Part shown: positions 1 to 64,000 of the stretch, one piece after another | How positions within the stretch are numbered: the first letter of the stretch is position 1 | Layout: each line of letters starts with the position of its first letter | From: Hyphomicrobiales bacterium | Lineage (GTDB): Bacteria; Pseudomonadota; Alphaproteobacteria; Rhizobiales; Rhizobiaceae | Assembly (NCBI GenBank): GCA_900470155.1 | Contig: UBZT01000009.1 | Span: 496,001 to 560,000 of the forward strand | Length of the DNA: 64,000 nucleotides | Direction of reading: 5' to 3' | Notes under the pieces: generated by a model | What the model was told of the DNA's origin: nothing | Database searches by the model: none | What the model saw: only the letters and a program-made list of their open reading frames with translations | Program-made: the position numbers and the translations under genes

Positions 1-16
1 CCGCTATTCACAGCCA

Positions 17-45
17 TTGACGAAAATGACAGGTGTATATACAAT
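17..45 (+). promoter_or_regulatory. Promoter of the brnTA operon
   Basis: A -35 hexamer TTGACG (17-22) and a -10 hexamer TACAAT (40-45) are separated by exactly 17 bases, a very good sigma-70 match. Transcription would begin near 52, so the toxin cannot start at the TTG at 17 and the ATG at 77 is the likely start. Confidence 0.75.
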
Positions 46-50
46 ACACC
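32..50. promoter_or_regulatory. Inverted repeat over the -10 box, probable BrnA operator
   Basis: GGTGTAT (32-38) and ATACACC (44-50) form a perfect 7-bp inverted repeat with a 5-base centre, lying across the -10 hexamer. BrnA antitoxins are DNA-binding proteins that repress their own operon, so this is the natural operator. The protein assignment is inference. Confidence 0.6.
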
Positions 51-76
51 CGAAGCGATTGCGAGCGGAATGGCAC

Positions 77-379
77 ATGCAAAGCCTGGATGACGTGCCT
101 ATTGAGGAATGGGACTTCGAATGGGATGAAGACAAGCGGCGCTCCAACATCCGCAAGCATGGACTCGACTTCGAGGACGCCATGCTGGCATTGTCCGGCC
201 CGCGGCTCGAACATCCATCACCGAAAGCGAGCGAACATCGGATAGTTGCAGTCTGCCCATTGACCGGCAAACTGATCGCAGTGGTCTACATGATGAGAGG
301 ACGCGTATGCCGGATCATTTCCGTACGCGCGGCAGGAACCAATGAGCGAAGAAAATATCACGCGCATTACTCTACATGA
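77..379 (+). CDS. brnT: BrnT family toxin
   Basis: A 100-residue protein of the BrnT family, the ribonuclease toxin of type II BrnT/BrnA systems, which folds like RelE and cleaves RNA in the cytoplasm. The family hallmark FEWDEDKRRSNIRKHGLDF lies about 15 residues from the start, and the C-terminal part has the strand-rich pattern with RIISVRAAGTNERRKYH expected for BrnT. The start is placed at the ATG at 77 because the promoter -10 box lies at 40-45; there is no strong ribosome binding site in front of it. Its 3' end overlaps brnA by 38 bases, the usual toxin-first order of this family. No truncation or obvious missing residue is seen. Confidence 0.9.
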   Translation: MQSLDDVPIEEWDFEWDEDKRRSNIRKHGLDFEDAMLALSGPRLEHPSPKASEHRIVAVCPLTGKLIAVVYMMRGRVCRIISVRAAGTNERRKYHAHYST

Positions 380-674
380 GCTTCTCGAAAAGCGCGCACG
401 AGGAGAAAAAAGCCTGACCGACTGGGCTCGGGTCAACGCATTGACCGACGAGGACATCGAACGCGCCATGCGCGACGATCCCGACTGGCAGGACTTCATC
501 GACATCGACTGGTCGAAGGCCGTGATGGTCATCCCCCAGAAGAAGAAGGCGATCTCCATTCGCCTGGACGAAGACATTATCGACTTCTTTCAGCAGACAG
601 GCAAAGGTTACCAGACCCGCATCAACGCGGTGTTGCGACATTTCATCAGCGAGCAGAAGCGCTCCAAGGGCTGA
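342..674 (+). CDS. brnA: BrnA family antitoxin
   Basis: A 110-residue BrnA-type antitoxin. The N-terminal part is acidic (residues about 1-60) and would wrap the basic toxin; the C-terminal stretch KKKAISIRLDEDIIDFFQ followed by GYQTRINAVLRHF is a ribbon-helix-helix DNA-binding domain. It starts inside brnT with AGGAAC seven bases upstream, so translation of the two is coupled. As a dimer with or without BrnT it is expected to bind the inverted repeat at 32-50 and repress the operon. Confidence 0.9.
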   Translation: MSEENITRITLHELLEKRARGEKSLTDWARVNALTDEDIERAMRDDPDWQDFIDIDWSKAVMVIPQKKKAISIRLDEDIIDFFQQTGKGYQTRINAVLRHFISEQKRSKG

Positions 675-694
675 GATATGGGGCCTGAAACGCA

Positions 695-718
695 AAACGC
701 CGCCCGAAGGCGGCGTTT
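695..718 (+). terminator. Terminator-like hairpin after brnA
   Basis: A 10-bp perfect stem, AAACGCCGCC (695-704) and GGCGGCGTTT (709-718), with a CGAA tetraloop. It lies between the convergent brnA and yqeY-like genes and can serve both strands; the A/T-rich stem ends give a short U run on each. Confidence 0.8.
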
Positions 719-744
719 CACAATCATAACTCGAAGCTTAAAGC

Positions 745-1197
745 CTACTTGAGCAGGTCCTTGACCAGACCCGAAGCCTTGGCAAAGTCCATCTGCCCCG
801 GATAGCGGTCTTTCAGCGTGTTCATGCATTTGCCCATGTCGCGCAGACCCTGGGCACCGGTTTCAGTAATGACGGAGGCGCACAGTTCACGCACCTTCTC
901 TTCCGAGATTTGCTCAGGCATGAAGGACCGGATGATCTCGATTTCCTCAAGTTCCTGGGCAGCCAGTTCCGGCCGCGCGTTCTCGGCATAGATCCTGGCC
1001 GATTCGTCGCGCTGCTTGATCATCTTCATCAGGATCTGCATGATCTCGTCGTCGCTGACCGGATCCTTGCCGAGACCACGGTTGGCAATGTCCCGATCCT
1101 TGATCGCCGTCTGGATCAGACGCACGGTCGAGGTGCGGCGAACGTCCTTCGCCTTCAGGGACTCTTTCATCGTATTGGCGAGTATATCGCGTATCAT
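745..1197 (-). CDS. GatB/YqeY domain protein
   Basis: A 150-residue soluble protein of the YqeY family, related to the C-terminal tRNA-recognition domain of the GatB subunit of Glu-tRNA(Gln) amidotransferase. It begins with MIRDILANTMKESLKAKD and contains the family pattern DEIMQILMKMIKQRDESARIY and a conserved C-terminal GKCMNTLKDRYPGQMDF. Length fits the family. GGAG lies nine bases before the ATG. The cellular role of the free-standing form is unclear. It is divergent from carA, with a 317-base gap. Confidence 0.9.
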   Translation of the reverse strand: MIRDILANTMKESLKAKDVRRTSTVRLIQTAIKDRDIANRGLGKDPVSDDEIMQILMKMIKQRDESARIYAENARPELAAQELEEIEIIRSFMPEQISEEKVRELCASVITETGAQGLRDMGKCMNTLKDRYPGQMDFAKASGLVKDLLK

Positions 1198-1514
1198 TTT
1201 TTTCTCCGCGGAAAAGCCAGTGCGGACGGTGTCGAATTGTGGCTTTTCCTTGTTCTCTGAGCCGTTTCATAGCCAGACATCTTAAGCAGTGCAAACAAAT
1301 TGCACAAACCCTTGAAATGGCTTGGGAGAAATCCGCAAGCCTTCAAACTCAAGAATTGACCTGACGGATCGATCCGTCTATTGCTCGGCACCTGCACGAA
1401 ATTGTCATCAGGGCCGAACACGCGCGACTTCGCGCGCCCTCGATCTGCAACATAGATGGCCCTTGGGAGCCGCCCTGACAAGTGGGCTGGCGCGAGGGCG
1501 AACAAGGAACGACC
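1198..1514. other. yqeY-carA intergenic region with hairpin and palindrome
   Basis: No gene is seen. It holds a 16-bp perfect palindrome GACGGATCGATCCGTC (1363-1378) and, just before it, an inverted repeat TTGAA-GGCTTG (1312-1324, with a 2-base bulge) paired with CAAGCC-TTCAA (1336-1346). The hairpin is not followed by a U run, so it is not a terminator; both may be regulatory sites in the carA leader. Function is unknown. Confidence 0.45.
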
Positions 1515-2720
1515 ATGACCGCAACAGCCCCCTGGACCACCCGCAAGCCGACCGCCCTCCTCGTTCTTGCCGACGGGACTGTCATCGAAGGTCACGGCAT
1601 CGGCGCAACCGGCAAGGTCCAGGCCGAGGTCTGTTTCAACACGGCGTTGACCGGTTATCAGGAAATCCTCACCGACCCGTCCTATCTCGGCCAGATCGTC
1701 ACCTTCACCTTCCCGCATATCGGCAATGTCGGCACCAATGAGGAAGACATCGAGGACCTGACACCGGCTGCCCGTCACGGCGCCGTCGGCACGATCTTCA
1801 AGGCAGACATCACCGAGCCATCCAACTACCGCGCCGCCTCCGATCTCGATGGCTGGCTGAAAGCCCGCGGCATCATTGGCCTTTCCGGCGTCGACACCCG
1901 CGCACTGACCGCCTGGATCCGCGAGAATGGCGCGCCCAACGCCGTCATCGCCCATGACCCGAACGGCGTCTTCGACATCGAGGCCCTGAAGGCAGAGGCC
2001 AGGGCCTGGAGCGGCCTCGAAGGTCTCGACCTCGCCAAGGTCGCCACCTCCGGCCAGTCGTCGGTCTGGAGCGAGAAGGACTGGTCCTGGGAAAACGGCC
2101 ACACCACGCTCGGTGAAACCGAAGCCAAATATCATATCGTCTGCGTCGACTTCGGCGTGAAGCGCAATATCCTGCGCCTGTTTGCCGGCCTGGATTGCAA
2201 GGTGACGGTCGTGCCGGCCTCGACCTCGGCCGAGGATATCCTGGCGCTGAACCCAGACGGCATCTTCCTGTCGAACGGCCCGGGCGACCCCGCAGCCACC
2301 GGCGAATATGCGGTTCCGGTCATCCAGAACCTGGTCAAGAGCGAAAAGCCGCTTTTCGGCATCTGCCTTGGCCACCAGATGCTCGGCCTGGCACTTGGCG
2401 GCACCACCGAGAAGATGCACCAGGGCCACCACGGCGCCAACCACCCGGTCAAGGATTTCACCACAGGCAAGGTCGAGATCGTCTCGATGAACCACGGCTT
2501 CGCGGTCGACTCGAAGTCGCTGCCGGAGAGCGTTGAAGAGACTCACGTTTCCTTGTTCGACGGCACCAATTGTGGTCTGCGCCTCAAGGGCAAGCCGGTG
2601 TTTTCGGTCCAGCATCACCCGGAAGCATCGCCCGGCCCGCAGGACAGCCACTACCTGTTCCGCCGCTTCATCAACATGGTGCGCGAAAACAAGGGCGAGC
2701 CGGCATTGGCCGAGCGCTAA
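1515..2720 (+). CDS. carA: Carbamoyl phosphate synthase small subunit
   Basis: A 401-residue CarA. It is the glutaminase subunit that feeds ammonia to CarB to make carbamoyl phosphate for pyrimidine and arginine synthesis. The N-terminal CPSase domain carries FNTALTGYQEILTDPSY; the C-terminal class I amidotransferase domain shows SNGPGDP, the nucleophile Cys at about residue 284 in FGICLGHQ, and the His/Glu pair in HHPEASPGP near residues 368-370. The start at 1515 is preferred over an in-frame upstream GTG because AAGGAACGACC stands directly before it. carB lies about 11 kb away rather than next to carA. Confidence 0.97.
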   Translation: MTATAPWTTRKPTALLVLADGTVIEGHGIGATGKVQAEVCFNTALTGYQEILTDPSYLGQIVTFTFPHIGNVGTNEEDIEDLTPAARHGAVGTIFKADITEPSNYRAASDLDGWLKARGIIGLSGVDTRALTAWIRENGAPNAVIAHDPNGVFDIEALKAEARAWSGLEGLDLAKVATSGQSSVWSEKDWSWENGHTTLGETEAKYHIVCVDFGVKRNILRLFAGLDCKVTVVPASTSAEDILALNPDGIFLSNGPGDPAATGEYAVPVIQNLVKSEKPLFGICLGHQMLGLALGGTTEKMHQGHHGANHPVKDFTTGKVEIVSMNHGFAVDSKSLPESVEETHVSLFDGTNCGLRLKGKPVFSVQHHPEASPGPQDSHYLFRRFINMVRENKGEPALAER

Positions 2721-2742
2721 AAACTCTCAGTTTACGGTAAAA

Positions 2743-2763
2743 AGCCCGCGCCAAACGCGGGCT
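2743..2763 (+). terminator. Intrinsic terminator after carA
   Basis: AGCCCGCG (2743-2750) pairs with CGCGGGCT (2756-2763) over a CCAAA loop and is followed by ATTTTATT. It sits 23 bases beyond the carA stop codon. Confidence 0.85.
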
Positions 2764-2826
2764 ATTTTATTGCAAGAAAAAACAACCCATGATTTCATTC
2801 CATTCGGGGAAACACGGGGGGAAATC

Positions 2827-4350
2827 ATGAAACGATCGATTGTTCGCTGGCTGGCTGCCATACTATTGGCCATGTCTCCTGCATTATTTTTTTGGCCCGC
2901 CGAAGCCGCCAACGACGTCTTCAGGGGACGGGATGATACGAGTTGCGATACGGTCCAGCGCTTGGATGACAACGGCCATGAAACGCTAGCAACAAGCAGC
3001 TACGATTGCATGACCGCCCGTTACGCTCTTCCAGGCGCATCCGGAACGAGCCGCACAACAAGCTACGATGTGGCATTCCTTGAATATGGCGGCCCGTCCG
3101 GGGGGCGCCTGGACGAGCGCCAATGGCAGGCGACCAGCCATCTCCTCGAAAGCAAGCGAAAGAAATATGTCGTAGTCTTCATTCATGGCTGGCACCACAA
3201 CGCCAACGTGAAGGATCGCGACGTTAGCCGGATGCACGTGTTCCTGAGCTACGCGCGAAGCTTCTTGAACCAACGGCCGGCCTACCGAGACACCGATCTC
3301 GTCGGCATCTACGTCGGCTGGAACGCTGCCGTTCACCGCGAGGGATACAAATCCTTCTTCGACGTCTTGAGCTATTCAAGTAAAAAGAAGGAAAGCGAGC
3401 GCGTAGCTCCGGCGGTATTCTCGGATCTCCAGAAGATAGCCGGGAAACTGACCCAAGACACAGGCAATCCGGCCGCAGACAAGATGCTTGTCATTGGTCA
3501 TTCCTTCGGCGGCAACATGTTGGCAACGGAACTCGACGACAGGATTGGCGAGCAGCTCGACAATCATCGGAACGGCGAGATCATGCCGCCCCCGCTCGGC
3601 GACTTGACGGTCATTATCAATCCCGCCGGAGAAGCCCGAAAATTTAATGATATTCAACGCAAGATCCGGACGCAGGGACTGACATTCCCGACAACGCAGC
3701 CTCCCGGCTATCTGTCGCTGACGTCCACGACAGATTGGGCACCGGAAGAATTGTGCAAGGATACGTCTGACAAGAAAAAGTCGGAACCGAATGCGCAATC
3801 CGATAAAAAAGAATGCTTGGCAGCCATCGATTACGACCGCGCTACCGGCCAGGTATTCGGCGCGGGACAGCGCTTCATGAATTTCAAATGGTCGAAGGAA
3901 GACACCACTACCATCGGCCATTTCCGGCCTAGCAAGGCTCAGCCCTACGGCGCCACACATGATTTGACGGGCATCCAAGGAAGCCGATTCAGCACGAACT
4001 ATCGCAACGGGATCAATCCCGATGCGTCCGCATGTGTGAAAGCACAGCCTTGGCTCCCGACGCTACGAGACAACAAGTCCAACTGGGATACCAGATACGA
4101 TGGCACGCTTCGTGCCGGAATGTTCGATCCCCGGGAGGGCTACCGTACAGAGTACCAATTGAGAGCCTATCTATATCGATCCAAACACGCGACATCCTAT
4201 GCACGCATAGGCCACGAACCGTATTGGAACATTCGCACGCTTCCAAATCTGATCCAAGGCCACAACGACTTCGTCAGTTACATAGTGATGTGCATGATCA
4301 ACCAATTCGTACTAGACGATCCGGGCGGCCTAAAAGCTGGAAGAACCTGA
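2827..4350 (+). CDS. Secreted alpha/beta hydrolase
   Basis: A 507-residue exported protein. The first 27 residues form a Sec signal peptide with a likely cleavage after AEA. An alpha/beta hydrolase core follows: the strand-loop VVVFIHGWHHN near residue 115 forms the oxyanion region, and VIGHSFGGN gives the nucleophile Ser at about residue 226. A C-terminal His/Asp pair cannot be assigned by eye. The substrate is unknown; lipase/esterase-like is the most that can be said. The start has a strong GGGGGG run seven bases upstream. The gene stands alone, and its base composition and codon choice look less GC-biased than its neighbours, which suggests a later acquisition. Confidence 0.75.
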   Translation: MKRSIVRWLAAILLAMSPALFFWPAEAANDVFRGRDDTSCDTVQRLDDNGHETLATSSYDCMTARYALPGASGTSRTTSYDVAFLEYGGPSGGRLDERQWQATSHLLESKRKKYVVVFIHGWHHNANVKDRDVSRMHVFLSYARSFLNQRPAYRDTDLVGIYVGWNAAVHREGYKSFFDVLSYSSKKKESERVAPAVFSDLQKIAGKLTQDTGNPAADKMLVIGHSFGGNMLATELDDRIGEQLDNHRNGEIMPPPLGDLTVIINPAGEARKFNDIQRKIRTQGLTFPTTQPPGYLSLTSTTDWAPEELCKDTSDKKKSEPNAQSDKKECLAAIDYDRATGQVFGAGQRFMNFKWSKEDTTTIGHFRPSKAQPYGATHDLTGIQGSRFSTNYRNGINPDASACVKAQPWLPTLRDNKSNWDTRYDGTLRAGMFDPREGYRTEYQLRAYLYRSKHATSYARIGHEPYWNIRTLPNLIQGHNDFVSYIVMCMINQFVLDDPGGLKAGRT

Positions 4351-4361
4351 GGCAACAGGAT

Positions 4362-4384
4362 CGGCCCGGATCAGATCCGGGCCG
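4362..4384. terminator. Hairpin between the hydrolase and MATE genes
   Basis: CGGCCCGGAT (4362-4371) and ATCCGGGCCG (4375-4384) form a perfect 10-bp stem around CAG. It overlaps the last codons of the convergent MATE gene and probably stops transcription of the hydrolase gene. Confidence 0.65.
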
Positions 4385-5771
4385 TTGTCATTTCGTGTCG
4401 AACCCTGTGAAGGAAGCGTGCGCACAGCAGCACGGACGAACTCGATAGCCCGACCAAAAACCCGATCCAGATGCCGATTCCGCCGAGACCGAGCGGGAAT
4501 GCCAGCACCCAGGCGAGCAGGAAGCCGACCGGCCAATAGGAGATCAGCGCCAGGATCATCGGCACACGCGCATCTTTCAGGCCACGCAGTAGACCGCTGG
4601 CAACCGCCTGAACGCCGTCGACCAGCTGGAAGATCCCGGCAATCGCGATCAGTGGTCCGGCGTAGCTGAGCACCGCCGCAGCGTCCGCCGTGCTCTTGTT
4701 GATGAACGCACCGCCAAGCAAGTTCGGTATCGCCATGAACAGGATGCCCCCGGCAAGCGAGATGATGCTGGCGAGCAGCATGACGGCAACGGCTGCTCGA
4801 ATAAGCTCCGGATAGTTGCCGCGGCCATGCGCCAGGCCAACACGCACCGTTGCAGCCTGAGAGAGCCCGAGCGGGATCATGAACGCGATCGAAGCCAGCT
4901 GCAGTGCAATGCCGTGGGCCGCAAGTTCGATCGTGCCGATACGGCCCATCAACAGCGATGCGGCGGTGAACAGGCTCACTTCGGCGAGAATGGTGACGCT
5001 GATCGGCATGCCAAGCATCAAGACCTCACGGAAAGCATGCCAGTCCGGCCGCCAGAAACGAACGAAAAGCTCATAGGCCCGCGTTTCAGGCCGGGTCTGG
5101 ATATAGACAACCATGAACACGAAGCTCGAGACATGCACGATCACCGCAACAATGGCAGCGCCCGTCATGCCCAGCGCCGGAAGGCCGAAATGGCCAAGCA
5201 CCAGGCCGTAGGCAAGGATCGCGTTCATTGCCAGCATCACCAGTGTCACATAAAGAATGATCCCGGCCCTGCCCGTCGCGCTGACCAAGGCGCGCAAAAC
5301 GGCAAACAGCAGCGCCGGCAACAGGCCGAGCTGGATGATCTGCACGTAATTGGCCGCCAGCGATGCGACTTCCGGCTTCTGGCCGAGAGCTAGAAGGATG
5401 GCCTCCGCATTATAGAAAAGCGGCGCGGTCAGCAGCGTGTAGAGGATCGATACCCACATACCCATGCGGATCGACCGGCGCACAGAAACGACATCCCCGC
5501 GGCCATAGGCCTGCGCCACCATCGGCACGACCGCGATCGAAAACCCGGAGCCGAAAACGAAGATCGTGAAGAAGAACTGGCCGGCAAGCACCATGGCCGC
5601 CAGAGCCTGGGCGCCGAGCTGGCCGACAATCACCACATCCGTCGTGTGAATGGCCAACTGCGCCAGCTGCGCTCCGATCAACGGAATCCCAAGCGCAAAT
5701 GTCGCGCGGAAATGCGACTTCCAACTACCGGCGGCATCATGGGCGGCAAGGGATCGGACAAACTGTTGCAT
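4371..5771 (-). CDS. MATE family multidrug efflux transporter
   Basis: A 466-residue inner-membrane protein with about 12 hydrophobic segments in two related halves, as in NorM-type MATE exporters, which use an H+ or Na+ gradient to expel cationic drugs. The first helix reads GIPLIGAQLAQLAIHTTDVVIVGQLG, close to the family signature, and the second half repeats it as GMPISVTILAEVSLFTAASLLMGRIG. The start at 5771 has only a weak GGAAA upstream. A terminator-like hairpin sits in the leader 18 bases before the start (see 5789-5823), so expression may be attenuated. Confidence 0.9.
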   Translation of the reverse strand: MQQFVRSLAAHDAAGSWKSHFRATFALGIPLIGAQLAQLAIHTTDVVIVGQLGAQALAAMVLAGQFFFTIFVFGSGFSIAVVPMVAQAYGRGDVVSVRRSIRMGMWVSILYTLLTAPLFYNAEAILLALGQKPEVASLAANYVQIIQLGLLPALLFAVLRALVSATGRAGIILYVTLVMLAMNAILAYGLVLGHFGLPALGMTGAAIVAVIVHVSSFVFMVVYIQTRPETRAYELFVRFWRPDWHAFREVLMLGMPISVTILAEVSLFTAASLLMGRIGTIELAAHGIALQLASIAFMIPLGLSQAATVRVGLAHGRGNYPELIRAAVAVMLLASIISLAGGILFMAIPNLLGGAFINKSTADAAAVLSYAGPLIAIAGIFQLVDGVQAVASGLLRGLKDARVPMILALISYWPVGFLLAWVLAFPLGLGGIGIWIGFLVGLSSSSVLLCARFLHRVRHEMTTARI

Positions 5772-5788
5772 GGCACATTTCCAAGACG

Positions 5789-5823
5789 AAAAAAGCCGCT
5801 TCCAGTTTTGGCTGGCGAGCGGC
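5789..5823 (-). terminator. Terminator hairpin in the MATE leader (attenuator or sRNA end)
   Basis: Read on the minus strand, GCCGCT (5823-5818) pairs with AGCGGC (5800-5795), with an inner CCAG/CTGG pairing, and is followed by six U (5794-5789). It ends 18 bases upstream of the MATE ATG. It is either an attenuator or the 3' end of a short RNA started near 5880. Confidence 0.6.
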
Positions 5824-5891
5824 GGTCAGGATTGAATAATTGATCAAAATTTAGACTGCAAGCCTAAAAACAGATCAAGAAATATTATTGG

Positions 5892-5908
5892 TCAGATGAT
5901 CAATCTGA
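5892..5908. promoter_or_regulatory. Inverted repeat between MATE and receptor genes
   Basis: TCAGAT (5892-5897) and ATCTGA (5903-5908) are perfect arms around GATCA. It lies in the divergent control region of the MATE and TonB-dependent receptor genes. A second, weaker dyad TTTAG...CTAAA lies at 5850-5867. The regulator is unknown. Confidence 0.35.
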
Positions 5909-6099
5909 TTGATACCTCCAGGCGCCGACCCGTGACAGGCAATCTTCCAACGACCCCACTGCCCCCACAAAACAGTCAGTCGAGAGTTCACGAACCCGTG
6001 ATATTTTAACTTGACTCTTTTTATCCTGTTTGAGTAGGTTCACCCCGGCAGCGGGGACGGGAGGCCGGTCGCTGACACATGGTCAGATGAGGGAATGAA

Positions 6100-8250
6100 A
6101 TGTTGGTGGGACAGGCAGGGTTGCGCGGGTTCGCAAGACAATTGGTCGCGAGCAGCGCGTTGATATCGGTTTCGCTGGGAAATGCAGGCATTGCCGGGGC
6201 ACAGGACAGCGTCACGGAAGAAGCAACACAGCTGCAAACAATCGTCGTCGATGGAAAAACGAAACGTCCGGTCGGCCGAGACGCAACCATTGTCGCCAAC
6301 AGCTCGGCGACCGGCACCAAGACCGATACGCCGATCCTTGACGTTCCCGCCTCTGTCTCGGTCATCACCCAGAATGAACTCGCGCTGCGCCATGTCGATA
6401 GCCTGCAGCAGGCGGTCGGCTATACATCCAGCGTCTTCGCCGATGAATTCGGCAGCGATGACCGCTATGACTACATTCGTATCCGTGGTTTCGACCAAAC
6501 GACCCTTGGGACCTATCGCGACGGATTGGCGGCGCGGATTCCGGCATGGTTCACGGCCAGCCGTCTCGAGCCTTATGGGCTTCAGCGCGTCGAGGTCCTG
6601 AAGGGATCGACATCGACCCTCTTCGGCCTCAACGGCCCCGGCGGCCTGGTCAATGCGATCACCAAACGCCCGCAGGACGAAAAGCATGGCGAGGCCTATA
6701 CGTCGTATGGCGACGGCACCAAAGAAGTCGGTGCGGATTTCGGTGGGCCGCTCGATGCCGACGGGATCTGGAGCTACCGGCTGACCGCGCTTGTCAAGGA
6801 AGGTGACCTCGGTTGGGACCATTCCAACGACGACCGGATCTATGTCGCACCGGCGCTGACCATCAAGCCGCAGGAAGGCACCTCGCTCACGATCCTGACC
6901 GACTATTACAAGCGCGATGGGACCGGTGCGCGGGGGTTCCCGACAGGTGCCGATATCGACATCGACACATTTCTCGGCGAGCCGGACTTCAACCGTTTCG
7001 ACACGGAACAGACCGATATCGGCTACCAGTTCGAACACGAGTTCAACGAGAACCTGACGTTTCGTTCCAACGCCCGATACACCCATTTGAGCCTCGACTA
7101 TGCCGAGGTCTATGGTTCGACACTTGACCCTGCAGATGATCGCACAGCATTTTCAGTCGACGGCATGTCCAATCGTTATGCCTTCGACAACCAGTTGCAG
7201 TTCGATACCGCCTGGAATGGGATCGACAGCAAGACGCTTGTCGGCGTCGATTACACCGACGACAACACCCGTGAAGAAATCCTCTACGGCACGGCGACCG
7301 GCATTGATATCAACAACCCGACCTATTGCGGCCTCTCTTGCATCGACACCGGCTCCGATCCTTGGGTCGACTGGAAAGTCAGACAAAAGGCGCTGGGTAT
7401 CTATGCCCAGGAGCAACTGACCTTCGACGACCGCTGGATCGTCACCCTCGGCGGGCGCTGGGATCATGTGAACACCGTTGCAGACTATTTGAACACGGGC
7501 TTGCAAGACGACGACACCGCATCCGCCTTCACCAAGCGGGCCGGCCTGACCTACAAATTCACCCCGGATTTCGCCGCCTATGCCAACTATTCGGATAGCT
7601 TCCAGCCGCTGGTCACGCCGACCGGCAACGGATATGCGGTCGAAGGTTCGCTGAAGCCCCAGAAGGGCGAGCAGTATGAAGTGGGCATCAAATACAGACC
7701 GGAAGGTTTTGATGGCCTGTTCACCGCCGCATTTTTCGACCTGACACAGACCAATGTGCCGAGCAATGTCAGCCCGATCGTACAGCGGCAGATCGGCGAG
7801 GTAGGCGTACGTGGCCTCGAACTCGAGGGCAAGGCTGCCATTGCAGACAACCTCAATTTGACGCTGGCCTATTCCTACTGGGATGCGGAGATCCTTGACG
7901 CCGGATCGACCAGCGGCAATATCGGCAATCGGCCGCAGCGCGTTCCGCGCCACCTGGCATCGGCCTGGCTCGACTATACGTTCCTGGGCGACGGCGACCG
8001 CGGCGACCTGACCGTCGGCGGCGGCGTGCGTTACATCGGCCAGTCCTATGGCGATGACGCCAATACGGTTTCGGTCGGCGGCTATGCGCTTGTCGATGCG
8101 GTCGTGTCCTACAAGGTGACGAAGGATCTGACGCTTGCGGTCAACGCCACCAACCTGTTCGATCGCGAATATGTCTCGTCGTCCTACTATGGAACGCAAT
8201 ATTACGGCGACCGGCGCAAGGTCGTCGGCACGCTCAAATACACGTGGTGA
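6100..8250 (+). CDS. TonB-dependent siderophore receptor
   Basis: A 716-residue outer-membrane receptor. It has an N-terminal signal region ending near AGAQ, a TonB-box-like segment LQTIVVDG, a plug domain (about residues 70-180, with YIRIRGFDQ and GLQRVEVLKGSTSTLFG), and a 22-strand barrel ending in the classic aromatic terminus LKYTW. The pattern RVEVLKG and GPGGLVN match FhuA/FpvA-like ferric siderophore receptors; the ligand cannot be told. It would import an iron complex using TonB energy. No esterase, reductase or ABC importer for the siderophore is adjacent. The 328-base upstream gap has a possible -35 TTGACT at 6011 and palindromes, but no convincing Irr or RirA box. Confidence 0.92.
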   Translation: MLVGQAGLRGFARQLVASSALISVSLGNAGIAGAQDSVTEEATQLQTIVVDGKTKRPVGRDATIVANSSATGTKTDTPILDVPASVSVITQNELALRHVDSLQQAVGYTSSVFADEFGSDDRYDYIRIRGFDQTTLGTYRDGLAARIPAWFTASRLEPYGLQRVEVLKGSTSTLFGLNGPGGLVNAITKRPQDEKHGEAYTSYGDGTKEVGADFGGPLDADGIWSYRLTALVKEGDLGWDHSNDDRIYVAPALTIKPQEGTSLTILTDYYKRDGTGARGFPTGADIDIDTFLGEPDFNRFDTEQTDIGYQFEHEFNENLTFRSNARYTHLSLDYAEVYGSTLDPADDRTAFSVDGMSNRYAFDNQLQFDTAWNGIDSKTLVGVDYTDDNTREEILYGTATGIDINNPTYCGLSCIDTGSDPWVDWKVRQKALGIYAQEQLTFDDRWIVTLGGRWDHVNTVADYLNTGLQDDDTASAFTKRAGLTYKFTPDFAAYANYSDSFQPLVTPTGNGYAVEGSLKPQKGEQYEVGIKYRPEGFDGLFTAAFFDLTQTNVPSNVSPIVQRQIGEVGVRGLELEGKAAIADNLNLTLAYSYWDAEILDAGSTSGNIGNRPQRVPRHLASAWLDYTFLGDGDRGDLTVGGGVRYIGQSYGDDANTVSVGGYALVDAVVSYKVTKDLTLAVNATNLFDREYVSSSYYGTQYYGDRRKVVGTLKYTW

Positions 8251-8279
8251 TGTGAAGGGCAGACAGCAAAAACGCAGCG

Positions 8280-8400
8280 AATGCCCGGAGGCCATCGGCG
8301 TGGCCGCCAAACGCAAAAGACGTGCACGCCCGGAACGGGGTGAAATCCGTGACGTGCCGGGAACGCCCACAGGTTTCGATGGGACGGGAGACGATCGCCT
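8280..8400 (+). promoter_or_regulatory. Cobalamin-riboswitch-like element, tentative
   Basis: The stretch contains, in the right order, GGAACGGGGTGAAATCCGTG (8332-8351), which resembles the conserved core of cobalamin riboswitches, and a 3' segment GGGACGGGAGACGATCGCC (8381-8399), similar to the B12 box. CCCGG (8329-8333) can pair with CCGGG (8357-8361) around the core. The conserved CCCCGCAACTGT is not recognisable and the distance to the B12 box is short, so this could be a minimal variant or a chance match. Confidence 0.3.
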
Positions 8401-8464
8401 CTTCCGTTCCGACAGCCACCGCGTTTAATGTGCGGCACGATTTATTCTGCGGGATGGTATATTC

Positions 8465-8944
8465 ATGTTCGAACTTGTTTGGCGCGGCGTCATCATCGGG
8501 ATCGGTGCAACGATGCTGATGGATCTCTGGGCCATTGCCCTTTATCGCCTGTTTGGTCAATCAAAGGCCAATTGGGCACCGGTCGGCCGTTGGTTCTGGC
8601 ACCTGCAGTATGGCAAGGTGTTCCATGACAGCATTGCCGACGCCACGCCTTACAAACATGAACTGGCTCTCGGCTGGATCAGCCATTATGCCGTTGGCAT
8701 CCTGTATGGCATCGTCCTCGCACTTTTGGCAGGCGCCGCATGGTTTGCCGCGCCGACATTCCTGCCCGCCTGGATCCTCGGCATTCTGACCGTCGGTGCC
8801 GGCTGGTTTCTGCTCCAGCCGGGCCTTGGAATCGGCTGGGCGGCATCAAAGACGCCCAACCCGACAAAGGTGCGCGCACTCAATCTGGCGGCGCACACGG
8901 TTTTTGCCCTCGGTCTTTGGGGCACCGCGCTGCTCATCCGCTGA
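8465..8944 (+). CDS. DUF2938 family membrane protein
   Basis: A 159-residue integral membrane protein with four hydrophobic segments (about residues 5-25, 75-95, 98-118 and 140-157). It matches my memory of the DUF2938 family, including GIGATMLMDLWAI at the start and a conserved ISHYAVGI...GW segment. Its function is not known to me. GGGATGG stands before the ATG. It follows the receptor by 214 bases that include a riboswitch-like element, so regulation separate from the receptor is possible. Confidence 0.75.
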   Translation: MFELVWRGVIIGIGATMLMDLWAIALYRLFGQSKANWAPVGRWFWHLQYGKVFHDSIADATPYKHELALGWISHYAVGILYGIVLALLAGAAWFAAPTFLPAWILGILTVGAGWFLLQPGLGIGWAASKTPNPTKVRALNLAAHTVFALGLWGTALLIR

Positions 8945-8966
8945 AATCGGTTACCGCGTCGGGAGA

Positions 8967-8993
8967 GTTCACGCCCATCAACCGGGCGTGAAC
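8967..8993. terminator. Hairpin between convergent genes
   Basis: GTTCACGCCC (8967-8976) and GGGCGTGAAC (8984-8993) form a perfect 10-bp stem with a 7-base loop between two convergent genes. It lacks a U run, so termination is less certain. Confidence 0.5.
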
Positions 8994-9001
8994 AAGGCGC
9001 C

Positions 9002-9928
9002 TCAGATATTGCCCGAGAACGTGTCGCAGGATCCGACATCGCCGCTGTCGTAGCCGCGTTTGAACCACGTCATCCGCTGGGCAGAGGTGCCATGATTGAA
9101 GGCGTCAGGCACGACATATCCCTGGCTGCGCTTCTGCAGCGTATCGTCGCCGATCTGCTGGGCGGCATTCAGTGCCTCTTCGAGGTCACCATTCGAAAGC
9201 AGGCCTTCCTTGTCGGCGCTCTTCGCCCAGATCCCGGCATAACAATCCGCCTGCAACTCGACGCGGACCGACATCTGGTTGGCTTCGCGCTCACCCATCG
9301 CCTGACGCTGGCGGTTGAACTCCGGCAACACACCCGTCAGGTTCTGGACATGATGACCAACTTCGTGAGCGATTACATAGGCTTGAGCAAAGTCGCCCGC
9401 AGCATCGAACTGCTGCTCAAGCTGGCGGAAGAACGACGTGTCGAGATAGACCTTCTTGTCACCCGGGCAATAGAATGGTCCCGTCGCCGATGACGCTTGC
9501 CCGCAGGGCGAACTGGTTCCGCCATCGAACAGGACCATGGTCGGCTTCTGATAGGTCGCGCCGGACGCCTTGAAGATCTCGTCCCAAGTGGTTTCCGTCT
9601 CGGCAAGAACGGTCCGGACGAAGGCCGTCATCTCGTCATTGGCGGGGCCAGACGGCGCTTGGCCGACCTGCTGTTCATAGCCGGATCCCGAGCCGGACAC
9701 ATTGCCCTCGCCCAGGACCTGCAGCATGTCGATGCCCATTGCCTTGAGAATGAAATAGATCACCACAAGAAAGATGATCGTGCCGATGCTCAAGCCACCA
9801 CCGCGACGACCGCCCATTGGGATCTGGATGCCCGATCGACCGAAGGGGTTACGCCCCATCCCGCCGCCGGAAGAGTTGCCGCGGCGATCCTCGATATTGT
9901 CCGATTGACGTCGGCCCTTCCATTCCAT
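9002..9928 (-). CDS. Neutral zinc metallopeptidase, YpfJ family
   Basis: A 308-residue membrane-anchored protein. After a glycine/arginine-rich N-terminus (MEWKGRRQSDN, GGRRGGG) there is one transmembrane helix at about residues 46-64, then a periplasmic domain with the HEVGH zinc motif at 188-192, a typical HExxH. The segment PFYCPGDKKVYLDTSFF is also characteristic of this family. The start is put at 9928, not further upstream, because GGAGGGGAC precedes it and the family begins with this sequence. The substrate is unknown. Confidence 0.9.
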   Translation of the reverse strand: MEWKGRRQSDNIEDRRGNSSGGGMGRNPFGRSGIQIPMGGRRGGGLSIGTIIFLVVIYFILKAMGIDMLQVLGEGNVSGSGSGYEQQVGQAPSGPANDEMTAFVRTVLAETETTWDEIFKASGATYQKPTMVLFDGGTSSPCGQASSATGPFYCPGDKKVYLDTSFFRQLEQQFDAAGDFAQAYVIAHEVGHHVQNLTGVLPEFNRQRQAMGEREANQMSVRVELQADCYAGIWAKSADKEGLLSNGDLEEALNAAQQIGDDTLQKRSQGYVVPDAFNHGTSAQRMTWFKRGYDSGDVGSCDTFSGNI

Positions 9929-10004
9929 GCTTGTCCCCTCCGCGGCTGCAATTCGCCTGCTCAACGTCACATTAGGATAAAGCGTTCCATCACGCCATTG
10001 CGGT

Positions 10005-10676
10005 TTAGCTTTTCGCGTAGCGATATTCACCGCCGCGCTGCAGGGCATGCTGGTAGGCAGGCCGGGCCCGGATCGCTTCCATCCATTGCCTGAGCACTGT
10101 GGTGTCTCGTTCGTGCCCGATCGCCGACATGGCACCTTCGACCGGAAAACTCATGGCAATATCGGCTGCCGAGAACTGTGGGCCGGCAAACCAGCCGTCT
10201 CGGGCAAGTTCCGACGTCCACAGCGCCAGATGATCGGCGACTTGCGGATCGATCAGCTTGCGGCGCACCCCGTCCGAAATCATTCTCGCCACCGGCCTGA
10301 TAAAGAATGGCACCTGGCCTGGAATGCGGGCGAAGATCAGTTTCATCACCAAAAGCGGCATCGCCGAGCCTTCGGCATAATGCATCCAGTAACGATAGCG
10401 CAGGTACTCGTCCGTGCCTGCGGGCGGATGCAGTGTCTTCCCGCCATAGGTCTCGATCAGGTAGTCCATGATCGCACCGCTCTCGGCGATCACTCCGCCA
10501 TCGTCGACGATCACCGGCGATTTTCCGAGCGGATGTATTGCCTTGAGGCTGTCGGGCGCTCGATAGTCCGATGTCCGCTTGTAGGTTTTCACATCGTATG
10601 CAAGGCCCAGTTCTTCCAACAGCCAAAGAATGCGATGCGCGCGGGAATTGTCGAGATAGTGAACGGTGATCATCAA
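10005..10676 (-). CDS. Glutathione S-transferase family protein
   Basis: A 223-residue cytosolic GST. The N-terminal thioredoxin-like domain starts ITVHYLDNSRAHRILWLLEELGLAYDV and has the glutathione-contacting PLGKSPVIVDDGGVIAESGAI near residues 50-70; the C-terminal helical domain follows. The substrate is unknown; it resembles bacterial GSTs used in detoxification. A second ATG one codon later is equally possible as the start. It is followed by the metallopeptidase gene on the same strand, with a 76-base gap. Confidence 0.9.
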   Translation of the reverse strand: MMITVHYLDNSRAHRILWLLEELGLAYDVKTYKRTSDYRAPDSLKAIHPLGKSPVIVDDGGVIAESGAIMDYLIETYGGKTLHPPAGTDEYLRYRYWMHYAEGSAMPLLVMKLIFARIPGQVPFFIRPVARMISDGVRRKLIDPQVADHLALWTSELARDGWFAGPQFSAADIAMSFPVEGAMSAIGHERDTTVLRQWMEAIRARPAYQHALQRGGEYRYAKS

Positions 10677-10851
10677 TTATTTCCGGTTTCATCTGTCCGC
10701 TCGCTATTTAGGGCCCACAGCGCCAAGGTCGAACAATTTTCTCCGCGCACGTCCCGTCCGGTATCGAGGCGCTGTGATGGCGCTGGCCCGCTACGGGCAC
10801 GCGTGCCACTATCACGCCAACAAGACTGAATCACTTTGGGAGGAGTGACCT

Positions 10852-11886
10852 ATGAAGGCCATGCGACTGGAGGCCGTCGGCCAGCTTTTCGTCTGCGATA
10901 TCGACAAGCCGATCCCCGGACCGGATGACCTTCTGGTCAGGGTCGAGGCCTGCGGCGTCTGCGGCACCGACCGGCATCTCTTCCATGGTGAATTCCCCTC
11001 GACCCCGCCCGTTACCCTTGGCCACGAATTCAGCGGCATCGTCGAAGCCATGGGAACGTCGGTGACGGGATTTTCCGTCGGCGACCGCATCACCGGCGAT
11101 CCCAACATCGCCTGCGGCCGCTGCCCGCAATGCGCAGCCGGACGCGTCAATCTCTGCCGCAACCTGCAGGCCATCGGCATTCACCGCGACGGCGGCTTTG
11201 CCGACTACGTCCTGGTTCCCCAAAAACAGGCGTTTCTCCTGCCAGCTGGTCTCGACCCGCTGCACGGTGCCTTCTGCGAGCCGCTCGCCTGCTGCCTGCA
11301 CGGTATCGACATTGCGGGGATCAGGGCCGGCTCATCCGTCGTCGTGCTCGGCGGTGGCGTCATCGGCCTGTTGACCGTGCAACTCGCCCACCACGCTGGC
11401 GCAACCACGGTGATCCTCTCCACCCGGCAGGCATCGCGCCGCGCGCTTGCCGAGGAAATCGGCGCCACCGCAAGCGTCGATCCGACGACGGACGATATCA
11501 TCGATCAGATAGCCGGCGCGAACGGCCTGATGCCCGGCGGTGTCGATGTCGTCATCGAATGTGCCGGGGTCGCCGAAACCGTCCAGCAATCGTTCCGCCT
11601 GGCAAAAGCCGGCGGCACCGTTGTCATCCTCGGCGTCATGCCTCAGGGCGCAAAGGTCGAAATCGAACCCTTCGACATCCTGTTTCGAGAGCTCAGGGTG
11701 CTCGGCTCCTTCATCAACCCCTTCGTCCACCGCCGCGCCGCCGATCTCGTCGCATCGGGCGCCATCGAGATCGACAGGCTGATCTCGCGAAAGGTATCGC
11801 TCGAAGACGCTGTCGACGTCGTTTCCCAGCCGCCGGCAGCTGGCGAGGTCAAGGTCCTGATCGTGCCGGGGCTGACTACCGGTTAG
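10852..11886 (+). CDS. Zinc-dependent alcohol dehydrogenase (polyol/threonine type)
   Basis: A 344-residue MDR-family oxidoreductase. The N-terminal GroES-like domain holds the catalytic-zinc segment CGVCGTDRHLFHGEFP followed by GHEFSG, and the structural-zinc cysteines in CGRCPQCAAGRVNLC (near residue 90). The Rossmann fold has GGGVIGLL near residue 165. This arrangement is closest to sorbitol/xylitol or threonine dehydrogenases that use NAD(H); the substrate is not determinable. GGGAGGAG is placed well before the ATG. It is a single gene convergent with the 2H phosphoesterase. Confidence 0.9.
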   Translation: MKAMRLEAVGQLFVCDIDKPIPGPDDLLVRVEACGVCGTDRHLFHGEFPSTPPVTLGHEFSGIVEAMGTSVTGFSVGDRITGDPNIACGRCPQCAAGRVNLCRNLQAIGIHRDGGFADYVLVPQKQAFLLPAGLDPLHGAFCEPLACCLHGIDIAGIRAGSSVVVLGGGVIGLLTVQLAHHAGATTVILSTRQASRRALAEEIGATASVDPTTDDIIDQIAGANGLMPGGVDVVIECAGVAETVQQSFRLAKAGGTVVILGVMPQGAKVEIEPFDILFRELRVLGSFINPFVHRRAADLVASGAIEIDRLISRKVSLEDAVDVVSQPPAAGEVKVLIVPGLTTG

Positions 11887-11892
11887 TGGCGT

Positions 11893-12624
11893 TCAGGCGG
11901 AAGACGTCTTCGGTGCAAACACCAGCAGTTCCTCGAAATGGTTCATGTCCTCGAAAGTGCAGAAGGCCGGAGGATTGAGTTCGATCACCGGCGCGCTTTG
12001 CCGAATATCGGCAACAATCTGATCCAGAAACGGCTGCCAGCGCAGGATTTCGGCATCGTCGAAATATCGGAGCATATAGGCGAAAGTAATGTGAAACTTG
12101 TAGGTGTCGTGGTCCGGATGCCGATAGCCGAAGAGATTGGCAAGCCGGTCGCGCCACGCCTTCAAGGCTCCACGATCTTCCATCGACACGCCATCGAGAA
12201 CGAGGCCGAGAGGCGTAGCTTGCGTCACTTCAACCTTAAATGCCGGCCCTGACTCGAAACCTGCGAGCCTGTCCATCAATATACCAGTCATATCATCGAT
12301 CGGTGTATTCAATGGTACGTCCGCAGGCCAGTAAGGGAGCTCTCGCCTCGTCTCGATGATCCCCTGGAACAAGGTCATGTGGAGGCTCGTTTCTGCCGTA
12401 AAGGCCAGTTGTTTTGCGCCTTGCATCTGCCGATATTTCGCCCTCGCGGTAGAGATTGCTGCGTCACTCGCCGATCCCGACGCTATGTGACAGACAACCG
12501 TATTTCCGCATTCGCGAATAAATTCCCCCGCGGCTGAATAGCGCGATCCAAGATGTGCAGGAGGATGCGAGTTTAGAGTCTGCGAGAAGTCGCGAAGATG
12601 TGGGTACATGTCAACAGGTGCCAT
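11893..12624 (-). CDS. 2H phosphoesterase-like protein (DUF1868)
   Basis: A 243-residue protein with the two H-x-T motifs of the 2H phosphoesterase superfamily: HMT at residues 82-84 in SLHMTLFQG, and HIT at 178-180 in YKFHITFAYML. Together they form a catalytic pair that hydrolyses cyclic phosphodiesters in related enzymes. The sequence fits the DUF1868 family. The natural substrate is unknown; 2',3'-cyclic or oligonucleotide phosphates are possible by analogy. It is a lone gene. Confidence 0.75.
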   Translation of the reverse strand: MAPVDMYPHLRDFSQTLNSHPPAHLGSRYSAAGEFIRECGNTVVCHIASGSASDAAISTARAKYRQMQGAKQLAFTAETSLHMTLFQGIIETRRELPYWPADVPLNTPIDDMTGILMDRLAGFESGPAFKVEVTQATPLGLVLDGVSMEDRGALKAWRDRLANLFGYRHPDHDTYKFHITFAYMLRYFDDAEILRWQPFLDQIVADIRQSAPVIELNPPAFCTFEDMNHFEELLVFAPKTSSA

Positions 12625-12781
12625 CGAGATCCCTCATAAGAGCAGACGCTCCATAGCAGTTAAATGTGACGGTTTCGTTCGACCGCCCACCTGCCGACAA
12701 TATCCATCGCAGGCCGGTTCACCCACACCGGTCCGCAAGGACTTTGATCTACGTCAAATTCGGTGACATTCTAGCGCAGAT

Positions 12782-13720
12782 TCATAGCTGCTCGCGGACG
12801 CCAAGCGAAGAACTTGGACAACCCCGTCTGGCCCTGCCCTGAACATAAGCGACGATGGAAATCGAGATCGCGGCCACGACAATGCCTGCAATGACATCAA
12901 CCAGGTAGTGCCCCCCATGGGTCAGCGTTGAAACGATCATCAAAACGTTCAGCACGGCCACAGGGTAACGAAGCAAAGACTGCCTAAACGCAAACACAGC
13001 ACAAAGTATAGCAACCGCAGTATGCACAGATGGAAAGGTCAGAATTCCTTGCGAGCTGTCGAGTGACAGGATGAATGACCGATTGTCCCGTACCGAATGA
13101 AATTCCTGCAAGAACGCATACCCGAAGTAGGAATCTATAGATGAAAGCGAATGGGGTTCGATCCCGTAGGTCACGAGTGCACCAACTGCAGGAAACCAGA
13201 TAGAAGTTACGCTGGCCAACAACCCCACCAAACCATAACTCAAAATTAGGCCAAACGCAGATTCGGGCTGTTTGAGTATGATCAAAAGCATCGGCAAAAC
13301 CATCAATTGCATGGCAAAAGACGCGTAAGCGTGCAGTAGCATCCAAGACAAAATCGGAATCTCATCAACCTGCCGGATAAAACCAGGTCCATCAAAAAGG
13401 AGCCATTGATCCAGCCAGAGGAGAAAATTATCCGCCCGGGGATAATTGAGAGAGATCGCCAGATAAGAAGAAATCAGAACCAAGACCGACAACGCGATCC
13501 CACAGACCAAAGCCTCCATGATCAGGGCGAATTTAGGTAAACCCCGTAACCTGCAGAACAAAGCCGATGCCGCGACCAATGCTGAGACGGATACGATCGG
13601 TGCGATTGAATCCTGGTCAAGAACAATTTTGGACTGCGTCAACAGCGCTAAAACAAACACCCCACTGGTGAATACAAATCCGAAAAGCGCCAAGCGCACA
13701 TTCGCCAGTTCGGATGACAT
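12782..13720 (-). CDS. PAP2 superfamily membrane phosphatase
   Basis: A 312-residue integral membrane protein with about seven hydrophobic segments. The C-terminal half carries the PAP2 signatures as variants: FPSVHTAVA (the PSGH motif) and THGGHYLVDVIAG (the SRxxxxxHxxxD motif), with the catalytic His in each. Such proteins remove phosphate from lipid phosphates; this form resembles the inositol-phosphoceramide-synthase-like PAP2 subgroup. I chose the ATG at 13720, with GGAG eight bases upstream, over an ATG at 13762 that has no ribosome binding site. Base composition is lower in GC than its neighbours. Confidence 0.8.
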   Translation of the reverse strand: MSSELANVRLALFGFVFTSGVFVLALLTQSKIVLDQDSIAPIVSVSALVAASALFCRLRGLPKFALIMEALVCGIALSVLVLISSYLAISLNYPRADNFLLWLDQWLLFDGPGFIRQVDEIPILSWMLLHAYASFAMQLMVLPMLLIILKQPESAFGLILSYGLVGLLASVTSIWFPAVGALVTYGIEPHSLSSIDSYFGYAFLQEFHSVRDNRSFILSLDSSQGILTFPSVHTAVAILCAVFAFRQSLLRYPVAVLNVLMIVSTLTHGGHYLVDVIAGIVVAAISISIVAYVQGRARRGCPSSSLGVREQL

Positions 13721-14075
13721 TCGCTGCGCTCCATAGACTTGAATCCGCCCACGAAAATGCATTGTGGAAATTAAGATTCAGTTCGAGCTGTCAGAGGCCA
13801 CGCCCTCGCTCTAAATCACCGAATGTCGGCTACCAATTGGGTTGATAGGCTTATAGACGCGGTCAGATGTGGAACAGCAACTGAAAGGCACGCCAAACAC
13901 TTGAATACCCACGCCTGCGGCGGGTGTATGCAGTGTTGCTGATGCTCCACCTGTGAAAAGGTGCTGGTCAGAATATCTCCAAATTTTCCCCGCCAATTAT
14001 TCAGTTTCGGGGTTCCTTCTCACACAACATTTCCCTATAAGCCGCTTCTAGCCTGAAAAGACCATCTATCTGCGC
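13721..14075. other. Gap upstream of carB, no gene seen
   Basis: The interval between the PAP2 gene and the carB leader has no credible reading frame. A possible -10 box TATAAG lies at 14036-14041, with only a poor -35 candidate. It would start a short leader running into the hairpin at 14076-14109. Confidence 0.4.
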
Positions 14076-14109
14076 CCGGCCGGTGAGCTCATCACCTTGG
14101 CCGGTTTTT
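14076..14109 (+). terminator. Terminator-like hairpin in the carB leader (possible attenuator)
   Basis: CCGGCC (14076-14081) pairs with GGCCGG (14099-14104) and GGTGA (14082-14086) with TCACC (14092-14096), with a 2-base bulge and a 5-base loop. Five T follow (14105-14109). It ends 27 bases before the carB ATG. Confidence 0.6.
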
Positions 14110-14136
14110 CGCGCAGGTCACAGAACGGATAGAGCC

Positions 14137-17631
<3,495 letters not shown>

Positions 17632-17671
17632 TCGGATACCGGGAGCGCTCGCTCCTGGCATCACAAGCAAC

Positions 17672-17693
17672 GAAACGGGCATTTGCCCGTTTC
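17672..17693 (+). terminator. Terminator hairpin after carB
   Basis: GAAACGGGCA (17672-17681) and TGCCCGTTTC (17684-17693) form a 10-bp perfect stem with a 2-base loop. A second weaker hairpin, GGGAGCG/CGCTCC, precedes it at about 17641-17656. The TOPRIM gene starts only 16 bases further on. Confidence 0.7.
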
Positions 17694-17709
17694 CCCATTT
17701 CGGATAACT

Positions 17710-18426
17710 ATGATCGTCATGGCTGGCGATGGACCCGAACCGGTTTCGACGGCGCCTGCCGTCGATGCTCGGCCGCAGGACATGGATCTGTTTGGCTACG
17801 AACGCGGTCCCGACGCGCCGATCCGGGCAACTGCAAGGGCAATAGAGGCGGCAGCGAGCGCACGTAGCGTCATTCTCGTCGAAGGCATCAGCGACCAGAT
17901 TGCTCTCGAAACGACGGCCCTGCGACTCGGTCTCGATCTGGTGTCGAGACGCATTGTCGTCGTTCCCGTCGGCGGCATCGCTTCAATGAGCCGTTACCTT
18001 TCCCATTTCCTGGCCAGCGAGGCGAAGCCGCTGATCAGTGGCCTGTTTGACGGCGCAGAAGCGCCGCTCTTGCTGAGAGCCGTCCAGCGTGCCGATCAGG
18101 CGCAGTGGTCGAACGCGACCGACCTCAGGCAACTCGGCTTCTTCCTGTGCGATCGCGACCTCGAGGACGAACTTCTCCGTGCCGTCAGCAGACAGGCCGT
18201 TGAAGCGATCCTGAACGAGCAGGGAGACCAGCGGGCGTTCCAGACGCTCCAACGTCAGGACGCGTGGCGAGACCGCCCGTTTCACGATCAACTTCGGCGT
18301 TTCCTCGCGGCTGGAGCCGGACGAAAGCTGCGCTACGCAAGGCACTTGGCCCTCGCGATCACCGCGGACCACACGCCTGCCCCCTTGCTCAACGTCCTGT
18401 CCCGGGCAGCATCCAGCGTCGAATGA
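17710..18426 (+). CDS. Stand-alone TOPRIM-like protein (OLD-type)
   Basis: A roughly 238-residue soluble protein. Near residues 54-62 it has VILVEGISDQIALE, matching the first TOPRIM motif (Glu58, followed by Asp62) of OLD-family nucleases. A second acidic loop GLFDGAEA (Asp114, Glu117) falls where TOPRIM domains carry DxD, here changed to DGAE. No ATPase domain is present, although TOPRIM is usually fused to one in OLD proteins. It might be a nuclease or a nucleotidyl hydrolase; the function is not established. The start is uncertain among ATGs at 17710, 17719 and one at 17781. It lies directly after carB. Confidence 0.6.
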   Translation: MIVMAGDGPEPVSTAPAVDARPQDMDLFGYERGPDAPIRATARAIEAAASARSVILVEGISDQIALETTALRLGLDLVSRRIVVVPVGGIASMSRYLSHFLASEAKPLISGLFDGAEAPLLLRAVQRADQAQWSNATDLRQLGFFLCDRDLEDELLRAVSRQAVEAILNEQGDQRAFQTLQRQDAWRDRPFHDQLRRFLAAGAGRKLRYARHLALAITADHTPAPLLNVLSRAASSVE

Positions 18427-18440
18427 CCAGAACAGGTCTC

Positions 18441-18469
18441 TTGACGTTCCCCATCGCGACCGCTATTGA
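18441..18469 (+). promoter_or_regulatory. Promoter of the ArsR-AHSA1 operon
   Basis: TTGACG (18441-18446) and TATTGA (18464-18469) are separated by 17 bases, giving a transcript start near 18476. Confidence 0.6.
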
Positions 18470-18482
18470 ACCCATAAGTTAA

Positions 18483-18498
18483 TTAACCGATCGGCTAA
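18483..18498. promoter_or_regulatory. Probable ArsR operator
   Basis: TTAACCGATCGGCTAA is a 16-bp dyad with a single mismatched pair, placed between the expected transcript start and the ArsR start codon. This is where an autorepressor of this type would bind. Confidence 0.55.
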
Positions 18499-18500
18499 CT

Positions 18501-18857
18501 ATGAGCAACGATCCACTATCCATTACACTCTCGGCGCTCGCCGACCCGACACGTCGGGCGATCCTGGCACGTCTGTCCAAGGGCGAGGCGACGGTCAACG
18601 AACTGGCCGCCCCCTTCGACATCAGCCTCCCGGCGGTTTCCAAACATCTGAAGGTGCTGGAACGCGCCCGGCTGATCTCGCGCGGACGCAGCGCCCAATG
18701 GCGGCCCTGCCGGATTGAACCGGAACCCTTGAAGACCGTCGACGGCTGGCTGGGAGACTATCGCACGCTTTGGGAACACCGCCTCAACCGGCTCGAGGAC
18801 TATATCGCGACACTTGAGACCGAGGCGAAGAACACGGAGGACACAAATGACCGATAA
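18501..18857 (+). CDS. ArsR family transcriptional regulator
   Basis: A 118-residue winged-helix regulator. DPLSITLSALADPTRRAILARLSKGEATVNELAAPFDISLPAVSKHLKVLERARLI is the classic ArsR fold, with the recognition helix in LPAVSKHLKVLE. No metal-binding cysteine cluster (ELCVCDL type) is present, so it is of the metal-independent kind usually paired with AHSA1/SRPBCC proteins. Its last 11 bases overlap the following SRPBCC gene, which ensures joint translation. It most likely represses its own operon through the dyad at 18483-18498 and is released by an unknown hydrophobic ligand. Confidence 0.93.
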   Translation: MSNDPLSITLSALADPTRRAILARLSKGEATVNELAAPFDISLPAVSKHLKVLERARLISRGRSAQWRPCRIEPEPLKTVDGWLGDYRTLWEHRLNRLEDYIATLETEAKNTEDTNDR

Positions 18858-19293
18858 GATGGAAATCCTCAACGACCGTCTGTTTGCCGTCGACCCCGCA
18901 ACCCTGTTCGAGGCGTTTGCCGATCCGCACAAGCTGAAGCACTGGTGGGGGCCACATGACTTCACCAATCGCATCGACGAATTCGATTTTCGCGAAGGCG
19001 GCAGCTGGCGCATCACCATGAGCGCCGCAAACGGCACCGATTTCGACAACCATTCGACCTTCCAGGAAATCATCCCCGACAAGCATATTGCCTTCCTGCA
19101 TCACGAACCGATGCACATCTACACGATGGAAATGCGCTTCGTGCCTGAAGACAAAGGCACCAGACTCCATTGGCGCATGCTGTTCGATGCGACCGCGGAA
19201 AATCTGGCACTGCAGAAATACATCGCTGCGGCCAACGAGCAGAATTTCGACCGGCTGCAAGCAGTTCTCGACCTGACGGCAGGAGACCGCTGA
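18847..19293 (+). CDS. SRPBCC (AHSA1-like) domain protein
   Basis: A 148-residue protein of the START/Bet v1-like superfamily in the AHSA1 subgroup. VDPATLFEAFADPHKLKHWWGPHDFTN near the N-terminus is the typical entrance; DFREGGSWRITM follows. These proteins hold a deep hydrophobic pocket, and the ligand is unknown. The start ATG overlaps the end of the ArsR gene and has GGAGGAC seven bases upstream. The next gene is a paralogue one base away. Confidence 0.9.
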   Translation: MTDKMEILNDRLFAVDPATLFEAFADPHKLKHWWGPHDFTNRIDEFDFREGGSWRITMSAANGTDFDNHSTFQEIIPDKHIAFLHHEPMHIYTMEMRFVPEDKGTRLHWRMLFDATAENLALQKYIAAANEQNFDRLQAVLDLTAGDR

Positions 19294-19294
19294 A

Positions 19295-19765
19295 ATGAAA
19301 ACGCACTATGATCCCGCCAAGATTCTCCAGGTTGATCGCCTCGTCGGGGCGCCGATCGACCTCGTGTTCAAGATGTTTACCGATGCCGGCCATCTCGACC
19401 AATGGTGGGGTCCAGACGGCTTCCGCAACGAAACTCACGAGATGGATTTCTCCGTTGGCGGGCTTTGGCGCTATACGATGCATGGGCCGGACGGCAAGGA
19501 TTGGCCCAACTGGATCCGCTATCAGGATATCAGCCCACCCACGCGCATTGCCTATGCCCATGGCGGAGAAGCCGGCGAGCCGGCGCATTTCGACGGCGTC
19601 ATCACCTTGCAGACCGAGGGCGACAAGACCCGGGTCACAATCACCTTGATCTTCCCGACCACACAAGCCCGCGACGCGACAATCGAGTTCGGTGCCGTTG
19701 ATGGCGGAAAACAGACTTTGGCGCGACTGGATGCTTATGTCAGTGGACTGACGACGCCCGGTTAG
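19295..19765 (+). CDS. Second SRPBCC (AHSA1-like) domain protein
   Basis: A 156-residue AHSA1-type protein, paralogous to the gene upstream: VDRLVGAPIDLVFKMFTDAGHLDQWWGPDGFRN, then MDFSVGGLWRYTMHGPDGKDW. It starts one base after the preceding stop codon, so all three genes form one operon. The function is unknown; a role as ligand carrier or stress protein is inferred from the family only. Confidence 0.9.
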   Translation: MKTHYDPAKILQVDRLVGAPIDLVFKMFTDAGHLDQWWGPDGFRNETHEMDFSVGGLWRYTMHGPDGKDWPNWIRYQDISPPTRIAYAHGGEAGEPAHFDGVITLQTEGDKTRVTITLIFPTTQARDATIEFGAVDGGKQTLARLDAYVSGLTTPG

Positions 19766-19849
19766 ACCACGCCGGCAAGTGCAAACGGGATTTGCACTTG
19801 CCATTTCTGGTAATTCGCGAAAATCTCGGCCGGTTTCCGGGAGGAAGAG

Positions 19850-21391
19850 ATGCTGGATCAAGACGTGATGCCTGAGCGGGCCACCCGCCGCGAATGGATT
19901 GGACTTCTGATCCTTTCCATAGCCTGCCTGATCTACTCGATGGACCTTTCGGTGCTCTTTCTTGCCATGCCGGCAATTGTAGCCGATCTCGATCCATCCG
20001 CCACCCAACTGCTTTGGATCAATGACATCTACGGCTTCATGGTCGCAGGCTTCCTCGTCACGATGGGAACGCTGGGTGACCGGATCGGCCGCAGGAAAGT
20101 CCTGCTGATTGGCGCGTTCTTCTTTGCCGTGGCATCGGTCTTTGCTGCCTTTGCCAACACGGCCGACATGCTGATCATCGCTCGTGCCCTGCTCGGCATC
20201 GCCGGCGCCACCATTGCGCCCTCGACCCTGTCGCTTGTCGTCAATCTCTTCCGCGACGAGGCGGAACGCAATCGCGCCATCAGCATATGGGGAACCGCCT
20301 TCGCTCTGGGCGGCCTTGTCGGCCCGCTGATCGGCGGCGTTCTGCTGGAGTATTTCCACTGGGGATCGGTCTTCCTGATCAATGTTCCGATCATGGCCTT
20401 GCTGCTCGCAACCGCGCCCTTCTTGCTGCCGGAATATCGCGATGAGAAAGCATCCGGCATTGATCTTCCCAGCGTGGCCCTGTCGTTGATGACCGTGCTG
20501 CCGATCATCTACGGCTTCAAGAAGATGGCTGCCGATGGCTTCATGCCATCCCAGATTGTTCCTATCCTCGGTGGATTGCTGGTCGGCTACTTTTTTGTCC
20601 GTCGTCAAAAGACCCTCGTCCACCCGTTGATCGATCTCGCCCTGTTCAAGATTCCTGCCTTCACCGCTTCCCTGTTGGTGAACCTCTCCGGCGTCTTCTT
20701 CATCTTTGGCATCTTTCTCTTCCAGAATCTGTTCCTCCAGTTGGTCATCGGCCTAACGCCCTTGCAGGCCGCCCTCTGGTCAATTCCCTCTTCGCTGGTC
20801 TTCACGGTCATGTCCTTTCAGGCCTACCGCGTCACCAATCACCTGGGACCGGTTCGAACCGTGCTGCTGGGTCTTGTGGTCAACGCGGCGGGTGCGGCCA
20901 GCATGGCGGTCGCCGCCTACTATTCGAGCCTGGTCGGCGTCCTGTTTTCCAGCATGATCATCGGCCTGGGCTTCGTGCCGGTAATTCTGACCACCACCGG
21001 GCTTATTGTCGGCACGGCACCGCCCGAACGCGCCGGCTCGGCATCGGCCATCTCCGAAACCAGCGCTGAGTTCGGGGGCGCATTGGGGGTGGCCGTTCTC
21101 GGCAGCCTCGGAACACTGGTCTATCGCATGGTGATGTCCGGCGCGGACCTTTCCGGGCTCGACAGCCAGTCTGCAATGGCGATCACGTCGTCGCTGGCCA
21201 GCACGGTTGAGATTGCCCAGAGGCTCGGTGGCCCCACGCCGACATGGCTGACTGAGGCGCGCGCGGGCTATGCACTCGGCTTCGCCATCTGTTGCGCCAT
21301 TGCCGCCGTCACACTTCTGGTCCTCGCCGCCGTCGCCAAACGCGTCTACGACAGCGCACATATCGACGAGACGGCACTTCAGGCACATTGA
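19850..21391 (+). CDS. MFS transporter, DHA2 (14-TM) family
   Basis: A 513-residue inner-membrane exporter with about 14 hydrophobic segments, as in QacA/SmvA-type drug:H+ antiporters. The motif-A region is GDRIGRRKVLLIGAF between TM2 and TM3, and motif C appears as GLVGPLIGGVLLEYFHW in TM5. The N-terminus RREWIGLLILSIACLIYSMDLSVLFLAMPAI is also typical of the SmvA branch. It likely expels quaternary ammonium or dye-like compounds, by family analogy. GGGAGGAAGAG precedes the ATG. It is 84 bases from the ArsR-AHSA1 operon and may share its regulator, but no second operator was seen. Confidence 0.92.
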   Translation: MLDQDVMPERATRREWIGLLILSIACLIYSMDLSVLFLAMPAIVADLDPSATQLLWINDIYGFMVAGFLVTMGTLGDRIGRRKVLLIGAFFFAVASVFAAFANTADMLIIARALLGIAGATIAPSTLSLVVNLFRDEAERNRAISIWGTAFALGGLVGPLIGGVLLEYFHWGSVFLINVPIMALLLATAPFLLPEYRDEKASGIDLPSVALSLMTVLPIIYGFKKMAADGFMPSQIVPILGGLLVGYFFVRRQKTLVHPLIDLALFKIPAFTASLLVNLSGVFFIFGIFLFQNLFLQLVIGLTPLQAALWSIPSSLVFTVMSFQAYRVTNHLGPVRTVLLGLVVNAAGAASMAVAAYYSSLVGVLFSSMIIGLGFVPVILTTTGLIVGTAPPERAGSASAISETSAEFGGALGVAVLGSLGTLVYRMVMSGADLSGLDSQSAMAITSSLASTVEIAQRLGGPTPTWLTEARAGYALGFAICCAIAAVTLLVLAAVAKRVYDSAHIDETALQAH

Positions 21392-21404
21392 GGGCCGCGC
21401 TACC

Positions 21405-22880
21405 TCAGACCAGCCGCAACAGCGTTTGGACCGCCTGCATGTCCGACTGAAACCGCGCCACTTCCCGTTGTCGCATCACTTCGTCGGGAATCCGCAGCAG
21501 ATAGGAGGGATGGACGGTGACAAACAGGATCTGTCCCTTAGCAAGCGCGACGGGATGGCCACGCACATCCTGCAGTGGTTTGCGTTCGCCTGTCAGGGAG
21601 AAGTAGGCGCTCCCGCCCATGGCGACCACGATCTTCGGCTTGACGATCTCCAGTTCGCGCGCCAGCCACCAGCGGCAATGTTCGATCTCCCCGACATTCG
21701 GCCGCTGATGGATCCGTCGCTTGCCACGCATCTCGTATTTGAAATGCTTGACCGCATTGGTCACATAGCTCCGTTCGCGCTCGATACCGGCAGACGACAG
21801 CGCGTGGTCGAAAACCGTGCCGGCCGGGCCGACAAAAGCACGACCGGCCAGATCCTCCTGATCCCCCGGTTGCTCGCCGACAAACATCAACGCGGCATCG
21901 ATAGGCCCTTCGCCAAACACCGTCTGGGTGGCGTGGCAATGCAATGCACAGCGGTCGCAGGTCTCCGCTTCGCGCTTCAGCAAGGCCAGTGCGTCTCGCG
22001 GAGCACGACTGAGAGCCCCCTCCTCATCATCCGCCTTCTCCTGCCATGCAGCCTGTAGTCGTTCATGGAAAGCCGGAGGCTGGCTCGCCTGACGTGCCGC
22101 CATCTCGGCCACCCTTTGCTCGGCACCCGCAATCAGCCCGGGGATCAGATCGGCCTCCGGCATGTTTTTCCAATATTTCTTCGGCATCTCCGCCTGCATG
22201 GCTTTGATCTTCAGCCGTGCCGGATTGAAAATATTGGCAAAATAGGTTCGCCAGAGTTCGTCCGTCGCATCCTCGGCCTGTGGTCTTTCCGCGGGCACGG
22301 TCGATGTTTCCAGGCTGCGGCCATTCCACATCGCCGATCCCTTGGGCGTGGCGATCAGCCAATCCATATCGGTGAACCGCCGCTGGAAAAAGGGCGCGGT
22401 CCGGGCCACGATGAAATGCTCCGGTTCGAACCAGGCGACAAAAGCCCGGCGCCCGCCCGCCTGCCCCGGGGGCACCTCCCTAAACCGCACGAACGCCGTC
22501 ATCTTGTGCGCATCGCGGCGAACATTCTTGATCAGTGCCTTCAACTGTATGATGTCCGGATCGGCAGCATCGCCCAACAGCGCCCGATCGCGCTGCAGTC
22601 GCCATAAAATGCGGTAGAGCAATGAGAACCTATCCGGCTCGCTGTGGCACAGCGCAGCCTCGGCTGCCTGGACAAACGCTTTCGGCACGCTGAACGCTGC
22701 GGACATGCTATCAGCCGGGCCTTGAGCGACGGGCACCTGATTGATGCCGAACAGATCCTCTGCCCCGCCTGATGTCGTCCAGCGCACGTCATCAGGATGG
22801 ATTTGCGCGGCCAGCAGGGCGCGCGCGGCATCACGCCATTCGCCGAGATTGCCCCGTCCCTCGAGTGAGACTGCTCGCAT
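21405..22880 (-). CDS. udgX: TIGR03915-UdgX fusion: uracil-DNA-binding repair protein
   Basis: A 491-residue two-domain protein. Residues about 1-240 form the TIGR03915/DUF4130 repair-associated domain. Residues about 295-490 form a UdgX-type uracil-DNA glycosylase: GEQPGDQEDLAGRAFVGPAG (335-354) is the family-4-like active-site motif, cysteines at 308 and 311 with later Cys402 are candidates for iron-sulfur ligands, and GKRRIHQRP holds the UdgX-specific KRRIH loop with His391. In Mycobacterium UdgX this His bonds covalently to the uracil site, so the protein stays attached to DNA. HPSYLLR (457-463) closes the site. The start at 22880 overlaps the stop codon of the radical SAM gene by four bases. 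Confidence 0.93.
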   Translation of the reverse strand: MRAVSLEGRGNLGEWRDAARALLAAQIHPDDVRWTTSGGAEDLFGINQVPVAQGPADSMSAAFSVPKAFVQAAEAALCHSEPDRFSLLYRILWRLQRDRALLGDAADPDIIQLKALIKNVRRDAHKMTAFVRFREVPPGQAGGRRAFVAWFEPEHFIVARTAPFFQRRFTDMDWLIATPKGSAMWNGRSLETSTVPAERPQAEDATDELWRTYFANIFNPARLKIKAMQAEMPKKYWKNMPEADLIPGLIAGAEQRVAEMAARQASQPPAFHERLQAAWQEKADDEEGALSRAPRDALALLKREAETCDRCALHCHATQTVFGEGPIDAALMFVGEQPGDQEDLAGRAFVGPAGTVFDHALSSAGIERERSYVTNAVKHFKYEMRGKRRIHQRPNVGEIEHCRWWLARELEIVKPKIVVAMGGSAYFSLTGERKPLQDVRGHPVALAKGQILFVTVHPSYLLRIPDEVMRQREVARFQSDMQAVQTLLRLV

Positions 22881-24109
22881 CAGAGCAAGGACAGTTGTTC
22901 CGGCTCTGGCGCAAACATGGCCCGCAGGTCGGAACGCTCCAGTGTCCGGTGTGGCGACCACCCCTCCGCGACGATGAACGGCCGCACCTTCTTGAGAACG
23001 ACGCCCAAGCGTGCCAGGTCTTCCAGACGCACGGTGCGGTGCCGGCGCGCGGCCAGCAGAGCTTTGACCGTCTTCGTACCGAAACCCGGTACCCGCAAAA
23101 GCGTCTCCCGATCGGCCGTGTTCACGTCGACCGGGAAATCCTGCCGATTGGCCAGTGCCCAGGCGAGCTTGGGGTCGAGTTCGAGGTCAAGCATGCCGTC
23201 GACGCGCGCAGACGTGATTTCGGCAACCGAAAAGCCATAGAACCGATAGAGCCAGTCGGCCTGATACAGCCGATGCTCACGCACCAGCGGCGGCTTGATC
23301 AGCGGAAGATGGCGCGAACTGTCCGGGATCGGGCTGAAGGCCGAATAGTAGACCCGCTTGAGCGAATAGCTGCTGTAGAGCCTGGCACTGGAACCAAGGA
23401 TCGTCGCATCATTTGCGCCATCTGCACCGACGATCATCTGTGTGCTTTGCCCGGCCGGGACGAACCGTTTGCGTCGGCCGGTGTGGGTCGCCTCCCCTGC
23501 CGCCTCGATCTTCAAGCGCAGGTCGGCCATCGATCGACGGATCCCAGCCGGGCGCTTCTCAGGCGCATAGTTCTGCATGCCCTGGTCTGTCGGCAGCTCG
23601 ACATTGATCGACAGACGGTCGGCATAAAGCCCGGCCTCCTCGACCAGACGGGCTGACGCCTCGGGAATGGTCTTCAGATGAATATAGCCCCGAAAGCCAT
23701 GTTTGGTGCGCAGGTCGCGGGCAATCTGCACCATCTCGGCCATCGTATCGTCCGAAGACCGAATGATGCCGGACGACAAAAACAGCCCTTCGATATAGTT
23801 GCGACGATAGAACTCGATGGTCAGCCAGACGACTTCATCGGGTGTAAAGCGCGCCCTTTCGACATTGCTCGACGACCGGTTGATGCAATAGGCGCAGTCA
23901 TAAATGCAGAAGTTCGTCAGCAGGATCTTCAACAGGGAAATACACCGACCGTCCGGCGCATAGGCATGACAGATACCGGCGCCTTCCGTCGAGCCGAGCC
24001 CGCCGCTTATCGAAGAATCGCGCTTTGTGGTTCCGCTTGAGGCGCAGGAAGCATCATATTTGGCCGCATCCGACAGAATGGCGAGACGTTCTTTCAGTGT
24101 CTTCCTCAT
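22880..24109 (-). CDS. Putative DNA-repair radical SAM protein
   Basis: A 409-residue protein of the family that travels with UdgX fusions (TIGR03916 type). The radical SAM cluster is CIYDCAYC, with Cys68, 72 and 75 (CxxxCxxC), and the C-terminus carries a helix-hairpin-helix DNA-binding segment RVPGFGTKTVKALLAA (about residue 335). It presumably acts on damaged DNA using an S-adenosylmethionine radical; the substrate has not been established to my knowledge. The ATG at 24109 is favoured over a GTG at 24121 because that GTG overlaps the LexA box, and because the promoter predicts a transcript start only a few bases from 24109. It is first in a two-gene operon with udgX. Confidence 0.9.
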   Translation of the reverse strand: MRKTLKERLAILSDAAKYDASCASSGTTKRDSSISGGLGSTEGAGICHAYAPDGRCISLLKILLTNFCIYDCAYCINRSSSNVERARFTPDEVVWLTIEFYRRNYIEGLFLSSGIIRSSDDTMAEMVQIARDLRTKHGFRGYIHLKTIPEASARLVEEAGLYADRLSINVELPTDQGMQNYAPEKRPAGIRRSMADLRLKIEAAGEATHTGRRKRFVPAGQSTQMIVGADGANDATILGSSARLYSSYSLKRVYYSAFSPIPDSSRHLPLIKPPLVREHRLYQADWLYRFYGFSVAEITSARVDGMLDLELDPKLAWALANRQDFPVDVNTADRETLLRVPGFGTKTVKALLAARRHRTVRLEDLARLGVVLKKVRPFIVAEGWSPHRTLERSDLRAMFAPEPEQLSLL

Positions 24110-24115
24110 AGGCTT

Positions 24116-24130
24116 GTTCACTATATGTTC
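24116..24130. promoter_or_regulatory. LexA (SOS) box of the radical SAM-udgX operon
   Basis: GTTC (24116-24119), seven bases, GTTC (24127-24130) is an exact match to the alphaproteobacterial LexA site GTTC-N7-GTTC. On the minus strand it overlaps a -10 hexamer TATAGT (24125-24120); a -35 TTGACG lies at 24146-24141 with a short 15-base spacer. Repressor binding here would block RNA polymerase. Confidence 0.85.
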
Positions 24131-24294
24131 TTTTTTCCGTCGTCAAGATTGAAAGGCTGTGACGGGCTACATTCCCGATCGCTCGTAGAGGAAAACCTGG
24201 CAGACATCTGCGCGAGCGACAGAAGAAAAAGTGACATCGCCACCGACGCGAATGCAACTCGAAGCAGTAGACAGAAGCGAGGAACAATCGCCAT
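24121..24294 (-). CDS. Possible small secreted or membrane peptide, doubtful
   Basis: A 57-codon frame beginning MAIVPRFCLLLRVAFASVAM with one hydrophobic segment resembling a signal peptide. GGAGAGG lies seven bases upstream and a TATAAT sequence (minus strand, 24357-24352) could start a transcript. Against it: the frame ends inside the LexA box of the next gene, there is no recognisable family, and no good -35. Confidence 0.2.
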   Translation of the reverse strand: MAIVPRFCLLLRVAFASVAMSLFLLSLAQMSARFSSTSDRECSPSQPFNLDDGKKNI

Positions 24295-24482
24295 TGGAGG
24301 GCCTCTCCAATTGACAAGAGTAGCGCGCACGCAGTGTAAGAATTCACGAAAATTATAGGAATATCACAAGCTTGAACCACCATCGGTCAGCACATACCCA
24401 CACGCGAATCCCGCTCTGTCGAAAACTCTGGAAATTGCGTCTGGCAATCTGCTATAGTCCCGGCAGATGTGATTTGTGACAC

Positions 24483-24516
24483 GGTTCCGTAGCTTTGCTT
24501 CGGAACCTGTTTTCTT
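24483..24516 (+). terminator. Terminator-like hairpin in the greA leader
   Basis: GGTTCCG (24483-24489) pairs with CGGAACC (24501-24507) with an 11-base loop, followed by TGTTTTCTTT. It lies 43 bases before the greA start and downstream of a TATAGT -10 candidate (24453-24458). The rest of the upstream gap, from 24295 to 24450, shows no gene. Confidence 0.5.
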
Positions 24517-24558
24517 TTGTGCCCGCGCTCGCGGACGCTAAGACCGAAGGAAGAGGTA

Positions 24559-25035
24559 ATGGTAGACAAAGTACCGATGACGCAGAACGGCTTCGTCAAG
24601 CTGAACGAAGAGCTTCGCTGGCGCCAGCAGGAGGAACGTCCGCGCATCATCGAGGCAATCGCTGAAGCACGCGCCCATGGCGATCTTTCCGAGAATGCGG
24701 AATATCATGCTGCGAAGGAAGCCCAGAGCCACAACGAAGGTCGCGTCGGCGAACTGGAAGACCTGGTCGCGCGCGCAGAGGTGATCGACCTCTCCAAGAT
24801 GTCCGGTTCCAAGATCAAGTTCGGCGCCACGGTCAAGTTGATCGATGAAGACACCGAAGAAGAAAAGACTTACCAGATCGTCGGCGACCAGGAAGCCGAC
24901 GTCAAGGCTGGTCGTATCTCGATCTCCTCGCCGATTGCCCGCGCGCTGATAGGCAAGGAAGTCGGCGACAATATTGAGGTCGTCGCGCCTGGCGGTTCGA
25001 AGGCCTACGAAATCCTCGCCGTTCAGTGGGGCTGA
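24559..25035 (+). CDS. greA: Transcription elongation factor GreA
   Basis: A 158-residue GreA. The N-terminal coiled coil (about residues 10-75) is evident in [44 protein letters not shown], with the acidic tip residues Asp/Glu in [10 protein letters not shown] that contact the RNA polymerase active site. The C-terminal globular domain includes [20 protein letters not shown]. It enables cleavage of backtracked RNA so that stalled polymerases resume. GGAAGAGG is correctly spaced before the ATG. It overlaps or abuts the following glycosyltransferase gene, the same order as the greA-lpsB region known in Sinorhizobium meliloti. Confidence 0.97.
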
Positions 25036-25052
25036 TCACCCGGGAGAGGCAT

Positions 25053-26132
25053 GTGGCATCCGAACCGACAACTTACGTGGACCCATCCGAGGTCCTCGTG
25101 ATTGCGCCGAATTTCAAGCAGCGTCTCTCCGGCGTCACCTCGACGATCATCCAGCTTGTACCGGCCCAGAACAGGCTCGGCCACCGCGTTGCGGTGATCG
25201 GGCCTGGGTTACCGTCCAGTCTGCCGCATCTGCGCTTCCTTGATCTCTGGAAGCTGTGGCGCAAGCCCGAAGGCCGCAACGGCCGTGTCTGGCATGCCCG
25301 CCGCAACATCGAGATGCTGCCCGGCATCGTGTTGCGCGACATCCTGCGCATGCCGCTGAAACTCGTCTTCACCTCCGCCTCACAGCGCAAGCATTCCCGC
25401 TGGACGAAATTTCTCGTCTCGCGAATGGATGCGGTTGTGGCGACCAGCGCCAAGACCTCGACCTATCTGACCGTACCGAATACGGTGGTCATGCATGGCA
25501 TCGACGAGCAGCGTTTCCGCCCTGCGGCCAACAAGGCTGCAGCCAAACAGGCCCTAGGACTGAACCCGCAGCAAAACCATGTCGGCTGTTTCGGCCGCGT
25601 CCGCCACCAGAAGGGTACCGATATTTTCGTCGAGGCGATGATCGAACTCCTGCCCACACGGCCGGAGTGGATCGCAATCGTCGCGGGCCGCGCCACGGCC
25701 AAACATGCAGACTTCGAGCGGGGCCTGAAGGACAAGGTCCGCTTAGCGGGACTTCAGGACCGAATTCTTTTTGTCGGTGAGCATACCAATATCAATGACT
25801 GGTACCGCGCCCTTGACCTGTTTGTCGCGCCGCAGCGCTGGGAAGGTTTCGGCCTCACCCCCCTGGAGGCAATGGCTTCCGGCGTGCCGGTGATCGCGAC
25901 CGATGTCGGCGCATTTCGTGAATTGATCGCAGTGGGCGACCATGAAACGGGCGTCCTGCTCGAGGACATCAGCACCGCGGCCATGGTGAAAGCCACCACG
26001 CTTCTGATGGACAATGCGGAGCGGCGGACAACTGCCGGACAGCGCGCGATCGAAAGAACCCACGGGTCTTTTTCCATTGAGGGCGAAGCGCAAGGTTTGC
26101 AGCATATCTATGAAAACCTCTTGGCCGGCTGA
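25053..26132 (+). CDS. lpsB: LPS core glycosyltransferase (LpsB/LpcC-like)
   Basis: A 359-residue GT-B glycosyltransferase of family 4. It has an N-terminal LSGVTSTIIQL glycine loop, a FGRVRHQKGTDIFVEAM segment at the domain border, and the nucleotide-sugar binding motif ENWxxEGFGLTPLEAMASG in the form QRWEGFGLTPLEAMASGVPVIATD. Placement directly after greA matches lpsB of S. meliloti, whose LpcC homologue adds a mannose to the LPS core. The GTG at 25053, with GGGAGAGG upstream, is chosen as the start. The sugar donor is inferred from synteny, not from residues. Confidence 0.8.
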   Translation: MASEPTTYVDPSEVLVIAPNFKQRLSGVTSTIIQLVPAQNRLGHRVAVIGPGLPSSLPHLRFLDLWKLWRKPEGRNGRVWHARRNIEMLPGIVLRDILRMPLKLVFTSASQRKHSRWTKFLVSRMDAVVATSAKTSTYLTVPNTVVMHGIDEQRFRPAANKAAAKQALGLNPQQNHVGCFGRVRHQKGTDIFVEAMIELLPTRPEWIAIVAGRATAKHADFERGLKDKVRLAGLQDRILFVGEHTNINDWYRALDLFVAPQRWEGFGLTPLEAMASGVPVIATDVGAFRELIAVGDHETGVLLEDISTAAMVKATTLLMDNAERRTTAGQRAIERTHGSFSIEGEAQGLQHIYENLLAG

Positions 26133-26213
26133 CACCCGCACTCTGTCAGGGCGAAACACTATGTCTCAGACGCCGACAGAGACTCCATCACTCGAAAGCA
26201 ACAAGACACGCTC

Positions 26214-27038
26214 ATGAATGCCCCCAGTTCCGCTGCCCCTGCCATCTCTCAGGAGCCCGAAGCCTCATCGGTGAATGTCATCTGCATGAAATGGGGCACG
26301 CTCTACGGCCCGGAATATGTCAACAATCTCTGCCGAGGCGTGCAACGCCACCTGAAGCGCCCGCATCGTTTCGTCTGCTTCACCGACGACACCACAGGAC
26401 TGGATCCGGACGTCGAAACCGCCCCCCTTCCCGCCTTGAAGATGCGCGACGGAGAAACGGACACGCGCTGGAGAAAACTGTCGGTGTTCGCCAGCGACCT
26501 TGCCGGTCTCTCCGGGCCGACACTTTTTCTCGACCTCGACTTGGTCGTCGTCGGCAGCCTCGATACCCTGTTCGAGGCCCCGGGCGAGTTTCTCATCATT
26601 CGCGACGATGATCTGTTTCGCACCAAGCCCTTCCGCTGGCTCAACCGCAAGCGGGACACGTTTCTGGCGATGGTCGGCAATAGCTCCGTCTTCCGCTATG
26701 AATTCGGCGCCCATAACGATGTGCTCGACGACTATCTGGCGGATCCGGCAAAGGCAGCCGTCGACTACGAACACGAGCAGCAGTTTCTGAGCGACCACAT
26801 GTTTCGCGCCGGCAAGCTGCGCTATTGGCCGCGCCAATGGTGCGTTAGCTTCAAGAACGACTGCGTTCCGCCGAATTTTGCAAGCTTCCTGCGCAATCCG
26901 TCGCTTCCGCTCGATGCGCGGATCGTCGTCTTCGCCGGTAATCCGAAAATGGCCGAGGCGCTGAATGGCGGCGGTCAGAAATGGTATCGCCGCATCGGCG
27001 ATGTCAGTTGGCTGCGCAAAGCCTGGTACGGCGCCTGA
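26214..27038 (+). CDS. Putative glycosyltransferase, LPS-linked
   Basis: A 274-residue cytosolic protein with an apparent GT-A fold: NVICMKWGTLYGPEYVNNLCRGVQRHL at the start and a DxD-type metal site in LFLDLDLVVVGSLD (about residues 103-116). It lacks signal peptide and membrane segments. I do not recognise a named family. It lies 81 bases after the lpsB-like gene on the same strand, in the place where S. meliloti carries lpsE, lpsD and lpsC, so a role in LPS or another surface glycan is likely. A short unrelated N-terminus (about 20 residues) may not be translated. Confidence 0.6.
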   Translation: MNAPSSAAPAISQEPEASSVNVICMKWGTLYGPEYVNNLCRGVQRHLKRPHRFVCFTDDTTGLDPDVETAPLPALKMRDGETDTRWRKLSVFASDLAGLSGPTLFLDLDLVVVGSLDTLFEAPGEFLIIRDDDLFRTKPFRWLNRKRDTFLAMVGNSSVFRYEFGAHNDVLDDYLADPAKAAVDYEHEQQFLSDHMFRAGKLRYWPRQWCVSFKNDCVPPNFASFLRNPSLPLDARIVVFAGNPKMAEALNGGGQKWYRRIGDVSWLRKAWYGA

Positions 27039-27055
27039 ACTGTCTTAAACTACCA

Positions 27056-27538
27056 TCATCCGGCGGACGTCAGGATTTCCACCAGTCCGAGTTTCTTGAC
27101 CTGACGGATGGTGAGCATGGTGCGCACGGTGTCGACATGCTCGTTGGCGGTCAAAACCTCGATGACGAAATCCTGAAACTTGGTCAGGTTTTCGGCAACG
27201 CAGTGGAGCAGGAAGTCGCTGTCGCCATTGACCATCCAGGCCTGACGGACGATCGGCCAGCCATCGGTTGCCGCAGAAAAAGCCTTGAGATTACCTTCGG
27301 ACTGATGTTTCAGCCCGACCATGCAAAAGGCCACCAGATCGTAGCCGAGCTTGGTTGCGCTCACCATCGCATGATAGCCCTCGATGATCCCGGCTTCTTC
27401 AAGCTTGCGCACACGCCGCAGGCATGGCGGCGCCGAGATGCCGACCCGCTCCGACAATTCGACATTGGTCATGCGTCCATCGCGCTGCAACTCCCGAAGG
27501 ATTCGAAGATCGATGGCGTCGAGTTCCACTTTCAGCAC
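27056..27538 (-). CDS. lrp: Lrp/AsnC family transcriptional regulator
   Basis: A 160-residue Lrp-type regulator. The N-terminal helix-turn-helix is LDAIDLRILRELQRDGRMTNVELSERVGISAPPCLRRVRKLEEAGII, and the C-terminal RAM domain (about residues 65-150) binds amino acids and makes octamers. It corresponds in position to lrp of the greA-lps region of S. meliloti. It is divergent from trxB with a 226-base gap in which promoters for both must lie. Confidence 0.92.
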   Translation of the reverse strand: MLKVELDAIDLRILRELQRDGRMTNVELSERVGISAPPCLRRVRKLEEAGIIEGYHAMVSATKLGYDLVAFCMVGLKHQSEGNLKAFSAATDGWPIVRQAWMVNGDSDFLLHCVAENLTKFQDFVIEVLTANEHVDTVRTMLTIRQVKKLGLVEILTSAG

Positions 27539-27764
27539 GGTCGGGCCTTTCCCAAATCACCGTCTGTTATCTAGCCGAACCGCCAAAATACGCAACATTC
27601 TGTCCAGAATGCGCACAAATATTACGCCCCTGATGAAAGCCCTGTTGCTAATGCAAAGCTGCCCTTGAATAAACATGGGGAGCGTTCATAAATGAGCTTA
27701 CAAATATGAGCGCGGTCCATGTCTCGGATCCTTTGCTCTGTCGGCCGTTTTGAAAGGATCCATC

Positions 27765-28742
27765 ATGTCTGCCCGCCACACCAAGGTGTTGATTATCGGC
27801 TCCGGCCCCGCCGGCTACACGGCTGCCATCTATGCCGCCCGTGCAATGCTGAAGCCTGTTCTGATCGCCGGCATGGAACAGGGCGGCCAGTTGATGATTA
27901 CCACGGATGTGGAGAATTATCCTGGCTTTGCCGATCCGATCCAGGGTCCGTGGCTGATGGAGCAGATGCTCAACCAGGCGGTCCATGTCGGCACCGAGAT
28001 CGTCAGCGACCTCGTCACCGAAGTCGACACCAGTCACCGCCCCTTCACCGTCAAGACGGACAGCGGTCAGGTCTGGACTGCCGACACACTGATCATATGC
28101 ACCGGCGCCAAGGCCAAGTGGCTTGGAATCGAGAGTGAGCAGCATTTCCAGGGCTTCGGCGTTTCCGCCTGCGCGACGTGCGATGGTTTCTTCTATCGCA
28201 ACAAGGACGTCATCGTCGTTGGTGGCGGCAATTCAGCCGTCGAAGAAGCCCTCTATCTGTCGCATATCTGCAAGGCGGTCACGGTCGTGCACCGTCGCGA
28301 TTCCTTCCGCTCGGAAAAGATCCTGCAGGAACGGCTGTTCGCCAAGGACAATATTCGTGTGATGTGGAACACTGCAGTCGATGAGATTACCGGTGCGCCG
28401 GCCAAGCCGCCGATGCCGCCGTCGGTCTCCGGCGTGAAGCTGCGCGACACGCTGACCAACGCCATTGTCGACATGCCGATCGATGGCGTATTCGTGGCGA
28501 TCGGCCATGCACCGGCGGTCGAACTGTTCAAGGACAAGCTCAAGCTGAAGTCCAACGGCTATCTCTGGACCGCACCGGATTCGACCGCAACCGACGTGCC
28601 CGGCATCTTTGCTGCCGGTGACGTGACCGACGACATCTATCGTCAGGCCATTACCGCTGCCGGCATGGGCTGCATGGCGGCACTGGAGGCCGAGCGTTTC
28701 CTGTCCGCCGTCGTTGTTCCCGTCCAACAAGCGGCGGAATAA
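27765..28742 (+). CDS. trxB: Thioredoxin reductase
   Basis: A 325-residue NADPH-dependent flavoprotein that reduces thioredoxin. FAD binding: VLIIGSGPAGYTAAIYAARA at the N-terminus. Redox-active CATC in GVSACATCDGFFYR near residues 135-145. NADPH fold: VVGGGNSAVEEALYL. C-terminal FAD loop: GIFAAGDVTDDIYRQAITAAGMGCMAA. GAAAGGATC precedes the ATG at 27765. It is followed after 18 bases by the LysR gene, which probably shares its transcript. Confidence 0.97.
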   Translation: MSARHTKVLIIGSGPAGYTAAIYAARAMLKPVLIAGMEQGGQLMITTDVENYPGFADPIQGPWLMEQMLNQAVHVGTEIVSDLVTEVDTSHRPFTVKTDSGQVWTADTLIICTGAKAKWLGIESEQHFQGFGVSACATCDGFFYRNKDVIVVGGGNSAVEEALYLSHICKAVTVVHRRDSFRSEKILQERLFAKDNIRVMWNTAVDEITGAPAKPPMPPSVSGVKLRDTLTNAIVDMPIDGVFVAIGHAPAVELFKDKLKLKSNGYLWTAPDSTATDVPGIFAAGDVTDDIYRQAITAAGMGCMAALEAERFLSAVVVPVQQAAE

Positions 28743-28760
28743 ACGATGAGAGGGGGCGGC

Positions 28761-29657
28761 ATGCCGCTAGACTGGGATAAGCTGCGTATTTTCCATTCGG
28801 CCGCCGAGGCCGGGTCATTCACCCACGCAGCCGACAAGCTTCACCTGTCCCAGTCCGCGATCAGCCGCCAAGTCTCGGCGCTGGAGCAGGACATCGGCGT
28901 CAAGCTGTTCCACCGCCACGCCCGTGGCCTCATTCTGACCGAACAGGGCGAGCTGCTCTATCGCACAGCCCATGACGTCCTGCTGAAGCTGCAAACGGTC
29001 AAGATGCAGCTGACGGAGACAACTGAAAAGCCAAGCGGCAAACTGCGCGTCACGACCACCGTCGGCCTTGGCCAGGGCTGGCTCACCGATAAGGTGCAGG
29101 AATTCCTGCAGCTCTATCCGGACATGTCAATCCAGCTTCTCCTCGACAATGAGGAGCTGGACGTCAACATGCGTCATGCCGACTGCGCCATTCGTCTGCG
29201 CCAACCGCAACAATCGGACCTCATCCAGCGCAAGCTGTTTACCGTGCACATGCACGTCTATGCGGCACCATCCTATATCAACCGCTACGGCGAGCCACAG
29301 TCGATCGAGGATCTCGACAGCCACAAGATCATTTCCTTCGGCGAGCCAGCACCCAATTATCTGCTCGATGTCAACTGGCTCGAAACGGCGGGCCGGTCGT
29401 CGGACAATGCCCGAATGCCGCATCTGCAGATCAACAGCCAGACATCGATCAAGCGCGCCTGCCTGCTCGGTATCGGCATCGCCATGCTGCCGGACTACAT
29501 CGTCGGACGCGATCCGGGTCTCGTCCAGTTGGCGATCCCCGCCGATATCCCCTCCTTCGACACCTATTTCTGCTATCCGGACGAAATCAAGAACGCGGCA
29601 AAACTCAAGGCTTTCAGAGACTTCATCGTTGCCAAAGCACGCAACTGGAACTTCTGA
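28761..29657 (+). CDS. lsrB: LysR regulator, LsrB/VtlR type
   Basis: A 298-residue LysR regulator. The helix-turn-helix is LDWDKLRIFHSAAEAGSFTHAADKLHLSQSAISRQVSALEQDIGVKLFHRHARGLILTEQG. Its place right behind trxB and before the AbcR-like RNA and an ArsR gene matches lsrB of S. meliloti and vtlR of Brucella, which activate abcR small RNA transcription and affect redox and symbiosis or virulence traits. The start at 28761 has GAGGGGGC upstream. Assignment as LsrB rests on position plus family. Confidence 0.85.
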   Translation: MPLDWDKLRIFHSAAEAGSFTHAADKLHLSQSAISRQVSALEQDIGVKLFHRHARGLILTEQGELLYRTAHDVLLKLQTVKMQLTETTEKPSGKLRVTTTVGLGQGWLTDKVQEFLQLYPDMSIQLLLDNEELDVNMRHADCAIRLRQPQQSDLIQRKLFTVHMHVYAAPSYINRYGEPQSIEDLDSHKIISFGEPAPNYLLDVNWLETAGRSSDNARMPHLQINSQTSIKRACLLGIGIAMLPDYIVGRDPGLVQLAIPADIPSFDTYFCYPDEIKNAAKLKAFRDFIVAKARNWNF

Positions 29658-29749
29658 GCGTCGGAGCAATGCAGTCTTTTTCAGGCTGAAAAGTTAAGAC
29701 TTGCGTTTGACGCATGACTGACATGCATAAAAAAGCATTGTTCACTGCA

Positions 29750-29890
29750 CAAAAAACCACCATATCGCACTCAGCTGATGCATATGGTGGCTTTTTCCTC
29801 CCAGTTCCACCGCAGCAGCTGTTCCCCTCTGGAGGTTTTTAACCTTCACACTTTAAAGGGCCCTGGTTTTTCCAGTGGCCCTCTTTTTTT
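29750..29890 (+). ncRNA. abcR: AbcR (alpha-r15 family) trans-acting small RNA
   Basis: A stem-loop CCACCATAT (29757-29765)/ATATGGTGG (29782-29790), then an unpaired pyrimidine stretch TTTTTCCTCCCAGTTCC, then a strong terminator stem AGGGCC...GGCCCT (29857-29882) ending in T7. AbcR RNAs use CTCCC-type single-stranded motifs to block ribosome binding sites of ABC importer mRNAs with Hfq. The interval is between lsrB and an ArsR gene, where abcR copies lie in related genomes. The transcript 5' end is a guess. An ATGC-N8-GCAT dyad (29723-29738) could be the LsrB site. Confidence 0.7.
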
Positions 29891-29964
29891 GCCAAATTTA
29901 CGATCGCTTTTCTGAGACGTCCACATTCGGCCAAGGGCTTCGGTCTTTTTGACATGCCGAAAAC

Positions 29965-29992
29965 TTGACGATAATCAATATTAGCCTATGTC
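29965..29992 (+). promoter_or_regulatory. Promoter of the ArsR-nemA unit
   Basis: TTGACG (29965-29970) and TATGTC (29987-29992) with a 16-base spacer. A transcript beginning near 29999 leaves a short leader before the TTG start codon. Confidence 0.45.
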
Positions 29993-30024
29993 ACATGCGT
30001 AACTTACACGGAGGAGAAATCTCT

Positions 30025-30312
30025 TTGGAAGACGTCATGAAGGCGCTGGCCCATCCGGCGCGGCTTGAAATGCTCATCTGGTTGAAGGATCCGCTCGAAT
30101 ATTTCGGCGTCGCCAGCGAAGAAGCCAAAGAGGGCATCAGCGCAGGACAGTTTGAACGATCCGGTTTGTCCCAATCTGCAGTCTCCGCTCACCTCGCCAC
30201 ACTCCAGCGAGCCGGCCTGATCGCGTCCAAACGCGTGGGTCAGCGTGTGCTTTACAGGCGCAACGAACAGAGCATTTCCGAGTTTATTCAGGACTTGAAC
30301 AGTAAGCTTTGA
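30025..30312 (+). CDS. ArsR family transcriptional regulator
   Basis: A 95-residue winged-helix protein: EDVMKALAHPARLEMLIWLKDP at the N-terminus and the recognition helix in SGLSQSAVSAHLATLQRAGLI. A TTG at 30025 is selected as the start because GGAGGAG lies nine bases before it; in-frame upstream options (29965, 29995) lie within the promoter or lack a binding site. It has no cysteine at all, so direct metal or thiol sensing is unlikely. It sits 64 bases before nemA, which it may regulate. Confidence 0.85.
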   Translation: MEDVMKALAHPARLEMLIWLKDPLEYFGVASEEAKEGISAGQFERSGLSQSAVSAHLATLQRAGLIASKRVGQRVLYRRNEQSISEFIQDLNSKL

Positions 30313-30376
30313 AACCCCAAATGGGAATTTCCAATGCTCCTCCCCTCCCATCATTGGAAAACTCCCGAGAGGTTTC

Positions 30377-31477
30377 ATGTCCAAGCTTTTTCAATCGACC
30401 ACCGTGGGCGATATTGCCGTAGCCAACCGCGTTGCCATGGCACCGCTGACCCGCAACCGTTCCCCAGGTGCCGTTCCGAACGATCTCAACGTCGAGTATT
30501 ATCGCCAGCGCGCCGGTGCGGGCCTGATCATCACCGAAGGCACGGCCATCACCCATCAGGGTCAGGGCTACGCCGATGTTCCGGGCCTCTATCTGCCGGA
30601 AGCCATCGAAGGCTGGAAACGCGTTACTAACGCGGTGCATGAAGCTGGCGGCAAGATCGTCACCCAGATCTGGCATGTCGGCCGCATCTCGCACACCTCG
30701 CTTCAGCCGAATGGCGGCAAGCCGGTGGCGCCCTCGGCCATCCAGGCGAAGTCCAAGACCTACATCCTGAACGCCGATGGCACCGGCGCATTTGCCGAGA
30801 CGTCGGAGCCACGTGCACTGGAACTGAACGAGATTCCGGGCCTGCTGGAAGACTATCGCAAGGCCGCCCGTGCCGCGATCGATGCCGGCTTCGACGGCGT
30901 CGAGATCCATGCCGCCAACGGTTATCTGCTCGAGCAGTTCATGCGTTCCAGCAGCAACCAGCGCACGGACGCCTATGGCGGCTCGATCGACAACCGTATC
31001 CGCCTGACGCTGGAGGTCGCCGAAGCCGTAGCCAAGGAAATCGGCGGCGGTCGCACCGGCATCCGCATTTCGCCAACCACCCCGGCCAATGACGTATCCG
31101 ATCCCGATCCGACGGCTGTCTACACGGCCCTGGTCGAAAAACTGGCCGCCTATGACCTCGCCTTCATCCACGTCGTCGAAGGCGCGACCGGCGGCCCGCG
31201 TGACGTTCTGCCCTTCGACTGGGCAGCCCTTAAGGCAGCCTACCGCGCCAAGGGTGGCAAGGGTGTCTGGATGGTCAACAACGGTTATGACCGCGAAGCG
31301 GCGATCGAAGCCGTTGAAAGCGGCTATGCCGATGTCGTCGCCTTCGGCAAGCCTTTCATCGCCAACCCCGATCTGGTCCGTCGCCTGAAGGAAGAAGCCC
31401 CGCTCAACGAGGTTGATAGCTCGACGTTTTACGGCGGCGGTGAGCAGGGTTACACCACCTACCCGGCGCTCGCCTGA
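30377..31477 (+). CDS. nemA: Old yellow enzyme family alkene reductase (NemA-like)
   Basis: A 366-residue FMN TIM-barrel flavoprotein that reduces activated C=C bonds, such as in N-ethylmaleimide and nitro esters, with NADPH. VAMAPLTRNRSPGAVPNDLNVEYYRQRAG holds the FMN-contacting N-terminus; IWHVGRISH and the catalytic-loop VEIHAANGYLLEQFMRSSSNQRTDAYGG follow. FGKPFIANPDLVRRL closes the FMN phosphate site. Length is typical. A terminator follows. It is downstream of a small ArsR gene and could be controlled by it. Confidence 0.93.
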   Translation: MSKLFQSTTVGDIAVANRVAMAPLTRNRSPGAVPNDLNVEYYRQRAGAGLIITEGTAITHQGQGYADVPGLYLPEAIEGWKRVTNAVHEAGGKIVTQIWHVGRISHTSLQPNGGKPVAPSAIQAKSKTYILNADGTGAFAETSEPRALELNEIPGLLEDYRKAARAAIDAGFDGVEIHAANGYLLEQFMRSSSNQRTDAYGGSIDNRIRLTLEVAEAVAKEIGGGRTGIRISPTTPANDVSDPDPTAVYTALVEKLAAYDLAFIHVVEGATGGPRDVLPFDWAALKAAYRAKGGKGVWMVNNGYDREAAIEAVESGYADVVAFGKPFIANPDLVRRLKEEAPLNEVDSSTFYGGGEQGYTTYPALA

Positions 31478-31490
31478 TTTAGCCAATGAA

Positions 31491-31526
31491 ACCAAAGCCC
31501 CGGCTCGCGCTGGGGCTTTGGTGTTT
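31491..31526 (+). terminator. Intrinsic terminator after nemA
   Basis: ACCAAAGCCCC (31491-31501) and GGGGCTTTGGT (31512-31522) are perfectly complementary with a 10-base loop and are followed by GTTTTC. The A/T-rich outer stem lets it work on the minus strand as well, for the convergent membrane-protein gene. Confidence 0.9.
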
Positions 31527-31538
31527 TCTCCCTGATTT

Positions 31539-31925
31539 TCAAGGCTTCCTGAGGCTCGCCCTTGCCAAGGCAATTGCGACACCGTCCATCGCCAGGCCAT
31601 TCAGCGGATGCAAAGCCCCCACGTAGGGGATTGCCGAGCCAATTGCAGCCAGGGTGACTTGAACCACATAGAGCCCCGCCAACATGCCGGCCGGCCTCCG
31701 CAAGTCCACAAGAGCGGGGGCCATAAAAGCGAGACACAGCATCAGCAGGATCGGCAGGGACAGCAGCCCGCCCATCATCGCATGCAGACCCCAGCCGTCT
31801 CCGGCCCCGAACACGGCCATGCCTGCCAGATAGAACTGTCCGCCGATGCCGATAATGGTCAGGACCGCCAAAGCCGTAAACCCAGTACGCCAATGACCCG
31901 TTTCAACGGTTACTGATGCTGTCAT
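31539..31925 (-). CDS. Small four-helix membrane protein
   Basis: A 128-residue integral membrane protein with four hydrophobic stretches starting about residues 14, 45, 75 and 95. GIGGQFYLAGMAVFG and HAMMGGLLSLPILLML are reminiscent of the DUF6220 family, but I cannot be sure. GGAGGCAGG lies before the ATG. It begins inside the last codons of the upstream epimerase gene (ATGA overlap), so the two are translationally coupled and probably regulated together. Confidence 0.75.
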   Translation of the reverse strand: MTASVTVETGHWRTGFTALAVLTIIGIGGQFYLAGMAVFGAGDGWGLHAMMGGLLSLPILLMLCLAFMAPALVDLRRPAGMLAGLYVVQVTLAAIGSAIPYVGALHPLNGLAMDGVAIALARASLRKP

Positions 31926-32959
31926 CGTCCTGCCTCCGATGCCCCTAGGCCGAGGCGCGAACCTTTTTTCGGGGACGAAGGCTCTCCAAGACAGCCGAGG
32001 CTCGTTAAGGTCGCCGTGACCGCAAGATCGATCGGCGTATGCGGTTCTTCGCCCAGAACGGCCCTCAGCCGCGTGTTGTCGAGACGGATCGTCTCGCGCC
32101 AAAGATAGCGCATCTCGTGTATCTCCCGGAGCAAGGGCATGAATGGACGCGCCAAACCGGCCAAAGCCCAAGGGAAAGACCAGACGCGGATATCGGGCTC
32201 CCCGACAACACGACGGATCGCGCCGGCCATCTGCAGCCCATCTTCGTCGAAGAAACCGTCCATGTGGTAGCGTGCAAAAGCCGGCAAACGGTCTGCCCGC
32301 TCCAGAAGCCGCAGGAATGTCTCCGCCACATCCGGCAGATAGGCCCAGGCATGTCCCGCACCCTGTCTTCCGGGATTGATCACGAACCGGACCGGCTTTC
32401 CTGGCTTGATCAATCCTTGTGCAAACCAGTTGTTGCCCGCATTCGGCCCAAAGAAATCCCCTGCGCGGACGAGAATGACCTGTGTGCCGTCACGCGCCGC
32501 GGCTTCCAACCTACGCTCAAGCTCGACGCGGATCCGGCCCTTGGAGGTCAGCGGAGCCTGAAGGCTGTCCTCGACCAGAAGCGGGAAGCTGTCCGGACCG
32601 AAATTGTAGATCGTCCCTGGCATCAGTATCCGCGCACCAACCGCTTGCGCGGCGGCGATGGTATTGTCGATCATCGGCAGCACCAGTTCTCCCCAGTTCC
32701 GATAACCGGGCGGATTGACACCATGCACGACAACACCTGCCCCTTCGGCGGCGGCCCGCACATCCGCCGCATTCATCGCATCGCCCTTGACCCACTCATA
32801 GGCCGGATGGGTCTTGGCAAGCTGCTCGGGACGCCGATGCATCGCGCGGACACGGTAGCCCCTCCTCACCAGGGCTTCAGCCAGCGCGCCACCAACGCCG
32901 CCTGTGGCACCGAGGACCAGTGCAAGCGGCTGTTCTAGAAAACGAGGGGGATAGGTCAT
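31922..32959 (-). CDS. NAD(P)-dependent epimerase/dehydratase family protein
   Basis: A 345-residue extended-SDR protein. LALVLGATGGVGGALAEALVRRGYRVRAMHR is the nucleotide-binding Rossmann start (GxxGxxG). A YNFGPDSFP segment near the position of the catalytic YxxxK is present but no clear YxxxK is seen, so it may act as a sensor or atypical reductase. AAGGAGC precedes the ATG. It is divergent from a LysR gene 90 bases away, a common arrangement for LysR-controlled targets. Confidence 0.8.
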   Translation of the reverse strand: MTYPPRFLEQPLALVLGATGGVGGALAEALVRRGYRVRAMHRRPEQLAKTHPAYEWVKGDAMNAADVRAAAEGAGVVVHGVNPPGYRNWGELVLPMIDNTIAAAQAVGARILMPGTIYNFGPDSFPLLVEDSLQAPLTSKGRIRVELERRLEAAARDGTQVILVRAGDFFGPNAGNNWFAQGLIKPGKPVRFVINPGRQGAGHAWAYLPDVAETFLRLLERADRLPAFARYHMDGFFDEDGLQMAGAIRRVVGEPDIRVWSFPWALAGLARPFMPLLREIHEMRYLWRETIRLDNTRLRAVLGEEPHTPIDLAVTATLTSLGCLGEPSSPKKGSRLGLGASEAGR

Positions 32960-33018
32960 GTTTGCTCCTTCAATGAACTGGGCAAACAATGACACCGACA
33001 AACGACATTCAGAATTGT

Positions 33019-33032
33019 CTATTTTTATAGAT
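33019..33032. promoter_or_regulatory. Dyad between epimerase and LysR genes
   Basis: TCTAT and ATAGA are perfect arms around TTTT in the 90-base divergent gap. A LysR protein encoded next door would be expected to bind here. Confidence 0.4.
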
Positions 33033-33049
33033 CAGCTATACTTTTATGT

Positions 33050-33943
33050 ATGGCAATCGATCGCGTTAGCTGGGACTATTACCGCACCTTCCTCGCCGTA
33101 CTGCAGACCGGCTCCTTGTCGGCTGCCGCGCGCAGTCTCGGCCTGACGCAGCCGACGACCGGGCGGCATATCGAGGCGCTGGAGGACGCCTTTGGTGCAG
33201 CGCTCTTCCTGCGCGGTCCGCAAGGCCTGCTGCCGACTGACAAGGCCCTGTCGATGCGTGGCCATGCCGAGACAATGGCCGCCATGTCATCCTCCCTGTC
33301 GCGCATCGCTTCTGGTGACATGGCTGATGTCCGCGGCACAGTGCGCATCAGCGCCGCCGAGGTGATCGCCGTTGAAACGCTGCCGAAAATTCTGGCCGAA
33401 CTTTTGGAGAGGCATCCCGGTCTGGAAATCGAGCTCTCCGCATCCGATGCCGTCGAAGATCTGCTGCAGCAGGAAGCGGACATCGCCATCCGTATGATAC
33501 GCCCGGTCCAGGCGGCACTCGTCAGCCGGCGCGTCGGTGTTGTCGCGCTTGGCTTTCATGCCCATCGCAGCTATCTCGACCGCCATGGCACGCCACAGTC
33601 CACCGCTGAACTCGCGGCACATCGCCTGATCGGCTTCGACAAGCAACTGGCTTATATCCGCGACCTGCTCAAGGCGCGGCCCGACATTGCCAACATCCAC
33701 TTCAATGTCCGGGCCGACAGCAATCTGGTACAATTGGCGGCAATCCGCGCCGGTCTGGGCATCGGCGTCTGCCAGACGTCCATCGCAGCCCGCGACCCGG
33801 ATCTGGTCGAGATCCTGCCTGGCGCATTGGGCATCGGCCTGGAAACCTTCGTCGTCATGCATCAAAGCCTGAAGACCACGCCGCGTTACCGCGCGACCTA
33901 CAACGCTCTCGTCGACGGCCTCGCGTCCATCGTCTCGCGATAG
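33050..33943 (+). CDS. LysR family transcriptional regulator
   Basis: A 297-residue LysR protein. Its helix-turn-helix is VSWDYYRTFLAVLQTGSLSAAARSLGLTQPTTGRHIEALEDAFGAALFLRGPQG, and residues 90-295 form the substrate-binding-like effector domain. It is read divergently from the epimerase/membrane-protein pair and is likely their regulator. The effector is unknown. The start overlaps a TATG-rich AT run without a clear ribosome binding site, but no better codon is available. Confidence 0.9.
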   Translation: MAIDRVSWDYYRTFLAVLQTGSLSAAARSLGLTQPTTGRHIEALEDAFGAALFLRGPQGLLPTDKALSMRGHAETMAAMSSSLSRIASGDMADVRGTVRISAAEVIAVETLPKILAELLERHPGLEIELSASDAVEDLLQQEADIAIRMIRPVQAALVSRRVGVVALGFHAHRSYLDRHGTPQSTAELAAHRLIGFDKQLAYIRDLLKARPDIANIHFNVRADSNLVQLAAIRAGLGIGVCQTSIAARDPDLVEILPGALGIGLETFVVMHQSLKTTPRYRATYNALVDGLASIVSR

Positions 33944-34071
33944 CAATGTCGAGACTTGATCCTGAACGTGAAGAACCGCCGCCTGTTTCAAAACATCAAC
34001 ACACGGCCCAAGCGTGAAGAAGGCCCGCTAGCCGGTTGATCGGATTCACGAAACGACTGGCGCTATCGGCA

Positions 34072-34341
34072 TCACAGCTGTGAAGGCGCCTCGGGGACAT
34101 AGGCATCGACGACCTCGATTTCAGGTCGATCGCCACCGTCACTGTATTCCTCCAGCCAGCGACCGCTTTCGTCCTGAAAGCTGATCGTTACCGGTTCGTC
34201 GCCGACCTGCTGCTCGGCCACCACGATCCGGACGGCCTCCAGCGCCTGGTCATGTGTCGCGAACGATTCGGAATAGACGGTACCCAGCCGATAGGCCCAA
34301 CCGCCATCATGCGGCACGATCTCGTAGACAATCTTCACCAT
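34072..34341 (-). CDS. DUF2188-like small protein
   Basis: An 89-residue acidic protein with YEIVPHDGGWAYRLGTVYSESFATHDQALEAVRIVVAEQQ, a pattern typical of DUF2188-like proteins that share a short sheet followed by a helix. GAGGAGAAGG is just before the ATG. The function is unknown. The gene stands alone between two plus-strand genes, with no gene in the gaps (33944-34071 and 34342-34475). Confidence 0.7.
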   Translation of the reverse strand: MVKIVYEIVPHDGGWAYRLGTVYSESFATHDQALEAVRIVVAEQQVGDEPVTISFQDESGRWLEEYSDGGDRPEIEVVDAYVPEAPSQL

Positions 34342-34475
34342 GGCCTTCTCCTCTCACGGTAAGATGATTATTCCATCAAAGACGATGCTTCGCAAATGTC
34401 ATGCGGTCACAGGCGCTTGAGCGGAACCTCTGAATGCTTTCGCCGTTGCGCAATACAACCAGGAGGAATGCAAGT

Positions 34476-35609
34476 ATGTCGCTGATCCGCCAGGAACGCT
34501 CCCTGTTGATTCCGATTGTCATGGCAGTCCTCGCATATCTTTTCGAACACGCGATCCTTGAGACAGGCCAGGCCGCCTCCCTCATCGGGGCTGCCCTGCT
34601 GATCGGCGCGATCGTCATCGCCTCGATGCGCGTGGCCCATCACGCCGAAATCCTCGCCCTCAAGGTGGGCGACCCCTACGGCACGATGATCCTGACCCTT
34701 TCCGCGGTCGCGGTGGAAGTGATCATCCTGGCGATCATGATGAACAACGAGGCCTCCCCGACGCTGGTGCGCGACACAATCTATTCCGCCGTCATGCTCG
34801 ATATAAACGGCATTCTCGGCCTTGCCGCCCTGATCGGCGGACTGAAACACGGCGAGCAGCCCTACAATGACGATTCCGGCAAGACCTATGGCGTGATGAT
34901 CCTGACTGCCATGGGAATTTCCATGATCGTGCCCGAATTCATCCCCCGCGACAAATGGCAGTATTATTCGCTCTATACGATCTTCGCGATGATCGCCCTT
35001 TATGCGCTTTTCCTGCGCATGCAGGTCGGCACCCATAGCTACTTCTTCTCCTATAGCTATCCGACCCGGCAGCCGCCTGTCGAAGAAAGCATGTCGGCAG
35101 AAGACGGCATCCCCTCTCAGGGGGCATCCCACGCGCCAGTGCATGCACATTCACAATCGACCGCCACTTCCATCGCCGTGATCCTTTTCGGCGTCGTCCT
35201 AATCGGTGGCCTTGCGGAGTTCATGTCGGTGATGGCAGACGCCGGACTGGAAGGCACCGGCGCGCCGGTGGCGCTGACCGCCATTCTCGTCGCGTCTATT
35301 TCCGCAGCGCCCGAAATCCTCACCGCCCTCCGCGCCGCCCTCAACAACCGCATGCAGGCCACCGTCAACATTGCCATGGGTGCCTCGCTTTCGACGGTCA
35401 TTCTCACGGTTCCGGTGATGGAGGGAATTGCCCTTTACACCGGTCAACCTTTCGTGATGGCGATGACCCCTGTCCAGACCACCATGGTCGCAATCACCCT
35501 GATAGCCGCTGCCATCAACCTCAATGATGGCGAAACCAATGCCATTGAAGGCATGACGCATTTCATCTTGTTCACGACCTTCATCATGCTGTCCTTCATC
35601 GGCCTGTGA
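34476..35609 (+). CDS. chaA: Calcium/proton antiporter, ChaA-like
   Basis: A 377-residue membrane protein with about 11 hydrophobic segments in two inverted repeats. Each repeat holds the acidic CaCA-type motif: GTMILTLSAVAVEVIILAIM in the first half, and ASISAAPEILTALRAALNNRMQATVNIAMGASLSTVILTVP in the second. A His-rich cytosolic loop (about residues 200-230) with HAPVHAHSQS lies between them. It exports Ca2+ or Na+ in exchange for H+. The strong AGGAGG site fixes the ATG at 34476. It lies directly before opgC but is separated by 178 bases. Confidence 0.88.
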   Translation: MSLIRQERSLLIPIVMAVLAYLFEHAILETGQAASLIGAALLIGAIVIASMRVAHHAEILALKVGDPYGTMILTLSAVAVEVIILAIMMNNEASPTLVRDTIYSAVMLDINGILGLAALIGGLKHGEQPYNDDSGKTYGVMILTAMGISMIVPEFIPRDKWQYYSLYTIFAMIALYALFLRMQVGTHSYFFSYSYPTRQPPVEESMSAEDGIPSQGASHAPVHAHSQSTATSIAVILFGVVLIGGLAEFMSVMADAGLEGTGAPVALTAILVASISAAPEILTALRAALNNRMQATVNIAMGASLSTVILTVPVMEGIALYTGQPFVMAMTPVQTTMVAITLIAAAINLNDGETNAIEGMTHFILFTTFIMLSFIGL

Positions 35610-35787
35610 GCGCCTTCAGCCTTTGTGCAGCGCACACATAAACCGCAAATCCTTCGGAACTTTTGTGGAAAAACGTCGTTCCTCCAGCGATGGTCAGCCC
35701 GCTTTGGGCCACCCGCCGCATTGTCAACACGATGCGGATGCACATCGCTCCCACAGGTTACCGGGGGGCCAACTCGGGAGTCGAAAC

Positions 35788-36993
35788 GTGAAAAGATTGG
35801 ACGTGATCGACGGCATGCGGGGCTATTTCCTCGTCTTTATGCTGATCAACCATCTGGTATTCACCGGCGGCCTTTGGCTCGTCCAGATCAACCATCGAAA
35901 CCTCGCATTTGTCGAAGATGCCCAGGGATTCGTCTTCCTGTCCGGTCTCCTGATCGGCATGGTCTATGCCCGAAAGATGATGAAAGATGGCTATACTGTC
36001 GGCCGTGACCGGATCTGGTCCCGCGCCCTGGAGCTATATCGCTATGCGATGGGCATCATCCTCGTCATCCTGGGGCTGCAGCTGATTCTGCCGGGCGCCG
36101 GCGTAATCTGGCAGAACTGGCTTGGTCCAACCAAGCTGTTCGACCCGAGCAGTCTCGCACCGGTCGTCACCTTCCTGTTCCAGCCCACCTTCATGGACAT
36201 TCTGCCGCAATACATCATCTACATGGTCTTTGCGCCGATCGTCATCTGGATGTGCCTGCGCGGTCATTGGCTCGGCGTGGCAATTGGCTCGCTTCTCATC
36301 TGGATGGCTGCCCAGCTCGGTCTGCAGCGCGCCCTCACCTATCCGCTCAACGATTGGCTGGCCGGCGCGCCGGACAAGGAAGGCCTGCGGGTCAGCTTCA
36401 ACCTGCTCGGCTGGCAGATCGTCTTCTTTGCCGGCGTGATTGCCGGAAGCCTTACCTCGATGAAACAGATCGAATGGCAGAAGGTGTTCTCTCCGCGCAA
36501 CACCACACTGGCCTGGACCGCCCTTGCAGTCTGCGTGTTTTTCCTGCCGCTGCGCCTGATGACGGCACACGGACTGATGCCGGGTGTCGTTCTGGAAAAA
36601 TTCGGCCTGATGGAAGTGCGCGCCGATTTTGGTCCGGTCTATCTGCTCAACTTCGCCGCCGTCGCCTATGGTATCGCCTGGCTGCTGATCGCCGGTCCGC
36701 GCAGCGAAAATGCGATGGTGCGCCGGATCGCCAATGGACTGACCAGCCTGTTCTCGCTCAGCTTCCTACAACTGCTCGGCCGCCACTCGCTGCAGATCTA
36801 TGTCTGGCATGTGCTGATCGTTTACCTGGTCTACTATCTCGACGGCCGCACCCCGGAACTGTCGCAGCTGACCAAGACGATGATTACCGCCGCAGCCCTC
36901 GCTGCCCTGTTCATCCCGGCCCTGTGGCGCGACCGCGAACGCCTGTTCGGTGAGAGTGCCTACCTCGGCCCGTGGGTGAAGAACACGGCCTAA
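35788..36993 (+). CDS. opgC: OpgC-like membrane acyltransferase
   Basis: A 401-residue integral membrane protein with about 10 transmembrane helices. RLDVIDGMRGYFLVFMLINHLVFTGG at the N-terminus and ALELYRYAMGIILVI are typical of OpgC, which adds succinyl groups to osmoregulated periplasmic glucans (cyclic beta-glucans in rhizobia). A GTG at 35788 with GGGAG seven bases before it is chosen; there is no in-frame ATG close to the conserved start. A bidirectional terminator follows. Confidence 0.85.
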   Translation: MKRLDVIDGMRGYFLVFMLINHLVFTGGLWLVQINHRNLAFVEDAQGFVFLSGLLIGMVYARKMMKDGYTVGRDRIWSRALELYRYAMGIILVILGLQLILPGAGVIWQNWLGPTKLFDPSSLAPVVTFLFQPTFMDILPQYIIYMVFAPIVIWMCLRGHWLGVAIGSLLIWMAAQLGLQRALTYPLNDWLAGAPDKEGLRVSFNLLGWQIVFFAGVIAGSLTSMKQIEWQKVFSPRNTTLAWTALAVCVFFLPLRLMTAHGLMPGVVLEKFGLMEVRADFGPVYLLNFAAVAYGIAWLLIAGPRSENAMVRRIANGLTSLFSLSFLQLLGRHSLQIYVWHVLIVYLVYYLDGRTPELSQLTKTMITAAALAALFIPALWRDRERLFGESAYLGPWVKNTA

Positions 36994-37012
36994 ACGACTC
37001 GTTTGGCTGAAC

Positions 37013-37046
37013 AAAAAAGGCGGGACCGCGAGGCCCCGCCTTTTTG
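37013..37046. terminator. Bidirectional terminator between opgC and aatA
   Basis: AAAAAAGGCGGG and CCCGCCTTTTT form a strong hairpin between the convergent opgC and aspartate aminotransferase genes, with U runs on both strands. Confidence 0.9.
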
Positions 37047-37064
37047 TATGTCATACCGTGCAGC

Positions 37065-38402
<1,338 letters not shown>

Positions 38403-38540
38403 TCAATCTCCCTCACTTGCCGCCGGCACCCATCATGGGAAAGCCGCGACATGAACCGCGCTTCGCCACACTTCGGTCCTGCTAGCGTCGCGAAATGCCA
38501 GTTGTCTGTGCCTGCCCGACAACCATAGGGAAGGTCTGAC

Positions 38541-38990
38541 ATGCGCATGCCCACGAACAAGCCAGTTGATCTCGATTGCGCTACACCGCGCCGACGCACG
38601 CGGCTTGCCGCCATCAAGACCGCCAACGCCAAGATTGTCGCCATTACCGGCCTCGCCGTTGCGCTCGCCATGGCTGCCAATGCGACATCGCCGGTCACGC
38701 CGCCCGCAACCACTCAATCCCGATCGAGTATCGCCGCGACATCAGACAGCCATGGCTCTGGTCCTATCGTTATCCGGCCGCATGGTCCCTTGGCACGCCC
38801 GACGGGAGACCTGGTCAACCAGCCCGGCACGACCGGCACGCGCGACAGGTCCAGCCTCGGGGAAGAGCGCCGCGTGCTGCTCGGCCTGCTACTGCTCTGT
38901 TTTGCGGTCATGAGCATAGGCGGGTTCGGGCTGTGGCGACGCGGCATGGCGGATCTGCTGCAATCCCGTTCGATCAATGATGGCCGCTAA
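38541..38990 (+). CDS. Hypothetical small membrane protein
   Basis: A 149-residue protein without a family I know. It has two hydrophobic segments (about residues 32-50 and 112-130) joined by a Pro/Ser/Thr-rich region, a basic N-terminus and a short cytosolic tail. GGGAAGG lies eight bases before the ATG, which supports it as a real gene. It stands alone between aatA and the PQQ dehydrogenase gene. Confidence 0.5.
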   Translation: MRMPTNKPVDLDCATPRRRTRLAAIKTANAKIVAITGLAVALAMAANATSPVTPPATTQSRSSIAATSDSHGSGPIVIRPHGPLARPTGDLVNQPGTTGTRDRSSLGEERRVLLGLLLLCFAVMSIGGFGLWRRGMADLLQSRSINDGR

Positions 38991-39129
38991 ACCGGGCGAT
39001 GCATTCACGTCTGGTCACAAAGAGGTCAGCTCGCGGATCTTTTATCCGCATCACCTTGTTCGGTTCCGGCATTCGACCAACTAGCCTTGAGACGCGGTGC
39101 GCGTCGACACGTTAACATCTGGAGTTTCC

Positions 39130-40311
39130 ATGACCGCAACACGATCCATAAGCTGGGCCATAAGCCGGGCCATGAGCCGGAGTCTCACACTCGCCGCAGG
39201 AATGACGGCCGCCACTCTGCAAATGCCGCTCAATGCACTGGCACAGGAAAGAATTCAGGCCGGCGACATCTCGATCAACGTAACGTCCATCGCCGGCAGC
39301 CTGGAAAACCCCTGGTCCGTCGAAGTCCTGCCCGACAGCGCTTATATCGTGACGGAAAAGCCGGGCCGCATCCGCATCATCCGCGACGGCAAGACCAGCG
39401 AACCGTTGACCGGCCTGCCGGAAATCCGGGTCGCCGGTCAGGGCGGCTTGCTGGATATTGCTCTTTCACCGGACTTCGCAGAGAGCCGCAGCCTCTATTT
39501 CACCGCCTCGGTTGCAGGCGAAGGGGGCCACGGGACCGCTGTTTTCAGCGCGCGGCTGGCCGCCAACGAACGCGGTCTGGAAGATGTCAAACGCATATTC
39601 GTCATGAACAAATTGACCGGCGCCGGCCAGCACTTTGGCTCGCGCATCGCCATTGCTGCCGATGGCAGCCTGTATTTCGGCATCGGCGACCGGGGTGAGA
39701 TGGACCGCGCCCAGGACCCCAAGGATCACGCCGGTTCCATTCTTCATATCAAGCCTGACGGCACACCCGGCAGTGGCAATCCGTTTGCCGAAAACGGCCA
39801 GGGGGCGCCGGAAATCTGGTCCGTTGGCCACCGCAACCCGCAGGGGATCACGATCGATCCGGCCGACAACAGCCTTTACACGGTCGAGCACGGCGCGCGC
39901 GGCGGTGACGAAATCAACAGTCCGAAGGCTGGCAGCAATTACGGTTGGCCGACAATCTCTTACGGCAAACATTACTCCGGTGCCGAAATTGGTGTTGGGC
40001 AGGCCGCGGATGGCTATGAACAGCCCCTGCACTACTGGGATCCCTCGATCGCGCCCGGCGCGATTTCAGTCTATCGCGGCGCGATGTTCCCCGAATGGAA
40101 CGGCGACTTTCTGGTTGCGGCACTGAAATACCAGCTACTGGCGCGCATCGATCGCATGGACGACGGCTCCATCGGCACGGAAGAACGACTGCTGACAGGC
40201 GATTATGGCCGCATCCGCGATGTCAAAGTGGCGCCCGACGGCTCCATTTTGCTCGTCACGGACGAACAGGATGGACAATTGATACGATTGTCGCGAGCGG
40301 ATGCATCCTAA
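39130..40311 (+). CDS. PQQ-dependent sugar dehydrogenase family protein
   Basis: A 393-residue exported protein of the soluble glucose/sorbosone dehydrogenase family (six-bladed beta-propeller). A signal peptide ends near NALAQ. LENPWSVEVLPDSAYIVTEKPGRIRII opens the first blade; GIGDRGEMDRAQDPKDHAGSILHI, SVGHRNPQGI and VEHGARGGDEIN carry the cofactor and calcium-binding residues seen in PQQ enzymes. It would oxidise an aldose in the periplasm, if PQQ is made or supplied. No pqq genes are in the window. TGGAG precedes the ATG. Confidence 0.9.
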   Translation: MTATRSISWAISRAMSRSLTLAAGMTAATLQMPLNALAQERIQAGDISINVTSIAGSLENPWSVEVLPDSAYIVTEKPGRIRIIRDGKTSEPLTGLPEIRVAGQGGLLDIALSPDFAESRSLYFTASVAGEGGHGTAVFSARLAANERGLEDVKRIFVMNKLTGAGQHFGSRIAIAADGSLYFGIGDRGEMDRAQDPKDHAGSILHIKPDGTPGSGNPFAENGQGAPEIWSVGHRNPQGITIDPADNSLYTVEHGARGGDEINSPKAGSNYGWPTISYGKHYSGAEIGVGQAADGYEQPLHYWDPSIAPGAISVYRGAMFPEWNGDFLVAALKYQLLARIDRMDDGSIGTEERLLTGDYGRIRDVKVAPDGSILLVTDEQDGQLIRLSRADAS

Positions 40312-40767
40312 AGGCGAAAAAACCGAACACAGAAAATTTCAACCGAAAAATACCGTGTTCGCGCGCGCTTTTTGGCAAATCTCCATCGCAGGCGATGCAA
40401 TTTTTCGCCGAAACGGCAAATACCATCAAAAACCTCCTCTCGGGAGCGGCATTCCCCTTGATAACCAAGGGGTATCGCCGTTAACGTTCGGAAAACTTTT
40501 GCTTGCCAATTCCTGATAAACCAAGCACTCTTTTGATGTTCGGGCAATTTTGCGAGCATGGGAAGACCTATAAATAGATGCGCGCCGGGGACGCTATAAC
40601 AACCCGGGCAAACGATCTTGAGGCGTTGGTTGCAACGTTTCGGGGTTGCTTGCGGTAACAGGGCCCCTTTCCTCACTTATCGACAAATGCCTGTCGCTCA
40701 CCCGTTCGCGGGAAAACATTGAAATGCTGCCCCGCCGAATATGGGCAGAGAGAAAAGGACCTGACGC
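40312..40767. other. Gap before cspA with hairpins
   Basis: No gene is seen. The region carries CCCCTTG (40454-40460) and CAAGGGG (40466-40472) as a 7-bp stem with loop ATAAC, and a TATAAA sequence at 40569-40574 that could be a cspA -10 box. The expected cspA leader of about 190 nt is long, in keeping with cold-shock mRNAs that have structured leaders. Confidence 0.4.
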
Positions 40768-40983
40768 ATGGCCGAAACTGGCACTGTAAAATTCTTCAAT
40801 ACCGACAAGGGCTTTGGCTTCATCAAGCCGGACAATGGTGGCGCGGATATCTTCGTTCATATCTCCGCAGTACAGGCATCTGGGCTTTCGGGCCTGACCG
40901 AAAACCAGAAAGTAAGCTTCGACACGGAACCGGATCGCCGCGGCAAGGGCCCGAAGGCCGTAAACCTGCAGATCTCCGGCTGA
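40768..40983 (+). CDS. cspA: Cold-shock protein, CspA family
   Basis: A 71-residue single cold-shock domain that binds single-stranded nucleic acid. GTVKFFNTDKGFGFIKPDNGGADIFVHISAVQ contains RNP1 (KGFGFI) and RNP2 (DIFVHI). AAAGGAC is seven bases upstream of the ATG. It stands alone with a long leader, which in this family often controls translation by temperature. Confidence 0.97.
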   Translation: MAETGTVKFFNTDKGFGFIKPDNGGADIFVHISAVQASGLSGLTENQKVSFDTEPDRRGKGPKAVNLQISG

Positions 40984-41126
40984 TTTCATCCGGACTCGCT
41001 TCGCATGTGCGGCCCGGCAGGTATGCCGGGTTTTTTCGTTCAGCTTACGTTCAGCCATCCGAGGCTAGTGTTTTCTCATCGCTCGTTAACCAAGAGCAAG
41101 CCGCTTTGGCATGAGGAACTGACCTT

Positions 41127-41552
41127 ATGATGAAAATCGCAAAATACGCCCTTCTCGCGACCGTCGTCACCTTAACTCCGATCATGGCATCGAGCCAGGC
41201 TGAGGCGCGCGACCGCTACCGTCACCATCGGGACAATGATGCGGTTGCCCTTGGCGTTCTCGGCCTCGCCACCGGCGTGATCGTCGGCTCGGCCATCGCC
41301 AGCCAGCCGCAGCGCCGCGTCTATGTCGAACCCGGCCCGGTGTATGACGAGCCGGAATATTACGTCGACGACTATCCGCCGCCGCCCCCGCCGCGCCGCA
41401 GCGTCTACCAGGAGCGCCGTGTCAGCTATGGCGTCGAGCCTTGGACCCCGGAATGGTACGACTATTGCGCGAACCGTTATCGCAGCTTCAATTCGCGCAC
41501 CGGCACCTTTGTCGGCTATGACGGCATGTCGCATTTCTGCACGGCCGGCTGA
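41127..41552 (+). CDS. BA14K-family secreted protein
   Basis: A 141-residue exported protein. A signal peptide covers about the first 27 residues (SSQAEA-RD). After a hydrophobic Gly/Ala segment (VALGVLGLATGVIVGSAIAS) and a Pro-rich, acidic linker, the C-terminus reads WYDYCANRYRSFNSRTGTFVGYDGMSHFC, the BA14K/lectin-like domain found in Brucella and rhizobia; its two cysteines probably form a disulphide. The function is unclear; Brucella BA14K is an immunoreactive lectin-like protein. TGAGGAACTG precedes the ATG. Confidence 0.85.
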   Translation: MMKIAKYALLATVVTLTPIMASSQAEARDRYRHHRDNDAVALGVLGLATGVIVGSAIASQPQRRVYVEPGPVYDEPEYYVDDYPPPPPPRRSVYQERRVSYGVEPWTPEWYDYCANRYRSFNSRTGTFVGYDGMSHFCTAG

Positions 41553-41578
41553 CCGGAACGAAAGCTAGTCTGAATTGC

Positions 41579-41607
41579 AAAGCGCCGCTTCCGCGGCGCT
41601 TTTTTTA
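41579..41607 (+). terminator. Terminator after the BA14K gene
   Basis: AAAGCGCCGC (41579-41588) and GCGGCGCTTT (41593-41602) with a TTCC loop, followed by more T. Confidence 0.9.
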
Positions 41608-41623
41608 TGCATGTGTCTTCGGA

Positions 41624-42268
41624 TCAGAGGCCGCGCAGGAAGGGATTGTTCCGGCGTTCTTCGCCAATACGCCCGCCCGGTCCATGGCCGCAAATGAAGC
41701 CGACGTCATCGCCCAGCGGAAAGACCTTGTCCCTGATCGAATTCAGCAAGGTCTGATGGTCTCCCCCAGGGAGATCGGTGCGGCCGATCGAACCGCTGAA
41801 CAGCACATCACCGAGATGAGCAAAATTCTGTTCCCGATCGAAATAGATCACGTGACCTGGTGCGTGACCCGGGCAATGATACACTTCGAAAGTGTGCTCG
41901 CCAAAGGAAACCCGGTCACCATCCTCAAGCCACTGGTCCGGAAGGACATTGCGCAAGCCGGTGATATTGTAGGCGCGCGCCTGCGTCTCGATCCGCTCGA
42001 GCAGCGGCAGGTCGTCCTTGTGCGGCCCGATGATCGTCAGACCCAGACGCTCCTTGAGTTCGGCAGCGCCCCCGGCGTGATCAAGATGGCCATGGGTGAG
42101 CCAGATCGCCTTCAAGGTGATCTTGTTCTCTTCGATCGTCTGAATGATCACATCGACATCGCCGCCCGGATCGACGATCACGCCTTCACGCGTCTCGTCA
42201 TCGAACAGGATGGTGCAATTCTGCTGGAATGGGGTGACCGGGATAATGCCTGCCTGCACGTGGCCCAT
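41624..42268 (-). CDS. MBL-fold metallohydrolase, glyoxalase II-like
   Basis: A 214-residue metallo-beta-lactamase-fold hydrolase. THGHLDHAGGAAEL gives the HxHxDH zinc motif; CPGHAPGHVIYF and a downstream FSGSIGRTDLPGGD complete the metal site as in the YcbL/glyoxalase II group. It probably hydrolyses a thioester of glutathione or a related compound. The C-terminus ends in GPGGRIGEERRNNPFLRG. It is followed on the opposite strand by the BA14K terminator. A small membrane protein gene lies just upstream on the same strand. Confidence 0.92.
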   Translation of the reverse strand: MGHVQAGIIPVTPFQQNCTILFDDETREGVIVDPGGDVDVIIQTIEENKITLKAIWLTHGHLDHAGGAAELKERLGLTIIGPHKDDLPLLERIETQARAYNITGLRNVLPDQWLEDGDRVSFGEHTFEVYHCPGHAPGHVIYFDREQNFAHLGDVLFSGSIGRTDLPGGDHQTLLNSIRDKVFPLGDDVGFICGHGPGGRIGEERRNNPFLRGL

Positions 42269-42330
42269 CGGGACTGCTTCCTTTCACGCTAACACGGGAA
42301 GCGCATAGCACGACTGGACGGCAACAGAAA

Positions 42331-42492
42331 TCAGCGATTAAGCCCATAGGCACTTGAAATGGGCGAACCGGGCAGCATCGTTGCCTGTGCCAAAAGCAGG
42401 CTGGCAACCATCAGTTTGGCTGCGACAACGACGATCACCACCGGCTTCAACGAACGTGCCGATGTGCTTTCCTCGATTTCATTGTGCAGCAT
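42331..42492 (-). CDS. Small single-helix membrane protein (53 residues)
   Basis: A short frame not likely to be caught by length-based gene finders. It starts with MLHNEIEESTSARSLKPVVI and has one strong hydrophobic helix at about residues 18-36, ending in a Pro/Ser-rich tail. AGGGACGG lies ten bases before the ATG. It sits 62 bases upstream of the MBL hydrolase gene on the same strand, so it could be co-transcribed. Function unknown. Confidence 0.45.
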   Translation of the reverse strand: MLHNEIEESTSARSLKPVVIVVVAAKLMVASLLLAQATMLPGSPISSAYGLNR

Positions 42493-42843
42493 GAGAGCCG
42501 TCCCTTCATCTTTCCTGGCATTATAAGCCGAACGTCCTTACGTGGACCTGTTCGACTGTTGTTGAGGGCCATAACGGCTAAGTCGGCAAGAGGTTTCCGA
42601 CTATTCCGCAAGATGTGCGATCCGTGTAAAAACATTGGAGTTTTGCCGCACTTCCGCTTAGTTTGCCGCCAATCGGATAAGGTATCGTTCGTCGTCGTGA
42701 GCATATATTGGGCGACCGGCCGAGAACGAACGGGAGAACAGACGCGGCCGATTGCGCCGCGGCAATCCCGGACAGCAAGCCGGTCCATGCGTTTCAGCGC
42801 CCAGCGCTCATTCAGCAGAGACCGGGATGAAAGGAATAACAGC
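42493..42843. other. Gap upstream of the petP-like gene
   Basis: No credible gene is seen. A possible -10 box TATATT lies at 42704-42709, with no good -35 element. A frame that reads through from 42484 to the petP-like gene has no conserved content before about 42844. Confidence 0.4.
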
Positions 42844-43359
42844 GTGGTACGACAGTCTGCGACAAAGGCTGCCAAGAAGGATCTTCCCGAATTGCCGGTG
42901 GTCGACGACAAGGCAATCGATTTCGAAACGATCGAAAGGCTGTTCTTTGCCTATCGCGATTTCGTTTCCGATCCGGATGCGATCCTGTCGAAATTCGGCT
43001 ATGGCCGCGCTCATCACCGAGTTGTCTATTTTGTCAGCCGGCGTCCCGGCATGACGGTGGCCGACCTGCTGGCCATCCTGCAGATCACCAAGCAGAGCCT
43101 TGCACGCGTGCTGAAGGAACTGATCGACAGCGGCTATATCCGTCAGATGGCAGGTCCTGCCGACCGCCGCCAACGGCGGCTCTATCCAACGCTTGCCGGC
43201 CGCGAACTGGCGCTCGCGCTGTCTGAGCCGCAGTCGCAGCGCATTGCCAATGCCATGCAGGGACTTTCCATCGCCGAACGCGATGCCGTTCGCCGCTTCC
43301 TCGACGGCATGCAGAAACAGACAGTTGCCGTGAACCCGGATACCGACGGAGCCGACTGA
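42844..43359 (+). CDS. petP: MarR family regulator, PetP-like
   Basis: A 171-residue MarR-type protein: FAYRDFVSDPDAILSKFGYGRAHHRVVYFVSRRPGMTVADLLAILQITKQSLARVLKELIDSGYIRQ is the winged helix-turn-helix with its dimer helix. Its partner is an OmpR-type response regulator starting two bases later, the same order as petP-petR of Rhodobacter capsulatus. GTG at 42844, with AAGGAAT eight bases upstream, is preferred to ATG at 42787. The ligand and target genes are unknown; no cytochrome bc1 genes are nearby. Confidence 0.8.
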   Translation: MVRQSATKAAKKDLPELPVVDDKAIDFETIERLFFAYRDFVSDPDAILSKFGYGRAHHRVVYFVSRRPGMTVADLLAILQITKQSLARVLKELIDSGYIRQMAGPADRRQRRLYPTLAGRELALALSEPQSQRIANAMQGLSIAERDAVRRFLDGMQKQTVAVNPDTDGAD

Positions 43360-43360
43360 C

Positions 43361-44062
43361 GTGGCCAAGAAGATCCTGCTTTCAGACGATGCACCGCATC
43401 TCCTCGTTGTTGATGATGACACCCGCATCCGCGACCTTCTCCACCGCTTCCTGACGGAAAAAGGGTTCCGGGTGACCGTGGCCGCTGATGCCGCCGAAGC
43501 ACGCCGCAAGCTCGAAGGTTTGAATTTTGACCTTCTGGTGCTCGACGTGATGATGCCGGGCGAATCCGGCCTTTCCCTCACACAGAGCCTGTCGGACGCG
43601 AAAAAATGCCCGGTGATCCTGCTGACCGCCCGCTCGGAAGCCGATTCCCGCATTGCCGGCCTGGAGGCAGGCGCCGACGACTATCTCGCCAAGCCATTCG
43701 ATCCGCGCGAACTGGTGCTGCGCATCAACAATATCCTCAAGCGCAATCTTAATCCGGACGCGCCGAAGATCGAACAGGTCATGTTCGGCCCCTACACTTT
43801 CTCTGTTCTGCGCAAGGAATTGCGCAAAGGTGCAGAAACCATCCGTCTGACCGATCGTGAACAGGAAATCATGTATCTGTTCGCCACACGGGCTGGCGAG
43901 ACCATCCCGCGCCACGAACTGGTTGGCAATGACGCAGACGTCGGCGAACGCACGATCGACGTGCAGATCAATCGTCTGCGGCGGAAGATCGAGGATGATC
44001 CGGCCAATCCATTGTGGCTGCAAACCGTTCGCGGCATCGGCTATCGCCTGAGCATGGACTGA
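43361..44062 (+). CDS. petR: OmpR-family response regulator, PetR-like
   Basis: A 233-residue response regulator. Receiver domain: LLVVDDDTRIRDLL (acidic pocket Asp18-20), phospho-acceptor Asp62 in LLVLDVMMPG, and the Lys of KPFDP near 113. C-terminal winged-helix domain: TDREQEIMYLFATRAGETIPRHELV then RTIDVQINRLRRKIEDDPANP. It begins with GTG after a single base from the petP-like stop codon, so both are coupled. The sensor kinase is the next gene. The targets are unknown. Confidence 0.92.
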   Translation: MAKKILLSDDAPHLLVVDDDTRIRDLLHRFLTEKGFRVTVAADAAEARRKLEGLNFDLLVLDVMMPGESGLSLTQSLSDAKKCPVILLTARSEADSRIAGLEAGADDYLAKPFDPRELVLRINNILKRNLNPDAPKIEQVMFGPYTFSVLRKELRKGAETIRLTDREQEIMYLFATRAGETIPRHELVGNDADVGERTIDVQINRLRRKIEDDPANPLWLQTVRGIGYRLSMD

Positions 44063-44122
44063 GGTCAGCCGGCATAAGGTGGCCAGCCCCCGTAGGAAGC
44101 GAAGACCAAGGAAGCGAAGACA

Positions 44123-45505
44123 ATGACGCTTTTCGAGCAGATCCGCCGGGATCAGGACCGCAGTCCGCCAACCGGGCTGCGTTATCTGTCTCGGTGGCTG
44201 CGCCACCGGCTGCCGACGGGTCTCTACGCCCGCTCGCTGCTGATCATCATCCTGCCTATGCTGATCCTCCAGACCGTCGTCGCCTTCGTCTTCATGGAGC
44301 GACACTGGCAGCTGGTGACCGAACGCCTGTCCGCTGCCGTCACCCGTGACATCTCGGCAGTCATTGCATTGATCGAGGCCTATCCGAGCCCGCAGGACTA
44401 TGGGCAACTGGTGCAGATCGCAAAGGAACGCCTCAACCTCACCATTGCGATGGAGCCAGGCTCGGAACTGCCGCCTGCCCGCCCACGCCCCTTCTTCTCC
44501 ATCCTTGACCAGATCCTGTCGGACCAGATCCAGAACCAGATCCGCCGGCCCTTCTGGATCGACACCGTCGGCGATTCCAGCCTGGTCGAGATCCGCATCG
44601 TGCTGGACCAGGGCATCCTGCAGATCTTTGCCCGGCGAAACGAGGCCTACGCCTCCAACACCCATATCTTCCTTGTCTGGATGGTCGGCACGTCGCTGGT
44701 GCTGATCATCATCTCCATCCTGTTTCTCCGGGGCCAGATACGCCCGATCCTGGCATTGGCAAATGCCGCCGAGAGTTTCGGCAAGGGCCAGCGGCCACCG
44801 GACGATTTCAGTCCGCGCGGCGCCGATGAAGTCCGCCGCGCCGGTCTGGCGTTTATCCTGATGCGCGAACGCATCGAGCGTCAGATGGAGCAGCGCACCG
44901 CGATGTTATCGGGTGTCAGCCACGATCTGCGCACCATCCTGACCCGCTTCAAGCTTCAACTGGCACTCGCCGGCGACGATCCGGAACTCGACAACCTCAA
45001 TCAGGATGTCGACGACATGCAGACCATGCTGGAAGGTTATCTCGATTTTGCCAAGGGCGAGGCGGAGGAAGACGTCGGTCGGATCAGGCTCGGCGATCTG
45101 TTCGAAAAGCTCGAAACGGATTTTGCCCTGCACAGGAAGACGCTGACCTACACGATCGACGGCGATGAAGAGATAGCCGTCAGACCCAATGCCTTTGCCC
45201 GCCTGGTGTCGAACCTCGCGTCCAATGCGCGGCGCTACGCAACGACGCTCAACATCGAGGCACGCCATACCGCCAAATGGCTCGTGGTGATCTTCGACGA
45301 CAATGGCCCCGGCATTGCGCCGGCATCCCGTGAAGATGTCTTCAAGCCGTTCTTCCGGCTTGACGAAGCTCGGAATCTCGATGCCTCGGGCACCGGGCTT
45401 GGATTGGCGATCGCCCGCGATATCGCCCGCAGCCATGGCGGCAATGTCACGCTCGAAGACAGCCCCCTTGGCGGCCTTCGTGCCGTGATCCGAATACCCG
45501 TCTGA
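44123..45505 (+). CDS. Sensor histidine kinase, EnvZ-like
   Basis: A 460-residue membrane kinase. Two transmembrane segments (about residues 40-62 and 188-208) flank a periplasmic sensor domain; a HAMP linker follows to about 265. The dimerisation-phosphoacceptor box is MLSGVSHDLRTILTRFKLQLALAG, with the phosphorylated His near residue 270. The ATPase domain has NLASNARRYA (N box), DNGPGI (G1) and GTGLGLAIARDI (G2). It pairs with the response regulator gene just upstream. The signal is unknown. Confidence 0.93.
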   Translation: MTLFEQIRRDQDRSPPTGLRYLSRWLRHRLPTGLYARSLLIIILPMLILQTVVAFVFMERHWQLVTERLSAAVTRDISAVIALIEAYPSPQDYGQLVQIAKERLNLTIAMEPGSELPPARPRPFFSILDQILSDQIQNQIRRPFWIDTVGDSSLVEIRIVLDQGILQIFARRNEAYASNTHIFLVWMVGTSLVLIIISILFLRGQIRPILALANAAESFGKGQRPPDDFSPRGADEVRRAGLAFILMRERIERQMEQRTAMLSGVSHDLRTILTRFKLQLALAGDDPELDNLNQDVDDMQTMLEGYLDFAKGEAEEDVGRIRLGDLFEKLETDFALHRKTLTYTIDGDEEIAVRPNAFARLVSNLASNARRYATTLNIEARHTAKWLVVIFDDNGPGIAPASREDVFKPFFRLDEARNLDASGTGLGLAIARDIARSHGGNVTLEDSPLGGLRAVIRIPV

Positions 45506-45523
45506 TCCAGCAAGGATGCTGAA

Positions 45524-46132
45524 ATGACCTCATCGTGCAACGCCCCCTCGCCCCCCCCGTGGAACGGCATGACATGGCTCAATCTACCCGCCTCGACCCA
45601 TTTGGAAGGAACGGACCTAGTGGTCGAGACCTGTCGGGAGACGGATTTCTGGCAGAGGACTTATTACGGCTTCCAGCATGACAATGGCCATGTCCTGCAC
45701 CAATCCCGGCAGGGTGACTTCACAGCGGAGACCCGCTTCACCGGCGCCTACGAGGAACTCTATGATCAGGCCGGCCTCATGATCCGTCACGACGCGGATC
45801 ACTGGATGAAGTGCGGCATCGAATTCACGGATGGCCTGTGCCATTTCAGCACCGTCGTGACGACGCGTGGGCGCTCCGACTGGTCGGCCTTCGCATTGCC
45901 CCCGTCGACGAGAACCATCGGCGTCAGAGCCAGCCGCCTCGGTGACGCGTTCTTTGTACAGTATCGATTGGATGAAGACAGTCTTTGGCAGATGGCGAGG
46001 CTCGCCTATTTTCCGCCCGACATTGAACAACTCTCGGTCGGCATCACCGCATGCTCGCCAAAACGGGCGGGCTTCAAGGTCCGCTTTCACGGCTTCTCGC
46101 TCACCGACCCTGTCAGCAGGGACATCCACTGA
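45524..46132 (+). CDS. DUF1349 domain protein (concanavalin-like)
   Basis: A 202-residue protein with a jelly-roll fold signature: TDFWQRTYYGFQHDNGHVL, then EELYDQAGLMIRHDADHWMKCGIEFTDG, as in DUF1349 proteins. No signal peptide or membrane helix is visible, so it is cytosolic. It may bind a carbohydrate; no catalytic residue can be assigned. It follows the kinase gene by 18 bases and could be part of that operon. Confidence 0.8.
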   Translation: MTSSCNAPSPPPWNGMTWLNLPASTHLEGTDLVVETCRETDFWQRTYYGFQHDNGHVLHQSRQGDFTAETRFTGAYEELYDQAGLMIRHDADHWMKCGIEFTDGLCHFSTVVTTRGRSDWSAFALPPSTRTIGVRASRLGDAFFVQYRLDEDSLWQMARLAYFPPDIEQLSVGITACSPKRAGFKVRFHGFSLTDPVSRDIH

Positions 46133-46137
46133 AAGGA

Positions 46138-46157
46138 AAAGGCCCTCGCGGGCCTTT
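46138..46157. terminator. Bidirectional hairpin between DUF1349 and csaA genes
   Basis: AAAGGCCC (46138-46145) and GGGCCTTT (46150-46157) with a TCGC loop lie between two convergent genes. The A/T-rich outer stem ends give short U runs. Confidence 0.75.
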
Positions 46158-46159
46158 GA

Positions 46160-46513
46160 TCACATCAGTTTGCGGCCATTGGCAACCGGATGCTCGACGG
46201 CCGCCAGAACGATCGCACCCGCGTCGTCCTCAAAGCCAAGCGTAAGGACCTCGGAGCGAAACGGTCCGATTTGCCGTGGCGGAAAGTTGACCACACCCAG
46301 CACCTGACGACCGAGCAGGCTTTCCGGCGTATAATGCACGGTGATCTGCGCAGAGGATTTCTTGATCCCGATCTCCGGCCCAAAATCGATCTTCAGCTTG
46401 AAGGCCGGCTTGCGCGCCTCGGGAAAGGCCTCCACGTCGACAATCGTTCCGACGCGGATATCGACCTTCTCGAAGTCGGCAAAGCTGATCTCGCTCACGC
46501 TGCTTTCGCTCAC
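46160..46513 (-). CDS. csaA: CsaA-like tRNA-binding domain protein
   Basis: A 117-residue OB-fold protein of the CsaA family. [32 protein letters not shown] opens the fold; [23 protein letters not shown] and the conserved GRKLM terminus follow. CsaA binds tRNA and can assist protein export as a chaperone; the role in this organism is not known. Its start overlaps the proC stop codon by four bases, the opposite strand order being proC-csaA. Confidence 0.92.
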
Positions 46514-47328
46514 TGGGCCAGTTCCTCGGCCCGCTTGCGAGCAGCCTCGATCGCCTGGTCGAATAATGGCTGCATGCCCTCGTCCGCCATCAGGACGGAC
46601 AAGGCAGCGGCGGTCGTGCCGCCCGGCGAAGTCACGTTCTGGCGCAGTTTGGAAGCGGGGTCGGGAGACTGATGAAGCAGTTCACCAGCCCCCGCGACCG
46701 TTTCCCGCGCGAGACGCATGGCAAGGTCCGCCGGCAGTCCGGCTTTGCGGCCTGCCTCTGCCATGCATTCGACGAGATAAAACACATAGGCCGGCCCACT
46801 GCCCGAAAGCGCAGTCACGGCATTGATCGCGTCCTCGCTATCGACCCATTCGACCGGGCCGGAAACCTTCAGCAGACGATGCACGATATCGCGCTGCGTT
46901 TCGCTGACGGCGGCATTGGCATAGGCGCCGGTCACGCCACGACCGATCATCGCCGGCGTATTCGGCATGGCGCGAACCATGGCGGCCGCGCCCAGATGGG
47001 TCTCCATGGAAGCAATCGTCTTGCCGGCCGCGACCGAAACGACAGCAGTCGTCTCGCCCATCAGCGAACTGAGTTTCGGCAGGACAGCATCCATGACCTG
47101 CGGCTTTACGGCCAGGAACAGGATATCGGCAGTGAGGCCCTCCGGCGGATTGACCGAATGGCTCGCACCCGCATCGCGGATCATCGCCATCATCGTTTCG
47201 GACGGCGACGGATCCAGCACCGTGACGGAGGAGCCCGGTACGCCATTCTTCAGCCATCCGGACAGCATGGCGCCGCCCATATTGCCGGCGCCGACGAGCA
47301 CGATCTGCCCGAATGCTGACTGGCTCAT
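46510..47328 (-). CDS. proC: Pyrroline-5-carboxylate reductase
   Basis: A 272-residue ProC, the last enzyme of proline synthesis (NADPH-dependent reduction of pyrroline-5-carboxylate). [18 protein letters not shown] is the Rossmann loop; [14 protein letters not shown] and [18 protein letters not shown] lie in the middle; [21 protein letters not shown] and [15 protein letters not shown] are the conserved C-terminal signature. It forms an operon with csaA (overlap) and follows the YbjN-like gene by two bases. Confidence 0.97.
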
Positions 47329-47330
47329 GC

Positions 47331-47831
47331 TCAGGCCTCTCCGACGGTCTCGAACAGCACTGCGTCCATGGCAGTCTTGGCATCGACACCCGACCAGACG
47401 ACGAACTGGAAGGCCTGGTAATAGGCCTCGCAGGCATCAACCGCCGACGAAAGCAGAACTTCCACCTGTCGGTTGGTCGGCTCAGCGCCACCGGCAAGCA
47501 GCAGCGACTGGCGGAAAATGACCACGTCCTCGTTACGCCACAAGTCGAAATGCCCCATGAGCACCTGACCGTTGATGTAGGAGAGAAGCTTGATCACCTC
47601 GTTGAGGCGATTTTCCGGGATCTTCAGGTCGAAGGCTGATGCAAGATGCAGCGCTTCGAACTCTTCCATCCAGGAGAACGACACATGGTAATCGGTCCAG
47701 CGCCCTTCGACCGTCATTGCGATCTCGTCTTCGCCGGAACGCTCGAACGACCAATCATTGGTCGCCGCGACAAACTCGATCATATCGACCGGGTTGGACT
47801 GGCGTTCGACTTCCATTTCCATGAGGCTCAT
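47331..47831 (-). CDS. YbjN domain-containing protein
   Basis: A 166-residue acidic cytosolic protein of the YbjN family: WSFERSGEDEIAMTVEGRWTDYHVSFSWMEEFEALHLASAFDLKIPENRLNEVIKLLSYINGQVLMGHFDLW. The family resembles type III secretion chaperones in fold, and its function in alphaproteobacteria is unknown. It is the first gene of the ybjN-proC-csaA run on this strand, with only two bases before proC. Confidence 0.9.
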   Translation of the reverse strand: MSLMEMEVERQSNPVDMIEFVAATNDWSFERSGEDEIAMTVEGRWTDYHVSFSWMEEFEALHLASAFDLKIPENRLNEVIKLLSYINGQVLMGHFDLWRNEDVVIFRQSLLLAGGAEPTNRQVEVLLSSAVDACEAYYQAFQFVVWSGVDAKTAMDAVLFETVGEA

Positions 47832-48194
47832 GCATCACCTTCTTGACCGGAATGAATGTAGGCTTTCGGCGGCATGCCGAACAACTCAAACACCAGAACC
47901 GGAAACTACACTGGAACGATTCCGAAGGACCCCAGGATAAAACACGCACCCTGTCCGAAACTTACGTAGGCCCGTTTCGAATCATCATTTAAAATCAGTG
48001 TATAATCGCCAGAACCAAGCACCAGCCCCCAATGCCACAATTGCGGCCCGGGCCTGTGGATGGACCTTCGGGAATCGCCTGCGCAATGCGGCATAAGCGA
48101 CTCTGGCCATTGGCTTTTTGCCACCTGTCCACAAGCAGCAAAATAACCGGGGATTGGCGATGGAGAACGCATGGTCAAGGGCCCGGAAAGGCAA
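47832..48194. other. Gap between YbjN and ubiK genes, no clear gene
   Basis: Nothing with a good start, ribosome binding site or recognised family was found on either strand. A TATAAT sequence occurs at 48001-48006 without a convincing -35 box. Confidence 0.4.
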
Positions 48195-48224
48195 AAGACC
48201 CGCAACCAACAGGTTACGGGTCTT
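48195..48224 (-). terminator. Intrinsic terminator of ubiK
   Basis: A 13-bp stem (48224-48212 with 48207-48195 on the minus strand, one G-U pair) over a 4-base loop, ending in GGGTCTTTTGCC. It is placed 38 bases after the ubiK stop codon. Confidence 0.8.
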
Positions 48225-48261
48225 GCTGCAATTCAAGTGATTGAACAGATTTACCGGATTT

Positions 48262-48534
48262 TCAGTCCGCTGGCTTGCCCGTTGTGCCCAACAGCTGCGC
48301 TTCGAGCGCCTCGATCCGCTTCTGCAGCAGGTCGTTTTCCTCGCGTGCCTTCAGCGCCATCTCGCGCACGACGTCGAATTCTTCGCGCTTGACCAGATCC
48401 ATGCTGTTCATCCAGCGCTCGGCCTGAGCATGAAACGCGGTTTCGACTTCCCGGCGCACACCTTGCGCGGCGCCGGCTGCGTCCGTCATCAGTTTGGCAA
48501 ATTCGTCCATGATACGGTTCGGCCCGGTCGACAT
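48262..48534 (-). CDS. ubiK: Ubiquinone synthesis accessory factor UbiK
   Basis: A 90-residue coiled-coil protein of the UbiK/YqiC (BMFP) family, which assists the ubiquinone-making protein complex. NRIMDEFAKLMTDAAGAAQGVRREVETAFHAQAERWMNSMDLVKREEFDVVREMALKAREENDLLQKRIEALEAQL is helical throughout. The ATG at 48534 has GAGGAG upstream; an earlier in-frame ATG at 48552 lacks it. It is divergent from lgt, with 201 bases between. Confidence 0.92.
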   Translation of the reverse strand: MSTGPNRIMDEFAKLMTDAAGAAQGVRREVETAFHAQAERWMNSMDLVKREEFDVVREMALKAREENDLLQKRIEALEAQLLGTTGKPAD

Positions 48535-48735
48535 GGCATGGCTCCTCTTCAATCAAGATCCGTCGGGGATCACCCCGTTGAAGATGAGGTAGGCATTCAA
48601 CCGGGAGCTTGCAAGAAGTTTCGAACTGATAAAGGTGGTTGACGGTGTCGCAGGGTGACGCGATTCCATCCAGGCCGGGCTTGACCGGGTCATTTCGCAA
48701 CGCCATTTTCGCCCTGCATAAACGAAAGAACGCCA

Positions 48736-49596
48736 TTGTTGTCAGTCTTGGAACTTTTCGCCGTCGTGAGCTTTCCCGCGATCGATCCGATCGCCTTCTC
48801 GGTCGGCCCTTTGGCTGTCCACTGGTATGGGCTGGCCTATGTCGTAGGCATCCTTCTAGGCTGGCTCGTTGCCCGCGATCTTTTGCGCCGCCCGCAGCTC
48901 TGGCCCAATGGCCAGCCGCCGCTGAGCATCCAGCAGGTGGATGACTTCATTTTGTGGGCGGCCATCGGTATCGTCGCCGGCGGACGCCTCGGCTATATAT
49001 TCTTTTACGATTTCGCCTCGGTTGCAGCCAATCCGATGCGCGCGATCGAGGTCTGGAATGGCGGCATGTCGTTCCATGGTGGCTTCCTGGGCGCCACGCT
49101 CGCTATGGTCTTCTTCGCCCGAAAGCACGCAATCCCATTGTGGAGCCTGTTCGATCTTGTCGCCAGCGTCGCGCCGCTCGGTCTGTTTTTCGGTCGCATC
49201 GCCAATTTCATCAATGGCGAACTCTGGGGCCGTCCAGCCGATGTCGCATGGGCCATGGCCTTTCCGACCGGTGGCCCGTTTCCGCGCCATCCCAGCCAGC
49301 TGTATGAGGCAGCGCTCGAGGGATTGCTGCTCTTCGTGCTGTTGCAAGTCCTTGCACGTGTCTTCAAGGCACTGCGCTATCCCGGCCGCATTACGGGCGT
49401 CTTTGTCAGCCTTTATGCCGTTGCCCGGATCTTCGTCGAGTTCTTCCGCGAACCAGACGCACAGATCGGCTACCTGTTTGGTGGCTGGCTGACCATGGGC
49501 ATGGTCCTGTCCCTGCCGATGGTAGCCATCGGCATCTGGGTCATCGTGTGGTCCGGTCGCGCCGCCGTTCGCGCTGATCGGACGGATCGAGGCTGA
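48736..49596 (+). CDS. lgt: Prolipoprotein diacylglyceryl transferase
   Basis: A 286-residue inner-membrane enzyme with about seven transmembrane helices. It moves a diacylglyceryl group from phosphatidylglycerol to the lipobox Cys of preprolipoproteins. VHWYGLAYVVGILLGW, the HGGFLGATLAM segment and the Lgt signature GRIANFINGELWGRP (near residue 155) are present. The start is uncertain: it is given at the TTG at 48736, but TTG 48739, 48748 or GTG 48766 are possible. It lies directly upstream of a MidA-like gene, eight bases apart. Confidence 0.93.
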   Translation: MLSVLELFAVVSFPAIDPIAFSVGPLAVHWYGLAYVVGILLGWLVARDLLRRPQLWPNGQPPLSIQQVDDFILWAAIGIVAGGRLGYIFFYDFASVAANPMRAIEVWNGGMSFHGGFLGATLAMVFFARKHAIPLWSLFDLVASVAPLGLFFGRIANFINGELWGRPADVAWAMAFPTGGPFPRHPSQLYEAALEGLLLFVLLQVLARVFKALRYPGRITGVFVSLYAVARIFVEFFREPDAQIGYLFGGWLTMGMVLSLPMVAIGIWVIVWSGRAAVRADRTDRG

Positions 49597-49603
49597 GGAG
49601 GTC

Positions 49604-50710
49604 ATGCGAATGCCCACACCGCTTGCCGAAAAGATCAAGGCCTTGATCCTGGCCAACGGCCCGATCAGCATCACCGACTATTTCGCCCTCTGCCTTGCCG
49701 ATCCCGAGCACGGCTATTACCGCACGCGCCATCCTTTCGGCCGCGCCGGTGATTTTGTCACCGCGCCGGAAATCAGCCAGCTCTTCGGAGAAATGCTGGG
49801 CGTCTTCATGATCAGCACCTGGCAGCGCCACGGCGAACCCCAGGATGTCCGGCTGGTCGAAATCGGCCCTGGCCGCGGCACGATGATGGCCGACATGCTG
49901 CGTGTCATCGCCCGCGTCGCACCCGGCCTGTATGAAACCGCCACCGTGCATCTGGTCGAAACCAGTGCCTTGCTCAAGCTGACCCAGATGGAGACACTCT
50001 CATCGCACGGCGACAAGGTGTCCTGGCACGACAGCTTCGAGGGCGTGCCGGGTGGCTTCACACTGCTTGCCGCCAATGAGTTGTTCGATGCGATCCCGAT
50101 CCGCCAGTTCGTCAAGACGCCGACCGGATTTCGCGAGCGCATGGTCGGCCTGGATAAACAGGGTGACCTTTGCTTCACAACCGGTGTCGCGACGCTCGAT
50201 GCGGCTCTGTTGCCACAACAACTTGCTCTGCCGGACGACGGTGCCATCTACGAGGTCGCTCCCGCCCGTCAATCCGTAATGTTGACCATCTGCGAACGGC
50301 TGCGGCAGCATCATGGAACGGCTCTGGTCATCGACTATGGCCATATGGTCAGCAATTTCGGCGACACACTGCAGGCTGTGCGTGCCCATGAATATGATCC
50401 GCCACTCGCCCATCCCGGTCTCGCCGACCTGACCAGCCATGTCGACTTTGAGAATCTCGCCCGAACATCGCTCTCCGCCGGCGTCCATCTGAACGGCTGC
50501 ATGCACCAGGGCGACTTTCTCGTCGGGCTCGGAATCGAAGAGCGGGCCGCCGCGCTTGGTCGTGGCAAGGACGAAAAGATCCAGAACGATATCGTCGAGG
50601 CCGTCAAGCGACTGGCAGGCTCCGGCAACGGCTATATGGGGGAACTGTTCAAGGTGATGGCCGTGTCCAATCCGGTCGTGCATGTCGCTCCCTTCAAGGT
50701 CAAGCATTGA
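49604..50710 (+). CDS. SAM-dependent methyltransferase, MidA/NDUFAF7-like
   Basis: A 368-residue class I methyltransferase of the DUF185 family. LVEIGPGRGTMMADMLR is the SAM-binding motif I (near residue 84), and LLAANELFDAIPIRQFVKT follows near 150. The human relative NDUFAF7 dimethylates an arginine of complex I subunit NDUFS2; here the same role in assembly of NADH dehydrogenase is plausible. GAGGAGG is just before the ATG. It lies after lgt with an 8-base gap. Confidence 0.88.
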   Translation: MRMPTPLAEKIKALILANGPISITDYFALCLADPEHGYYRTRHPFGRAGDFVTAPEISQLFGEMLGVFMISTWQRHGEPQDVRLVEIGPGRGTMMADMLRVIARVAPGLYETATVHLVETSALLKLTQMETLSSHGDKVSWHDSFEGVPGGFTLLAANELFDAIPIRQFVKTPTGFRERMVGLDKQGDLCFTTGVATLDAALLPQQLALPDDGAIYEVAPARQSVMLTICERLRQHHGTALVIDYGHMVSNFGDTLQAVRAHEYDPPLAHPGLADLTSHVDFENLARTSLSAGVHLNGCMHQGDFLVGLGIEERAAALGRGKDEKIQNDIVEAVKRLAGSGNGYMGELFKVMAVSNPVVHVAPFKVKH

Positions 50711-50781
50711 CTTGATAGCCCGCCATTGCCACCATCGCGTCGAAAACAGCGCCTAGGGAAGTCCAAGAAAGCCAATAAATT

Positions 50782-50796
50782 CAGTAATATTTACTG
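50782..50796. promoter_or_regulatory. Inverted repeat upstream of pgeF
   Basis: CAGTAATATTTACTG has perfect 6-bp arms around TAT, 48 bases before the pgeF start codon. It could be an operator; the binding protein is unknown. Confidence 0.4.
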
Positions 50797-50827
50797 GAAA
50801 AAGAATCAGGCTGCGGAGGACATATCA

Positions 50828-50848
50828 ATGCCGGAGACGAAAACATGA
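50828..50848 (+). other. Six-codon upstream frame overlapping pgeF start
   Basis: ATG at 50828, with CGGAGGAC upstream, opens a six-residue frame whose TGA overlaps the pgeF ATG (ATGA). It is out of frame with pgeF, so it could pass ribosomes to it by translational coupling. Confidence 0.4.
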
Positions 50849-51639
50849 GCGAGACCTCGACGCCGCAGCCCATCATCGGCGCGCGGCTTCAGCAGGCAGC
50901 GGCCTCCGGTATCCGCCATGGTTTCTTCACCCGCGCCGGTGGTGTGTCGAACGGCATCTATCGCGGTTTGAACGTCGGCCTGGGATCGCATGACGAACCG
51001 AAAAACGTCGAGGAAAATCGTCGTCGGGTCAGCACATGGTTTGGCCAGCCGCTGGATCGCCTCGCCACCGCACATCAGGTCCATTCGCCGGATGTGGTGA
51101 CCATTGACGCGCATTACGACGGCAGCCGTCCGAAGGCCGATGCACAGGTAACGGCAACGCCGGGCGTGATCCTTGGCGTGTTGACCGCGGATTGCGGGCC
51201 AATCCTGTTTGCCGACCCGGAAAACCGTGTCATCGGTGCGGCCCATGCCGGCTGGAAAGGCGCCCTGACCGGCGTGCTCGAAAACACGATCGAAGCGATG
51301 ATTGGGCTTGGTGCGCGACGCCAGTCGATCCGTGCCACGCTCGGCCCGTCGATCAGTGTCGCCAATTACGAAGTCGGTCCGGAGTTCGTCGAACGCTTCG
51401 CCAACGAGGATCCCGGTTTCTCCCCCTTCTTCTCTCCCTCGGCAAAACCAGGCCACGCCATGTTTGACCTGCCCGGCCTGACCTTGATGCGTCTCGCCAG
51501 AGCCGGCATCGAAGCAGACACACTGGGCCTGTGTACCTATGCCGACCCTGAGACGTTCTATTCCTACCGCCGCACCACCCATGCCGGCGAACCGGATTAC
51601 GGACGGCAGATTTCCGCAATCGCGATATTGGAGCACTGA
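50845..51639 (+). CDS. pgeF: Peptidoglycan editing factor PgeF (laccase domain)
   Basis: A 264-residue protein of the PgeF/YfiH (DUF152) family, which releases L-Ser that was put wrongly in place of L-Ala into peptidoglycan precursors. GIRHGFFTRAGGVSNGIYRGLNVGLGSHDEP at the N-terminus, HQVHSPDVVTID, the metal-binding VLTADCGPILFAD and AHAGWKGALTGVLENTI are family hallmarks. Older names are polyphenol oxidase or laccase-domain protein. It is coupled to the M24 gene, which begins one base after its stop codon. Confidence 0.93.
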   Translation: MSETSTPQPIIGARLQQAAASGIRHGFFTRAGGVSNGIYRGLNVGLGSHDEPKNVEENRRRVSTWFGQPLDRLATAHQVHSPDVVTIDAHYDGSRPKADAQVTATPGVILGVLTADCGPILFADPENRVIGAAHAGWKGALTGVLENTIEAMIGLGARRQSIRATLGPSISVANYEVGPEFVERFANEDPGFSPFFSPSAKPGHAMFDLPGLTLMRLARAGIEADTLGLCTYADPETFYSYRRTTHAGEPDYGRQISAIAILEH

Positions 51640-51640
51640 C

Positions 51641-52792
51641 ATGGCACTACACTTCAACGAGAGCGAATATACGACCCGCCTGTCACGACTGACCGCGCGC
51701 ATGGCGGAACAGAAGCTCGACGCGGTATTGCTGTTCGCCCAGGAAAGCATGTACTGGCTGACCGGCTACGACACTTTCGGCTATTGCTTCTTCCAGACCC
51801 TCGTGGTCAAGGCCGATGGCAGCATGACCCTGCTGACGCGATCAGCAGACCTGCGCCAGGCCAAGCACACCTCGACAATCCAGAACATTGTCATTTGGGT
51901 CGATCGGGTCAACGCCGATCCAACGGCGGATCTGCGCGGCCTGCTCAGCGACATGGACCTGCTCGGCACGCGCATCGGCATCGAATATGACACGCATGGC
52001 ATGACCGGCCGCGTCGCCCGTCTGCTCGACAATCAGATGACGAATTTCTGCGAGATCGTCGATATTTCCTACCTTGTCAGTGAATTGCGGCTGACCAAGA
52101 GCCCGGCCGAGATCGCCTTTGCCATACGCGCTGCCGAACTCGCCGACGACGCGCTCGACGCGGCACTGCCGCTGATTGGCGCCGGCGCGGACGAGGCCGA
52201 TATTCTGGCTGCCATGCAGGGCGCGGTCTTCAGCGGCGGCGGCGATTACCCGGCCAATGAATTCATCATCGGATCCGGCGCCGATGCGCTGTTGTGCCGC
52301 TACAAGGCCGGACGCCGCAAACTGTCTGCCACCGACCAGTTGACCCTCGAATGGGCCGGTGCCGCCGCGCACTATCATGCCGCGATGATGCGCACGGTGA
52401 TTGTTGGCGAACCGAGCACGCGCCACCGTGAGCTTTATGCCGCCTGCCATGAAACCATTAAGGCGATCGAGGGCGTGCTTCGTCCGGGCAACACGTTCGG
52501 CGATGTCTTCGACACCCATGCCCGCATTCTGGACGACCGCAGCCTGACCCGTCACCGCCTGAACGCCTGCGGCTATTCGCTGGGCGCCCGCTTCTCGCCC
52601 TCGTGGATGGAGCACCAGATGTTTCACGCCGGCAATGTACAGCCGATCCTGCCGGACATGACGCTCTTCGTGCACATGATCATCATGGACAGCGAGCGCG
52701 AGACGGCGATGACGCTCGGTCACACCTATCTGACGACAGAGGATGCGCCGCGCCCCCTCTCCCGCCATCCGCTCGAGCTGATCATCCGCTGA
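51641..52792 (+). CDS. M24 (creatinase/aminopeptidase) fold protein, metal site degenerate
   Basis: A 383-residue pita-bread-fold protein with an N-terminal creatinase-like domain (residues 1-155) and a C-terminal M24 domain. The usual metal ligands of M24 peptidases appear changed: the DxG/DxTRT positions read EWAGAAAHYHAAMMRT, and the later His/Glu motifs are replaced by SPSWMEHQMF and MDSERETAM. It might therefore be a metal-independent hydrolase like creatinase or ectoine hydrolase (DoeA), or a non-peptidase. TTGGAGC precedes the ATG. It is in operon with pgeF. Confidence 0.75.
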   Translation: MALHFNESEYTTRLSRLTARMAEQKLDAVLLFAQESMYWLTGYDTFGYCFFQTLVVKADGSMTLLTRSADLRQAKHTSTIQNIVIWVDRVNADPTADLRGLLSDMDLLGTRIGIEYDTHGMTGRVARLLDNQMTNFCEIVDISYLVSELRLTKSPAEIAFAIRAAELADDALDAALPLIGAGADEADILAAMQGAVFSGGGDYPANEFIIGSGADALLCRYKAGRRKLSATDQLTLEWAGAAAHYHAAMMRTVIVGEPSTRHRELYAACHETIKAIEGVLRPGNTFGDVFDTHARILDDRSLTRHRLNACGYSLGARFSPSWMEHQMFHAGNVQPILPDMTLFVHMIIMDSERETAMTLGHTYLTTEDAPRPLSRHPLELIIR

Positions 52793-52884
52793 GGCGAGAA
52801 GCGATCACCATCTGTTCAGAGAATTGACAGGAAATTGCTGCTACAAGCTTGCAAACAGGAGTGACGGAGAAGGATCGGCGATAG

Positions 52885-53688
52885 ATGAGACGTTCCGTAC
52901 GGCTGGCATCCATACTCGTCCTGCTCCTGCAGCTTGGCGCCTGTAACAGTACCGAAGTCCTGACGCCGCCCGTCGATGTCGGTGATGGCGGCCAGGGCGG
53001 CGGCGACATGGGCCAGACATCCGCCGCACCGCTGGGAGCGGTTGCCACCCAAGGCGTCCAGAGCGCCCCTCTCGACCAACCCGGCTACCAGTATCACAGC
53101 TCTCCGCAGAATACGCTGGAGGCCCAGGCGGCTGCCCTCAGTCAGGGTAACAATCCGGTAGCGTCCGCGCCCCTCGACGGAGAAGGCTACAATAACGATC
53201 GGACAAGCCAGGCCTTTCCACAGCAACCGCAAGCACAGGCGGCCAGACAACAGCAACAGCCGGCGCCGGTCGCTCAGCAGACTCAACAGGTTTCCCTCGC
53301 ACCAGCCGGCGCGACGACCGCCCGCGGCACAATCCGCTTCCTGCCGATCATCGGCGCGCCGGTTCAGGCCGTAACGCCACTCTCGCGCCAGCTGGGTGCC
53401 GAAGCGCGCGCGCATGGCCTGACCATCAAGAGCGCCAATGATCCGGCCAGCGAACATATCCTGAAGGGCTATTTTTCCGCCTTTGCCGACGGCAGCAACG
53501 TGACGATCGTCTATGTCTGGGACATTCTGGACGCCAGCGGCGGCCGGCTTCATCGCATTCAGGGCCAGGAAAGCCTGCCTTCTGGCGCAAAGGATCCATG
53601 GGCTTCCGTTCCCGCCTCCGTCATGCAGCAGATCGCCACCAAGAGCGTGGCGCAATATGTGGCATGGAAAAACGCGCAGACCGGTTAG
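52885..53688 (+). CDS. Hypothetical lipoprotein
   Basis: A 267-residue exported protein. The signal sequence RRSVRLASILVLLLQLGAC ends in a lipobox LGAC with the lipid-bearing Cys at about residue 20, so it is anchored to a membrane after Lgt processing. Residues about 50-155 are low-complexity Gln/Ala/Pro (QQPQAQAARQQQQP), and the C-terminal domain (FLPIIGAPVQAVTPLSRQLGAEARAHGLTIKSAND...) looks folded. I do not recognise a family. Confidence 0.75.
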   Translation: MRRSVRLASILVLLLQLGACNSTEVLTPPVDVGDGGQGGGDMGQTSAAPLGAVATQGVQSAPLDQPGYQYHSSPQNTLEAQAAALSQGNNPVASAPLDGEGYNNDRTSQAFPQQPQAQAARQQQQPAPVAQQTQQVSLAPAGATTARGTIRFLPIIGAPVQAVTPLSRQLGAEARAHGLTIKSANDPASEHILKGYFSAFADGSNVTIVYVWDILDASGGRLHRIQGQESLPSGAKDPWASVPASVMQQIATKSVAQYVAWKNAQTG

Positions 53689-53848
53689 ACCTTGGATTTC
53701 GACCCGTCAAAGTTGCCTTATTCACCCTATCCAGAGTTAACTCACCCCGAATTGACGAAAAAGCGGGTGAACGCCGCCAAGCCTATTGCATTCAGGGGCA
53801 AGGACGGTAAAAAGCGCCCATCTCAAGGCATGTAACAGGCGGGCCACG

Positions 53849-54781
53849 ATGAAGGTTTTCGCAGGTAATTCGAACCGGCAGCTGGCCGAAGCGATCTGCT
53901 CCTATATCAATGTTCCACTCGGCAAGGCCAGCGTCCGCCGTTTCGCAGACCAGGAAATCTTCGTCGAAATCCAGGAAAATGTGCGCGGTGAGGACGTATT
54001 CGTCGTGCAATCGACGTCGTTTCCGACGAACGACCATCTGATGGAACTGCTGATCATGATCGACGCCATGCGGCGTTCGTCTGCTCGGCGCATTACCGCG
54101 GTGCTTCCGTATTTCGGCTACGCCCGTCAGGACCGCAAGCCGGGACCGCGTACGCCGATCTCGGCCAAACTCGTGGCGAACCTGATCACCGAGGCTGGAG
54201 CAGACCGCGTCCTGACGCTTGATCTGCATGCCGGCCAGATCCAGGGCTTCTTCGATATTCCGACCGACAACCTTTATGCCGTGCCGCTCTTGGCGCGCGA
54301 CATCAAGGAACACTACGACCAGAACAACGTCATGGTCGTATCGCCCGACGTCGGCGGCGTGGTGCGCGCCCGCTCATTGGCCAAGCGCCTCGACTGTCTG
54401 CTGGCCATCGTCGACAAGCGCCGTGACCGTCCGGGTGAGTCCGAAGTCATGAACGTCATCGGCGACGTCGCCGGCAAGGATTGCATCCTGATCGACGACA
54501 TCGTCGACAGCGGTGGCACGCTGTGCAATGCCGCTGAAGCGCTACTGAAACACGGCGCGACCAGCGTAACGGCCTATATCACCCATGGCGTCCTGTCCGG
54601 CGGTGCCGTTACCCGCGTTGCCTCCTCCAAGCTGCGCGAACTGGTGATCACCGATTCTATCCAGCCGACCACGGCCGTCCAGTCGGCACACAATATTCGT
54701 GTGCTCTCGACCGCCAGCTTGCTCGGCGAAGCCATCAACCGCACCAGCGCGGAAGAGTCTGTTTCCAGCCTCTTCGACTGA
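53849..54781 (+). CDS. prs: Ribose-phosphate pyrophosphokinase
   Basis: A 310-residue PRPP synthetase, making phosphoribosyl pyrophosphate for nucleotide, His and Trp synthesis. The flexible loop and ATP site are seen in [28 protein letters not shown] and [24 protein letters not shown]; the ribose-5-phosphate site in [22 protein letters not shown] (near residues 205-230). It is cytosolic and class I in length. It begins [16 protein letters not shown]; the preceding 22 in-frame codons are not conserved in type. Confidence 0.97.
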
Positions 54782-54793
54782 TATTCGGCAATA

Positions 54794-54828
54794 CAGTGCA
54801 ATGCGTCGCATTTGGACGCATTGCACTG
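54794..54828 (+). terminator. Strong intrinsic terminator after prs
   Basis: CAGTGCAATGCGTC (54794-54807) and GACGCATTGCACTG (54815-54828) are a perfect 14-bp stem around a 7-base loop, 13 bases past the prs stop codon, followed by an AT-rich TTATTTTTTTA stretch. Confidence 0.9.
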
Positions 54829-54966
54829 GAATATTTAGCTTATTTTTTTAGTTATATCGCGAAACGTCATTCCTTGACGCAATTCCATTAAAACAGATCG
54901 GCTATCATGTTGAATGATTGCTGCGTCAGCGCATGCATCGAATTACTCTCACCTGGCCAAGCCCTC

Positions 54967-55821
54967 ATGTCTCTGACAGTCGAAATGCTGCTCCGGAATT
55001 CCGATTTGCACGAGGCAATTCGCGATCAGTCCAAAGCGCTTCTCGAAATCAATGCCGTATCGCCCAAGCTTGCCGCCGTATTCGGCACGCAGCAACGCTG
55101 GCTCTTGGCACATCTGGCGATGTCGATCTATTTCAGCGAAGCAGCCCGCGGGACGGCAGATCCAGCCATTGTTATGGCGCGCTTCTACGAACAGGTCAAA
55201 AACCACAACATATCGAGCGTCAATACCGCCGATGCCTTCATCAAGGAAATGCTGGTCTATGGCATAGCCGAGCAGATGGCGACCGCCGACAAACGCAACC
55301 GACCGGTCAGGCCGGCATCGCAAACGACGGCTGCCGTCGGCCAGTGGATGTGGATCCATCTCGTCACGCTCGACCGTCTGGACGGTGGGCACCGGCAGGC
55401 GGCCTATGAGGCAAACCCGACATTGCTTCATCGCTTGCACCCGGAGATCACGGCGAATTTTCTGATATCGCCGGAAATCCGCACGCCGCCACAGACATTT
55501 ACCCTGTTCACCTGGCTGAACAATGGCGGCATTGTCATGGACTGGCTGCTGGCCGGCATCGAACCGGCGGACCCGTCTGTCGAGCGCGTCGCAACCCAGG
55601 TCAAGTCTGTGCCGCAGATGGCCGAAACCTTCCGCCTGTCGCGCACCCATCTCACACGCAAGCTGCGTGAGGCCGAAGCGATCGGCAGCATCGGCTGGGA
55701 GGGCACCCGCGGCCGTTCGGTCATGTGGGTCTCGAAGGAATTCCGTCGCGAATACGCGGAATCGCAATCCGCCAAACTGGCGATCATCGACGCGGCCTGC
55801 GAAACCTTCGGCATTCGCTGA
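54967..55821 (+). CDS. Uncharacterised protein with C-terminal winged helix-turn-helix
   Basis: A 284-residue protein, or 304 from an ATG at 54907. The first 200 residues are mostly helical with no known motif. Residues about 210-265 (VPQMAETFRLSRTHLTRKLREAEAIGSIGWEGTRGRSVMWVSKEF) look like a winged HTH, so it may be a regulator. I do not recognise a family. It follows the prs terminator and has no partner. A TTGACG at 54874 could be a -35 element, but the spacing to TATCAT at 54903 is too long. Confidence 0.6.
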   Translation: MSLTVEMLLRNSDLHEAIRDQSKALLEINAVSPKLAAVFGTQQRWLLAHLAMSIYFSEAARGTADPAIVMARFYEQVKNHNISSVNTADAFIKEMLVYGIAEQMATADKRNRPVRPASQTTAAVGQWMWIHLVTLDRLDGGHRQAAYEANPTLLHRLHPEITANFLISPEIRTPPQTFTLFTWLNNGGIVMDWLLAGIEPADPSVERVATQVKSVPQMAETFRLSRTHLTRKLREAEAIGSIGWEGTRGRSVMWVSKEFRREYAESQSAKLAIIDAACETFGIR

Positions 55822-55850
55822 AGGACCGAACAATCCCCCGGCAAATTCGG

Positions 55851-56231
55851 TCAGCGCGCTGGCAGCGGACACGCCTCGCCACCGGAAAACAGCCGTGATC
55901 GCGTGAGAAATCGGCGCTCCCTGCCATTGTCGAGGGAAAACATGCCCCCTCGCCCCTGCACGACGTCGATGATCAGTTGCGTGTGCGCCCACACCTCGAA
56001 TTGGCTGCCGCTGATATAGAACGGCACGCCTCCAATCTCGCCCAGCTTCACATCGGTCTCACCGACCCGATAGTCGCTCGCCGGATAACACATCGGCGAG
56101 GACCCGTCGCAGCATCCGCCGGACTGGTGAAAGAGAATGTCGGGATGGTCCTTGCGGATTTCGTCGAGGAACGCGAGTGCGGCCTCTGTGGCGATGACGC
56201 GGGGTTCGCCTGGATTGGTGGTCGTGGTCAT
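55851..56231 (-). CDS. DUF779 domain protein
   Basis: A 126-residue cytosolic protein of DUF779. Conserved features include FLDEIRKDHPDILFHQSGGCCDGSSPMCYP, with a Cys-Cys pair and a third Cys, and GGVPFYISGSQFEVWAHTQLIIDVVQGRGGMFSLDNG. Such genes are regularly found beside NAD-dependent aldehyde dehydrogenases of the AldA/ExaC type. It lies downstream of the aldehyde dehydrogenase on the same strand, separated by a repeat element. Function unknown; cysteine-based redox or metal sensing is a guess. TGGAG precedes the ATG at 56231. Confidence 0.88.
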   Translation of the reverse strand: MTTTTNPGEPRVIATEAALAFLDEIRKDHPDILFHQSGGCCDGSSPMCYPASDYRVGETDVKLGEIGGVPFYISGSQFEVWAHTQLIIDVVQGRGGMFSLDNGRERRFLTRSRLFSGGEACPLPAR

Positions 56232-56249
56232 GAGCAACTCCAGCACAGT

Positions 56250-56351
56250 CCCCCTCTCCCCGCCTGCGGGGAGAGGGTTAGGGTGAGGGGCAAATCCGAG
56301 CGGCCCCTCATCCGCCCTTCGGGCACCTTCTCCCTGCAAGCGGGGAGAAGG
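56250..56351. repeat. REP-like mosaic palindromic element
   Basis: Three hairpins in a row: CCCTCTCCCCGC/GCGGGGAGAGGG (about 56252-56277), TGAGGGGC/GCCCCTCA (56284-56310), and CCTTCTCCC...GGGAGAAGG (56327-56351). It has the C/G-rich look of dispersed palindromic repeats found in rhizobial intergenic regions. It lies inside the aldehyde dehydrogenase-DUF779 operon and could affect mRNA stability between them. Confidence 0.75.
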
Positions 56352-56359
56352 AAGCTCAC

Positions 56360-57874
<1,515 letters not shown>

Positions 57875-57979
57875 CTCTCAATCCTCCCTGTGAACAGGCC
57901 CCTCCTCGGGCCGGTCGGAGGATGATTGCCGCGATTGGCTCCGCGGTGAAGTCCACCTTGTGCGTGCCGCACTGCACTC

Positions 57980-57997
57980 TGTTTCAGGAATGCGACA
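57980..57997. promoter_or_regulatory. Dyad upstream of the aldehyde dehydrogenase gene
   Basis: TGTTTCAGGAATGCGACA reads as TGTNNCA-N4-TGNNACA, a partly symmetrical site of the kind bound by AcoR-type regulators. The neighbouring GAF-Fis protein is the obvious candidate. No -24/-12 sigma-54 promoter is visible nearby. Confidence 0.5.
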
Positions 57998-58010
57998 CTG
58001 CAGACAATCT

Positions 58011-58967
58011 CTATTGCGCCTGGAAGCGCTTCAGCTTCCGATGCAGCGTCGCCCGGCTGATACCGAGGATCTGGGCCGCCTGCGAGACATTGCCCTGCGT
58101 GCGGGACAACACCCGGCGCAGCGCCGCGCGTTCGGCATCGTCGAGATCGCTGCCACCATCGCCACGCGCCTCACGCAGCGCATCGGCTGCCGGCATGCCC
58201 TGAGAAATCGCCTGATCATCGATCTTGAGTGCGATCCGTGCCGCTCTGGTCGCGCCAAGGATCAGATCGTCGCCATCGACTGCAATCAGCGCCGATATCG
58301 AATTTGCCTGCGGTACGACAACGATCCGCGCGCCCGGGAAAGCCTGCCGGAAGAGGTTCGTTTCCACCCGGGCAGCCGCATCCTTGACCGCCTGCGACAA
58401 GACGGCAAGCGTCATGTCGGTGACGTCGTTACGGCAGGTGGAGACATCAAGTGCTGCCATCACCCGGCCAAGGTGGTCGCGGATCGGCGCCGTCGCGCAG
58501 GAAAGACCGATATTGGCGCTCATGAAATGCTGGTCGCGGTGGATCACCACCGAGCGCTCGTCGACAAGCGCCGTGCCGATGCCATTTGTCCCGACACTTG
58601 CCTCGCTCCAGACATTCTGCTGCCAGAGGCCGAGGGCGCGAAATTCCGTGTCATCACCCGGCGCGCCGCGACGGTCGACAACGATCCCGTCGGCATCGGC
58701 CAGGATGATGCAACAACCCGAGCGTCCGATCATCTGGTAGAGCCGGTCCACCTCGTCCGTCGAGCTGCCGATCAGCCGCTCCATGCGCTGATGCGCCTCC
58801 CGGAAGGCAAGATCGTCCACTTGAGCAGGCTTGCGCGCTTCTTCCGGCGCGAGGTGGTAAAGATTGAGGCAACGGCTCCACGAGGCGGCAACCGGCGACG
58901 TCACCGCTGCCGAGGCTTTCTGCGTGGTCGAATAGACGAGTGCCGAATGGCTGATATCCTGTCGCAT
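58011..58967 (-). CDS. GAF-Fis regulator without AAA+ domain (AcoR-like)
   Basis: A 318-residue regulator. The N-terminal GAF-like sensing domain includes GSSTDEVDRLYQMIGRSGCCIILADADGIVVDRRGAPGDD and EASVGTNGIGTALVDERSVVIHRDQHFM, very like the acetoin regulator AcoR. The C-terminal Fis-type HTH is LDDAERAALRRVLSRTQGNVSQAAQILGISRATLHRKLKRF. The central AAA+ domain that contacts sigma-54 (GAFTGA motif) is absent, so it must act differently. GGGAGGAG before 58967 sets the start. It is immediately upstream of the aldehyde dehydrogenase gene. Confidence 0.88.
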   Translation of the reverse strand: MRQDISHSALVYSTTQKASAAVTSPVAASWSRCLNLYHLAPEEARKPAQVDDLAFREAHQRMERLIGSSTDEVDRLYQMIGRSGCCIILADADGIVVDRRGAPGDDTEFRALGLWQQNVWSEASVGTNGIGTALVDERSVVIHRDQHFMSANIGLSCATAPIRDHLGRVMAALDVSTCRNDVTDMTLAVLSQAVKDAAARVETNLFRQAFPGARIVVVPQANSISALIAVDGDDLILGATRAARIALKIDDQAISQGMPAADALREARGDGGSDLDDAERAALRRVLSRTQGNVSQAAQILGISRATLHRKLKRFQAQ

Positions 58968-59114
58968 CGGCTCCTCCCAAAGCTGGATGCAGTTATGATC
59001 CTGCATGCAGCATGTTTCAATGAGACGAAAGAACACAAGCAACAGAGCATATTCGCCTCACGAGGTGGCGCATATTTGCGACATATTCACAATCCGTATC
59101 AACCGGCTGCGCTC

Positions 59115-61199
59115 TCAGGCTGCAAGGTCGGGTTTGCCCGATTCCAATACCGGAGACGCGTCAGCTTTGATCATGCGCACCAGATCGATCACGTCACGCA
59201 ACTCTGACAGCGGCACTGGCCGGCCATAGAAATAGCCTTGCACCTGCTCGCAACCCTCGGCCTGCAGGAAACGGACATGCGCCTCGCTTTCCACACCTTC
59301 GGCGAGAACGGGGATATCGAGACTGGAGGCAAGGATCAGCGTCGAGCGCACGATCGCTGCCGATTGTCGGCTGCTGGCCACGCCATCGATGAAGCCACGA
59401 TCGATCTTGATCTTGTCGAAAGGAAAGAGTTGCAGCGTTGACAGCGATGAATACCCGGTTCCGTAGTCGTCCATCGCGATCTTGACGCCGATCGCCTTCA
59501 ATTGGCGGATGATCTGCAGCGCATGCTGCTGGTCGGCGATGATACCGGATTCGGTGATTTCCAGCTCCAGCCTGTCCGCAGGCAGACCGGTTTCCTCGAG
59601 AATTTCGCGAACGCGCTCGGCCAGCCTGATATCGGCAAGCTGCTTCGGCGCGACATTGACGGCGATCCTCAACGGATTGCTCCATTGCACCGCCGCCAGG
59701 CAGGCCTGGCGCAGAACCCAGTCGCCAAGTTCGAGGATGAAGCCGCTGCGCTCGGCAATCGGAATGAACTCGGTCGGCGACACCAGCCCGCGCACAGGAT
59801 GGTTCCAGCGCAGCAGTACTTCCAGCCCGATGACCTCACCCGTCGCCGTGTTGTTCTGCCGCTGATAATAAAGTTCGAACTCGCCCCGCTGGAAACCGCT
59901 GCGCATGTCCATCGCCAGAGCATTGCGTTCGCGCGCGGCCAGATCCATCGAGCGGTCGTAGAAGCACACATTGTTCGAGCCGATCGCCTTGGCCCGGTAC
60001 ATGGCGATATCGGATTGCGCCATCAGATCGTCGATGCTCTCGGCCCCATCGGGATACATGGTGACGCCGATGCTGGTCCCGATCGCAAATGTCTCGCCCT
60101 GCCATTCGACCGGAGCGCCCAGATCCTGGATGACTTTTTCGGCGAACAGCTGCGCATCCGCCTTGGTGTAGAGCCGCGACGATACCGCGACAAACTCGTC
60201 CCCGCCGATACGGGCGACAAATTCGCCGTCGCGCAAACGGGCAGTCATGCGCTCGCCAACGGCGCGCAGAACCTGATCGCCGGCCGCATGGCCATGCACG
60301 TCGTTGATTTCCTTGAAACGATCGAGATCGAAGGAGAACACATAGATGCGCTCGCTGCGTGTCGAGGGCATGTCGATCATATGACCGAGCCGCTCGATAA
60401 AGGCGGAGCGGTTCGGCAAACCGGTGAGCGCATCGTGAAGCGACAGTTGACGATATCGCTCGACAGCCGATTTCGACGACTGCTTGTCGATGGCGTAGGA
60501 GGTTGCGCCGATCGTCATGATCATCATGGTCACGACAACCACGACAACGGTCAGAATGCTTTCGGGCAACACGTCGTGCGGCAGTTGCGCCTGGATGTCA
60601 GGCACGACTGTTACCGCTGTCATGCCGAGGAAATGCGTAGAGGCAATGGCGACAAGCAGGGCGACGCCCCCGCCCAAGCGACAAAAGCGGGTCAGCGGCC
60701 GCGACGCACGGTTCGTTGCAATCGCGCCGAAGACAGCGCCACAGAGCAGCGAAAACACGACGTAACTGCGGTCCCATTCAAGCTGTCCCTGAACCTGGTA
60801 TCCGCTCATGCCGACATAATGCATGGCCGCAATGCCGAGACCGACAATCGCGCCGCCCGCCTCGATGACGAGACTGCGCTGGGCAAGGCCGGCAATGGCA
60901 AAGCCAATACCCGTGATGCTGACCGCCAGAACCAGGGACATCAATGTCCGCTGCGGCTCATAACCGGTGACGACACCGGCCTCGTATCCCATCATGGCAA
61001 CGAAATGCGTCGTCCAGATCGAGCAACCGCCAATGACGCTGGTCAGCGAGATCCAGCTGGCACGGGCCACCCCACGGGTGCTGCGGATCCGACCGAAAAG
61101 CCGCATGGTCAGAAGGGCACCACAAACGCATATTCCGACCGCAGCGGCCAGAGAGACCGGATCATGATCGACGACAATGCAATTCACGAATTTCAGCAT
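59115..61199 (-). CDS. MHYT-GGDEF-EAL cyclic-di-GMP protein
   Basis: A 694-residue membrane protein. The N-terminal MHYT domain has about seven transmembrane helices with the metal-binding pattern seen in TTHFVAMMGYEAG, AAMHYVGMSG and STHFLGM, suggesting sensing of a diatomic gas or redox change through copper. A GGDEF domain follows (RIGGDEFVAV near residue 370), then an EAL domain (EVLLRWNHP, DDYGTGYSSLSTLQLFPFDKIKIDRGFI). The EAL motif reads EVL, a variant still active in many enzymes, so it may both make and degrade cyclic di-GMP. The start is uncertain; an ATG at 61268 is the alternative. Confidence 0.9.
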   Translation of the reverse strand: MLKFVNCIVVDHDPVSLAAAVGICVCGALLTMRLFGRIRSTRGVARASWISLTSVIGGCSIWTTHFVAMMGYEAGVVTGYEPQRTLMSLVLAVSITGIGFAIAGLAQRSLVIEAGGAIVGLGIAAMHYVGMSGYQVQGQLEWDRSYVVFSLLCGAVFGAIATNRASRPLTRFCRLGGGVALLVAIASTHFLGMTAVTVVPDIQAQLPHDVLPESILTVVVVVVTMMIMTIGATSYAIDKQSSKSAVERYRQLSLHDALTGLPNRSAFIERLGHMIDMPSTRSERIYVFSFDLDRFKEINDVHGHAAGDQVLRAVGERMTARLRDGEFVARIGGDEFVAVSSRLYTKADAQLFAEKVIQDLGAPVEWQGETFAIGTSIGVTMYPDGAESIDDLMAQSDIAMYRAKAIGSNNVCFYDRSMDLAARERNALAMDMRSGFQRGEFELYYQRQNNTATGEVIGLEVLLRWNHPVRGLVSPTEFIPIAERSGFILELGDWVLRQACLAAVQWSNPLRIAVNVAPKQLADIRLAERVREILEETGLPADRLELEITESGIIADQQHALQIIRQLKAIGVKIAMDDYGTGYSSLSTLQLFPFDKIKIDRGFIDGVASSRQSAAIVRSTLILASSLDIPVLAEGVESEAHVRFLQAEGCEQVQGYFYGRPVPLSELRDVIDLVRMIKADASPVLESGKPDLAA

Positions 61200-61366
61200 C
61201 AAAAAACCGTATGTAAAAATCTTGCTCGGCAAGGAAATAACATTCGTCAATTGCCAAAAGCTTCGCAAAGATAGTTACCGAGATCGCTACGTTGGGTGAA
61301 ATCGTCATAAAACCCAGGATCTTCGTCAAACCCCTTGGGCAGCCGGTGGTTTTGATCCAACAAAAC

Positions 61367-61395
61367 TTGCTATTCGGGGGCGACTGGTTTATAGC
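61367..61395 (+). promoter_or_regulatory. Promoter candidate of rplY
   Basis: TTGCTA (61367-61372) and TATAGC (61390-61395) are 17 bases apart, and lie inside a GGGGGCG/CGCCCCC inverted repeat (61376-61382 and 61395-61401). The transcript would have a leader of about 115 nt before rplY. Confidence 0.45.
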
Positions 61396-61516
61396 GCCCC
61401 CGTCCGCGTAGACACCCTTGGAGGCAACGCGGATGAGGCTGTCAAACGCCTCTAGCCTTGGACAGCTGCCCACATGCAGCCACCGAGGCTCTCCAGACAA
61501 CTTGAAAGGTAAAGCC

Positions 61517-62116
61517 ATGAGCCATGCTTCTTACGAGCTCAAGGCCGTAGCACGCGAACGGGTAGGTAAGGGGTCCTCCCGCGAACTTCGCCGCAACGGT
61601 TCCATCCCGGCTGTCATCTACGGTGACAAGCAGGCCCCGATTTCGATCTCGCTCAATACGAACGAGGTCACCAAGCGCATTCATGCCGGCGGTTTCATGA
61701 CCACGATCGCCGTTATCGAAATCAACGGCGAAAAGATCAAGGTTCTCCCGAAGGATTACCAGCTCGATCCGGTTCGTGATTTCACCATGCACATCGACTT
61801 CCTCCGCATCTCGGCCAACAGCCAGGTTTCGGTTCAGGTTCCTGTGCATTTCGTCAACGAAGAAAAGTCTGCCGTCAAGATCGGCGCAGTCCTCAACATC
61901 GTTCGTCACGAAGTTGAACTGCATTGCCCGGCCGACAACATCCCGGAATTCATCACGGTTGATCTTTCCGGCGCCAAGATCGGCGACAGCATTCACATCT
62001 CGGCCGTCAAACTGCCGGCAGGCGTGACTCCGGTCATCGCCGACCGCGACTTCACCATCGCAACCCTGGTTGCACCGGCTGGTGGCGTTGAAGAAGAAGC
62101 CGAAGCAGAAGCCTGA
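61517..62116 (+). CDS. rplY: 50S ribosomal protein L25/general stress protein Ctc
   Basis: A 199-residue L25 of the long Ctc type that binds 5S rRNA. The N-terminal L25 domain includes [39 protein letters not shown]; the C-terminal extension (about residues 95-190) ends in an acidic Glu/Ala-rich tail [14 protein letters not shown] is before the ATG at 61517. In many rhizobia pth and ychF follow; here a terminator and an unrelated gene follow instead. Confidence 0.95.
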
Positions 62117-62142
62117 TCAAACCGAAATTTCGGTTGGAGCAG

Positions 62143-62172
62143 AACCCACCTTGGAAACAGGGTGGGTTTTTT
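62143..62172 (+). terminator. Intrinsic terminator after rplY
   Basis: AACCCACC (62143-62150) and GGTGGGTT (62161-62168) with a 10-base loop, followed by TTTT. Confidence 0.9.
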
Positions 62173-62333
62173 CGTTTCACAGGTCTTTTAGTCATAAAAT
62201 TGAAAGAAATGCGGGTTGCAGCTTCAGCTTGAGTTAACTGTTTCGTGAAACCGTGACAGCCGTATTCTCGCCAAAAAGGGAGCCTCCCGAGAAACATGTC
62301 GCATTGTCACCGGCACACACTGGAAAGCAGCCG

Positions 62334-64000
62334 ATGACGCGATCGGTCGAGAGTCGATTCCTGGCGATTGTTGCCATTACGATCTTCATCCTTGTCGTTC
62401 CGCTCTTTGCCCTGTTCCTGTCATTGACCACGGACCGCGCTTCCGGTGAACTGCAGCAAAACCTGGAAGTGTTGATAGCCGCCAATGCCCAGGCATTGGC
62501 CAAGCCGATGTGGGATTTCGACCGCGAGAGTGTCGAACAGATCACAGCCACGATCATCTCCAGCAGCACCGTCAGCCGCGTTCATGTCCGCGATCTGTCG
62601 AACGGCATCAATGTTTCCATGCCGGCTTTGCCCAAATGGCCGAAGAACGGCCTGAGCTCGATCACCCGCGAAATTTTCTACAACGCCATCGAGGGGCCGA
62701 AACTCGTCGGCACGATCACCATATATTATAGCCGGATCGACATGTTCTCCTCTCTGCGTCAGGCAGAGGTGATGCTGATCGGCATTTTCATGCTGGCCGT
62801 CGTCGGCGTTGTTGGCGCTGCCGTCATCGGCAACCGCGTGATGGTGATGAAACCGCTGCTCAAATTGACCGCCGCGATTGAGGCAACACGCCGGCTCGGC
62901 TCGCGCCATCACGTCGACTGGCAATCGAATGATGAGATCGGTCGCCTGGCCCGTAGCTTCAATGCGATGCAGATCAAGCTCGAGCAGGAAGAACGCGAAC
63001 TGAAGCTCGCCCATCAGCGCACTACCGAAATCTACAACCTGACCCCCGCCATGCTCTTCTCGCTCGACGAGCAGGACCGCATTACCGGCGTTAGCGATTA
63101 CTGGCTTTTGGCCACGGGCTATGAGCGTCAATCGGTCGTCGGCAGGCATTTTTCCGAACTCGTGCCGCTGGACGCTTGGGAAAACTACCTGGAGCGCAAA
63201 AACACCAAGGCAATCGTCGGCGTTCTCGAAGCCACCACACGGTTCGTCTGCGCCGACGGCACGGTGATGGACGTCCTGATCGCCGAAGCCAATCGTGCAG
63301 CCTACGACGGAGACGAAGGCCTGTCGCTCAGCGTCATGACCGACGTGACGGCCCTGAAACAATCCGAGGAACGCAATCACCGCCAGGCCATCACCGATCA
63401 CCTGACGGGCCTGCGCAACCGCAAGGGTTTTGAAGCCGCACTCGACGACGAAATACGGCTGACGGACGCAGCGCATCATGAGCTTGCCTGCATTTTTGTC
63501 GACCTCGATCGGTTCAAGTGGATCAACGACAATCTCGGCCACCAGGCAGGCGATACCGTGCTGTGCCATTTCGTCGAGCGGATGAAGGCACATCTGCCGA
63601 ACGGCGCAACGGCAGCCCGTCTGGGCGGTGACGAATTTGCCATCCTGTTGCGCGCACCGGACGCCGAGGCTGTCGCCATGACGTTGAGCCGGCAGCTATG
63701 CGATATTTTTGTCGAACCAATTGATATCGACGGTGCCACCGCCCGCCTGAGTGCCAGTGTCGGCATAGCCCTCTACCCGCGCCACGCCGAGAATGCCGCC
63801 GAACTGCTGCAAAAATCCGATATGGCCATGTACAGCAAGAAACGCGACGGCAAGAATGGCGCGCAACTCTACAATCCGCTGATCCAGGACGATACCCGCC
63901 AGCGCGCGGAGATCGAACGCGACATCGAGCAGGGATTGAACAATGACTGGTTCGATGCCTTTTTCCAGCCGATCGTCCAGATCGAAACTGGCAAGGTTAT
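62334..64000 (+). CDS. HAMP-PAS-GGDEF-(EAL) cyclic-di-GMP protein, cut by window end
   Basis: At least 555 residues; the frame is open at the window edge. Two transmembrane helices (about residues 10-30 and 143-166) enclose a periplasmic sensor, then HAMP (about 167-220), a PAS domain (about 230-345) and a GGDEF domain with RLGGDEFAILL near residue 430, intact for diguanylate cyclase activity. The last residues (LNNDWFDAFFQPIVQIETGKV) are the start of an EAL domain. GGAAAGCAG precedes the ATG at 62334. Confidence 0.9.
   Translation, partial: MTRSVESRFLAIVAITIFILVVPLFALFLSLTTDRASGELQQNLEVLIAANAQALAKPMWDFDRESVEQITATIISSSTVSRVHVRDLSNGINVSMPALPKWPKNGLSSITREIFYNAIEGPKLVGTITIYYSRIDMFSSLRQAEVMLIGIFMLAVVGVVGAAVIGNRVMVMKPLLKLTAAIEATRRLGSRHHVDWQSNDEIGRLARSFNAMQIKLEQEERELKLAHQRTTEIYNLTPAMLFSLDEQDRITGVSDYWLLATGYERQSVVGRHFSELVPLDAWENYLERKNTKAIVGVLEATTRFVCADGTVMDVLIAEANRAAYDGDEGLSLSVMTDVTALKQSEERNHRQAITDHLTGLRNRKGFEAALDDEIRLTDAAHHELACIFVDLDRFKWINDNLGHQAGDTVLCHFVERMKAHLPNGATAARLGGDEFAILLRAPDAEAVAMTLSRQLCDIFVEPIDIDGATARLSASVGIALYPRHAENAAELLQKSDMAMYSKKRDGKNGAQLYNPLIQDDTRQRAEIERDIEQGLNNDWFDAFFQPIVQIETGKV

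Follow-up and report, generated by a model that had tools for sequence, protein, structure and literature searches.

The 64,000-nt stretch of DNA analyzed here (the window) carries, on its minus strand, a radical SAM gene followed by a gene that fuses a DUF4130 domain to a UdgX domain, with a predicted LexA operator and promoter-like elements directly before the first start codon. The features are as follows:

24141..24146, minus strand: −35-like element TTGACG, read from the sequence; a similar element stands in relatives
24116..24130, minus strand: predicted LexA operator GAACATATAGTGAAC (GTTC-N7-GTTC on the plus strand), from pattern and comparison
24125-24120, minus strand: −10-like element TATAGT, inside the operator, read from the sequence
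24110..24115, minus strand: 6-nt gap between box and start codon, read from the sequence
22880..24109, minus strand: radical SAM gene, TIGR03916, 409 aa, from profile match, alignment, and structural model
21405..22880, minus strand: DUF4130 (TIGR03915)–UdgX (TIGR03914) fusion gene, 491 aa, from profiles and motifs

On the minus strand the radical SAM gene comes first, and its stop codon (22882-22880) shares one base with the ATG of its partner (22880-22878) in the string TGATG. This replaces the ATGA overlap given in the initial annotation; among relatives the −4, ATGA-type overlap is commoner, occurring in 74 of the 144 loci where a fusion was found, and the −1 form occurs in 43. Because the genes are adjacent and overlapping, they are probably translationally coupled. 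The next gene downstream, an MFS transporter (19850-21391), lies on the other strand and points toward the operon; greA (from 24559), also on the other strand, points away from it. Candidates for a third operon gene were set aside: the most recurrent neighbors look like local synteny (e.g., the greA region) or antisense frames, and no neighbor family occurs in more than 25 of 114 loci (80 named relatives plus 34 loci outside the class, with clusters judged by eye).

The exact GTTC-N7-GTTC box that had been proposed at 24116-24130 is found there, 6 nt before the radical SAM ATG, and the TATAGT beneath it and the TTGACG at 24146-24141 are likewise as described. At 15 nt, the spacer between these hexamers is shorter than is usual for sigma-70 promoters, and a consensus promoter scan requiring a spacer of 16–18 nt does not report the site. 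The bare pattern GTTC-N7-GTTC is about as frequent in the window as chance would give (3 sites, 2.13 expected), and nearly so genome-wide (156 versus 137 for the reversed control); we therefore judged the site by its conservation, and the proof is comparative. A tighter form, GAACATWTNNTGAAC, has a single occurrence in the 5.48-Mb genome, at this operon. The same genome encodes LexA (PF01726, 63.6 bits), and a GTTC-N7-GTTC-type box, GAACACATATGGAAC, lies 46 nt before the lexA start; recA too has a GTTC-N7-GTTC, which precedes its earliest possible start by 31 nt and the likely RecA ATG by about 127 nt. Since the lexA and recA boxes lie farther from their starts, the close arrangement of box and start codon is not common to these two SOS genes. 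Elsewhere in the window, the pattern occurs at 4216, within an open reading frame at 2533-4350, and at 41038-41052, 74 nt before a 141-aa open reading frame (41127-41552), an occurrence that alone is at chance level. One GAAC-N7-GAAC site in the same genome (locus L143, position 2711) was considered as an imuA site and rejected: the frame 275 nt downstream encodes a ParE-like toxin (PF05016).

Across Alphaproteobacteria, the box is a nearly constant companion of the radical SAM gene. A scan of related genomes, the check suggested in the initial annotation, finds the exact pattern at this place in 78 of the 80 named relatives, chosen as the best of at least 589 confirmed; the two misses (L050 and L051) read GAAC-N7-GAAT, one mismatch away. 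A class-wide sample of 289 genomes gave 18 radical SAM matches over the cut-off, and with the own genome set aside the box is present in 16 of 17. We pooled the 80 named relatives, these 17 loci, the 29 best others from the family search (which gave 93 matching genomes, so that the family loci are the best-scoring ones), 28 readable loci from the phylum search, and 6 of 14 further same-order loci: 160 in all, and 149 non-redundant after identical ones were dropped. Within the 100-nt zone before the radical SAM gene, the box occurs in 143 of these 149 loci, counts that are not independent as the loci are related by descent. Hits are about 490 times denser in this zone (146 in 14,900 positions) than elsewhere in the loci (20 in 996,387), and a reversed-pattern control gave 4 hits in the zone. 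Besides L050 and L051, the misses are L145, L176, L237, and L241. L237 and L241 carry GTTC-N7-GTTC farther upstream, at −97 and −99. A LexA search in the genomes of three of the misses gave a match for L237 (G513) and none for L145 (G396, only 92% complete) or L176 (G802).

Outside the class, the operator changes type and keeps its place. A phylum search beyond Alphaproteobacteria found 35 genomes over the cut-off and 34 readable loci (L174 was left out), which appear to be mostly beta- and gammaproteobacterial. An exact CTGT-N8-ACAG precedes the radical SAM gene in 25 of the 34 (reversed control, 0), and a form with one change, CTGT-N8-CCAG, in 5 more. We take CTGT-N8-ACAG to be the LexA operator of these lineages; in one of the genomes (G658) it also stands directly before lexA. 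With a CTGT-type operator at the same place, the regulatory link thus survives the change of LexA motif. In one further genome (G753) the sequence before the radical SAM gene is divergent, and inspection by eye suggests a likeness to the sequence preceding the lexA of that genome, itself a weak match. In family f186 (3 of 34 loci: L207, L219, and L230), no LexA-type site was found before the radical SAM gene, but both of the two genomes tested have LexA, with the palindrome TTAGTAGTAATACTAA just before lexA; SOS control is therefore not universal. The three f186 loci share a conserved palindrome before the radical SAM gene, TCTCAT-N3-ATGAGA, possibly the site of another regulator or a hairpin. 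For the operon in the window, comparison of these upstream regions makes SOS control close to certain.

The ATG at 24109, which had been placed near the expected transcript start, is the start kept in relatives. The alternative GTG at 24121 was rejected: although in frame here, it sits within the operator, and relatives whose box and ATG are 2, 4, or 5 nt apart do not keep it in frame. By the rule-of-thumb distances from −10 and −35 elements to the transcript start, transcription in the window would begin near 24113 (from the −10 element) or 24111 (from the −35 element), for a predicted leader of about 2–4 nt. The 6-nt gap between box and ATG is too short for a Shine–Dalgarno site. Short gaps are the rule: the distance is at most 7 nt in 130 of the 143 alphaproteobacterial loci with a box, most often 2 nt (55 loci) or 6 nt (25 loci). 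It is 9 nt or more in 13. A script picked out Shine–Dalgarno-like leaders in four of these (L146, L156, L159, and L239), and inspection by eye added two more (L151 and L161), so the near-leaderless form, though common, is not universal.

A TTG[AC] element lies 16–19 nt before the box in 99 of the 143 loci, and its position varies in step with that of the start codon. In 111 loci the start is an ATG and a TTG[AC] element lies 13–24 nt before the box (the others being without such an element); the distance from element to ATG is 35–38 nt in 99 of them. Where the element lies 16 nt from the box, the gap to the start codon is mostly 4–7 nt; where it lies 18 nt away, the gap is mostly 2–4 nt. The two distances compensate (r = −0.80; 104 loci with the element at 15–20 nt and a gap of at most 10 nt, kinship ignored), and none of 5,000 permutations gave as small a variance of their sum (same 104 loci, kinship ignored). 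This geometry, 35–38 nt in 99 of 111 loci, lends strong support to the earlier proposal that the mRNA is likely leaderless, or nearly so: a near-leaderless start is well supported by comparison.

All three protein families of the operon are matched well, and no feature was found that would put it outside NCBIfam TIGR03916, TIGR03915, and TIGR03914. The first gene product scores 566.3 bits against TIGR03916 (rSAM_link_UDG; cut-off 343.5). Its CxxxCxxC motif (C68/C72/C75) is invariant in 42 aligned sequences, as are C22, C47, H48, and C56, which would fit a second cluster. A structural model (mean pLDDT 83.7; below 50 at residues 24–45) places its barrel close to lipoyl synthase 4u0o (Z 16.6, rmsd 3.6, 225 aligned residues), with HydE, MqnE, and biotin synthase tied as matches. 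The fold is held in common with lipoyl synthase, HydE, and biotin synthase at Z of about 15–17, with only 8–17% identity in the aligned part; the protein differs from those barrels in its extra invariant C22, C47, H48, and C56 and in a C-terminal helix-hairpin-helix (HhH)-like region. For the C-terminal HhH domain named in the initial annotation, the HHH_3 match falls below the Pfam cut-off (22.1 versus 27), and sequence similarity of the region to ComEA- and RuvA-type HhH proteins is weak (E 0.01 to 0.07). To our knowledge, no substrate is known for TIGR03916 or TIGR03915.

The second gene product matches both TIGR03915 (DUF4130; 231.7 bits) and TIGR03914 (UdgX; 323 bits) far over the cut-offs. 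The core of the operon had been described as radical SAM plus UdgX fusion; the fusion is present, but the kept partner is DUF4130. A DUF4130 domain adjoins the radical SAM gene in 193 of 194 loci (duplicates kept), the exception being L161, where the contig ends and DUF4130 was not read. In 145 of the 194 a UDG domain is fused to DUF4130, in 1 it is separate, and in 47 none was found; two of these 47, L033 and L150, are open at the locus end. The separate case (L202), with DUF4130 and UDG domain in separate open frames, could reflect a frameshift or a gene that has been split. The box is kept in 120 of 122 non-redundant alphaproteobacterial loci with a fused UDG domain and in 21 of 25 with DUF4130 alone. 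The constant partner of the radical SAM protein is DUF4130, and the fused UdgX is a frequent but optional extension.

Aligned to 6iod, the UdgX domain has the GEQPG motif A, the KRRIH loop with the crosslinking His, and the HPS motif B. It shares these motifs with solved UdgX structures (6ail, 6iod, and others; E = 3e-41); 6ail and 6iod presumably come from Mycobacterium smegmatis. The solved chains are single-domain proteins of about 205–229 residues, whereas the domain here is fused behind DUF4130 and encoded next to a radical SAM gene. The crosslinking His is present in 143 of 144 readable fusions (L228 was unreadable and left out of the count); the remaining fusion, L205, is without it. 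The biochemistry of UdgX is known, and we know of no settled cellular role for it.

For DUF4130 itself, the model (mean pLDDT 86.9) yields structural matches of modest strength. The top VIA match is a PAP phosphatase (Z 8.0, rmsd 4.6, 176 aligned residues), RecJ follows (Z 7.5, rmsd 3.7–3.8, 180 aligned), and both may mean only a common arrangement; Cdc45 chains are also among the top matches (Z at most 8.0), and the best Foldseek E value is 0.05. Sequence comparison gave no support for a DHH/RecJ link, with an HHalign probability of 0.1% against the RecJ of the same genome, and other weak Pfam matches are confined to 1 or 2 of 42 members.

Part of this picture was known in kind. We take COG4277 to be the radical SAM/HhH family of this operon. 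PMC8565304 places a COG1573–COG4277 operon of Bacteroidetes under SOS control, citing earlier reports (Erill 2016, da Rocha 2008) for Verrucomicrobia and Alphaproteobacteria. By that account, the main claim of the initial annotation, SOS control of the pair, is strongly supported by our comparison but is not a new link. The Bacteroidetes operon likewise consists of two genes, a UDG-family protein and COG4277, in the LexA network, according to PMC8565304; here, by contrast, the alphaproteobacterial direct repeat serves as the LexA motif, the operator almost abuts the start, and DUF4130 is constant. A literature search with most subscription papers outside it returned no account of the near-leaderless geometry at this operon, of CTGT-type operators before the radical SAM gene, or of DUF4130 as the constant partner. 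It found no paper joining UdgX with radical SAM or naming TIGR03916, and COG4277 appeared in one paper. The accessible portions of PMC7739468, PMC13384398, PMC6473078, PMC9380542, and PMC1839093 do not describe the operon, and a Streptomyces LexA list includes a radical SAM gene.

We read the locus as a LexA-repressed, damage-inducible two-gene DNA-repair operon in which the radical SAM–DUF4130 pair acts on DNA damage and UdgX is optional, a reading to which we assign a probability of roughly 0.6. LexA bound to an operator that overlaps the −10 element in this way would obstruct RNA polymerase directly; with the start codon so close behind the operator, the mRNA would start at the ATG or within a few nucleotides of it. 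On LexA cleavage, the radical SAM protein and its constant DUF4130 partner would be made, the former perhaps docked on DNA by its helix-hairpin-helix region, and together they may act by radical chemistry on a lesion in DNA or on an adduct bound to it. A fused UdgX with its crosslinking His kept would remove uracil and hold the abasic site covalently, and could bring the enzyme to abasic sites or shield them. In lineages where UdgX is not fused, the radical SAM–DUF4130 core persists, mostly with the SOS box, which argues that the job of the core is independent of UdgX.

That last observation bears on two other accounts of function. SOS-regulated uracil base-excision repair, with UdgX clearing wrong bases left by error-prone polymerases and the radical SAM protein as an accessory, is in keeping with the complete UdgX domain (GEQPG, KRRIH, and HPS) and with PMC8565304; yet we consider it rather unlikely, given that DUF4130 stands without a UDG domain in 47 of 194 loci (two of them, L033 and L150, cut by the locus end) and that 21 of the 25 non-redundant alphaproteobacterial loci lacking the domain still keep the box. 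Alternatively, radical SAM–DUF4130 could resolve the covalent UdgX–DNA adduct, making the operon an abasic-site cap together with its remover. The adjacent, overlapping genes, the frequent fusion of UdgX to DUF4130, and the near-invariant crosslinking His (143 of 144) favor this account, but many loci keep radical SAM–DUF4130 without a fused UdgX, as judged at the locus only, and we regard it as improbable. A coincidental box before a constitutive operon would accord with the frequency of the bare pattern in window and genome, which is at or near the chance level, but it is extremely improbable: 143 of 149 loci conserve the box at this position, and outside the class a different type of operator takes its place.

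A more specific proposal, less likely than not, is offered tentatively. Radical SAM–DUF4130 may be a distinct, deeply conserved SOS repair enzyme whose radical chemistry on DNA either reverses a lesion directly or frees a protein bound to DNA, for example UdgX. In this proposal UdgX would be an optional module for targeting or shielding, and an operator merged with a near-leaderless start would allow immediate onset at LexA cleavage. Regulation kept across two LexA motif types suggests that the substrate arises under SOS-inducing damage, and the constancy of DUF4130, not UdgX, makes radical SAM–DUF4130 the pair to purify and delete first. What becomes clearer here is how tightly the switch appears to be built into an almost leaderless start, and that UdgX is an optional part of the system.

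The operon is patchy in distribution and partly plasmid-borne. Of 199 family genomes, 93 have radical SAM matches, in a few cases only as fragments; the single genome of the same genus in this sample gave no match. Operon genes are found in 158 plasmid records, of which 142 are predicted to be non-mobilizable. A phage origin was considered for 10 matching phage records and rejected: eight come from human faecal samples and have no annotation, and one of the two records filed as "Acinetobacter phage MD-2021a" was examined and looks bacterial. In that record (L250; CAKLQH020000003.1, 88425-97570), the radical SAM gene and a "probable DNA metabolism protein" lie beside glyQ and glyS.
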